Shown here: in pieces, positions 1 to 35,333 of the stretch
Numbering within the stretch: position 1 is the stretch's first letter
How the letters are laid out: the number at the start of each line of letters is the position of its first letter
Source: Minisyncoccota bacterium
GTDB taxonomy: Bacteria; Patescibacteriota; Minisyncoccia; Phycocordibacterales; UBA9973
Direction: 5' to 3'
Assembly (NCBI GenBank): GCA_018062505.1
Contig: JAGOSA010000001.1
Coordinates: 1 to 35,333, forward strand
DNA length: 35,333 nt
The notes under the pieces: generated by a model
Database searches by the model: none
What the model saw: only the letters and a program-made list of their open reading frames with translations
What the model was told of the DNA's origin: nothing
Program-made: the position numbers and the translations under genes

Positions 1-1405
1 CAACGGTGAGTAATTTTCCTGTATGTGTAGGAATATAAAAATAATTGCCACTGAGTGCAGGCGTTGCCCAAATACCGCCCTTGCTAAATGTTTCTTTCGG
101 AATGTGAATTCCCCAAACATATGGGTCTCCCAACACCGCGCCGGTTTTTTTATCTATGTTTTGTTTGGTTGGATCAAGTTTAATAAATTGTCCAAGCTCG
201 GCCGAGCGAGTTGCTGCTGGTTCTTTGGTGCGTTCTAGCTCAACAGAAACGTAGAGCATTCCTTTTTCATCAACGACCATCGTCGCATCAGCATCGTCCC
301 CTACCCAATAATCAAATACGATCGGCGCGACGCCGTCCTTTACGTCAGAAATATCAAGACCAACAACACGACCACCGGAATTTATAAAATAGACACGATC
401 ACCATAAAAAGTAACCGATGACTCAATACTCACCATATCGTCGCCAATATTTTTAAGGAGTTCATCATTCCAACCTGGCATCTTGAAAACGATCTGTGGA
501 GTGACGGAAACTTTTTTCTCGCCGGAAACATCTTCACGATAACTGCGATTCAATTTTATTACAAAAAACCAACCATTCTCGCCGCCCTCAAAAAGCATGT
601 CGTTAATGACAACTGGATTGCCGTCCCAATCATTGTTCCATTTACCTTTTACTTCGTTTGCATTGAGTGACCAGACTTCGACTGGCGTAGCCGGCGTGCC
701 GTCTTCATTTTTTGTATCGAGTGAAAGAATACGGAGCTTGTTGTCGCGTGAACCAAAATACAGCAATGGAAAACCGTCAGGGTCGAGCGTGACTGAACCT
801 TTGATCAAATCACCAGTTTGAAATGACGGACGAGTTTCTTGGCCAGTTTTGGCATTGAGAAAATGAACCGCGCCATCGTATGCACCAAAAATAACTTCAG
901 TGATCCCATCCGGTCGCTCCCAAACAACAGGCTGCCCTGTCCAGCCAGTGCCGCACCATTGCTTCGTGACGCCTTCGGCTTCAGAGTAGCTACACATTGG
1001 TTTATCGCCATTTAGAGAAGTGCTGTTCGGATAGCGCCAAAGCACTTTCGGATCAGCTGGAAGCGGACCGAGTCCATAAAATGTACGCGTTGGTGAACCA
1101 CGAAACATTGTCAGGCCTTCAACTATTCCCCACTCTTCTCCGGTCGCCGTGAGCGATAAACGAATACCAAGCACTTGGCCGAGCTTGTTGAGGATCGGGG
1201 TAATGAGCGATGTGGAATTAGTTGAAGCATTGGAACCGGTTTGAATGCCGCTGGCATCAATACCATTTCCGGTAAGTGTTTTATGCCAACCGAAATATGT
1301 GCCGAGATTTGTTTTTCGGTCAACAAAAAAAGCGGCCGAGAAGCCGACAACTGCGACAGCCAAAACTATAAGAATGTACCGCAACCAAGCGTACCGTTGA
1401 ACCAT
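1..1405 (-). CDS. Membrane-anchored PQQ-like beta-propeller protein (3' end outside window)
   Basis: The frame is open from an ATG at 1405 to the window edge, so 468 codons are visible and the C-terminus is missing. Residues 9-28 form a single hydrophobic N-terminal segment followed by a long polar part, so the protein is probably anchored in the membrane and faces outward. Propeller-blade motifs of the PQQ/BamB type repeat: FGAYDGAVHFLNAKTG around residues 174-188, then FGSRDNKLRILSLDT around 217-231, and weaker copies later (NSGGRVVGLDIS). The segment near residues 100-125 (FRGSPTRTFYGLGPLP) is the usual lead-in to such propellers. It starts 10 bases after tatD and looks like the last visible gene of that run. 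No PQQ enzyme active site is evident, so a scaffold or binding role is more likely than a dehydrogenase; this is inference. Confidence 0.8.
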   Translation of the reverse strand, partial: MVQRYAWLRYILIVLAVAVVGFSAAFFVDRKTNLGTYFGWHKTLTGNGIDASGIQTGSNASTNSTSLITPILNKLGQVLGIRLSLTATGEEWGIVEGLTMFRGSPTRTFYGLGPLPADPKVLWRYPNSTSLNGDKPMCSYSEAEGVTKQWCGTGWTGQPVVWERPDGITEVIFGAYDGAVHFLNAKTGQETRPSFQTGDLIKGSVTLDPDGFPLLYFGSRDNKLRILSLDTKNEDGTPATPVEVWSLNANEVKGKWNNDWDGNPVVINDMLFEGGENGWFFVIKLNRSYREDVSGEKKVSVTPQIVFKMPGWNDELLKNIGDDMVSIESSVTFYGDRVYFINSGGRVVGLDISDVKDGVAPIVFDYWVGDDADATMVVDEKGMLYVSVELERTKEPAATRSAELGQFIKLDPTKQNIDKKTGAVLGDPYVWGIHIPKETFSKGGIWATPALSGNYFYIPTHTGKLLTV

Positions 1406-1415
1406 GATGCGGTGA

Positions 1416-2279
1416 TTATAGCAGGATTTTAAAAAATTGCTTGGCGTTGTCGAGAGTAGCCAAACGAACAGTTTCGTGGTCTTCTCCACGGATGGTTGCG
1501 ATCGCACTGACAACTTCTTTTACCATCCACGGTTCAGCGCGAGCGGGTGCAGGTCGGCGATCGCCTTTTGCCATGCCTTCTTTTTTGGCATTTGTTCGGT
1601 ACGGCTCCGGTGCGGCAAACGGAGAATCTGTTTCTGCCATGATCGCAGAAAGCGGAAGTGACTGTATGGTTTCATCATATTCGTGCGTGAAAGTGATAGG
1701 GCCGTCGTATGACATTGTGTGACCGGCAACGTGTGCGCGTTTTGCAATCGCATTGTCACCGACAAAGAAATGGAAGTTTGCGCGAACTTCAGGAAAATTT
1801 GAAAGAATATTGAGCGTGTCTTCATATGCGTCCATACTACTTTTCTCTACACCGTTTTCATCTGAAATAGTTCCCTTACTCGGTCGCGCATGAATCATGA
1901 GCGGCTTATTGACACTGCGCGCAAGTTCAATCTGCTGCAAGAAAAGTTCTTTCTGTTTCTCAAATACGTCAGCACGAGGTGTATGGAAAAAATCGAAGCC
2001 GCACTCACCGATTGCGACTACTTTTTCGTGTTTAGCAAGTTCAAGAAATGCCGCCGGGTCAAAGGCTTCGTCTGTGTCAGTCGGGTGCTGCCCTACGACC
2101 GCCCAAATGTTTGGTGACATTGCAGCGATCTCAATTGCTCGACGCGAGGTCGTCAAATCTGTACCAACACAAAATGTTGCAACACCTTCATCTTCCATTT
2201 TCTTTATTGCAGCCGAAAGATCCGCATCGAATTGCGGCAGGTTGAAATGAGAATGGATGTCGATATATTTTATTTCCAT
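1416..2279 (-). CDS. tatD: TatD-family metal-dependent hydrolase (DNase)
   Basis: This 287-residue protein has the full TatD TIM-barrel signature: HSH at residues 9-11 (the HxH metal ligands), GECGFD with E92, IHAR with H130, H170 in NFHFF, and ETDSP with D218. Family members are cytosolic, metal-dependent 3'-5' exonucleases or related phosphoesterases. The length is normal with a short insert around residues 133-150. It lies 23 bases downstream of metG, a pairing seen in many bacteria where metG and a TatD homologue sit together. There is no Shine-Dalgarno sequence before the ATG. The family call is secure; the exact substrate is not visible. Confidence 0.93.
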   Translation of the reverse strand: MEIKYIDIHSHFNLPQFDADLSAAIKKMEDEGVATFCVGTDLTTSRRAIEIAAMSPNIWAVVGQHPTDTDEAFDPAAFLELAKHEKVVAIGECGFDFFHTPRADVFEKQKELFLQQIELARSVNKPLMIHARPSKGTISDENGVEKSSMDAYEDTLNILSNFPEVRANFHFFVGDNAIAKRAHVAGHTMSYDGPITFTHEYDETIQSLPLSAIMAETDSPFAAPEPYRTNAKKEGMAKGDRRPAPARAEPWMVKEVVSAIATIRGEDHETVRLATLDNAKQFFKILL

Positions 2280-2302
2280 AATGTGAAATGTCTAGAGAAA
2301 TG

Positions 2303-3793
2303 CTACGAAAGACGTTGAAACAATGGCGCCTCCGGCTTCTTGTTCTCGCGGATAAGGCGCTTCAAAAGTTCATTCGTCTTTGGCATGAGAGGATTGAGCA
2401 TGCGGGCAATCGTGTAGAGACGCAAAACGTATTCAGTAATGAGTTCCTTACCTTTTGCTTCATCTGTCTTGATGACTTTAAAAGCTTCAGTTGACTGAAT
2501 ATATTTATCAAGAGACTGCACTTCTTTCCAAACGTAGTCAGCGGCTCCAACGATGTCGAATTGCTCGAGCAAAACAAAGAATTCAGCCGGAATGCTATTT
2601 TCGGGAATCTCTGGAGTCGCTGTTAAATATTTTTCTGAAAGCGTCAAAATACGAGACGACAAATTGCCGAGGCCATTTGCCAAGTTTGCGTTATACCATT
2701 CAAGGCACGCCTCCATTGTCAGATCAGAATCTTCGAAGTTGTTTGTATGGCGAAGCAAAATATAGCGGAGAACATCTGAAGACAAATCGCCAGCAACCGG
2801 TTGGAAAACGCCTATTACATCTTCTGGCGCAATGACATTGCCGATTGATTTCGACATTTTCTGTCCACCAGAATTGATGAAGCCGTTGATGATGATGTGT
2901 TTTGTAGTCGGCAAACCGGCAGCGAGCAGCATTGCTTGCCATGTGAGAGACTGCTGGCGAGTATTGTCTTTGCCACAGTACTGAACTGTGTCACCATTGA
3001 CCCAGAATTTTTCGTATAAGTTTTCGCCACTATTTACGCCGCTTGCCCCGACACCATCCGGCCAACCAAGAGTCGAAATGTAATTCGTCAGCGCATCAAA
3101 CCAAACGTACATGACTTGGGTATCGTCATTTGGAACTGGAACGCCCCATGGCATTTTTTCGCGGCTGCGCGAAATAGAAAAGTCCTGCAAGCCGCGACCA
3201 GCAAAAGCTTTGACTTCATTGTAACGAAAATCAGGAATGACGAGCTCAGGATTTTTTGCGTAACATTCTTCGAGCAGCGGCGCAACTTTCGAAAGCGCAA
3301 AGAAATAGTTTTCTTCATCGATGAGCTCAAGCTCGCGATTTGGATGGAGCGGACAGTGGCCATTGTCGTCGAGCTCAGAATCTGTTTTTTCAAGTTCGCA
3401 GCCGACGCAATACTTTGCGCTGTACTTCCCTTTGTAGATGTAGCCGCGCTCGTCGCAAATTTTCCAAAGTGCCTGCGCTGCTGCTTCGTGGTGAGCATCT
3501 GTTGTACGGATAAAGTGCACGTCGTCAGAAATGCCAAGCAAGCTTGTTAGCCCACGGAATTTTTCTGCATACATATCAACGTAGTCTTTGACGTCCATGC
3601 CAGATTTTTTTGCGCCTTCCCAAAGCTTCATGCCGTGCTCATCTGTTCCTGTATTGAAAAAGACTTCCCTACCGACGAGTTTCTGGTAGCGAGCAATTGC
3701 ATCGGCGCGGATAATTTCCATAGCAAAGCCAACATGAGGATCAGCATTCACGTACGGAAGTGTTGTTGTAATATAAAAAGGTTTAGTGGCCAT
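2303..3793 (-). CDS. metG: Methionyl-tRNA synthetase, short form
   Basis: Class I synthetase that charges tRNA-Met. The N-terminal ATP site reads LPYVNADPHVGFAM (residues 12-25), so the HIGH-type motif is HVGF at 20-23 rather than HLGH. The KMSKS loop is present as GQKMSKSIGN. A zinc knuckle is visible in the connective peptide (CVGCE, then HCPLHP). The anticodon-binding helical domain follows, and the protein stops at 496 residues without the C-terminal EMAP-like tRNA-binding domain present in many longer MetRS. Its start overlaps the end of the upstream permease gene by 11 bases, indicating translational coupling, and tatD follows. Identification is secure. Confidence 0.96.
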   Translation of the reverse strand: MATKPFYITTTLPYVNADPHVGFAMEIIRADAIARYQKLVGREVFFNTGTDEHGMKLWEGAKKSGMDVKDYVDMYAEKFRGLTSLLGISDDVHFIRTTDAHHEAAAQALWKICDERGYIYKGKYSAKYCVGCELEKTDSELDDNGHCPLHPNRELELIDEENYFFALSKVAPLLEECYAKNPELVIPDFRYNEVKAFAGRGLQDFSISRSREKMPWGVPVPNDDTQVMYVWFDALTNYISTLGWPDGVGASGVNSGENLYEKFWVNGDTVQYCGKDNTRQQSLTWQAMLLAAGLPTTKHIIINGFINSGGQKMSKSIGNVIAPEDVIGVFQPVAGDLSSDVLRYILLRHTNNFEDSDLTMEACLEWYNANLANGLGNLSSRILTLSEKYLTATPEIPENSIPAEFFVLLEQFDIVGAADYVWKEVQSLDKYIQSTEAFKVIKTDEAKGKELITEYVLRLYTIARMLNPLMPKTNELLKRLIRENKKPEAPLFQRLS

Positions 3794-4841
3794 CTTCGAA
3801 TGCTACCTTTTTCTTCTCTATGTCGTCAACGTATTCGAGGAGCGCAACAGTGACTGGAATTGCGAGGATAAGCCCCCAGAAACCAGCGAGCTCAAAGCCA
3901 GCCAAAACCGACAATATCACAACGAGTGGCGAAATGCCGACGACGCGCTTCACGACGAGCGGCTGGAAAACGTAGCCTTCGATTTGCTGCACAACAATGT
4001 ATGAGACAAATACAGCAACAGCGAGCTTGAGTCCGCCTTGGACGTAGGCAAAGCCAGTAGCTGGAATCATAGCGAGCGTCACGCCAAAAGGAATGAGTTC
4101 AAAAAGTCCTGTTGCAAGCGCGAGCAGCAAAGCGTACGGAATGCCAAGGAGCGACAAAATGATAAACATCATGATTGCTACGATGACACCGAGAATGAGC
4201 TGGCCCTTGAGCCAGAGTGCAATCTTGTGCTGTGTTCGCTCCCAAAGTCCGATGACATAATTTTCTTGCTTTGGAGGAGTGACGATGCGGAGGAATTTTT
4301 GGATACCGTGCTCTTGAATCGAAAGGTAGAAAGAAATAATGACGATAAGGAGAACGTTGACGAGACCACCGAAGACTGCAATAAGTGCCGAGAAAAATCC
4401 ACCCGAAACACTTTGGGCAAAATTCTGTATCGATGTCGCAAAGTCAGCGAACGATGTTCCCTGCAATGCCGTGACAAAGTTTGAAGCATCGTTGAGGCTG
4501 TCGGCAGTTCCTTGGAAATTGGTATTCGAAATGTAGCTTGAGAGGAAGTTGAGGAGGTGCGATGTTTCAGTAATGAGAAGCGGCACAAATAAGTAGAACA
4601 GGCCGGCAAATCCTAAAATAGTTATTAGGTAGACGAGGACAACAGAAAGCATTCGCCCAATGCCGAGCCGCTTGAAGCGCTTGATGACAGCTTCAGCAAA
4701 TGAAGCAAAAACCACAGCCGTCAAAACGACGAGCACAATGTTGCGCAAGATGAAGAGTGCATAGAGCAAAAGCCCGAACATAATGACTCGGACTATTGTT
4801 CCAGTTGAGATAGCTACAATGCGTTTGTCGCCTTGATCCAT
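3783..4841 (-). CDS. AI-2E family (UPF0118/PerM-like) membrane transporter
   Basis: A polytopic membrane protein of about 352 residues with the usual AI-2E/PerM layout: two hydrophobic helices at the start, a helix, a long amphipathic extracytoplasmic stretch, then a cluster of helices near the C-terminus that contains the family-typical IEGYVFQPLVVKRVVGISPL segment. Members are proposed exporters (autoinducer-2, Na+/H+ or unknown solutes), so the substrate cannot be assigned. The frame can also start at a GTG at 4856; I prefer the ATG at 4841 because neither has a ribosome-binding site. The stop overlaps the metG start. It follows the M16 peptidase gene in the same orientation. Confidence 0.88.
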   Translation of the reverse strand: MDQGDKRIVAISTGTIVRVIMFGLLLYALFILRNIVLVVLTAVVFASFAEAVIKRFKRLGIGRMLSVVLVYLITILGFAGLFYLFVPLLITETSHLLNFLSSYISNTNFQGTADSLNDASNFVTALQGTSFADFATSIQNFAQSVSGGFFSALIAVFGGLVNVLLIVIISFYLSIQEHGIQKFLRIVTPPKQENYVIGLWERTQHKIALWLKGQLILGVIVAIMMFIILSLLGIPYALLLALATGLFELIPFGVTLAMIPATGFAYVQGGLKLAVAVFVSYIVVQQIEGYVFQPLVVKRVVGISPLVVILSVLAGFELAGFWGLILAIPVTVALLEYVDDIEKKKVAFEDGH

Positions 4842-4870
4842 GAGTGCATGGTACACCTTTACGCCGTTGG

Positions 4871-6145
4871 TTACAAATTAATTGCGGGGAGAAAGTCTTC
4901 GAGCGATTTTTCGTCGTCGATCGGACCGACTGCAGCGAGGCGAAAATTCTCAGGCTTGAAAATATGCTTAGCAACGCGGAGAATGTCGTCCTTCGTGACA
5001 GCGTCAATTTTGCGGGCGCGTTCTTCTGGAAGTTCGAGCGGATAGTTGAAGAGGTGCGCGCTGCCGTAGTAGGTCGCAACGTTTTCATTGTCTTCAAAAC
5101 CCATGAGCATGCTCGACTTTCTGTACTTTTTGGCGAGCGCGAGCTCAAGATCGCTGACTGGCTCTGAGGCGATTTTTTGGAATTCAGCAACGATTGCCGG
5201 AAGGACAACAGGAATGCCTTTTGGATCGACGCCTGTTCCGCTGAAGAAAACACCGTAGCCTTCTGAAGCTGCCTGCGACGCAAAAACGTAGTATCCATAG
5301 CCGAGCTCTTCGCGAATTTTCTGGAAAAGGCGCGACGACATCGTGCCGCCAAGAATAGTAGCGAGCGTTCCGGCTGCCATGCGATCTGGGTGTTCGTAGC
5401 CAAAGCTGCGCGCACCGAAAAGCATATGTACTTGCGCAGATGAATCTTTGAGTATTTTAACGCGGCCGTCGTATGTCTCCCCCATCGGTATGATTGGCGC
5501 CGGATCAGCTTTCGGTATGTCATTAAAATATTTCTCTATTTCGGCTACAGCAGATTCATGTTCAATACCACCAGCAACAACAATGACTGTCGAAGCAGGA
5601 GTGTAATTTTTTCTGTGCCAATTGAGCAGGCGCTCGCGCGTCATACCGCGAACTGTTTCTTCGCTGCCGATGACTGGGCGTCCTGCAGGAACATTAGGAA
5701 AAACCAAGCTTTCGAAAAGCTGGTCAACGCGACTGCGCGGCTCATCTTGATACATTCTGATTTCATCGCAGATCACGCCTTTCTCTTTTTGCAGTTCGCT
5801 GTCAGGAAAAATTGAATTGAGGTAAATGTCGGAAAGGATTTCTAGGCTTTCGGCAAATTCTAGCGTTGCAGTCTTGGCGTAAAAGCCAGTGTACTGGTTG
5901 GAAGTGAATGCATTGATGTGTGCGCCGAGCGCATCGAAGTCGCGCACGATCTGGAGAGCGCTCGGGCGCTTTGTTGTTCCCTTGAAGCACATGTGCTCGA
6001 GGAAGTGAGCAATGCCGGCGTCTTCGTCTGTCTCATTGTTTGAGCCGATGCGCTGGAGAATCATCGTCGTTTGCGAAAGCGACTCCGGCATAAATACCGA
6101 AACCAATCGCACGCCGTTTTTAAGTTCGTGTGTGGAGATTTTCAT
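4871..6145 (-). CDS. M16-family zinc metallopeptidase (processing-peptidase-like)
   Basis: The protein has the inverted zinc motif HFLEH at residues 47-51 and the third ligand E128, exactly 76 residues after H51, as in the M16 HxxEHx76E rule, so the catalytic site is intact. The 424-residue length fits a single-chain bacterial M16B protein with two homologous halves; the second half contains the ELGYGYYVFAS segment typical of the inactive domain. No signal peptide is seen, so it is probably cytosolic and degrades or processes peptides. It lies between glyS and the AI-2E-type permease gene, with a 14-29 base gap to the latter depending on its start. Confidence 0.92.
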   Translation of the reverse strand: MKISTHELKNGVRLVSVFMPESLSQTTMILQRIGSNNETDEDAGIAHFLEHMCFKGTTKRPSALQIVRDFDALGAHINAFTSNQYTGFYAKTATLEFAESLEILSDIYLNSIFPDSELQKEKGVICDEIRMYQDEPRSRVDQLFESLVFPNVPAGRPVIGSEETVRGMTRERLLNWHRKNYTPASTVIVVAGGIEHESAVAEIEKYFNDIPKADPAPIIPMGETYDGRVKILKDSSAQVHMLFGARSFGYEHPDRMAAGTLATILGGTMSSRLFQKIREELGYGYYVFASQAASEGYGVFFSGTGVDPKGIPVVLPAIVAEFQKIASEPVSDLELALAKKYRKSSMLMGFEDNENVATYYGSAHLFNYPLELPEERARKIDAVTKDDILRVAKHIFKPENFRLAAVGPIDDEKSLEDFLPAINL

Positions 6146-6174
6146 ATTATTGTGCGAATATTTCGCAGTGTTTC

Positions 6175-6221
6175 GTTGCGCGGCTGCTGCGCGCCACGCG
6201 CAACTTCTGCGTGATTTTTTC
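6175..6221 (-). repeat. GC-rich hairpin in the glyS/M16 gap, next to a second hairpin over the glyS stop
   Basis: Two stem-loops are visible on the transcript. The first is an 8-bp perfect stem, GTTGCGCG at 6197-6204 pairing with CGCGCAAC at 6175-6182. The second is a 6-bp stem, CTGCGT/ACGCAG, that includes the glyS TAA codon. Neither is followed by a T run on the minus strand, so they look like processing or stability elements rather than terminators. Confidence 0.5.
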
Positions 6222-7535
6222 TTACGCAGTTTTTTCTTTGATGAAAGAAATGAGTTCGCTGATCGCTACGCGCTCTTGTGTGCCAGTATCGCGGTGGCGA
6301 ATAGTGATAGTGTCGAGATGCTCAGGATTTTCGCCGAGCGTATCGAAGTCGATGACGATGCAAAACGGCGTGCCTATTTCATCTTGGCGGCGGTAGCGCT
6401 TGCCGATGTTGCCGTTGTCGTCGTATGCAATGTTGCCGAACTCTTTTTTAAGTATAGCAAAAACCAATCGAGCTTTTTCGACGAGTTCAGGCTTATTGCG
6501 AAGGAGCGGAGAAACAGCAGCGAGAACTGGAGCAAGGCTTGGCTTGAACTTGAGGTATGCGCGAGTTTCGCCTCCCATTTCGTCTTCTGTGTAAGCTGAA
6601 AGCAAGATCGCCAAAAATGCGCGATCGACGCCAAACGATGGCTCGATGACGTGAGGCACGATCTTCTCTCCTGTTTCCTCGTCTTGGTAGTCGAGCTTAT
6701 GGTTTGTGAGATCAAAGCTGCCGCGGTATGCGAGGCCAAACAATTCTTTTGTGCCGAATGGATAGTCAAATTCAAAATCAACTGTGCGCTTTGAGTAGTG
6801 AGCAAGATCATCTTCGGGAATATCGATTGCGCGAGTTTTCGCCATGTCGATGCCGACACTTTCAATCCACTCAGTCATCTGTGCTTTCCAATATTCAAAA
6901 TGTTCTTGCCATGTTTCAGGGCGAATGTAGTATTCGATTTCCATCTGCTCGAATTCGCGCGAACGGAAAATGAAGTCGCGAGGCGTGATTTCATTGCGGA
7001 AGGCTTTGCCGATCTGCGCCATACCAAACGGAAGCTTCGGATGGTATGCATCAACTGTATTTTTGAAGTTCACGAAAATACCCTGCGCAGTTTCTGGGCG
7101 GAGGTATGCAGTTGCTGCGCTGTCGTCGACGGCGCCGATCTTTGTCGAGAACATCATATTGAATTGGCGAGATTCGCCGAGAGCTCCGCCGCAGTCAGGA
7201 CACTTCTTTGCATCATCAAGCTGATCTGTGCGGAAACGATGGTGGCACTTTGAGCATTCAGACATCGGATCAGAAAAGCCGCCGACGTGGCCGGATGCTT
7301 CCCAGACTTCACTGCGCATCAAAATCGCTGCACGGATGCCGTACATATCTTCGCGATCTGAAACGAATTTCTTCCACCAAGAGCTTTTGATGTTGTTGAG
7401 AAGCTCCGCGCCAAGATGACCGTAATCCCAAGCGCCAGCGAGGCCGCCATAAATTTCGCTCGACTGAAACACAAAGCCGCGTCGCTTTGCGAGCGAGACG
7501 ATTTTTTCCATTAGATTATTGTTTTCTTCTTTCAT
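6222..7535 (-). CDS. glyS: Glycyl-tRNA synthetase, alpha-dimer type
   Basis: Class II synthetase of the single-chain (alpha2) type. Residues 29-42 hold the YGGLAGAWDYGHLG segment, a zinc ribbon follows with C94, C97, C112 and C115, and motif 2 carries RPETAQG (146-152) and the FRNEITPRDFIFRSREFEQME stretch (179-199). The C-terminal anticodon-binding fold runs to the end. At 437 residues it is close to compact bacterial members. It is downstream of the DUF11-like gene (41-base gap) and upstream of the M16 peptidase; ileS and metG are in the same colinear run. A second ATG lies eight codons in, and the start choice is not settled by a ribosome-binding site. Confidence 0.96.
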   Translation of the reverse strand: MKEENNNLMEKIVSLAKRRGFVFQSSEIYGGLAGAWDYGHLGAELLNNIKSSWWKKFVSDREDMYGIRAAILMRSEVWEASGHVGGFSDPMSECSKCHHRFRTDQLDDAKKCPDCGGALGESRQFNMMFSTKIGAVDDSAATAYLRPETAQGIFVNFKNTVDAYHPKLPFGMAQIGKAFRNEITPRDFIFRSREFEQMEIEYYIRPETWQEHFEYWKAQMTEWIESVGIDMAKTRAIDIPEDDLAHYSKRTVDFEFDYPFGTKELFGLAYRGSFDLTNHKLDYQDEETGEKIVPHVIEPSFGVDRAFLAILLSAYTEDEMGGETRAYLKFKPSLAPVLAAVSPLLRNKPELVEKARLVFAILKKEFGNIAYDDNGNIGKRYRRQDEIGTPFCIVIDFDTLGENPEHLDTITIRHRDTGTQERVAISELISFIKEKTA

Positions 7536-7576
7536 AGTATGTTTGTGCGTAAAATATTTTTAGTGAAATATATTCT

Positions 7577-9562
7577 TTACTGAACGACAACTCCTCCTTT
7601 TGGTGGGAAGTTTGGTTCGTCTGTGATAACCGTAGTTAACTTGAGTGCTGCTTTTCTGATCGAGGCATTAGTGAAAAGATCAGTTGCAGTAAATGTTGCT
7701 TCATTGAGCAAGTTTGGCGTCGTGCCGATTTGAGAAGTTGATGGCTTGATCTTTACTTGGAAGTCGACGACTTTTGCCGATCCGACAAATCCTGCCCCGC
7801 GAGAAACGTTGCCGACATTCCAGACAACTTCGCGCGTCGTATCATTGTACGTCAGATCTTCGCCAGAAGCTGAATCTTTTTTAACAAATGAAACGTTGAC
7901 CGGCAGTGTAGCGCGTACTTCCCCGCGCGATGTCTTATTGCTCGTATTCGTCACTCGCCATTCGAGAGTATAAGTCGTTTCAGCTCCGGCTTTTGGAGGA
8001 ACTGGCCCTGAATTTGTGATTGGACCTGTCGAGTATAGCGTTCTGCCGGAAAGTTGCAAATCAGTATTTACTTTGAAATTTTTCTTTTCTGAGCTTGTCA
8101 CTTCCTTGATTGCAACACCTTCGCTTGGCTGGCTACCCTTTACGCTGAGCTCAATAGTAATTGTCGGATCTGGAATGACGCTATTTGAGCCGTTGAGGAG
8201 CGACAAGGATGCAAATTCCAAATCAAGTGTACCGTACTCACCTGGTTGTACGGTTGCAAAAGTAGAGTCTGTATTCTTGTCCCAAACGATAGAGTTTGTA
8301 TTTGAATCGTAAAAGCCGCCCGAGCTGATAGACGAAACATTAAGCGCATTGCCTGAAAACTTTGCGCGGATTTCTAGATTGTTGACTGGCGTCGGCAAAT
8401 TGTTGGACCACTGGATTGTGGCATCAACTCTGTCCGCAGAATCAATCGTAAAGCTATCGTCGTTTTTGCCATTGAGAGTAAGTCGCGCATCGATAAATGG
8501 TTTTGCAAGCAAAACTTCTTGAACGAGAGTATTGTAGACGACGGCAACACGAGCTTCGTCAGCAGTATCGCGCTCTCCAGCAGAAACTCGAAAAGCTTTT
8601 TTGTCGCCGTTGATACCGATAAGCTTGCCAGTAATAGCAATGATGTTTTCTGAGCCAACTTCAGTTTTAGGAAGCGTAAAGACATTGTTGTTGAGAATTG
8701 GCGACGGAGACGCGTCTTTAAACTGAAATCCAGGTGGGTATTCTACGCGAACGATTGTATTTTTGCTGAGATGCGTTGAAGACACGACTGCTTTTACATT
8801 GAATGTATAGTCTTGGTTTGAGACAGCTTCAATTGGCGACTCAATAGAGAGGACGAGTGGCGCAGTGTTGATCTGAATTGTATAGGTTTCTTCTTTGGTG
8901 AATGTCGCAATCGATCCGCGGACTGTATATTCGAGCCGAGCGCGAATGTTTTTTGTTGTTCCCTGCTCGCCGTAGAGCACAACCGAAATGTGTTCGCTAA
9001 TCTCTTCTCCGGGAGCAATGGATTTGAGGGTTACGCGCTTGCGCTCATAGTTTGATGCGTCTTCTGTATTTGAGCCGCGAGGATATTCGATAATAAGCTC
9101 AGCCGAATCAATAGAAACAGAATTTTCGTTTTTGACTGTAATATCGATTGGCAATTCTTCGCCGCCCGCCGTGTAAGCATTGCCGGTGATTGAGATCTTT
9201 ACCCTTTCTGTCGAAACGGTATTGCCGCCAGCATAGAGCATGACGAAGGCGTAGATCACGCCGAGCACTAAAAATAGCACAGCACCGATAAAGAACTTCT
9301 TAAATAAAGATGAAGGTGCCCTAAAATTAATCATAGGTTTTTTTGAACTAGCTGCAGGCTCATTCCACGTGTCGCTCACGCCGAATGACTGTTGGGTAAA
9401 CGTATTGTCTTTTGGCTTTTTGATCAGGGACTCATTGCGAGAAAAAAGCTTCCGCTTGAGTGATTCAAGGCGGCTGTTTCGGTCAGGATTTTGGGCTGGA
9501 TTTTGGCCAGAGTTTTGGTTGTAATTTTTGTTCGGATCTCGTATATCGTCCATAACAATCAT
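7577..9562 (-). CDS. Single-pass surface protein with DUF11/Ig-like repeats
   Basis: The 661-residue protein begins with a polar, Asn/Gln-rich cytosolic tail (1-85), has one strong transmembrane helix at about 90-112, and then a long extracytoplasmic part built of beta-sandwich-like units. Phrases such as VDATIQWSNNLPTPVNNLEI and YTLEWRVTNTSNKTSRGEV match the conserved-repeat (DUF11/CARDB) style of cell-surface proteins. There are no catalytic motifs or sorting signals that I can see. It sits between recO and glyS. An envelope or adhesion role is inference from topology. The start could be M1 or M4; neither has a ribosome-binding site. Confidence 0.78.
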   Translation of the reverse strand: MIVMDDIRDPNKNYNQNSGQNPAQNPDRNSRLESLKRKLFSRNESLIKKPKDNTFTQQSFGVSDTWNEPAASSKKPMINFRAPSSLFKKFFIGAVLFLVLGVIYAFVMLYAGGNTVSTERVKISITGNAYTAGGEELPIDITVKNENSVSIDSAELIIEYPRGSNTEDASNYERKRVTLKSIAPGEEISEHISVVLYGEQGTTKNIRARLEYTVRGSIATFTKEETYTIQINTAPLVLSIESPIEAVSNQDYTFNVKAVVSSTHLSKNTIVRVEYPPGFQFKDASPSPILNNNVFTLPKTEVGSENIIAITGKLIGINGDKKAFRVSAGERDTADEARVAVVYNTLVQEVLLAKPFIDARLTLNGKNDDSFTIDSADRVDATIQWSNNLPTPVNNLEIRAKFSGNALNVSSISSGGFYDSNTNSIVWDKNTDSTFATVQPGEYGTLDLEFASLSLLNGSNSVIPDPTITIELSVKGSQPSEGVAIKEVTSSEKKNFKVNTDLQLSGRTLYSTGPITNSGPVPPKAGAETTYTLEWRVTNTSNKTSRGEVRATLPVNVSFVKKDSASGEDLTYNDTTREVVWNVGNVSRGAGFVGSAKVVDFQVKIKPSTSQIGTTPNLLNEATFTATDLFTNASIRKAALKLTTVITDEPNFPPKGGVVVQ

Positions 9563-9580
9563 TTTACCATTAAAAATGGC

Positions 9581-10153
9581 CTAAAGCATCGTTTCTTTGA
9601 GGCTTTTATTCACTTCTTTAGTAAGCGCTTCGCGGCGAAGTGCGACTTGTACCAAGAGTTCAGGCGTTATCGGCGCCTCCAATATGCTTTTTTCTCCGCT
9701 GTCCGTAACATAGCCAAGGTAAAAGAGAATGCGGAAAACAGCCAAGAGTTCAAGTGATGCAATATCTATGGTCTGATTTTTTATTGAGATAAAATTGATG
9801 ACCTCTATGATAGCCTCAAAAAGCGGCTCATTTTTTTCTTGTTCAGGAACGAGACGCCGCACCAAACCAGCGATCCTGTGGAGTGCTGTAAGTGTTGCCA
9901 TGTCGAGCGAGCCGAGGCTCAAAATCAAATCTGTGCTACCGGCGCGGTACGCAGCTTTTGTCACAATCAAATCAATTTGCGCAACCATATACGGCTGTAG
10001 CGCAAAGCGCTGCTTTGATGTCGGCTTCCTAAATCCCCTCGCATCCGCGCGCACTAAACCAAGATCTCTTGTATAGAGAACAATCTGCCTGTCTGCTTCC
10101 CCGCGCGAGTAGCCGCCAAGGACAATGGCTTCGGTGTGGTGGATGTGATTCAT
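9581..10153 (-). CDS. recO: DNA repair protein RecO (short)
   Basis: The N-terminus, TEAIVLGGYSRGEADRQIVL followed by YTRDLGLVRADARGFRKP (residues 8-45), is the RecO OB-fold signature. RecO loads RecA on SSB-coated single-stranded DNA and anneals strands in the RecFOR pathway. At 190 residues it is shorter than the usual 230-250 and shows no CxxC zinc motif in the C-terminal helical part. It lies three bases after the coiled-coil gene and 18 bases before the DUF11-like gene. RecO is a weakly conserved family, but the N-terminal match and size are good. Confidence 0.85.
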   Translation of the reverse strand: MNHIHHTEAIVLGGYSRGEADRQIVLYTRDLGLVRADARGFRKPTSKQRFALQPYMVAQIDLIVTKAAYRAGSTDLILSLGSLDMATLTALHRIAGLVRRLVPEQEKNEPLFEAIIEVINFISIKNQTIDIASLELLAVFRILFYLGYVTDSGEKSILEAPITPELLVQVALRREALTKEVNKSLKETML

Positions 10154-10156
10154 TAT

Positions 10157-10873
10157 TTAATTTATGCCTGGCCACTCTTCTTCAAATTGCTTCTTTGCCT
10201 TTTCGACAATACCAGAGCAATTAAAAATGAATGTATCAATGAGCTGATGGAATCTGCCGCCGTATTCCGTTTCAAGCTTGCTGCTTATTTTTTCGCTCTC
10301 GCTCGTAAGATCATTTATCTTATGCGCACTAGCCATTGCCTGTTCGCGCATCTGGTCAGAAACATGCTGTCGCAAATTACGCGCTATTTGCATTGTTGAA
10401 TTGTAAACATCAGTAATGCTAACTTCGATTGTACTTTTGAAATCATCAAGCTTTTCTGACAGCTCAGGGTGAGTTTCTTTAATTGCTTGCAAGTGTTTTT
10501 CAATCTCAGTAATTTTTTGTTCCATGACATCAAAAGGCGTGAAGTCGAGCATTATTTCACTCTGCTTCATTGCAGAATCCATTGCTTTGCTCGGCATATC
10601 AAAATGAGGACCAACCTCTTTTTTGAAATTATCTAGAGTAGCTGCCATTTCTTTATCAAAGAGATCATATTGGTCCTTCGCCAAAATAATGCAGCTTGTC
10701 GCTTCGCCCTTTATTTCATTATTAAATTGATCAAACGATTCAGGAAATTTACTTCGCGATTTGTAATGCTCAACAGCATCTGTGTATACAACAGATGTTT
10801 CTTTGACGCGCTTTTCGAATTGATTGAACTGCTCGTTGGACTCTTGATTATTTGGCATTCCTTCGCTGGACAT
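10157..10873 (-). CDS. Conserved coiled-coil protein of unknown function
   Basis: A 238-residue, highly charged, almost entirely helical protein with no transmembrane segment or signal peptide. Heptad-like stretches occur around residues 115-160 (EQKITEIEKHLQAIKE and following) and near 185-210. I do not recognise a family. It is tightly linked to recO (3-base gap) and follows the HAD gene by 39 bases, so it is co-transcribed with them. A structural or scaffolding role is possible but not supported by any motif. Confidence 0.7.
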   Translation of the reverse strand: MSSEGMPNNQESNEQFNQFEKRVKETSVVYTDAVEHYKSRSKFPESFDQFNNEIKGEATSCIILAKDQYDLFDKEMAATLDNFKKEVGPHFDMPSKAMDSAMKQSEIMLDFTPFDVMEQKITEIEKHLQAIKETHPELSEKLDDFKSTIEVSITDVYNSTMQIARNLRQHVSDQMREQAMASAHKINDLTSESEKISSKLETEYGGRFHQLIDTFIFNCSGIVEKAKKQFEEEWPGIN

Positions 10874-10912
10874 AAATGTGTGATTTCTTATTGATAAAGT
10901 AGTATTCCAATT

Positions 10913-11527
10913 TTACTGCAGAAGCTCTTCAATGGCCATCTCAAGCTCGCTTGGCGTTTTGACGATCTTCTCCGGATTCACAATCCGCAGCATTTCTTCA
11001 TCGTGCAAACCCCAGAGAACACCAATCGTTTTGACGCCAGTCGGCTTGGCCTCAAGCACATCGCCTGACGTGTCGGTGATCATTACGGCATCGTGCGGCT
11101 CTACCATATGAGTGCTCAAGATATGCTTAATTTTTTCTTCTTTGCTCAAATGCGATTCATAGCCGAGAACTTGAGTAAAATGCTCGAGTAATTCTTGGCC
11201 GCGCAAATAGTCTTTGATAACATCTTCTGATCCTGAAGAGACAATAAATATTTCATGGCTATTCGAAAATTTCCTGATGATATCGCCTAGTGCTTCTTGT
11301 ACTTTTTCCTCAGTAAGTTTTGCATTGTATTTATTTTTGTAATCTGGATCGAGTACAAATGTACCGGCCTGTATCCCATCGCGAACAGCCTCAATAAAGT
11401 TGCCATCGCTCATAGCTTGGAAAGTCGTGTATTCGAGATTAGGATTCGATTCTTTATATACGCTGTACCAGATTTCGGCCGTATTCACGAGCACGCCATC
11501 AAAGTCGAAGAGAAGAGCTTTTTTCAT
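10913..11527 (-). CDS. HAD-superfamily hydrolase (phosphatase-like)
   Basis: HAD motif I is DFDGVLV with nucleophile D8 and acid D10. Motif II is the SSGSED serine region near residue 98, a conserved lysine follows (KEEKIKH), and motif IV is ITDTSGDVLEA with its acidic pair. A helical cap lies between motifs I and II, as in the beta-phosphoglucomutase/Gph branch. These enzymes act as cytosolic phosphatases or phosphomutases on small metabolites; the substrate cannot be told. It starts five bases after ileS ends, so it is coupled to it. Confidence 0.88.
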   Translation of the reverse strand: MKKALLFDFDGVLVNTAEIWYSVYKESNPNLEYTTFQAMSDGNFIEAVRDGIQAGTFVLDPDYKNKYNAKLTEEKVQEALGDIIRKFSNSHEIFIVSSGSEDVIKDYLRGQELLEHFTQVLGYESHLSKEEKIKHILSTHMVEPHDAVMITDTSGDVLEAKPTGVKTIGVLWGLHDEEMLRIVNPEKIVKTPSELEMAIEELLQ

Positions 11528-11532
11528 ATTTT

Positions 11533-14500
11533 TTATTTCTCAATCTTAACCTTAAATACCAAGTCGCCAACCTTCACTTCTTCTCCATAGTTCGCGCCAA
11601 AGTTAATTCGCTCAGCCAAAACTGTTTTCTGGATATCGTCAGCAAATGTTTCAATCAGCTGTGTTCCCTGTTCATCGCTTTCAATTGTGAGAGTTATAAC
11701 ATCAGAAGGAGTAAGTCCTGCTGCTTTTCGCATATCCTGTATCGCACGCATAAGTTCCCGAACAACACCTTCTGCTCTGAGCTCAGGAGTGATTTCAGTT
11801 TCGAGAACAACTTCGCCTTTCGGCAATGATTCGTCAACAACGATTTCTTTGATATTGAGTTCCTCTTTCATGACGTCAAAATAATCTGCTGGCAGATTTT
11901 CCGAAATCGAAAGTTTCGAGAGTGGCTGGCGAACTGGGATTTTATTTTCCTGACGAGCAGCAAGTGCCTTCTCAACAATTGCGCGAGTGCGCTCCATATC
12001 TGAAAGAACGACATCGTTGACGACATCAGCAACTGGCCACTCCGAAAGATGAACGCTCTCTGCATCAGGATTTGCGCCGCTATCATTCTTAAGTTTCTGC
12101 CAAATGTCTTCAGCAGTGAAAGGCGCAAATGGCGCAAGAAGCTGAGCCAATATCCTCATGGCAAAGTAAAGAGTCGCTTTAGCTTCTTTTTCGTTGTTCT
12201 TAATACGTTCACGCGAACGACGCAAATACCACGTTGAAAGATCATCGATAAAGAGATCGAACGGTCGAGTCGCTTCCACGATATCGTACGCTTCCATGCC
12301 TCTAGTAATGTCAGTCACAAGTTGATTAAGTCGCGACATGATCCAAGCATCGAGAACGTTATTTGAAGCCGGAGCTGCTGCACTTTCGACACTCATATCG
12401 CGATAGAGTTCGTAGAACGTGAGAACGTTATACAAACGACCGATCAATTTCTTACTAATATCATCAACGCTTTTTTCAGAGAAATTAGCATCCTCGCCTT
12501 TCATTAGCGGACTGGACATAAGATAGAGTCGGAGCGCATCGACACCATACTTATCAAATAAGATCCACGGATCGGGAAAATTATTTTTTGACTTCGACAT
12601 TTTCTGTCCATCTTCTGCTTGGAGTGTACCAGTTGTGACAATATGTTCGAATGGCGCATGGCCAAAGAGCACCGTTGAAATAACGTGCGAGTAGTAGAAC
12701 CACGTACGAGTTTGCGCAATATACTCTGCTACAAAACCTGCTGGGAAATTTTCTTTTATCCAATTTGGGCGATCGAATGGATGGTGGTCTTGAGCAAATG
12801 GCATTGAACCAGATTCAAACCAACAATCGATAACTTCCGGAATGCGTGTATATTCTTCATCGTTTTCATCTACTAACGTTACGGCATCGATGTATGGTCG
12901 GTGGAAATCAAGATCATAGTCGGCAGTATGCGGGAATGGTACGAAGTCGATTTTTTTATATTCAGCATTTTTATAGTATCGATAATGTTCAGCTTTTGTA
13001 AGAATGTCGAAACAAGCATCAGGAGCAAGTCTGTTGACGCCCGTTTCGAGTGACCACGCCGGACCACCATGAGTAACGATGAGAATTTTTTTACCTTTAT
13101 ACTTTGATTCAATATCAAAGATGAATGAAAGCATGCGCTTACGTAGATCACAGTATGATTCACCACCCTCAGGAGCCTTGCGGTAGTATTCTATTTTCTT
13201 TGGAAATGCCGCGTGGAAATCATCCCAAGTTTTACCATTAAACGTTTTGCCCAAATACATTTCTCCGAGTCGCGCATCTTCGATGAGTGCATTACCGGAC
13301 AAACCAAAAGCCTCAGCAACTTCCATCGCTGTATTTTTTGTTCGAGCAAACGGTGAATAGATAATGTAATCGAGATCAGTTTCAGTTTTGAGTTTTGCCG
13401 CAGATTCAGCCACAACTTTTTTGCCACCCTCCGTTAGTTCGGATGGCTCAGTGATCTCGTCAGAGACAAGATTTTTGAGATTACCATCTGTTTCACCGTG
13501 GCGCATAACGAAATAGGTGTTGCCCGATTTTTTAGTTTTCTCTAGGAGTTCAGTAAGTGAACCAACAAAGAGCAATTCGCCTTTTTGATTTTTCCAAATC
13601 GGAAGCGGTGAAGCCCAATAGCGATTACGCGAGATCGTCCAGTCTGGTGCACTTTCAAGAATCGCACCGAAGCGACCATTCTTGAGGTGTGCTGGTACCC
13701 AATTCATTTCTTTGGCATGATCAATGAGGTCAGATTTTATTTTCTGAATATTTACGAACCACGACGGCAGTGCGTAATAGTAGAGCGGTGTATCACAGCG
13801 ATGACAGTGCGGGTATGAGTGAATGATCTTTTCTTTTTCAAAAAGGTGGTGATTATGCGCGAGGTATTTAATGATCTCAATGTCACCTGCCTGATGATTG
13901 TCTTTCGGCTTTACGTATTGACCTGGGAAATGACTGATTTCATCTTTGAATTTTCCTGTTGGCGTAACGTGAATGATCCATGGTAAATTTTCTTTCTTAG
14001 CGAGATTCATATCGTCTTCGCCAAATGCTGGGGCAATATGCACGACACCAGTACCAGCATCAAGCGTGACAAAATCTGCTGCGACAACAGTCCAGGTTTT
14101 CTTGCCGCTACTTGGCGCTTTTTCGCCGGCAATATTTTCGTCGTGCATATAGTAATCAAAAACTGGTTCGTACTTTTTGCCGACAAGCTCACTTCCCTTC
14201 ACCTCCCCGACAATTTCATATGCAGGCTTAATGACCGACAACCGTTCTTTAGCCAAAATGTATGTCGCTTCTTCTATCTTTATTTTGACATAATCAAATT
14301 CAGGATTAATTGCAAGTGCAACGTTCCCTGGAAGTGTCCAAGGAGTTGTTGTCCAAGCGATCAAATATGTTTTAGGTTCATCAACAAGTGCGAATTTTAC
14401 ATAAGCAGAAATATCTGTGATATCTTTGTAGCTATTATCCATGGCGATCTCGGAGTTAGCGATCGGTGTTTCGCAACGGGGACAGTAAGCAAGCACGCGA

Positions 14501-15030
14501 ACACCTTCATAGACGAGACCTTTTTTATTGAGCTCAGAAAGTGCCCACCAAACAGATTCGATGAACGTATTGTCCATTGTCTTGTAACCATTATCAAAAT
14601 CAACCCAGCGACCGATACGATCAACAGTTTTTTTCCATTCACCAACGTATGTCAACACTTTGCTGCGCGCAGTTTCGGTAAAGTTTTCAATACCGTATGC
14701 TTCAATCTCTTTGCGCCCAGAAATACCTAAAGTTTTTTCAACAATGTTTTCAATCGGCAAACCATGACAATCCCAACCCCACCGTCGAGGAACGTGGTAA
14801 CCTTGCATCGTTTTGTAGCGACCGACGACATCTTTTGCTGTACTGCCGAGAACATGGCCGTAGTGCGGCAGGCCTGTTGCGAACGGCGGACCGTCGTAAA
14901 AAACGTAGTTACCTTTCGGCGCATCTTTGAGCAGCGATTTTTGGAACATGCTCTCCTTTTGCCAAAAAGTGAGAATTTTTTCTTCGCGCTCAGCTTGCAC
15001 TGATTTTTTTGTTTCTTCGTTGTCTTTCAT
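11533..15030 (-). CDS. ileS: Isoleucyl-tRNA synthetase (type 2) with an inserted histidine-phosphatase domain
   Basis: The 1165-residue enzyme charges tRNA-Ile. The HIGH motif is HYGH (56-59) inside GPPFATGLPHYGH, the eukaryote-like IleRS2 form. The CP1 editing domain is intact (TTTPWTLPGN at 227-236, GEDD at 337-340), and KMSKS is at 810-814. Between SLTELLEK (about 498) and the DFHRPYID segment (708-715), where IleRS normally has a short linker, lies about 190 residues of histidine-phosphatase fold: RHGET (510-514), SPFAR (559-563), E590, GGES (622-625) and VTHGGP (652-657). All catalytic residues of that superfamily are present. The frame is uninterrupted, so this is a domain insertion rather than two genes. 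Expression is probably controlled by the upstream T-box leader. HAD, coiled-coil and recO genes follow closely. Confidence 0.97.
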   Translation of the reverse strand: MKDNEETKKSVQAEREEKILTFWQKESMFQKSLLKDAPKGNYVFYDGPPFATGLPHYGHVLGSTAKDVVGRYKTMQGYHVPRRWGWDCHGLPIENIVEKTLGISGRKEIEAYGIENFTETARSKVLTYVGEWKKTVDRIGRWVDFDNGYKTMDNTFIESVWWALSELNKKGLVYEGVRVLAYCPRCETPIANSEIAMDNSYKDITDISAYVKFALVDEPKTYLIAWTTTPWTLPGNVALAINPEFDYVKIKIEEATYILAKERLSVIKPAYEIVGEVKGSELVGKKYEPVFDYYMHDENIAGEKAPSSGKKTWTVVAADFVTLDAGTGVVHIAPAFGEDDMNLAKKENLPWIIHVTPTGKFKDEISHFPGQYVKPKDNHQAGDIEIIKYLAHNHHLFEKEKIIHSYPHCHRCDTPLYYYALPSWFVNIQKIKSDLIDHAKEMNWVPAHLKNGRFGAILESAPDWTISRNRYWASPLPIWKNQKGELLFVGSLTELLEKTKKSGNTYFVMRHGETDGNLKNLVSDEITEPSELTEGGKKVVAESAAKLKTETDLDYIIYSPFARTKNTAMEVAEAFGLSGNALIEDARLGEMYLGKTFNGKTWDDFHAAFPKKIEYYRKAPEGGESYCDLRKRMLSFIFDIESKYKGKKILIVTHGGPAWSLETGVNRLAPDACFDILTKAEHYRYYKNAEYKKIDFVPFPHTADYDLDFHRPYIDAVTLVDENDEEYTRIPEVIDCWFESGSMPFAQDHHPFDRPNWIKENFPAGFVAEYIAQTRTWFYYSHVISTVLFGHAPFEHIVTTGTLQAEDGQKMSKSKNNFPDPWILFDKYGVDALRLYLMSSPLMKGEDANFSEKSVDDISKKLIGRLYNVLTFYELYRDMSVESAAAPASNNVLDAWIMSRLNQLVTDITRGMEAYDIVEATRPFDLFIDDLSTWYLRRSRERIKNNEKEAKATLYFAMRILAQLLAPFAPFTAEDIWQKLKNDSGANPDAESVHLSEWPVADVVNDVVLSDMERTRAIVEKALAARQENKIPVRQPLSKLSISENLPADYFDVMKEELNIKEIVVDESLPKGEVVLETEITPELRAEGVVRELMRAIQDMRKAAGLTPSDVITLTIESDEQGTQLIETFADDIQKTVLAERINFGANYGEEVKVGDLVFKVKIEK

Positions 15031-15280
15031 ATTTTTTAATAATTATTTTAAATATTCTTAATGTTGTTTGGGTAAAATAAAAACTCGCCCACGAATCACG
15101 ATCAATTGATCATAATCCAAGGGCGAGCTTCTGCACGCGGTACCACCTTAGTTTCTGCGCGACTTTCGCGCAACTCATTTATTGCTGTAACGGGCAACCC
15201 GCCGGAGTCTACTCAATTCTTTCCGGAGCTCAGAGGTGATCCCGCTTTTGCTTACGCATGGCGGCCTCTTCATCGCTTGT
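15031..15280 (-). promoter_or_regulatory. T-box riboswitch leader of ileS
   Basis: The T-box AAGGTGGTACCGCG lies at 15136-15149; its UGGU bulge would pair with the ACCA end of uncharged tRNA-Ile. Upstream are the conserved GAATTGAGTAGA and CCCGTTACAGC segments (Stem II/III region). Stem I is tiny: AGAGGCCGC (15261-15269) pairs with GCGG and CCTCT, leaving GATCA unpaired, so the specifier is AUC (Ile) at 15238-15240. The first bases of the T-box (AAGG) can also pair with CCTT beside the terminator 5' arm, giving the alternative antiterminator. Confidence 0.93.
15074..15127 (-). terminator. T-box attenuator terminator upstream of ileS
   Basis: CTCGCCC (15121-15127) pairs with GGGCGAG (15084-15090), and the long loop folds further as an 11-bp helix, with G-U pairs, around AATT. 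The 3' arm is followed by TTTTTATTTT. It would stop transcription when tRNA-Ile is charged. Confidence 0.9.
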
Positions 15281-15286
15281 GACCTA

Positions 15287-15314
15287 ACTATAGGACAAAG
15301 CAGGAATTTTGCAA
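15287..15314 (-). promoter_or_regulatory. Promoter of the ileS T-box transcript
   Basis: -35 TTGCAA at 15309-15314, 16-bp spacer, -10 TATAGT at 15287-15292. Initiation would be near 15280, just before Stem I, which fits the expected 5' end of the riboswitch. Confidence 0.65.
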
Positions 15315-15333
15315 GAAGCAGCATATTCGGCAC

Positions 15334-15366
15334 AAAAAAAATGAGACCCTCGAGTAGAGAGTCTCA
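15334..15366 (-). terminator. Terminator after the 130-residue unknown gene
   Basis: Stem GTGAGAC/GTCTCA (core arms at 15361-15366 and 15342-15347), then eight T on the minus strand. It separates this gene from the ileS promoter. Confidence 0.85.
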
Positions 15367-15397
15367 CGTTTCACTTAGTCACTATTCAAACTTTATT

Positions 15398-15790
15398 TTA
15401 CATTGTCTGCTCAGTAAGAATTTTCTGATCATAAGATACTTCTTTTTCAGACGGCAGAGTCTGGTAGCTGCGCTCAAAATCAATTGATTCGCTTTCGATT
15501 CTGTTTCCTTTAACATACATCGTTCGGCGAATATCATAGTATTCATCTCGAACTCCAGGCTTTAAGCGAGGATAAATGTAGATTACATCCTTTTTGTGGT
15601 CAGCGACGTAAAAGTCGAGGCCTGCAATTTCGAATGTATTTGAAGCCATGGCCAATATTTTTGGCCAATCTTTATGCTGCTTAATGAGGTATGCATGCTT
15701 AAAAGGATCTTTTTCGAGTATATTGCCACGCTCGCAGATATTCCTAAGATTATCCCTGATAGCGTCCGCAACATTTATATATGTATACAT
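15398..15790 (-). CDS. Hypothetical protein, 130 residues
   Basis: A soluble, charged protein I do not recognise. The N-terminus (YTYINVADAIRDNLRNICERG) is helical, and the middle is beta-rich (FEIAGLDFYVADHKKDVIYIYPR). There are no signal peptide, membrane helices or obvious catalytic motifs. It has its own good promoter 29 bases upstream and its own terminator, so it is a one-gene unit divergent from rarA. The ATG at 15790 follows an A/T-rich leader without a Shine-Dalgarno sequence. Confidence 0.72.
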   Translation of the reverse strand: MYTYINVADAIRDNLRNICERGNILEKDPFKHAYLIKQHKDWPKILAMASNTFEIAGLDFYVADHKKDVIYIYPRLKPGVRDEYYDIRRTMYVKGNRIESESIDFERSYQTLPSEKEVSYDQKILTEQTM

Positions 15791-15818
15791 AGTTTAAGGA
15801 TTTATATGTTTCTCAAGT

Positions 15819-15847
15819 ATCATACCAAAATATAACGATCTTGTCAA
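15819..15847 (-). promoter_or_regulatory. Promoter of the 130-residue unknown gene
   Basis: -35 TTGACA (15842-15847), 17-bp spacer, -10 TATGAT (15819-15824). The -35 box overlaps the TTGTCA that could serve the divergent rarA promoter. Confidence 0.75.
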
Positions 15848-15866
15848 TAGATGCATTTGCTATACT
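15841..15866 (+). promoter_or_regulatory. rarA promoter with extended -10, probable leaderless start
   Basis: TGCTATACT is an extended -10 (hexamer 15861-15866), only six bases before the ATG at 15873. The nearest -35-like TTGTCA (15841-15846) is only 14 bp away, so the extended -10 is probably the main determinant. Confidence 0.55.
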
Positions 15867-15872
15867 ATACCT

Positions 15873-17090
15873 ATGAAAAAACCGAGGGCAAAAACCCTAA
15901 ATAATAGCCAAAATACAGCTCCTTTGCCCTCTGAACTCCGCCCAGAGAGCTTGGCTGATTTCTATGGCCAAAAGCACCTTGTCGGGGACGGTATGCCCCT
16001 TAAAGTTGCCATAGACAAAAAGCACCTCTTTTCCTTCATTTTGTGGGGTCCGCCAGGTACTGGAAAAACTACCTTGGCGCGAATATATGCCAAAAGCCTA
16101 GATGCTGAGCTATTCGAACTTTCGGCTGTTTCGGCCGGAAAGGACGATATTCGGGAAATTGTGAATCAGCCGATCGGCCTCATGAGCAAGCCCAAAGTCA
16201 TGTTTCTCGACGAAATCCATCGCTTCAACAAAGCGCAGCAGGACTTCCTTTTGCCGTACGTCGAATCGGGACAACTAACCCTCATCGGCGCAACGACAGA
16301 AAATCCGAGTTTTGAAGTTATACCGGCGCTTCTCTCTCGCGCTCGGGTTTTCATTTTAGAAAGTCTAGATGAAGACAGCATCAAGAAAATATTACTTCGA
16401 GCAGTCGGCGAAACGTCAAATTATAAATCCGCAGCAAAAAACAAAATTCCGAAAGACGCACTTGACTGGCTTGTCTCATTTGCGAACGGCGACGCACGCC
16501 AAGCGCTCGGCCTACTTGATACTGTCATGCGGCTTTACGGCAAAGTCACTGTTCCCCTTCTCGAAGACTCACTCCAGTCAAAATTCATTCGCTACGACAA
16601 AAAAGGCGAAGAGCACTACAATACTATTTCGGCATTTATCAAAAGCATGCGCGCTTCGCAGCCAGACGCTGCTCTCTACTATCTCGCGAGAATGATCGAC
16701 GCCGGCGAAGACCCAAAGTTCATTGCTCGGCGCATGGTTATTTTTGCTTCTGAAGACATCGGCATGGAAGTGCCGACTGCACTCGTCGTCGCAAACGAAG
16801 TTTTCCGCGCAGTCGAAATCATTGGCCTACCGGAAGCGCAGATCAATCTTGCTCATGGAGTAACGTACCTTTCGCTCTGCAAGAAAAGCAAAGCATCGTA
16901 CGAAGCCTACTTCGAAGCACTCGCCGATGTGCAAGCTCATGGCAACTTGCCGATCCCAATGAAGATCCGAAATGCACCGACAAAACTCATGAAAGATATT
17001 GGCTACGGCAAAGGCTATGAAAGATACACTAAAGAAGATTTGCTGCCGGAAAAACTGAAAGGCAAAACGTACTACAAAAGAAAGAAATAA
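15873..17090 (+). CDS. rarA: RarA/MgsA-type AAA+ ATPase (replication-associated recombination protein)
   Basis: The AAA+ core has Walker A GPPGTGKT (59-66), Walker [11 protein letters not shown] with D113/E114, and sensor region GATTENPSF followed by the ALLSRARVF arginine-finger segment. The C-terminal part carries the family's own domains ([19 protein letters not shown] and the [16 protein letters not shown] segment), which separates it from RuvB and clamp-loader subunits. RarA acts at stalled replication forks. The 405-residue length is normal. The gene is the only plus-strand gene in this part and its stop directly abuts the stop of the convergent gene at 17091. Identification is secure. 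Confidence 0.95.
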
Positions 17091-17849
17091 CTAGCGCCGC
17101 GAGAATTGTGCATTAACCGATTCTCCTTGCCAGCTCATGTATACAGAAATAATGCTGCAGTAGCCGCCTTCTGTTTCTGACATTCCATTTCTCTTTCGCA
17201 CGAGCTTAACTACATTTTCATAGCCCGCATCGCACGTCATTATTTGAGAAGGGCGAAGTCCGTCGTTGTTCCCCTTTAGGGAAAGCTCTACGCTATTGCC
17301 GACAATAGTATTTTTTGCCCAAGCAGCAAACTCTTTTTCTTTATCGAGATTATCAATGCCGAGCAACCGAAGCACCATTCCATTTTCAAGCAATACGAGA
17401 TTGTACTCTTCATCGATAGCCACAACTTTTTGCGGATTCTGAAATATGAGAGTGACTGCTTCGCTCACATCTTCTTGCTTTGCATCGTATGTAGCCCATT
17501 CATTTTGTCTTTCAATTCTGTAGGAAGATTGCACCGCAGGAGTAATAAGAGGAACAATAAGCCGGCTCGCCAACCCTGGCAACGGAAAAGCTATAACGCT
17601 AACAATAATAAGCGCCCAAGAAAGTGCATGAGGTTTCATCTTTCTCAAATAGAAAATGCCTTTCACGATACCTACAATACAAACAACCAAAGCAATCATC
17701 ACATACGGCCACGAACCAATTGCATCCCAGCCGCCGCGTATTTCACCGAGCGCAATGTAGAAAGCGATTGCAGTACTGAGAATAATTTCGAGAACAATAA
17801 TAAATACAGCAAAGAGTTTGCCTTTCCGATGAAGTGGTTGTTTTTCCAT
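17091..17849 (-). CDS. Membrane protein with three helices and an OB/SNase-like C-terminal domain
   Basis: Residues 12-34, 47-68 and 76-98 form three transmembrane helices; residues 100-252 are soluble. Within the soluble part, ENGMVLRLLGIDNLDKEKEF (155-174) followed by AWAKNTIVGNSVELSL resembles the staphylococcal-nuclease fold pattern (VRLxGID...GxxVxL), but the catalytic Arg/Glu set is not evident, so it may be a degenerate, non-catalytic copy. This relation is a motif impression only. It is last in the dut-argS run, nine bases after argS, and ends against the rarA stop. Confidence 0.7.
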   Translation of the reverse strand: MEKQPLHRKGKLFAVFIIVLEIILSTAIAFYIALGEIRGGWDAIGSWPYVMIALVVCIVGIVKGIFYLRKMKPHALSWALIIVSVIAFPLPGLASRLIVPLITPAVQSSYRIERQNEWATYDAKQEDVSEAVTLIFQNPQKVVAIDEEYNLVLLENGMVLRLLGIDNLDKEKEFAAWAKNTIVGNSVELSLKGNNDGLRPSQIMTCDAGYENVVKLVRKRNGMSETEGGYCSIISVYMSWQGESVNAQFSRR

Positions 17850-17858
17850 GTACCTATT

Positions 17859-19571
17859 CTACATCTTTTCCGGAATTTTGATGCCAAGCAAGTGCAAACC
17901 TTTTGTTAGCACAGTTGCAACAGCGCCGGCAACAGCAACTTTATAGTTACTTGTCGGATCGCCATCGACGATGATTTGCTCTTGCGCGTAAAACGAATTG
18001 AAGCTGCCGGCAAGTTCCATCATGTAGGTTGCAATGTGGTGAGGTTCACGCTCTTCAACAGCCCGCAAGGCGACAGCCGGAAAACGCTCGAGTATTCGCT
18101 CAATCGTGAGTGTTGCATCTGTCGGATGCTGCAGGCTTGCTTTCGTGCTCGTGCCTTCGGCTTTTCGGCAAACTGCGCGAGCGCGGGTTGCTGCGTACTG
18201 CAAGTACGGACCTGAATCGCCTTCAAATGAAATTGATTTTTCGAAATCGAAAATAATATCTGAGCCGACACTCGATCGTAAAATAGAATATTTAATTGCG
18301 GCAACGCCAACTGCTTCTGCAACTTCTTTTTTCTCAGCATCAGTAAAATCGCGCTCGCGGATGATTTCCATGATCGCATCTTTAGCATCGCGAATGAGCG
18401 ATTCGCCAGTGATGACATTGCCGCGTCGCGACGACATCTTTCCTGAAGCAAAGCGCATCATACCGTGGTTAACGTGTTCCATGCGCGCAGCGTAGCCTTC
18501 GCGCGGAAACATTTGGCGAATAGCTTCAGTGACAACTGCCATATAATCTTTTTGTTCCACTGCGGTATCAACAATACAGAGATCTGGCTCAAAATCAGTG
18601 AACTTAGCGACTGTAAGCGCAAGTTCTTTTGCATCATACAACGGCAATCCGCTACTCGTCAGAAAAACACGAGTGTGGAGTTTCGGATTAAAGCGCTCTG
18701 CGCGGAAAATAATTGCGCCTTCTGATTCTTCGAAAATACCTTTCGTCATATAATCTTTAACAAGTGCCACACCTTTCGGTGCAAGCTCAGATTCAAAATA
18801 GTACTTGTCGAATTTCGTGCCAAGCATAACGTAAATCTCTTCGAAAGCTTCAAGTGTTACTTTTCTGCCTTCGTCATATATTTCTTTGTAGACAGAGTCA
18901 CCGGCGTAAAGTTTTTTATTGATCTCATCCATCTCTGCTTTTGCAGCAGGATCATCTTCGTAGAGAGCTGCGCCGTATGCATAGCATTCACCAATGTATG
19001 CCGCTTTATCGTTGACTGTCTTGCCGAGTATTCCCTCACCTTTTTTGATGATGCCGTACATGGCTTTGGCAATGTGCGGACCGATATCGCCTTGATAGTT
19101 TGCGCGAATAACTTCGCCGCCATGAAAATCAACAAGTCGTGCTATCGATTCGCCGATTGCATTCGACATGAGGTGGCCAATGTGAAAAGGCTTGAAAGGA
19201 TTTGGCTGCGTATATTCGACGACAACTTTTTTAGCATCAAAAATGTCGCTCTTACCGTAGTGTTCGCCGTCGCGAAGGATGAATTCCAAAATGCCCGTAA
19301 AGTATTCGCGGGACAAATGGAAGTTGATGAAGCCCGGTCCTGCAACATCGACAGACTCAATGTATGGCGGAAGATCTTTGCGCATTTCTTCAACAATCGC
19401 ATCTGCCATGTCTCTCGGCGATTTGCCGTACTGTTTTGATATGGCAAGTGTCGTCGACGACATGTAGTCGCCGTGCCCCATTTCCTTCGGATACACAACT
19501 TCGGGCTTGCCGACCATGTAGCCGCACTTGAGCATTATTTCGCCTAAATATAATTCGAGTTTTTCTTTCAT
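17859..19571 (-). CDS. argS: Arginyl-tRNA synthetase
   Basis: Class I synthetase for tRNA-Arg. The ATP site is PFKPFHIGH with HIGH at 130-133, and the KMSKS-equivalent is GKMSSRRGN. The N-terminal additional domain carries VAGPGFINFHLS (76-87), and the C-terminal DALR-type anticodon domain ends with YKVAVAGAVATVLTKGLHLL. The 570 residues are standard. It lies 18 bases downstream of dut and upstream of the three-helix membrane protein. No T-box or other leader is visible in front of it, unlike ileS. Confidence 0.96.
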   Translation of the reverse strand: MKEKLELYLGEIMLKCGYMVGKPEVVYPKEMGHGDYMSSTTLAISKQYGKSPRDMADAIVEEMRKDLPPYIESVDVAGPGFINFHLSREYFTGILEFILRDGEHYGKSDIFDAKKVVVEYTQPNPFKPFHIGHLMSNAIGESIARLVDFHGGEVIRANYQGDIGPHIAKAMYGIIKKGEGILGKTVNDKAAYIGECYAYGAALYEDDPAAKAEMDEINKKLYAGDSVYKEIYDEGRKVTLEAFEEIYVMLGTKFDKYYFESELAPKGVALVKDYMTKGIFEESEGAIIFRAERFNPKLHTRVFLTSSGLPLYDAKELALTVAKFTDFEPDLCIVDTAVEQKDYMAVVTEAIRQMFPREGYAARMEHVNHGMMRFASGKMSSRRGNVITGESLIRDAKDAIMEIIRERDFTDAEKKEVAEAVGVAAIKYSILRSSVGSDIIFDFEKSISFEGDSGPYLQYAATRARAVCRKAEGTSTKASLQHPTDATLTIERILERFPAVALRAVEEREPHHIATYMMELAGSFNSFYAQEQIIVDGDPTSNYKVAVAGAVATVLTKGLHLLGIKIPEKM

Positions 19572-19589
19572 AAAAAATTGATGGAAAAT

Positions 19590-20003
19590 TTATTTGCCTG
19601 TGCTTCCAAAGCGGCCATCACCCCGAGCAGTCTCGGAAAGCGTGTCGACAACTTTCAGTTCAGTGATCGCGACAACGTACATTATAATCTGCGCGATCTT
19701 ATTTCCCGCTTCTACAGTATATGGCGCATCGGACAAATTGACGAGATGGACATTGTATTCGCCCCGATATCCGGCATCGAAGACGCCTCCCATGACGTGA
19801 AGTCCAGCTTTTGAAATACCTGACTTATCTTTCATGATTGCCGCATATCCTGTCGGAAATTCTAAGGCAAAGCCGAGATCAAAAATGTGGTGGCCACCTG
19901 CCGGAATAGTCACAGTTTCGAGACTTCGGACATCGAGCCCAACATCGCCTGGGTGAGCATAGCTCGGCAGCACGACGTCCGGCTTCATTTTTTTGATCTG
20001 CAT
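19590..20003 (-). CDS. dut: Deoxyuridine 5'-triphosphate nucleotidohydrolase (dUTPase)
   Basis: The trimeric dUTPase motifs appear in order: HPGDVGLDVRS (motif 1), DKSGISK (2), GGVFDAGYRGEY (3, catalytic Asp and substrate Tyr region), GNKIAQIIM (4) and the glycine-rich tail RGDGRFGSTGK (5). It converts dUTP to dUMP, keeping uracil out of DNA and supplying the thymidylate precursor. I place the start at 20003 (MQIKKMKP), giving 137 residues, because family members begin close to motif 1; an in-frame ATG at 20027 would add eight residues overlapping a -10-like TACTAT. It leads the argS run and flanks the nucleotide gene block to its right. Confidence 0.95.
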   Translation of the reverse strand: MQIKKMKPDVVLPSYAHPGDVGLDVRSLETVTIPAGGHHIFDLGFALEFPTGYAAIMKDKSGISKAGLHVMGGVFDAGYRGEYNVHLVNLSDAPYTVEAGNKIAQIIMYVVAITELKVVDTLSETARGDGRFGSTGK

Positions 20004-20037
20004 TTCCACGGGGATATAGTAGCACATTGGACGTAAT

Positions 20038-20066
20038 TTGACCTCCCAGCTTTTTAGGCATAGTCT
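20038..20066 (+). promoter_or_regulatory. Promoter of the DUF1599 gene
   Basis: -35 TTGACC (20038-20043), 17-bp spacer, -10-like TAGTCT (20061-20066), then TTAGAAAAAC over the expected start site. The 30 bases before the ATG contain no G and no Shine-Dalgarno sequence. Confidence 0.6.
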
Positions 20067-20105
20067 TAGAAAAACCTACCTACTAAACTACATAAACAAA
20101 TCCAT

Positions 20106-20684
20106 ATGAAAAACTCGACCCTTGAGAAAATCGTGCTGGAATACATTGAATTCATGCAACGATGCCGCGATCTCTTTGTAAAGAAGATGCGCGACTACGA
20201 TACTGCTTGGGCAATTCTGCGCCTCACGTCAGTTACTGATCAAATTAAAATTAAAGTTGAACGAATCGAAAGTATTTTTGAAAAAGGAACTCAGAAAATT
20301 AGCGACACAATCGAAAGCGAATTTGTCGGCATCATCAACTACAGTATCATCGGATGCATTCAGGCGGATAGACAAAGGAGAGGTGAGATTGATGCAACAA
20401 CCTACAAACTCCCTCACGAAGAAGTAATGATACAGTACGACAACTATCTAGGGCTTGCAAAAGCGCAGCTAGTTGCAACACATCTCAAGTTTGGTGATCT
20501 TTGGAGAGAAATGCCGAAAAGATCACTCAACAAAATCATTCAAATGAAGATTGAGGAGATCCAGCAGATTGAAGATAACAATCCTAAATCTAGCGACGTC
20601 TTTATTGAAAACTATTATCTGTATTTACTTCTTTTCGCAGTATTCGGACTGATCGTTGGAAAAGCTCCGAAAGCGTTCGCGTAA
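20106..20684 (+). CDS. DUF1599 (nucleotide-modification-associated-type) protein with a C-terminal membrane helix
   Basis: Residues 26-57 (KKMRDYDTAWAILRLTSVTD and QIKIKVERIESI) and 70-90 (ESEFVGIINYSIIGCIQADR) match the DUF1599 pattern I know as DYGTAWRILRPSSLTDQI...EFIGIINY. I recall this family also being called nucleotide-modification-associated domain 1; the activity is unproven. The last 25 residues form a hydrophobic helix (YYLYLLLFAVFGLIVG), which would tether the domain to the membrane and is not what I expect for the family. The gene has its own promoter and terminator and opens the plus-strand nucleotide block. Confidence 0.8.
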   Translation: MKNSTLEKIVLEYIEFMQRCRDLFVKKMRDYDTAWAILRLTSVTDQIKIKVERIESIFEKGTQKISDTIESEFVGIINYSIIGCIQADRQRRGEIDATTYKLPHEEVMIQYDNYLGLAKAQLVATHLKFGDLWREMPKRSLNKIIQMKIEEIQQIEDNNPKSSDVFIENYYLYLLLFAVFGLIVGKAPKAFA

Positions 20685-20703
20685 ATGCGACAAAGATGAA
20701 CAT

Positions 20704-20734
20704 TATTGCCCTTGATTTTCAGGGGCAATTTTTT
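20704..20734 (+). terminator. Terminator after the DUF1599 gene
   Basis: ATTGCCC (20704-20710) pairs with GGGCAAT (20723-20729), followed by six T. The next promoter begins two bases later. Confidence 0.85.
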
Positions 20735-20735
20735 A

Positions 20736-20763
20736 TTGACTAAATAATAATTAATGGTAATGT
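20736..20763 (+). promoter_or_regulatory. Promoter of the 112-residue unknown gene
   Basis: -35 TTGACT (20736-20741), 16-bp spacer, -10 TAATGT (20758-20763), followed by TTAGAAAAAC at 20764-20773 as in the DUF1599 promoter. Confidence 0.6.
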
Positions 20764-20779
20764 TTAGAAAAACGACACA

Positions 20780-21118
20780 ATGAAACATAAACCGAGGACA
20801 CCTCTAAAAGAATTAGGCCTTAACGACGAAAAGGCACCAACAGGTAAATATAGAGCAATGGTCATGATCGACTCAATCCCCCATCAGATTGGCGAAGACA
20901 TAGCTGATCGAATGATTGCTTTTGCTTATACCAGTGAGTACAACACATCACCGATGCAACCTGTTCAGATCTTTGATGATAAAGGCGAAATGCACATAAT
21001 CGATGGCAAACTTAAAGAACTGCTCGATGACGAGGATAAAGGCAACTGGCACCGCAACGAACCACCACTAACCGACGAACAGATCAAAAATTTCGAAAAA
21101 CATCAAAAAGAAAAGTAG
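20780..21118 (+). CDS. Hypothetical protein, 112 residues
   Basis: A small soluble acidic protein with no membrane segment and no family that I recognise. The central part (KYRAMVMIDSIPHQIGEDIADRM, read in pieces) looks like an alpha/beta unit, and the last 35 residues are very charged and probably helical. It has its own promoter and a strong terminator, within the nucleotide block and beside the HIT/TS pair. The start is supported by a promoter about 16 bases upstream; there is no ribosome-binding site. Confidence 0.72.
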   Translation: MKHKPRTPLKELGLNDEKAPTGKYRAMVMIDSIPHQIGEDIADRMIAFAYTSEYNTSPMQPVQIFDDKGEMHIIDGKLKELLDDEDKGNWHRNEPPLTDEQIKNFEKHQKEK

Positions 21119-21124
21119 AAAAAG

Positions 21125-21149
21125 AAGGACCTCGTGTGAGGTCCTTTCT
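21125..21149 (+). terminator. Terminator after the 112-residue unknown gene
   Basis: AAGGACCTC (21125-21133), GTGT loop, GAGGTCCTT (21138-21146), then a short T-rich tail. Confidence 0.88.
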
Positions 21150-21151
21150 GT

Positions 21152-21179
21152 TTGACAAAGCTAGTATTTCCTGTAGTTT
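21152..21179 (+). promoter_or_regulatory. Promoter of the HIT-TS operon
   Basis: Perfect -35 TTGACA (21152-21157), 16-bp spacer, -10 TAGTTT (21174-21179); the leader to the ATG at 21217 is A/C-rich with no Shine-Dalgarno sequence. Confidence 0.65.
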
Positions 21180-21216
21180 AAGAGCAAGAAACTAAACCTT
21201 AAAAACACTAAATAAT

Positions 21217-21666
21217 ATGAAAAAAAGAAAAGACCAATACGTCGATCTCGACAATGCTCGTGGCGAAGAGTACATTGCCTTGCTTAATCAGATTATCGAA
21301 GATGGCGTCTGCCCATTTTGCGATAACAATATCGAAAAGTACGGCAATGTGATCCTCCGGCAAACTGGCCATTGGATAATTATCAAAAATAAGAATCCAT
21401 ATCCAGGGAGAAAAACTCAGATTATGGCCATTTCGAAAGTTCACGCTGAAACGCTATCTGATCTTTCTGATGAAGCAAGCCTTGATCTTATTAGACTCAT
21501 GCAATCCGTTGCCATCGGACAAAATGTTGCGGGTGGCGCCATGGCTATGCGTTTTGGCGACACCAAAAAATCTGGTGCTACAGTTCGACATCTCCACGCT
21601 CAACTTATCGAGCCGGAAGATAATACATTTGTTACATTTCATATCGGTTACGAAAAAGAAAAATAA
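21217..21666 (+). CDS. HIT-like nucleotide hydrolase/transferase
   Basis: The C-terminal motif ATVRHLHAQLIEPE has H125-x-H127-x-Q129, the HxHxQ variant found in GalT and Ap4A-phosphorylase-like HIT proteins, where the middle His is the nucleophile. An N-terminal CPFC (C32, C35) with a later His may bind zinc, as in several HIT proteins. At 149 residues it is a single-domain member. Such enzymes cleave or transfer nucleotide monophosphates (for example diadenosine polyphosphates). Only one base separates its stop from the TS-like ATG, so the two are translated together; the functional link to pyrimidine metabolism is inference. Confidence 0.88.
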   Translation: MKKRKDQYVDLDNARGEEYIALLNQIIEDGVCPFCDNNIEKYGNVILRQTGHWIIIKNKNPYPGRKTQIMAISKVHAETLSDLSDEASLDLIRLMQSVAIGQNVAGGAMAMRFGDTKKSGATVRHLHAQLIEPEDNTFVTFHIGYEKEK

Positions 21667-21667
21667 A

Positions 21668-22603
21668 ATGGAACCACAACAAACTATTACACAACCGGTA
21701 CTATACTTGCCGTTTGAAGAACGAACGCCAAGTACTGTGTATCGCGACACTCTTATTGAAATTATGGACAAAGGAGAAGAAAAGTATTCTCTTTGGCATA
21801 AAGAAAATAAGAAACGCCGGCGTGGCGTAACAATGCGCTTCGACATGAAGCAGGGATTCCCAATGATTACCGAACGTGAAGTGACCTCAAAGATGCGCCT
21901 TGGTGCTATCGGCGAAATAGTCGGCTTTATGAATGGAGCCAGAACTCTCGACGAACTTATTTCGTTCGGGTGCTTGCCTCAATTTTGGGAACAATGGGTA
22001 ACTCCTGAACAATGCGCAAAATTTGGCCTTGAGCCTGGTGACCTCGGTCCTGGCTCTTATGGCCCGTCTTGGACAGCATATCCAACGCACGACGGCAGAA
22101 CCTTCAATCAAATCGACAACCTAGTGAGGCAGATCAAGGAATTTCCAAACATCAGGACCCACTATATTAATCCACTTCAGCCTTACCGTACATGTACTGG
22201 TAATCCTGATTTTAAGAGAGATGTCGTAGTCGCCCCGTGTCATGGATTCGTTCAGGTAGATGCTGATGGAGATACTAAAAAGCTCTCTGTTACTCATGTT
22301 CAATTTAGCGGCGACTTCCTAGTTGGAATTGGGCTGAATTTGGTTGAGTATGCTGCATTCGGCATAATGCTCGCCTCTCGTCTCGGTTATGAATTCGAAG
22401 AATATGTGCACTTTATAATCGACGCGCATATTTACGAAAGACAGTATCCGTTTGTTGAAAAAATTCTCGCGAGAGAACCCAGACGACTACCAACTGTGAC
22501 GCTCAACACGACGCACGAACGATTGCAGGATTTCAGAAATACAGATTTTGATTTTAGCGACTATGATCATCATCCGTACATGAAAATTCCAACACCAGTG
22601 TAG
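21668..22603 (+). CDS. Divergent thymidylate-synthase-family enzyme
   Basis: This 311-residue protein aligns along the whole ThyA fold. It keeps the catalytic Cys in APCH (C191), N224 in the substrate motif (VGIGLNLVEYA, against LGLPFNIASYA), H254/Y256 in DAHIY, W107 and the C-terminal HHPYMKI. Compared with E. coli ThyA, R166 is Phe (F213 in QFSGD), the SRR pair reads IRT (R163 kept, the next Arg is Thr), and the R21 loop is rebuilt. Three of four phosphate-binding arginines are therefore changed or doubtful. It may still be a dUMP methylase or may act on another pyrimidine. The start at 21668 is chosen because it follows the HIT stop by one base and matches family length; a longer frame from 21470 lies inside the HIT gene. 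Confidence 0.88.
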   Translation: MEPQQTITQPVLYLPFEERTPSTVYRDTLIEIMDKGEEKYSLWHKENKKRRRGVTMRFDMKQGFPMITEREVTSKMRLGAIGEIVGFMNGARTLDELISFGCLPQFWEQWVTPEQCAKFGLEPGDLGPGSYGPSWTAYPTHDGRTFNQIDNLVRQIKEFPNIRTHYINPLQPYRTCTGNPDFKRDVVVAPCHGFVQVDADGDTKKLSVTHVQFSGDFLVGIGLNLVEYAAFGIMLASRLGYEFEEYVHFIIDAHIYERQYPFVEKILAREPRRLPTVTLNTTHERLQDFRNTDFDFSDYDHHPYMKIPTPV

Positions 22604-22623
22604 TGGCAAATTACACAAAAATT

Positions 22624-22657
22624 AAAACCCTATTTCTTAATTAAGAAATAGGGTTTT
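22624..22657. terminator. Bidirectional terminator between the TS-like and deaminase genes
   Basis: A 17-bp perfect inverted repeat (AAAACCCTATTTCTTAA and its complement) with T runs on both sides. The right arm contains the last codons and the stop of the deaminase gene. Confidence 0.9.
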
Positions 22658-23501
22658 TTACTTTCAGCCTGAGTAATTGAACTCCAGCTGCCTCAAGAAT
22701 CCTTTGCGCATCAATGAGCGAATACGGATCTTGGTAGTACACAAACGTTATACCGGACTCTGCTATATATTTTGCACATAGCGGACATGGGTATGTTGTT
22801 GTGAACAATGTTGCACCTTCTAGCGAAACATTTTTTGATTTCGCCGCCGAAGCAATGAGACTGGCTTCGGCATGCATCGCATTAGTGATATGGATGTGCT
22901 CCCCAGCATCATAGCAACTCCTCGGATCCCCTTTTACGTACGAAATCTGATCGTTCGGTAAATGGTGATTGTGTGCGGTTAATAATTGGCCGTCCGCAGT
23001 AATGCATATGCATCCTACTTGCCGCCAAAAATCGCCGCTCTTCTGAGACTCACCATGAGCTTGCTGCATAAGCGCCGACAAGGCTTCGTCGTCAATTTCC
23101 TCGCCTTCAACTTCGACATTTCTAAACTTGTTAAGATTTTTCTTATCTACACGCAAGAATATAGTGTCAAATAGTATCTGCCCCGGCGGAAAAAATGTCG
23201 ATACGTGGTGACTAATGTCTTCATTTGGAAAAATGAATTCATCGAAAGCATCAATGTACATTCGTATTTCTTTCCTCTTAAGAATAGAAATATTTCTTTC
23301 CGGCATAACAGATTTAAGCATAAGCTCAACTTCTGAAGGCTGAATGGCACTCAAATGACGATCCATAAATATTTTCTGATCTTTTAGTTCAGGAAATTCA
23401 CTTGGATCAATCAGAAGAATTGGACCTTCATGTTTTCGGAAAAAACTAAGGTAGCCTTCATGCGGAACAAGGACATAAAGAATGATTACTTTATTTTTCA
23501 T
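22641..23501 (-). CDS. Deoxycytidylate-deaminase-like zinc enzyme with an N-terminal extension
   Basis: The C-terminal 130 residues carry the cytidine-deaminase-fold zinc site: HAE (H210, E212) and PCPLC (C239, C242), with the THAEAS-like context of dCMP deaminases. This would convert dCMP to dUMP. The first 130 residues (IILYVLVPHEGYLSFF, then LLIDPSEFPEL) look like a separate alpha/beta domain that I do not recognise and that ordinary dCMP deaminases lack. I set the start at 23501: AGAGGAGGT lies five bases upstream, the only strong Shine-Dalgarno sequence I see in the window. The start overlaps the end of the nucleotidyltransferase gene, so translation is coupled. Confidence 0.87.
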   Translation of the reverse strand: MKNKVIILYVLVPHEGYLSFFRKHEGPILLIDPSEFPELKDQKIFMDRHLSAIQPSEVELMLKSVMPERNISILKRKEIRMYIDAFDEFIFPNEDISHHVSTFFPPGQILFDTIFLRVDKKNLNKFRNVEVEGEEIDDEALSALMQQAHGESQKSGDFWRQVGCICITADGQLLTAHNHHLPNDQISYVKGDPRSCYDAGEHIHITNAMHAEASLIASAAKSKNVSLEGATLFTTTYPCPLCAKYIAESGITFVYYQDPYSLIDAQRILEAAGVQLLRLKVKNPIS

Positions 23502-24126
23502 TTGGAACCTCCTCTTTATGAATTTGCCCATTCATCTCAAAATGCTCATCAATGACTTTTTTCATTTTCAGCGAAAGTTCACTTGCGCCATCAAGAGCAA
23601 GGAATCTTACCCTAGCCGAAGTTGAAGTTTCAGCTTGCGGCTCAAGGACTTCAATTGTGCCTACTGAATCACCTAACTTCTTTTTCATGTCTTCGATGAA
23701 ATTAGGCTTATCTCTTGTAGTTACAGAAAGTACCAACACGTCTGGCTTAATCTTTTTGATCAACTCATCTGCAGAGTCCTTAGAATGAAGAACAGTGAGA
23801 ATATCGACTGAACGGTCACGAACAAGGATAGCAAGACGTTCTTCAAGATCAACAATTGGACGAGTTGGACCTTTCCTTAATTTTACAAATTCGTCTGTAT
23901 CTACTGCAACAACCAGAAGGTCGCCAAATGCTTTTGCTTTTTCAAGGTACTTGGCATGTCCAACGTGATACAAATCGAATGTCCCTTGAACGAAGACTAC
24001 ATTCTTCTCTTCGATTTTGAACATGTGTACGATTTGTTCGAGCTTTTCATAATCCTTGATTATGCGGTCTTCTTCGTGCACTCCTCTATCGAGAATGTTG
24101 AAGATTTTGATTTTTTTGTCTTGCAT
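23491..24126 (-). CDS. Cytidylyltransferase-like nucleotidyltransferase (RfaE-C/Pcyt2 type)
   Basis: Residues 43-140 form a nucleotidyltransferase domain with GTFDLYHVGHAKYL (48-61; H54-x-G-H57 is the nucleotide-binding HxGH) and RKGPTRPIVDLEERLAIL, as in glycerol-3-phosphate and phosphoethanolamine cytidylyltransferases and the adenylyltransferase half of HldE. The later TSTSARVR segment replaces the usual ISSTxIR. A 40-residue helical N-terminal extension and a helical C-terminal tail are extra. The substrate cannot be read from sequence. It is the first gene of an operon with the deaminase, whose start it overlaps, and is divergent from the DHFR gene. Confidence 0.85.
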   Translation of the reverse strand: MQDKKIKIFNILDRGVHEEDRIIKDYEKLEQIVHMFKIEEKNVVFVQGTFDLYHVGHAKYLEKAKAFGDLLVVAVDTDEFVKLRKGPTRPIVDLEERLAILVRDRSVDILTVLHSKDSADELIKKIKPDVLVLSVTTRDKPNFIEDMKKKLGDSVGTIEVLEPQAETSTSARVRFLALDGASELSLKMKKVIDEHFEMNGQIHKEEVPNEK

Positions 24127-24157
24127 CGTTATTTATTTTTTAAGTTTGTTTTTCTTA

Positions 24158-24186
24158 AAACTACTGCTCCCCCACCCTTTTGTCAA
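24158..24186 (-). promoter_or_regulatory. Promoter of the nucleotidyltransferase-deaminase operon
   Basis: -35 TTGACA (24181-24186), 17-bp spacer, -10 TAGTTT (24158-24163), then TTAAGAAAAAC. Its -35 box is two bases from that of the divergent DHFR promoter. Confidence 0.7.
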
Positions 24187-24188
24187 AG

Positions 24189-24216
24189 TTGCGGTTCTCG
24201 GCTTTTGTGGTACTTT
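24189..24216 (+). promoter_or_regulatory. Promoter of the DHFR gene
   Basis: -35-like TTGCGG (24189-24194), 16-bp spacer, -10 TACTTT (24211-24216), then TTAGGAAAAC over the expected start site. Confidence 0.5.
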
Positions 24217-24251
24217 TAGGAAAACATTCTCAACAACTTAAACCAAACGAT

Positions 24252-24791
24252 ATGAATGAAATCATCCAAATGGTAGCCGCCATCCAGATCAACAGCAATC
24301 CAGAAATGGATAACGGTATCGGCTTCAACAATGACACGTTAATCAGATTCGGTTCTGACATGAAACATTATGTCGAAAAGACAACATTTGAACCTGATCA
24401 TCCTGTGATCATGGGCAGCAAAACATATTTCTCTGTTGATGAGAAATATAGACCGTTCAAAGGCAGGACGAATATTGTGATAAGCCGAAACACTGGATTA
24501 TCACTTCCTGCAGGAGTCATTCTTGCCAGTTCTCCTGAAGCTGCATATATAGCAGCAAGGAAAATTAGCAAAAATGTTTCAATTGTCGGTGGTGGCGTTA
24601 TCTATGATGAATTTTTTAAAATGGGAGTCATCAACCGACTAGAGCTTACTATTCTCGAAACTAATTTTCCTGCCGATACTTATTTCCCTGTAGCGTGGAA
24701 AACGTTTGGCAGCAAGGTCACAACCTCTAACCGGTTCTTCGAAGAAAAGAAGCAGATCCATTATCGTTTCGAAACCCGCGATTTATTGTAA
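24252..24791 (+). CDS. folA: Dihydrofolate-reductase-family protein
   Basis: A 179-residue DHFR-fold protein. HPVIMGSKTYFSV and GRTNIVISRN match the NADPH-site motifs of DHFR, and SIVGGGVIYDEFFKMG plus ADTYFPV match the C-terminal half. The catalytic acid aligns with D36 in GSDMKHY. The active-site Trp of the usual LPW motif is replaced (NNDTLIRFGSD), so the loop is divergent. DHFR regenerates tetrahydrofolate after thymidylate synthase, which fits the nearby TS-like gene. The ATG at 24252 is chosen because the -10 box lies 36 bases upstream; a longer in-frame start at 24180 would precede the promoter. Confidence 0.85.
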   Translation: MNEIIQMVAAIQINSNPEMDNGIGFNNDTLIRFGSDMKHYVEKTTFEPDHPVIMGSKTYFSVDEKYRPFKGRTNIVISRNTGLSLPAGVILASSPEAAYIAARKISKNVSIVGGGVIYDEFFKMGVINRLELTILETNFPADTYFPVAWKTFGSKVTTSNRFFEEKKQIHYRFETRDLL

Positions 24792-24820
24792 AAACAATAG
24801 CAAAATCGCCCAAAGAAAAA

Positions 24821-24852
24821 TCCCGCAAAACACGAATGTTGCGGGATTTTTT
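24821..24852. terminator. Terminator between the DHFR and dioxygenase-like genes
   Basis: TCCCGCAA (24821-24828) pairs with TTGCGGGA (24839-24846), flanked by A and T runs, so it can serve both convergent genes. Confidence 0.9.
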
Positions 24853-24877
24853 ACTCCATAATTTTAAATAGACAATA

Positions 24878-25663
24878 CTAGCCTTTCACGAGCTTCAGCT
24901 TCTCCTTGCGCTTGTTTACGATTTCCGTCACATATACTTCGCCTTGCTCTATAAATGTATGTGTAAAGAAAACAATTGCCATGCGAGCTTCACTTGAGTC
25001 ATCGCTTTTTACATAGTGAGGCATTGGCGTAAGAGTGTTGCCAGAATGAATCCCGGCCTTAACACCAAAGAATGCATGGAGAATACCGGGCTCAGTAATA
25101 ACTGGCTTTTCCTGCCCTTCAAGCATTAAGCCAGGACGCGAATCTGCAAAGTGCAGAGTTAAAAGAGAACGATCCTCATGAGCATCAGCAAGCACTTCAT
25201 TCCCTGGCTTGTACCACAAGATGCGGAGCAAGTGCCTTCTAGTCGATTCCATTCGCCAATAATTATTGGCAATCCTAAACTGCGGGTAGCGATAATCAAG
25301 ATCAATAATAATTTTTTCTGATATCCTGACAAGCTGTCCATAGAGAGCCTTTGAAGCCTGAAAGAGAGATGTGTATCTTTCGGTGTCAGTTCCTCTCTTG
25401 TTGAGCTGAGTAAAAAGATCCGGCCGGTAGTGAAAAAAGAATTTACTGTCGGTGTCGCCTTGTTCGCGCTTCTTTTCGATCAAGCCGCAGTCAGGCGATC
25501 CGCTTTCAGGATCTCCGATGAATTGCTTCCGTACTTCTTCGGGCTCTTTTACCAATCTCTCCATGTCTTTAAAGAGATAGCCGGCAAACTTTGAAATGTC
25601 TTTTGTCTCAAAGCGAGCGAAACGATGCGCCACGAGATCGTCGATTATTTTATTAGTGTCCAT
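24878..25663 (-). CDS. 2-oxoglutarate/Fe(II)-dependent dioxygenase-like protein (IPNS-type fold)
   Basis: The double-stranded beta-helix signature is complete: AHEDRSLLTLHF gives H162 and D164, PMPHYV gives the distal H216, and EARMAIVFF gives R227, which binds the 2-oxoglutarate C5 carboxylate in this family. The spacing (H-x-D, 52 residues, H, 11 residues, R) and the FFHYRP segment near residue 76 fit isopenicillin-N-synthase-like oxygenases. The substrate is unknown. It has its own TTGACA promoter and lies convergent with DHFR at the edge of the nucleotide block, so a nucleotide, lipid or small-molecule hydroxylase are all possible. Confidence 0.8.
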   Translation of the reverse strand: MDTNKIIDDLVAHRFARFETKDISKFAGYLFKDMERLVKEPEEVRKQFIGDPESGSPDCGLIEKKREQGDTDSKFFFHYRPDLFTQLNKRGTDTERYTSLFQASKALYGQLVRISEKIIIDLDYRYPQFRIANNYWRMESTRRHLLRILWYKPGNEVLADAHEDRSLLTLHFADSRPGLMLEGQEKPVITEPGILHAFFGVKAGIHSGNTLTPMPHYVKSDDSSEARMAIVFFTHTFIEQGEVYVTEIVNKRKEKLKLVKG

Positions 25664-25705
25664 AGGTATATATTTAGTTGTTTAGTTACATTTTTTATTG
25701 AGCAG

Positions 25706-25733
25706 ACTATACTAGAAATCCTTGTTTTGTCAA
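25706..25733 (-). promoter_or_regulatory. Promoter of the dioxygenase-like gene
   Basis: -35 TTGACA (25728-25733), 16-bp spacer, -10 TATAGT (25706-25711). Confidence 0.75.
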
Positions 25734-25764
25734 ACCACTGCTCGAAAAAAAATATTCTCTGCAA

Positions 25765-25790
25765 AACAAAAACCGCCCTTTCGGACGGCT
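25765..25790 (-). terminator. Terminator after rplK
   Basis: GCCGTCC pairs with GGGCGGT around the GAAA loop (25772-25790), followed by TTTTTGTTTT on the minus strand. It closes the ribosomal-protein unit directly behind rplK, with no rplA. Confidence 0.88.
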
Positions 25791-25803
25791 TCTGTATTGA
25801 GAG

Positions 25804-26229
25804 TTAGTCGACAATCGTGATACCAGCGTTCTTTGCTGTACCTTCGACGATCTTCATTGCAGCTTCGACATCGTTAGCGTTGAGGTCGCGGAGCTTCTTT
25901 TCTGCGATTTCGCGGAGCTGAGCTCGTGTGATCTTACCAACCTTAGAGATGTTTGGCTTGCCTGAACCCTTTGCGATTCCTGCAGCCTTAAAGATGAGCG
26001 CTGAAGTGATCGGAGTTTTGACGACGAAGTCGTATGTTCGATCCTCGTAAACGTGGATCTTAACACCGACAGTCTCGCCGATCCATTCCTGACTAGCAGC
26101 ATTGAACTTCTGGACGAAGTCGCCAATGTTGACGCCGGCCTGACCGAGAGCAGGTCCAAGTGGTGGCGCTGGCGTTGCCTTACCGGCTGGCGCCAAAACC
26201 TTTACTTTTTTGATGATTTTCTTTGCCAT
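25804..26229 (-). CDS. rplK: 50S ribosomal protein L11
   Basis: The 141-residue protein has the two L11 domains: the N-terminal [16 protein letters not shown] segment (21-36) and the C-terminal rRNA-binding part with [17 protein letters not shown] and [19 protein letters not shown]11 forms the GTPase-associated centre of the 50S subunit. In most bacteria rplA follows, but here a terminator does. A separate promoter lies in the gap to nusG. The start is the only ATG near the conserved N-terminus. Confidence 0.97.
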
Positions 26230-26263
26230 AAATGATTTAAAAACTTAACGTTGAAGCATTCGG

Positions 26264-26292
26264 ATATTACCGGAAATTGTGCTTTCCGTCAA
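26264..26292 (-). promoter_or_regulatory. Promoter in front of rplK
   Basis: -35 TTGACG (26287-26292), 17-bp spacer, -10 TAATAT (26264-26269), about 28 bases ahead of the expected rplK leader. It allows L11 to be made independently of secE-nusG. Confidence 0.7.
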
Positions 26293-26311
26293 TTAGAGCG
26301 GATTTTAATAA

Positions 26312-26857
26312 TTAGAGCTTCTTAACCTGCAAGAAGTCGAGTTCGACTGGCGTTTCGCGGCCGAACATCGAAACGAGAACGCGAACCTTGCCGCGATCTG
26401 TGTCGACTGCTGAGATTTTGCCTTCGAGTTCCTTGAACGGACCGTCTGCAATCATGACTGTTTCGCCAACGATGAGGTCGATATTGTGAGTGACAGTCTT
26501 GTCATCCATGCGAGAGAAGAGGTTGTCTATCTCTGGCTGAGAAAGTGGGACTGGATTGACGCCTGCACCGACGAAACCGGTGACGCGAGGCGTGTTGCGG
26601 ACGACGAACCAAGAATCGTCAGTCACGATCATGTCGACGAGCACGTAACCAGGATAGATCTTTTCTTCCTGCTCGATGCGCTTGCCGCCTTTGATCTTGA
26701 TTTTCTTTTCAACTGGGACAATGACATTGAAAATACGATCTTCCATACCAAGCGAGTCGATACGCTGTCTGAGATTTCTCATGACTGCATTTTCGTAACC
26801 AGAGTATGTGTGGATCGCGTACCAATGTCGCTGCCCTGTTGTTTCTTGTTTCGCCAT
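26312..26857 (-). CDS. nusG: Transcription termination/antitermination protein NusG
   Basis: The NGN domain begins with HWYAIHTYSGYENAV (11-25) and contains YPGYVLVDM (68-76) and FVVRNTPRVTGFVG. The KOW domain carries GPFKELEGKISAVD near residue 140. Length 181 is standard. NusG links RNA polymerase to Rho or the ribosome. Here it has its usual partners, secE upstream and rplK downstream. Confidence 0.97.
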   Translation of the reverse strand: MAKQETTGQRHWYAIHTYSGYENAVMRNLRQRIDSLGMEDRIFNVIVPVEKKIKIKGGKRIEQEEKIYPGYVLVDMIVTDDSWFVVRNTPRVTGFVGAGVNPVPLSQPEIDNLFSRMDDKTVTHNIDLIVGETVMIADGPFKELEGKISAVDTDRGKVRVLVSMFGRETPVELDFLQVKKL

Positions 26858-26890
26858 AGATTAAATGTTGATTAAGTAATTATTAAAAAG

Positions 26891-27073
26891 TTAGATAGCG
26901 AGAAGTTTTGCAAGTCCTGCTGAGAAGAGTGAATCAAATGCCCAGAGGAAATATGCAACGCCGACTGAAATGAGAATAACAGCGAGCGTCGAAACAACGA
27001 CCTCCTTGCGTGTTGGCCATTTTACCTGCTTCATCTCTTCTTTTGTTCCCTTGATGTATTCGAGTACTTTCAT
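26891..27073 (-). CDS. secE: Protein translocase subunit SecE
   Basis: A 60-residue single-helix SecE: the KEEMKQVKWPTRKEV amphipathic motif is followed by one transmembrane helix (STLAVILISVGVAYFLWAF). It stabilises the SecYEG channel. I start it at the ATG at 27073 (MKVLEYIKG); an in-frame ATG at 27088 would add five residues. Its position directly before nusG confirms the call. Confidence 0.95.
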   Translation of the reverse strand: MKVLEYIKGTKEEMKQVKWPTRKEVVVSTLAVILISVGVAYFLWAFDSLFSAGLAKLLAI

Positions 27074-27108
27074 AATATGTATCCGCAAAAGCGGTAAATT
27101 CTCTTACT

Positions 27109-27130
27109 AAAAAGCCGCCCCGGGGGACGG
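27109..27130 (-). terminator. Hairpin plus T run at the 5' end of the secE transcript
   Basis: CCGTCC pairs with GGGCGG (27115-27130), followed by CTTTTT. It begins at the predicted start site of the secE promoter, so it may be a 5' stabilising hairpin rather than a true terminator. Confidence 0.5.
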
Positions 27131-27137
27131 TATTTCC

Positions 27138-27166
27138 ATGATACCTCGGATAGGATGCGGCGTCAA
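27138..27166 (-). promoter_or_regulatory. Promoter of the secE-nusG operon
   Basis: -35 TTGACG (27161-27166), 17-bp spacer, -10 TATCAT (27138-27143). It is among the best sigma-70-type promoters in the window. Confidence 0.78.
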
Positions 27167-27191
27167 ACTAAGCAGAAACGAGATGCTGCGG

Positions 27192-27225
27192 GCAAAAGAA
27201 AGGGCAGCCATTAAGGTCTGCCCTT
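27192..27225 (-). terminator. Terminator after the small secreted Cys protein
   Basis: AAGGGCAG/CTGCCCTT stem (arms 27218-27225 and 27200-27207), then TTCTTTT on the minus strand. Confidence 0.85.
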
Positions 27226-27243
27226 TCCATTACTACTAATACT

Positions 27244-27582
27244 TTATTGAATAGATGACTTATATGCAGCTACTGCTTCTTCTCCGTCGATTTTGTAGAT
27301 CATACAGCTATCAGCACAGAGCTTTTTGACGAATCGAGCAGAATCATCTGCTTCCATATCTTGGCGAACGTACATGACACCATTAAGGTTGGCTTTTTCT
27401 GCATTTCTGCCATCCTCTGCTCGAGGAGTAAGGAAAACGCTGCCATCGTCTGCTACATACACAGAACAATCAACTGGGCAAAAAGACTTGATTGTCCCTG
27501 CCTTTGCTACAGAAAACCGAAAACCAATGACGAGTAATAGAGCACCGACAGCCACAAGGGCGAAATGGAATGCTTTTTTCAT
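27244..27582 (-). CDS. Small secreted protein with four cysteines
   Basis: A 112-residue protein with a clear signal peptide: KK start, hydrophobic core ALVAVGALLLVIGF, likely cleavage after VAKA (about residue 28). The mature part has two close cysteine pairs (FCPVDC and LCADSC), suggesting two disulphides or a metal site, and no family I recognise. It has its own terminator, and a -10 box seven bases before the ATG suggests a leaderless mRNA. Confidence 0.75.
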   Translation of the reverse strand: MKKAFHFALVAVGALLLVIGFRFSVAKAGTIKSFCPVDCSVYVADDGSVFLTPRAEDGRNAEKANLNGVMYVRQDMEADDSARFVKKLCADSCMIYKIDGEEAVAAYKSSIQ

Positions 27583-27589
27583 ATACCAA

Positions 27590-27617
27590 ATTATGCTCCT
27601 CTCAATAGCAATGTAAA
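27590..27617 (-). promoter_or_regulatory. Promoter of the small secreted protein gene
   Basis: -35-like TTTACA, 16-bp spacer, -10 CATAAT (27590-27595), seven bases before the ATG. Confidence 0.5.
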
Positions 27618-27619
27618 TC

Positions 27620-27647
27620 TTGACAATATATATAATAAAGGTATAGT
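27620..27647 (+). promoter_or_regulatory. Promoter of the 128-residue membrane protein gene
   Basis: -35 TTGACA (27620-27625), 16-bp spacer, -10 TATAGT (27642-27647); the leader has no G. Confidence 0.75.
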
Positions 27648-27680
27648 TTTACTAACTTATTCTTACTAAAAACCTATACC

Positions 27681-28067
27681 ATGTCATATAGAAACGCACC
27701 TAGCACTACCGCCGAAAACTCAAAGGAGGAATTCATTTCACTGCTCGGTAAAAAAATAGAGCGAAACAAGGAAACAATTGAGCAAAACACCAAGGCGATT
27801 ATTAGAAACTATCGTCAAATGATCCTAATCGACCTCATGATTATGTTTGCGGAAGCACACCTTGTAGTTTATTTCCCTTATACTATTTTCGGAAAATATT
27901 TTCCACCGAATCTCCAGCAGATTATTTCGCCTGTTGATCGAGGAGTTTATTATCCCATCCTGTTCTTATTCATTTGTTCGCTGCCTATTTCTTTTGTACT
28001 GTGGCATGTCCACTTCAAAAAACGATATCGAGCAAAGAAAGGAGAAATTGAAAAACACAGAAAGTAG
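27681..28067 (+). CDS. Hypothetical two-helix membrane protein
   Basis: A 128-residue protein: a charged, helical N-terminal third (residues 10-45) suited to coiled-coil pairing, then two transmembrane helices (about 46-66, and 90-112, YYPILFLFICSLPISFVLW) and a basic C-terminal tail. By the positive-inside rule both ends are cytosolic. I do not recognise the family. It is a single-gene unit with its own promoter and terminator. Confidence 0.74.
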   Translation: MSYRNAPSTTAENSKEEFISLLGKKIERNKETIEQNTKAIIRNYRQMILIDLMIMFAEAHLVVYFPYTIFGKYFPPNLQQIISPVDRGVYYPILFLFICSLPISFVLWHVHFKKRYRAKKGEIEKHRK

Positions 28068-28076
28068 TTTAATAGA

Positions 28077-28103
28077 AAAAGCCGACCATAGTGGTCGGCT
28101 TTT
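28077..28103. terminator. Bidirectional terminator between the 128-residue gene and the SIMPL gene
   Basis: GCCGACCA (28081-28088) pairs with TGGTCGGC (28092-28099) between A and T runs. Confidence 0.9.
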
Positions 28104-28132
28104 CTTTTGCTATTAATATTAGAGAAACTCTA

Positions 28133-28915
28133 TTATCGAATCTCGTACGTAATCGTCACACTAACCGCAATCTTATTCTCCCCTGCTGGGACAACAGGGT
28201 TTGCTGTTGGTGCACCTGCTGACTGAAGTTCAGCTTTTGAATCATATGCCATTGGGTAGTAGCCACCAGTAGATTCTTGGAAGCTAGTGACGCGAACAAT
28301 GTCGACGCCGAGGTCGCGGGCAAGCTTTTCAGCTTTTTCGCGAGCTTCTTTGATAGCCATTTCGCGCGCATCTTCCTTGAGCTTGTCTTCATCATCAATA
28401 GAGAAATTCGGGCCTGAAAGTTCAGTAACACCTGCAGCGCCGAGGCCCGTGAGGACATCGCCTACTGTATTAATGTCGCGAATCTTGATGTCGACAGTCT
28501 GACTTGCATCGTAGCCGACGATCTTTGGCGTGCGAGTTGGGCAGTAGCCGTTTGCGCAATTGCCGTAATCGTACTGTGGCTGAAGATTGTAGTTGCTAGT
28601 CTTGATATCTTTTTCAGCAATGCCTTTCTCTTTGAGGAAATCAATTGCCTTGTTGACGATAGCGCTTTCTTTTTCCTGAGCTGCCTTAACAGTTGAGCCT
28701 TGGCCGCGAGCAGTGAAAGAAATAGTAGCGATGTCCGCAGTTGCGTAGACTTCGCCATCGCCAGCAACAGTAATAGTGCTAGGCGTATCCTTTGTGCCGA
28801 TGTATTCGCCAGCGCGGATTTCATTGATAAGCTTAACGACAAAATACAATGAGACGATAGCAAGGAAAGCGATTATTCCTCCTACGAGCCTCTTCTTCTG
28901 AATATCATTTATCAT
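28133..28915 (-). CDS. SIMPL-domain (DUF541) protein, membrane anchored
   Basis: One N-terminal transmembrane helix (about residues 10-30) is followed by the SIMPL fold: ITVAGDGEVYATADIATISF at 48-67, then DIKTSNYNLQPQYDY, VGYDASQTVDIKIRDI and ARDLGVDIVRVTSF. SIMPL proteins are extracytoplasmic and form oligomeric rings; their biochemical role is poorly known. Length 260 is normal. It follows the FKBP gene with 36 bases between, which suggests an envelope operon of MFS exporter, FKBP and SIMPL. Confidence 0.9.
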   Translation of the reverse strand: MINDIQKKRLVGGIIAFLAIVSLYFVVKLINEIRAGEYIGTKDTPSTITVAGDGEVYATADIATISFTARGQGSTVKAAQEKESAIVNKAIDFLKEKGIAEKDIKTSNYNLQPQYDYGNCANGYCPTRTPKIVGYDASQTVDIKIRDINTVGDVLTGLGAAGVTELSGPNFSIDDEDKLKEDAREMAIKEAREKAEKLARDLGVDIVRVTSFQESTGGYYPMAYDSKAELQSAGAPTANPVVPAGENKIAVSVTITYEIR

Positions 28916-28951
28916 GCTAGTGATGACGATTTATCTATTAATTTATTGCAA

Positions 28952-29407
28952 TTAGTTAATCGCGAGAAGCTCAACCTCAAAAATGAGCGTTGAATTTGGC
29001 GGGATTGTGCCGAGGTTTGCGTCTCCATAACCGAGCTCAGGAGCGATAGTGAGCGTGCGCTTCTCTCCAACCTTCATGCCGAGAACGCCAAGTTCCCAAC
29101 CCTGAATGACGCGGCCTTCGCCGAGCGTAAACATAAATGGTTCGCCGCGAGGAATGCTTGAATCAAAAACAGTTCCATTTGTCAGCGTGCCTGTGTAGTT
29201 CACAGTAACTTTATCGCCGAGCTTAGACTCTGCGCCCGAACCCTCGACAGTTGTTACTGTCTTGAGCTTTCCTTCTGCTAAAATATTTTCGTAAACTCCC
29301 TGTTGGTTATCATTCATACCTGTACTTTTATTGTTAGATTTCATGAGCAGCCAGCCAACGACAATGACTGCTGCAATAATAATGACTGAAGCGATTGTTT
29401 TTTTCAT
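28952..29407 (-). CDS. FKBP-type peptidyl-prolyl isomerase, membrane anchored
   Basis: A hydrophobic N-terminal anchor (residues 4-22) is followed by a linker and a complete FKBP domain: VTVNYTGTLTNGTVFDSS, FTLGEGRVIQGWELGVLGMKVGEKR (quoted in pieces) and the PPNSTLIFEVELL strand. These are the active-site residues (Tyr, Asp, Phe, Val-Ile, Trp). It probably folds proteins outside the membrane. It lies 17 bases after the MFS gene and upstream of SIMPL. Confidence 0.93.
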   Translation of the reverse strand: MKKTIASVIIIAAVIVVGWLLMKSNNKSTGMNDNQQGVYENILAEGKLKTVTTVEGSGAESKLGDKVTVNYTGTLTNGTVFDSSIPRGEPFMFTLGEGRVIQGWELGVLGMKVGEKRTLTIAPELGYGDANLGTIPPNSTLIFEVELLAIN

Positions 29408-29424
29408 ATGTATTCAACTAACTA

Positions 29425-30672
29425 TTAACTACTAGAGTATACATTATTTTCTGGCTCCTTCTTGTATGAACGTCGAAAGACAATGCCTGCAATAAAAATC
29501 AAGGTTGCAGCTATGGCAATTGGTGTCCACGGTGCAAAAAGCGCAGCAACTCCTCCTGCAACGAGCGGCGGCAAGGCTTGAGCAATAGAAATGACAGATG
29601 TATTGATGCCGAGAACTTCCCCCCGCTCTTCTTCATTTGCAGTGCGAGTGAGGAGCGATGAGTAGTTGGCCGACTGCAAGCTATGAGGAATGGCGAACGG
29701 CAAAATGAGAGCGTAGAGCGCGATTGGCGCATTGGCGAAAAAGGTTAATGCAAGGCCGATCGCTGCAAAGAAGTACGCCCATCGCAGTGTTTTCCAATCA
29801 GGAAATTTTTTTGAAATTGCCGGAACAATGACGAGCTGCGTAAAGATAATGCAGATGCCGACGAAACCGAAAAGATTGCCGACATCGTTTGCTGTAAAGT
29901 TGAATTTGCGCGAAACGTAGACGTTGAAGAAAGATGTAAAGAAAGTGAAGCCGGCATTGAAAATGAATGCGACCAGAAAAAGGTTGCGGAGCTTTTCGTA
30001 CTTTCTCGCCTTAACAATATTTTTGATTGCACCAAAGAAATCAATTTTGCGTTTTGGCTGCAGCGAATGATTCGTCTCTCTGAAGAAATAGTAAATAGAG
30101 GCAACGTTGATGAACGAGAGAATTGCCGCAAAGAAAAATGGTGTCGATGAAGAAAACCACGATACGAGCTCAGGATTCGAAAGCTTGCCGCCGATGTACG
30201 GCCCGAGCAAAAAGCCAATTCCCCAAATAGCGCCCATGATGCCGAAAACCCGCACGCGATCTTTGGCTTCCGTTGTGTCTGCAACAGCTGCTTGTGCGAC
30301 AGCAATGTTGCCGCCAGTAACGCCATCCATGACGCGAGAGACAAAGAGAAGCGGAATGTTTCTTGTCACAATTGCGAATGCAAAAACGAGGTACGATAGC
30401 GCTGTTCCCAAAATAGAAATGAGCAAAATCGGCCGTCGACCGTACTTGTCGGAAAGCGCGCCGAGTATTGGAGAAGCAAAAAAGATTGCGAGCGGATAGC
30501 TCGCTGTCAAAATGCCAAGGTAAATGAGGCCGAGATCGGCCTTTGAAGGATCGAGCAAAAAATATTCGGAGCCAGGAACACCGAGTAGCTGCGGCAAAAT
30601 CGGAATGAGGATACCGATGCCGAGCATGTCGATAAAGATGGTCAGAAACAGGAACCAATGGCCTTTTTTCAT
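29425..30672 (-). CDS. MFS drug-efflux-type transporter (DHA1/TetA-like)
   Basis: A 415-residue, 12-helix major facilitator. Motif A between helices 2 and 3 is GALSDKYGRRPIL, and helix 5 carries the antiporter-type WGIGFLLGPYIGG motif C. The early FIDMLGIGILIPILPQL segment is typical of TetA-related exporters. The substrate is not determinable. An extended -10 (TGCTAGAAT, hexamer 30682-30687) sits nine bases before the ATG. FKBP and SIMPL genes follow in the same orientation. Confidence 0.9.
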   Translation of the reverse strand: MKKGHWFLFLTIFIDMLGIGILIPILPQLLGVPGSEYFLLDPSKADLGLIYLGILTASYPLAIFFASPILGALSDKYGRRPILLISILGTALSYLVFAFAIVTRNIPLLFVSRVMDGVTGGNIAVAQAAVADTTEAKDRVRVFGIMGAIWGIGFLLGPYIGGKLSNPELVSWFSSSTPFFFAAILSFINVASIYYFFRETNHSLQPKRKIDFFGAIKNIVKARKYEKLRNLFLVAFIFNAGFTFFTSFFNVYVSRKFNFTANDVGNLFGFVGICIIFTQLVIVPAISKKFPDWKTLRWAYFFAAIGLALTFFANAPIALYALILPFAIPHSLQSANYSSLLTRTANEEERGEVLGINTSVISIAQALPPLVAGGVAALFAPWTPIAIAATLIFIAGIVFRRSYKKEPENNVYSSS

Positions 30673-30681
30673 AACTTGGCT

Positions 30682-30690
30682 ATTCTAGCA
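30682..30690 (-). promoter_or_regulatory. Extended -10 promoter of the MFS gene
   Basis: TGCTAGAAT with the hexamer at 30682-30687, nine bases from the ATG; no convincing -35. Confidence 0.4.
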
Positions 30691-30702
30691 GAAATGTGCA
30701 AT

Positions 30703-30730
30703 AAAAGAAGCCGCCTCGGAAGGCGGCTTC
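30703..30730 (-). terminator. Terminator after the 64-residue membrane protein
   Basis: GAAGCCGCCT/AGGCGGCTTC hairpin (30707-30730) followed by TTTTATT on the minus strand. Confidence 0.88.
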
Positions 30731-30732
30731 GA

Positions 30733-30927
30733 TTACTTTGCTAAATTGATGTACGTTCGGCGCCGTGAATATACGTAGAGAAAAAAAGATAAGTATATTT
30801 TTTCTCTAGAAATTCTTTCATCGAATTCGCCGTCTTTGTATCTGGTGAATAGAATGAGGAAGGCGTATGCAAGCGGTATGCCGATAATCACTTCAGATAA
30901 TCCGTAAATTGCTGACGGTAGTGCCAT
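30733..30927 (-). CDS. Small single-helix membrane protein, 64 residues
   Basis: From the ATG at 30927 the protein begins MALPSAIYGLSEVIIG, then a hydrophobic helix (IPLAYAFLILF) and a charged C-terminal half with a YVYSRRRTY segment. I do not recognise it. A longer in-frame start at 30999 would lie upstream of the promoter (-10 TATAAT at 30965-30970), so the short form is preferred. The terminator starts directly after the stop. Confidence 0.62.
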   Translation of the reverse strand: MALPSAIYGLSEVIIGIPLAYAFLILFTRYKDGEFDERISREKIYLSFFLYVYSRRRTYINLAK

Positions 30928-30964
30928 AGTTTTTCTTATTTTTGTGATTGTATGATTTCGCGAA

Positions 30965-30993
30965 ATTATACAATAACTATGGAAATAAATCAA
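30965..30993 (-). promoter_or_regulatory. Promoter of the 64-residue membrane protein gene
   Basis: -35 TTGATT, 17-bp spacer, perfect -10 TATAAT (30965-30970). Confidence 0.65.
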
Positions 30994-31019
30994 ATGCACA
31001 AACGGAGCACTTATTGCTG

Positions 31020-31025
31020 TATACT
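31020..31025 (+). promoter_or_regulatory. -10 box of the phosphoesterase gene, probable leaderless start
   Basis: TATACT at 31020-31025, six bases before the ATG at 31032; no clear -35. Confidence 0.45.
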
Positions 31026-31031
31026 TCTCGT

Positions 31032-32186
31032 ATGAAATTAACTTTTTTGCTATTCATCATTCCCTTCCTCGGCCTGATTGCCGGCGTTTCGCTTGCAATC
31101 TTCAAAGCTGGAATAGCTTTTGGCGTCATCCGCTCGCCTTTCGCAAAGCAGCTCATGTCTTGGGTTTTCATACTAATGCCTGTTGTCCTCCTTATTACTA
31201 TGGTAATCGGCAACTTTGTCTTCAGCCGCATCAACAATGTTTTCTATTTGATTTCAGTAACGTGGCTGCCTATTCTCATTTACCTTTTTATGTCTGCAGT
31301 CTTGCTCTGGATTATCAATGTGATTGCCGTCAGTTCAGGCCACCCAATAAGCATGGCTCCGCTCGCAATCGGAACAATCATCATTTCGCTTGGCGCAACT
31401 GCATTTGGCATTATCAATGCGACAATGCCGCGCATCGTAACGTATGAAGTCAACTCGCCATCGCTTCGCGAAAAATGGTCTGGCAAAAATATTGTCCTCG
31501 TTTCAGATACGCACCTTGGTGTCGTCCGCAGCGGCAGCTTTATGAAAAAAGTTGTGAATAAAATAAATGAACAGAAGCCAGATATTGTATTGATCGCCGG
31601 CGACATTATCGATGGTCCAGTTTTTGATTATGAAAAAGGGTTGGCTCCGCTCAAAAATATTGTTTCAACATTCGGCACAGTCTATACGCCGGGCAACCAT
31701 GAAGCTTACAACCGCGAGCCGGAAAAGTTTTATCCAATCGTCCGCAACGTAACGACAACGCTTCTCGACAGCAAAACCGAAATCAATGGTACAACAATCG
31801 TCGGACTCGACTACAGAAGCGAATCGTTTGATGCAACAAAAGAGCGCTTAGCAAAAACTGGTTTTTCTTCAGCGCAAAACGGAAATGAAGAAAGTTCGCC
31901 TTCCGCGCCGAGCATTGCAATCCTTCACGATCCGCGCAACACTGATGCGCTTCTCGATGCTGGCATTTCTCTTGTCGTTTCAGGCCACACGCATTGCGGA
32001 CAATTCTTCCCAATGAACTTGCTCGTCAAAAGTATCTACAAAAACCATACGTACGGCATCGTAGACCGAACGATTAATGATGACGGCAAAGTTGGCGTCT
32101 CGCTCACAACTTGCGGTGTCGGCACAGCAATGTCGCCGCTTCGACTAGGAACGAATCCGGAGATTGTGGTTATTCATATTAAATAG
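31032..32186 (+). CDS. Membrane-bound metallophosphoesterase (YaeI/YkuE-like)
   Basis: The first 130 residues hold four or five transmembrane helices; the catalytic calcineurin-like domain follows. The metal motifs are intact: SDTH (158-161), GDIID (190-194), GNHE (221-224), the HDP near 299 and GHTHCGQ (318-324). This is the COG1408 architecture (YaeI/YkuE), some members of which act on lipid or nucleotide phosphodiesters. The 384-residue start at 31032 is preferred to the in-frame ATG at 30948, because the extra residues are polar and a -10 box lies six bases before 31032. It is convergent with the methyltransferase gene. Confidence 0.9.
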   Translation: MKLTFLLFIIPFLGLIAGVSLAIFKAGIAFGVIRSPFAKQLMSWVFILMPVVLLITMVIGNFVFSRINNVFYLISVTWLPILIYLFMSAVLLWIINVIAVSSGHPISMAPLAIGTIIISLGATAFGIINATMPRIVTYEVNSPSLREKWSGKNIVLVSDTHLGVVRSGSFMKKVVNKINEQKPDIVLIAGDIIDGPVFDYEKGLAPLKNIVSTFGTVYTPGNHEAYNREPEKFYPIVRNVTTTLLDSKTEINGTTIVGLDYRSESFDATKERLAKTGFSSAQNGNEESSPSAPSIAILHDPRNTDALLDAGISLVVSGHTHCGQFFPMNLLVKSIYKNHTYGIVDRTINDDGKVGVSLTTCGVGTAMSPLRLGTNPEIVVIHIK

Positions 32187-32187
32187 C

Positions 32188-32214
32188 AAAAAAATCAGTG
32201 ATGGAAATTACTGA
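32188..32214 (-). terminator. Terminator at the end of the methyltransferase gene
   Basis: TCAGT/ACTGA stem (32195-32199 and 32210-32214), then seven T on the minus strand; the methyltransferase TAA lies inside the hairpin. Confidence 0.7.
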
Positions 32215-33050
32215 GTATTTCTCCACCTTGCCGTAACGCCAGCCGGAAGCAATGCACCTCGAGATGAAGTTTCTTTCAAGACGAGTTCAAGTACTTCTAT
32301 AATCCCGCCATGCTTTTTTTCAACTTCCTTGAGACAGTTGCCGAAAGCCAAAGCCGAGTATCCAGACGCATATCCAGAAATAATGAAAAAGGCCGGCTTA
32401 TCAGAAAGCAGATCTGTGCAAGCGCTAAAAAGCTCCAAAAAGTTTTCTTCGATTTTCCAGACTTCGCCATCAGGACCGCGTCCAAAAGCTGGCGGATCCA
32501 TAACGATTGCGTCGTACTTGTTGCCGCGCTTCACTTCCCTTTTTGCAAACTGGAGGGCGTCGTCGACAATCCAGCGAATCGCATTTTCTGAAAGATTGTT
32601 TTGCTTAGCATTTTCTTTTGCCCATTCAATCACAGGTTTAGAAGCATCAACGTGTGTCACCTCAGCGCCTGCTTTTGCTGCGGCAATCGTTGCGCCGCCA
32701 GTGTAGCCAAAAAGGTTGAGTACTTTGAGTGGTCGAGAAATATTTTTTACAATAAATTCCCAGTTATTGATTTGCTCAGGGAAAATACCAACATGCTTGA
32801 ATGATGTCGGCTTGATGACAAACGTAATGCCGCCGTGTTCGATGTTCCAGCTTTCCGGAACGCTGCCTTTTTTTGACCACGATCCAGTTTTTGAATCGAT
32901 GCGATCAAAAGAAAGCATGGCTTCATTCCATTTTTCAAGAGACAAACCTTTCGGCCACAGCGCTTCAGGATCTGGGCGGCGCACAACAATGTCGCCGATT
33001 TTCTCTAGCTTCTCGCCAACTCCTGAATCTAGCAATTCGTACTTATTCAT
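32208..33050 (-). CDS. Class I SAM-dependent methyltransferase (RlmI/COG1092-like)
   Basis: The SAM motif I is VLNLFGYTGGATIAAAKAGA, motif II ends in VTHVDASK, and the catalytic-region motif is MDPPAFGRGPDGEVWKIEEN, the form seen in RlmI/RlmK-type rRNA methyltransferases. It is shorter than RlmI (280 against about 396 residues) and lacks the N-terminal PUA domain, so the exact rRNA target is uncertain. The start overlaps the end of the DedA gene by eight bases, so it is translationally coupled. Confidence 0.86.
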   Translation of the reverse strand: MNKYELLDSGVGEKLEKIGDIVVRRPDPEALWPKGLSLEKWNEAMLSFDRIDSKTGSWSKKGSVPESWNIEHGGITFVIKPTSFKHVGIFPEQINNWEFIVKNISRPLKVLNLFGYTGGATIAAAKAGAEVTHVDASKPVIEWAKENAKQNNLSENAIRWIVDDALQFAKREVKRGNKYDAIVMDPPAFGRGPDGEVWKIEENFLELFSACTDLLSDKPAFFIISGYASGYSALAFGNCLKEVEKKHGGIIEVLELVLKETSSRGALLPAGVTARWRNTQ

Positions 33051-33687
33051 TTCCTTTTTCTGCCGTGTGATTTCCTGCTGAGTGCTGCTTCGCTTTTTTT
33101 CTCTTCGTGTACTTGTGATACATATTTATGAAAACTGGAGCAATCAATGAAAGCGCGACAACGATAATAATGATCGGCATGATGAAGCGGTCAGGATTTG
33201 GGACGAGCTGCCCAAAGAAGTAGCCAATGCCAGCTACAACAACAGGCCAGATGATTGCGCCGATCGCATTGTAGATCATGAAAGTTCGGCGGTGCATTTT
33301 GCCGATACCAGCGAGAGGGCCCGCAACGGTGCGGAGAACCGGAATAAATCTCGCAAACAAAAGCGTCAAAACGCCAAAGCGCGTGTAGTACCGCTCGGCG
33401 CGCTGCATGCTGCTGATCGAAATGAGGCCAGAATCATTTTTTTCGAAAAATTTCGTGCCGTACTTTTTCCCCAAATAGTATGAAACTTCATAGCCGAGAA
33501 ATGACGCCACAGCAGTTACGATAATCGTTCCGATGAAAGACATCTTCCCGACTGCCGCCAAAATGCCAAAAGCGAAAATCAAACTGTCGCCCGGAAAGAC
33601 AATGCCGACCAAAAGCCCAGTTTCAGCAAAGATAGCAATAGCTAGGCCGAGAAGACCAAGCGTTGAAAATGTTTCAATGCTGAACAT
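33043..33687 (-). CDS. DedA-family (SNARE-associated) membrane protein
   Basis: The DedA signature is clear: an N-terminal re-entrant hydrophobic region with GIVFPGDSLIFAFG (28-41), the GYEVSYYLGKKYG segment, and RFIPVLRTVAGPLAGIGKM with the two essential arginines. Members transport undecaprenyl phosphate or phospholipids across the membrane. The 214-residue length fits, with an extra basic, hydrophilic C-terminal tail. It sits six bases after a 55-residue membrane protein gene and overlaps the methyltransferase start. Confidence 0.92.
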   Translation of the reverse strand: MFSIETFSTLGLLGLAIAIFAETGLLVGIVFPGDSLIFAFGILAAVGKMSFIGTIIVTAVASFLGYEVSYYLGKKYGTKFFEKNDSGLISISSMQRAERYYTRFGVLTLLFARFIPVLRTVAGPLAGIGKMHRRTFMIYNAIGAIIWPVVVAGIGYFFGQLVPNPDRFIMPIIIIVVALSLIAPVFINMYHKYTKRKKAKQHSAGNHTAEKGNE

Positions 33688-33693
33688 AATAGT

Positions 33694-33861
33694 TTAAAAA
33701 AGATTGAGCAAGTAGCCGAGAATAATAAGTGCGCCAATGGTGCCAACAGCTGGATGAATGCGCCACAAAATGATGTCAATAATAACGAGGCCGAGGAACC
33801 AGAGCAAACCCATCGCTGCGATCGAGTCGCTTATTGTTGAGAGAAATGTCTGTATAGTCAT
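33694..33861 (-). CDS. Tiny membrane protein, 55 residues
   Basis: ATG at 33861, TAA at 33694-33696. The product has two hydrophobic stretches (MGLLWFLGLVIIDIILW and TIGALIILGYLLNLF), so it is a one- or two-helix membrane protein; it resembles no family I know. It is first of a unit with dedA (6-base gap) and the methyltransferase. A -10 box six bases before the ATG supports the start. Confidence 0.7.
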   Translation of the reverse strand: MTIQTFLSTISDSIAAMGLLWFLGLVIIDIILWRIHPAVGTIGALIILGYLLNLF

Positions 33862-33862
33862 G

Positions 33863-33877
33863 GTGATATTTTATCAC
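33863..33877 (-). promoter_or_regulatory. Palindrome over the -10 of the dedA operon
   Basis: GTGATA/TATCAC inverted repeat centred on the -10 TAAAAT (33868-33873), with TGA ahead of it (extended -10). The -10 is six bases from the ATG. A repressor could bind here; no regulator is identified. Confidence 0.45.
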
Positions 33878-33918
33878 ACCAACTTGCGTCCGGCGAGCAT
33901 TATAGTAGGATAGCGAAC

Positions 33919-34107
33919 ATGGAAGGATTATGGACCATACTTACAGAAATCTTCGGCCCGCTCTTCAGCTGGCTAAGGGTATTTCTCGGCTACTTTTTTA
34001 GAGGGCTGCTTTTGGTCATACTGGCTATAGTGTATTTGCCAGCATTCCTCATTACGACATTTCTCAACGACACCTTCGAGAGCATGCTAAAGGAATTTGG
34101 GTTCTAG
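33919..34107 (+). CDS. Small membrane protein, 62 residues
   Basis: The product is almost wholly hydrophobic, with one long or two short helices (FSWLRVFLGYFFRGLLLVI and LAIVYLPAFLITTFL) and an acidic end. There is no recognised family. It is divergent from the dedA unit, with -10-like TATAGT at 33901-33906, and has its own terminator. Codon use and terminator context support it being real. Confidence 0.62.
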   Translation: MEGLWTILTEIFGPLFSWLRVFLGYFFRGLLLVILAIVYLPAFLITTFLNDTFESMLKEFGF

Positions 34108-34120
34108 ACCTAAAAACAAC

Positions 34121-34145
34121 AAAAGGGCTCGAATGAGCCCTTTTT
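34121..34145. terminator. Bidirectional terminator between the 62- and 116-residue genes
   Basis: AAAAGGGCTC/GAGCCCTTTT with a short GAAT loop (34121-34144), T run on both strands. Confidence 0.9.
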
Positions 34146-34152
34146 CGTTTAC

Positions 34153-34503
34153 TTAACTAAATGACCGGATAACATTTACGATTTGTGCCTTAATTTTTTC
34201 GGCTGGCAGTGATACTACGCAAATTCCAGCTGAAAGCTTTACTTCCTTGTTTAAGTGAGGAGGTTCAGTGGTTGGATCACTAATACATATAACTGTCTGC
34301 AGTCCAATCTCTTGCTTAAGTTTATTGAGCAGCGATGGATGGATTGAGCCACTTTGTTCAACGACGATATTTTTCTTGATATCGACAGTTTTCGGAAGTG
34401 AGTTATCTTCAGTGAGTTTCACTTTTATCAGCGGGCCTTTAAGCTCAGGTCGGACTTGGTCGCTTAACCAGTCTCGATCATTCATATTCGTAATAAAGAT
34501 CAT
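34153..34503 (-). CDS. Hypothetical protein, 116 residues
   Basis: A soluble alpha/beta-looking protein: strand-like VKLTEDNSLP, IVVEQSGSIHPSLLNKLKQE, TVICISDPT, GICVVSLPAEKIKAQIVNVI. The alternating pattern resembles a degenerate receiver or small Rossmann-like domain, but no phospho-acceptor set is evident, so this is only an impression. A second ATG lies six codons in. It is a single-gene unit with -10 TATACT about 45 bases upstream and the shared terminator behind. Confidence 0.68.
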   Translation of the reverse strand: MIFITNMNDRDWLSDQVRPELKGPLIKVKLTEDNSLPKTVDIKKNIVVEQSGSIHPSLLNKLKQEIGLQTVICISDPTTEPPHLNKEVKLSAGICVVSLPAEKIKAQIVNVIRSFS

Positions 34504-34587
34504 AGTGTCGGTTTTTTGATTGTTTGGTTTTTTATTTTTTACAAGTATAGACCCCTGAGCTCAGAATGCAAGCGATTTCCGCCAAAA

Positions 34588-35333
34588 TTAGTCTATATAT
34601 ATGCGAGGAACGCGGGCCGAGAGACAAGTTGTGATTTCGTGCGGCGTCGTACCAATCATTTCAGCAATTTCCTGCACGCGAATTTCGGCCTCTCCATCTT
34701 TGCCGATGAGAGTCACTGTATCGCCAACATACGCTTCCCCATCAGTGCCAAGAGACGCCATGAATTGGTCCATACAGATTCTGCCAACAACTGGATAGAT
34801 TCTTCCTTTGACGATAACTTTGCCGCAATTAGAAAGCCTGCGCGGATATCCATCAGCATAGCCGAGTGGCAATGTAATGATTCTCTCGAGGTCGTCCTTG
34901 GCTTTGTATGTTTTGCCGTAGCCGACAACATCGTCTTTGTGGATGGCTTTAAAGTAAGTCACTCTTGTCTTGAGTTCAAGCGCAGGCGCAATGCTCGCTG
35001 AGAAAATGTTCGAATTGCATTCAGGCTCAATACCGTATATGGCAATACCCGGACGAACCATCGTCATATGAAAATCTGGAAAAAGAAAAATCGAGCGAGA
35101 ACTACAGATGTGCAAATACTTCGGACAAAGGCCAAGCCCAGCTGCGTAGTTAACAACTTCTTTGAAGCGAGCATGTTGCATCTTTGTGTACGCCTCATCC
35201 ATGCTGTCTGCAAAATGCGAATAGATACCCTCGCAGTTTATCTTGCCTTCATCTTGATATGCTTTCGCAAGAGCAATAAAAGATTCCTTTCTTTCCCAAT
35301 TGACGCCGACACGCCCCATGCCAGTGTCGATCT
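34588..35333 (-). CDS. alr: Alanine racemase (5' end outside window)
   Basis: The visible 248 codons run open to the window edge and start inside IDTGMGRVG, the conserved alanine racemase segment before the substrate site. The catalytic Tyr region is VGYGKTYKA, followed by LPLGYADGYPRRLSN and the GRICMDQFMASL signature. It makes D-alanine for peptidoglycan; the N-terminal barrel part with the PLP lysine is missing here only because of the window boundary. The C-terminus is complete and ends with a normal TAG. There is no visible terminator directly after it. Confidence 0.95.
   Translation of the reverse strand, partial: IDTGMGRVGVNWERKESFIALAKAYQDEGKINCEGIYSHFADSMDEAYTKMQHARFKEVVNYAAGLGLCPKYLHICSSRSIFLFPDFHMTMVRPGIAIYGIEPECNSNIFSASIAPALELKTRVTYFKAIHKDDVVGYGKTYKAKDDLERIITLPLGYADGYPRRLSNCGKVIVKGRIYPVVGRICMDQFMASLGTDGEAYVGDTVTLIGKDGEAEIRVQEIAEMIGTTPHEITTCLSARVPRIYID

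Follow-up and report, generated by a model that had tools for sequence, protein, structure and literature searches.

A histidine phosphatase domain inside the isoleucyl-tRNA synthetase of a patescibacterial class

Introduction

The described isoleucyl-tRNA synthetases (IleRS) that come closest to the enzyme analysed here are those of type 2, or eukaryote-like (Priestia megaterium IleRS2, 8c8u; yeast, 7d5c and 8wnd; Thermus, 1ile). The likeness covers the whole host enzyme (40-42% identity, Z 40-46), but none of them has a phosphatase, and the place where our protein carries one is a short linker in them. The phosphatases PhoE, PspA and CobC (1h2e, 4ij5, 6nru) share with our insert the fold and the full catalytic set (Z 19-22, E values down to 3e-25), but they are free enzymes of about 200 amino acids and do not lie within a synthetase. 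An IleRS with an extra enzyme domain has an NCBIfam entry of its own (NF040702, ileS_w_GNAT), and one IleRS in our survey (L216) likewise has a GNAT domain. The addition in NF040702 is, however, an acetyltransferase and not a phosphatase, and the protein described here scores far below the cut-off of that entry.

The remaining system consists of toxSAS and small alarmone hydrolase pairs (FaRel, FaRel2), in which a small RelA/SpoT-like gene lies beside a hydrolase gene (PMC11559606, PMC11782079). A toxSAS synthetase can pyrophosphorylate the CCA end of tRNA, and an HD-type hydrolase removes this mark (PMC11559606). We found comparable gene pairs in relatives of our genome. The known hydrolase antidotes are HD-type; the partner here, seen as a paired gene, encodes an HD_4 protein or a histidine phosphatase. 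In the literature searched we found no description of a histidine phosphatase acting as a toxSAS hydrolase or residing inside a synthetase, which agrees with the view of the first-pass annotation of this DNA that a synthetase with a phosphatase in this position is not a known characterised type.

Here we describe such a synthetase from the window, a stretch of 35,333 nucleotides from a Minisyncoccota bacterium (contig JAGOSA010000001.1), and its relatives. A second catalytic centre of another chemistry has been fixed in an essential synthetase across a whole class and gained several times in IleRS and in the valine enzyme. We take this as a sign of a so far undescribed step of phosphate removal linked to tRNA charging.

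Results

The ileS gene of the window encodes an intact IleRS that carries a complete branch-1 histidine phosphatase (Table 1). In the Pfam search of the 1165-residue protein, tRNA-synt_1 was matched in two pieces with His_Phos_1 between them, and Anticodon_1 was found as well. The protein reached 833 bits against the NCBIfam ileS equivalog, whose cut-off is 621, and its best solved relatives are IleRS (8c8u, 9.7e-210). HYGH, KMSKS and the editing motifs TWTTTPW and GTGVVHIAPAFGEDD are all present in the translation, and an alignment showed that the IleRS signature motifs are largely kept across 73 homologues. The G+C content of the insert equals that of the remainder of the gene.

Table 1. Features of the window ileS gene, its product and its neighbours (window coordinates)
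Feature	Position	Strand	Description
recO	9581-10153		downstream of ileS
HAD-type hydrolase gene	10913-11527		5 bases downstream of ileS
ileS	11533..15030	(-)	1165-aa isoleucyl-tRNA synthetase with inserted phosphatase; frame open, no internal stop
IleRS C-terminal part, aa 708-1165	11536..12909	(-)	second catalytic half with KMSKS (aa 810-814), anticodon-binding and C-terminal domains
Insert, aa 494-707	12910..13551	(-)	histidine phosphatase domain and linkers
Pfam His_Phos_1 match, aa 507-665	13036..13512	(-)	E 1.5e-27; 96.9 bits, gathering cut-off 21.7
His654 of VTHGGP (from aa 652)	13069..13071	(-)	second catalytic His
Glu590	13261..13263	(-)	expected general acid
Arg563 of SPFAR (aa 559-563)	13342..13344	(-)	phosphate-binding Arg
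RHGET, aa 510-514	13489..13503	(-)	Arg510 and expected nucleophile His511
IleRS N-terminal part, aa 1-493	13552..15030	(-)	first half of Rossmann catalytic domain with HYGH, and CP1 editing domain
argS	17859-19571		upstream of ileS

The insert lies downstream of the editing domain and ahead of KMSKS; GSLTELLEK precedes it, and DFHRPYID follows from residue 708. The same site in insert-free IleRS, for example that of G056, is a short linker (GSTQELKAHSASTIAEQADLHRPNID). The insert contains the full branch-1 catalytic set of RHG, a second Arg, an acidic Glu and a second His (R510, H511, R563, E590 and H654), as well as a GGES motif at about residues 622-625. A complete histidine phosphatase domain within a continuous ileS frame was what the first-pass annotation had claimed from the sequence, and the open frame and the Pfam match bear it out. 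RHGET, SPFAR, E590, GGES and VTHGGP, which it had named, were all found in the translation, and its insertion site between SLTELLEK and DFHRPYID, said to be a short linker in canonical IleRS, agrees with the insert-free enzyme of G056. It had put the domain at 12935-13535; the place is right, but the insert is slightly wider, covering about residues 494-707. It had also called for a domain search, a structure model and a survey of Patescibacteria IleRS. The search found His_Phos_1, so that a refutation by lack of a match fails, the model was confident, and the survey turned the one case it saw into a class-wide insertion with repeated origins that occurs in the valyl-tRNA synthetase (ValRS) too. 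The probability that an assembly or annotation artefact joined two genes is practically nil, since the same junction is present in dozens of independent assemblies.

A structure model of the whole protein, built from the 73 aligned homologues, had a mean pLDDT of 90.9 and a pTM of 0.84, and most of the insert was above 80. The host part of the model matched the solved IleRS 7d5c (Z 45.9 over 852 residues, 2.5 A) and 8c8u (Z 43.5). When modelled alone, the insert reached a pLDDT of 94 and matched the PspA phosphoserine phosphatase 4ij6 with a Z of 22.2 over 183 residues; mycobacterial Rv2419c and PhoE (Z 20.9) were among its other fold matches. By these models, the insert is predicted to fold like the PspA/PhoE phosphatases. 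At the sequence level, its profile matched PhoE at 3e-25 and PspA at 3e-24. The nearest families, PhoE, PspA and CobC, are phosphomonoesterases by their names and records. None of the named NCBIfam equivalogs (alpha-ribazole phosphatase CobC, PspA, RNase H/acid phosphatase, phosphoglycerate mutase) was matched above its cut-off, the best scores being 76 vs 326 bits and 73 vs 163 bits, and the substrate of the insert is therefore not readable from family membership.

The active site, which the first-pass annotation had judged intact, is strictly conserved. All 175 synthetase-embedded domains, whatever their group, have R510, H511, R563 and H654, and position 590 is Glu in 170 copies, Asp in four and Ser in one. 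The mean identity of the inserts is 0.40, near that of the C-terminal domain, so we rejected the idea that the insert evolves unusually fast. In close pairs its dN/dS was 0.03-0.17, a rough range because synonymous sites were saturated in several pairs, but one that shows purifying selection. Given the invariant active site and these ratios, catalysis has probably been kept and the inserted phosphatase is probably active.

The insert is a near-universal feature of the order of the window genome and a well supported trait of the whole patescibacterial class. Within the order, it was found in the IleRS frame in about 53 of the 54 relatives with the site covered; 49 were confirmed against the full-length IleRS, two were cut by contig ends and two are counted from the survey itself. 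One member of the order, G056, has a 980-residue IleRS that lacks the insert. A scan of named genomes gave an IleRS with the insert in 79 of the best 80 loci, some of them cut by contig ends. The matches include the candidate lineages Nomura-, Taylor-, Yonath-, Zambryski-, Lloyd-, Campbell-, Adler-, Vogel- and Wolfe-, as well as Sung-, Azam-, Harrison-, Lipton-, Colwell-, Doudna- and others. Those of the best 80 that bear a lineage name are all Patescibacteria, a result that leaves room for occurrence elsewhere as the query itself was built from Patescibacteria. Across an evenly spread sample of the phylum, IleRS frames were mostly 940-1080 amino acids long, and the six of 1040-1076 amino acids that we inspected had no phosphatase. 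All sampled members of the class, and 13 genomes outside it, did have one. In two loci of family f52 (L217 and L218), an IleRS of about 1225 amino acids has a different stretch of about 130 residues, with no Pfam match, at the same linker.

ValRS has a histidine phosphatase as well: the domain occupies the corresponding site of this enzyme in seven relatives and in several further genomes. We found no ValRS in the incomplete assembly of the window's own genome; a fragment on contig C8 was rejected as a candidate because it is a LeuRS without the insert. Some synthetases hold more than one domain. The IleRS of family f101 (1441-1551 amino acids; L103-L106, L125-L130) mostly have two tandem histidine phosphatases from different branches, the 1572-residue IleRS of G290 (L107, 2167-6882) has three at three different sites, and the ValRS of G104 has two. 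In the IleRS of G104 (L216, 1638-5990), a GNAT domain separates WFESG from KMSKS, and the histidine phosphatase precedes the anticodon-binding domain. The ValRS of G276 (L110, 1327-5157; 1277 amino acids) contains HAD (residues 229-342), serine hydrolase (631-772) and histidine phosphatase (819-1002) domains.

The domain trees unite the main IleRS inserts and recover two further clades, one of most ValRS inserts (100/98) and one of the second domains of f101 (100/99). The starred tree branches force several changes, and the domain was therefore acquired more than once; the exact number of acquisitions is unsure because the deep branches are weak. In two pairs of IleRS the inserts are more alike than the catalytic cores (0.63 vs 0.44 in L199/L208; 0.61 vs 0.45 in L040/L051), a hint that the insert or the core may have been exchanged between lineages.

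The domain also exists as a separate gene beside ileS. In bacterium CSMAG_2670 (L195, 4992-8481), argS is followed by a gene for a 199-residue histidine phosphatase, whose end meets the start of an ileS that lacks the insert. The product of this gene shares 51% identity with the IleRS inserts of L187 and L193, among which it falls in the tree (100/93); the L195 IleRS itself has its highest identity to the L193 enzyme. By sequence, this one case reads as a fission that kept the domain and IleRS together, and it suggests that the domain can work alone yet belongs with IleRS. Family f59 has histidine phosphatase genes at 6-7 kb from ileS, but they fall on another tree branch and were rejected as relatives. 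In G074 an HD-domain gene (L249, 5008-5574) lies between argS and an insert-free ileS, and in G167, whose family it shares, a small glyoxalase-like gene takes that position.

In the window, argS lies upstream and recO downstream of ileS. The latter is a conserved downstream neighbour, found near ileS in 76 of the loci searched. For the HAD-type hydrolase gene next to ileS, just four other ileS loci yielded a relative.

Discussion

The architecture is well supported; catalytic activity, substrate and benefit are inferred. We tentatively propose, with a probability of roughly 0.38, that the insert is an active phosphatase which clears a phosphate or pyrophosphate mark that blocks charging, tied to IleRS and ValRS. 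The class IleRS would then be a two-enzyme protein, with a PhoE/PspA-type phosphatase in the short linker after the CP1 editing domain, working via a phospho-His511 intermediate. IleRS and, independently, ValRS would carry the domain because charging would bring its substrate to the enzyme. As substrate, our first choice would be a mark of the kind that toxSAS-type RelA/SpoT-like enzymes leave on the tRNA 3' end, and the second a nucleotide or an alarmone. In favour of the proposal are the active site kept at low mean identity, the purifying selection, the near-universal occurrence, the separate origins in ValRS and within IleRS, and the separate gene beside ileS; against it, the order member G056 lives without the insert. 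The first-pass annotation had guessed at chemistry on a tRNA end, a nucleotide or an alarmone, to which the separate gene beside ileS and the phosphatase genes that replace the HD hydrolase next to small RelA/SpoT-like genes lend indirect support. A more specific version, built-in repair in which the domain would remove a phosphate or pyrophosphate put on the tRNA 3' end by RelA/SpoT-like or other enzymes before loading by IleRS or ValRS, is doubtful. The fixation of the domain across the class and its repeated gain in IleRS and ValRS suggest a recurrent phosphate problem at the charging step, absent from the textbook picture. Its study might reveal a mark on tRNA or nucleotides that serves in conflicts among these epibiotic bacteria, their hosts and phages.

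The insert might instead be a metabolite phosphatase, with a phosphorylated amino acid or sugar as a possible substrate, carried along by an essential and well-expressed protein in a small genome and without a functional tie to charging. PhoE, PspA and CobC as nearest families speak for this, as do the other enzymes borne by patescibacterial synthetases (the GNAT of L216, the HAD and serine hydrolase of L110). It would leave unexplained, however, why the domain landed repeatedly at the equivalent site of IleRS and ValRS and why the separate gene stayed beside ileS, and other standalone histidine phosphatase genes are present in the same genomes; we regard it as unlikely, if a serious contender. 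That the domain is a protein phosphatase undoing phosphorylation of the synthetase itself, for instance on the KMSKS serine, has a parallel in the action of HipA/HipT on GltX/TrpS: HipT phosphorylates the KMSKS serine (PMC6581861), and the half downstream of the insert contains KMSKS. No HipA_C gene was found in the 60 relatives, however, which led us to reject reversal of a HipA-type kinase and makes the broader idea improbable.

Loss of a relevant activity, with the domain kept as a structural or tRNA-binding module, would fit the other unmatched domain that can occupy the same site (L217), but the active site is invariant in 175 copies at 40% mean identity, and we consider this very improbable. 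Hydrolysis of the pyrophosphate from amino acid activation is hardly credible. Pyrophosphate is a local product of the host enzyme, but the domain was seen only in IleRS and ValRS, and the histidine phosphatase superfamily is not known to act on pyrophosphate in this way. A stand-in role for a missing pyrophosphatase was rejected, as a soluble pyrophosphatase (PF00719) is encoded in the own genome and in 42 of the 60 relatives.

Small RelA/SpoT-like genes and their partners

The first-choice substrate, a mark on the tRNA 3' end, is touched on by six small RelA/SpoT-like genes that we found in the order. Four directly adjoin a standalone histidine phosphatase gene on the same strand (L242, L243, L245 and L259; genomes G025, G046, G052 and G708), and the other two adjoin a gene for an HD_4-type, SpoT-like hydrolase on the opposite strand (L244 and L246; G001 and G018). 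A class-wide search for this family gave one strong match in 384, whereas the insert is universal, and none was found in the viral contigs scanned. In the domain tree, the IleRS inserts have closer relatives than the RelA/SpoT-paired phosphatases. Three of the pairs were placed in this tree and form one clade, which may reflect one event. By analogy, a histidine phosphatase in the place of the hydrolase suggests, as a lead rather than a proof, that members of the superfamily can undo such marks in these bacteria. Three of the four loci with a RelA/SpoT-phosphatase pair have a nucleoside-kinase-like gene beside it on the other strand.
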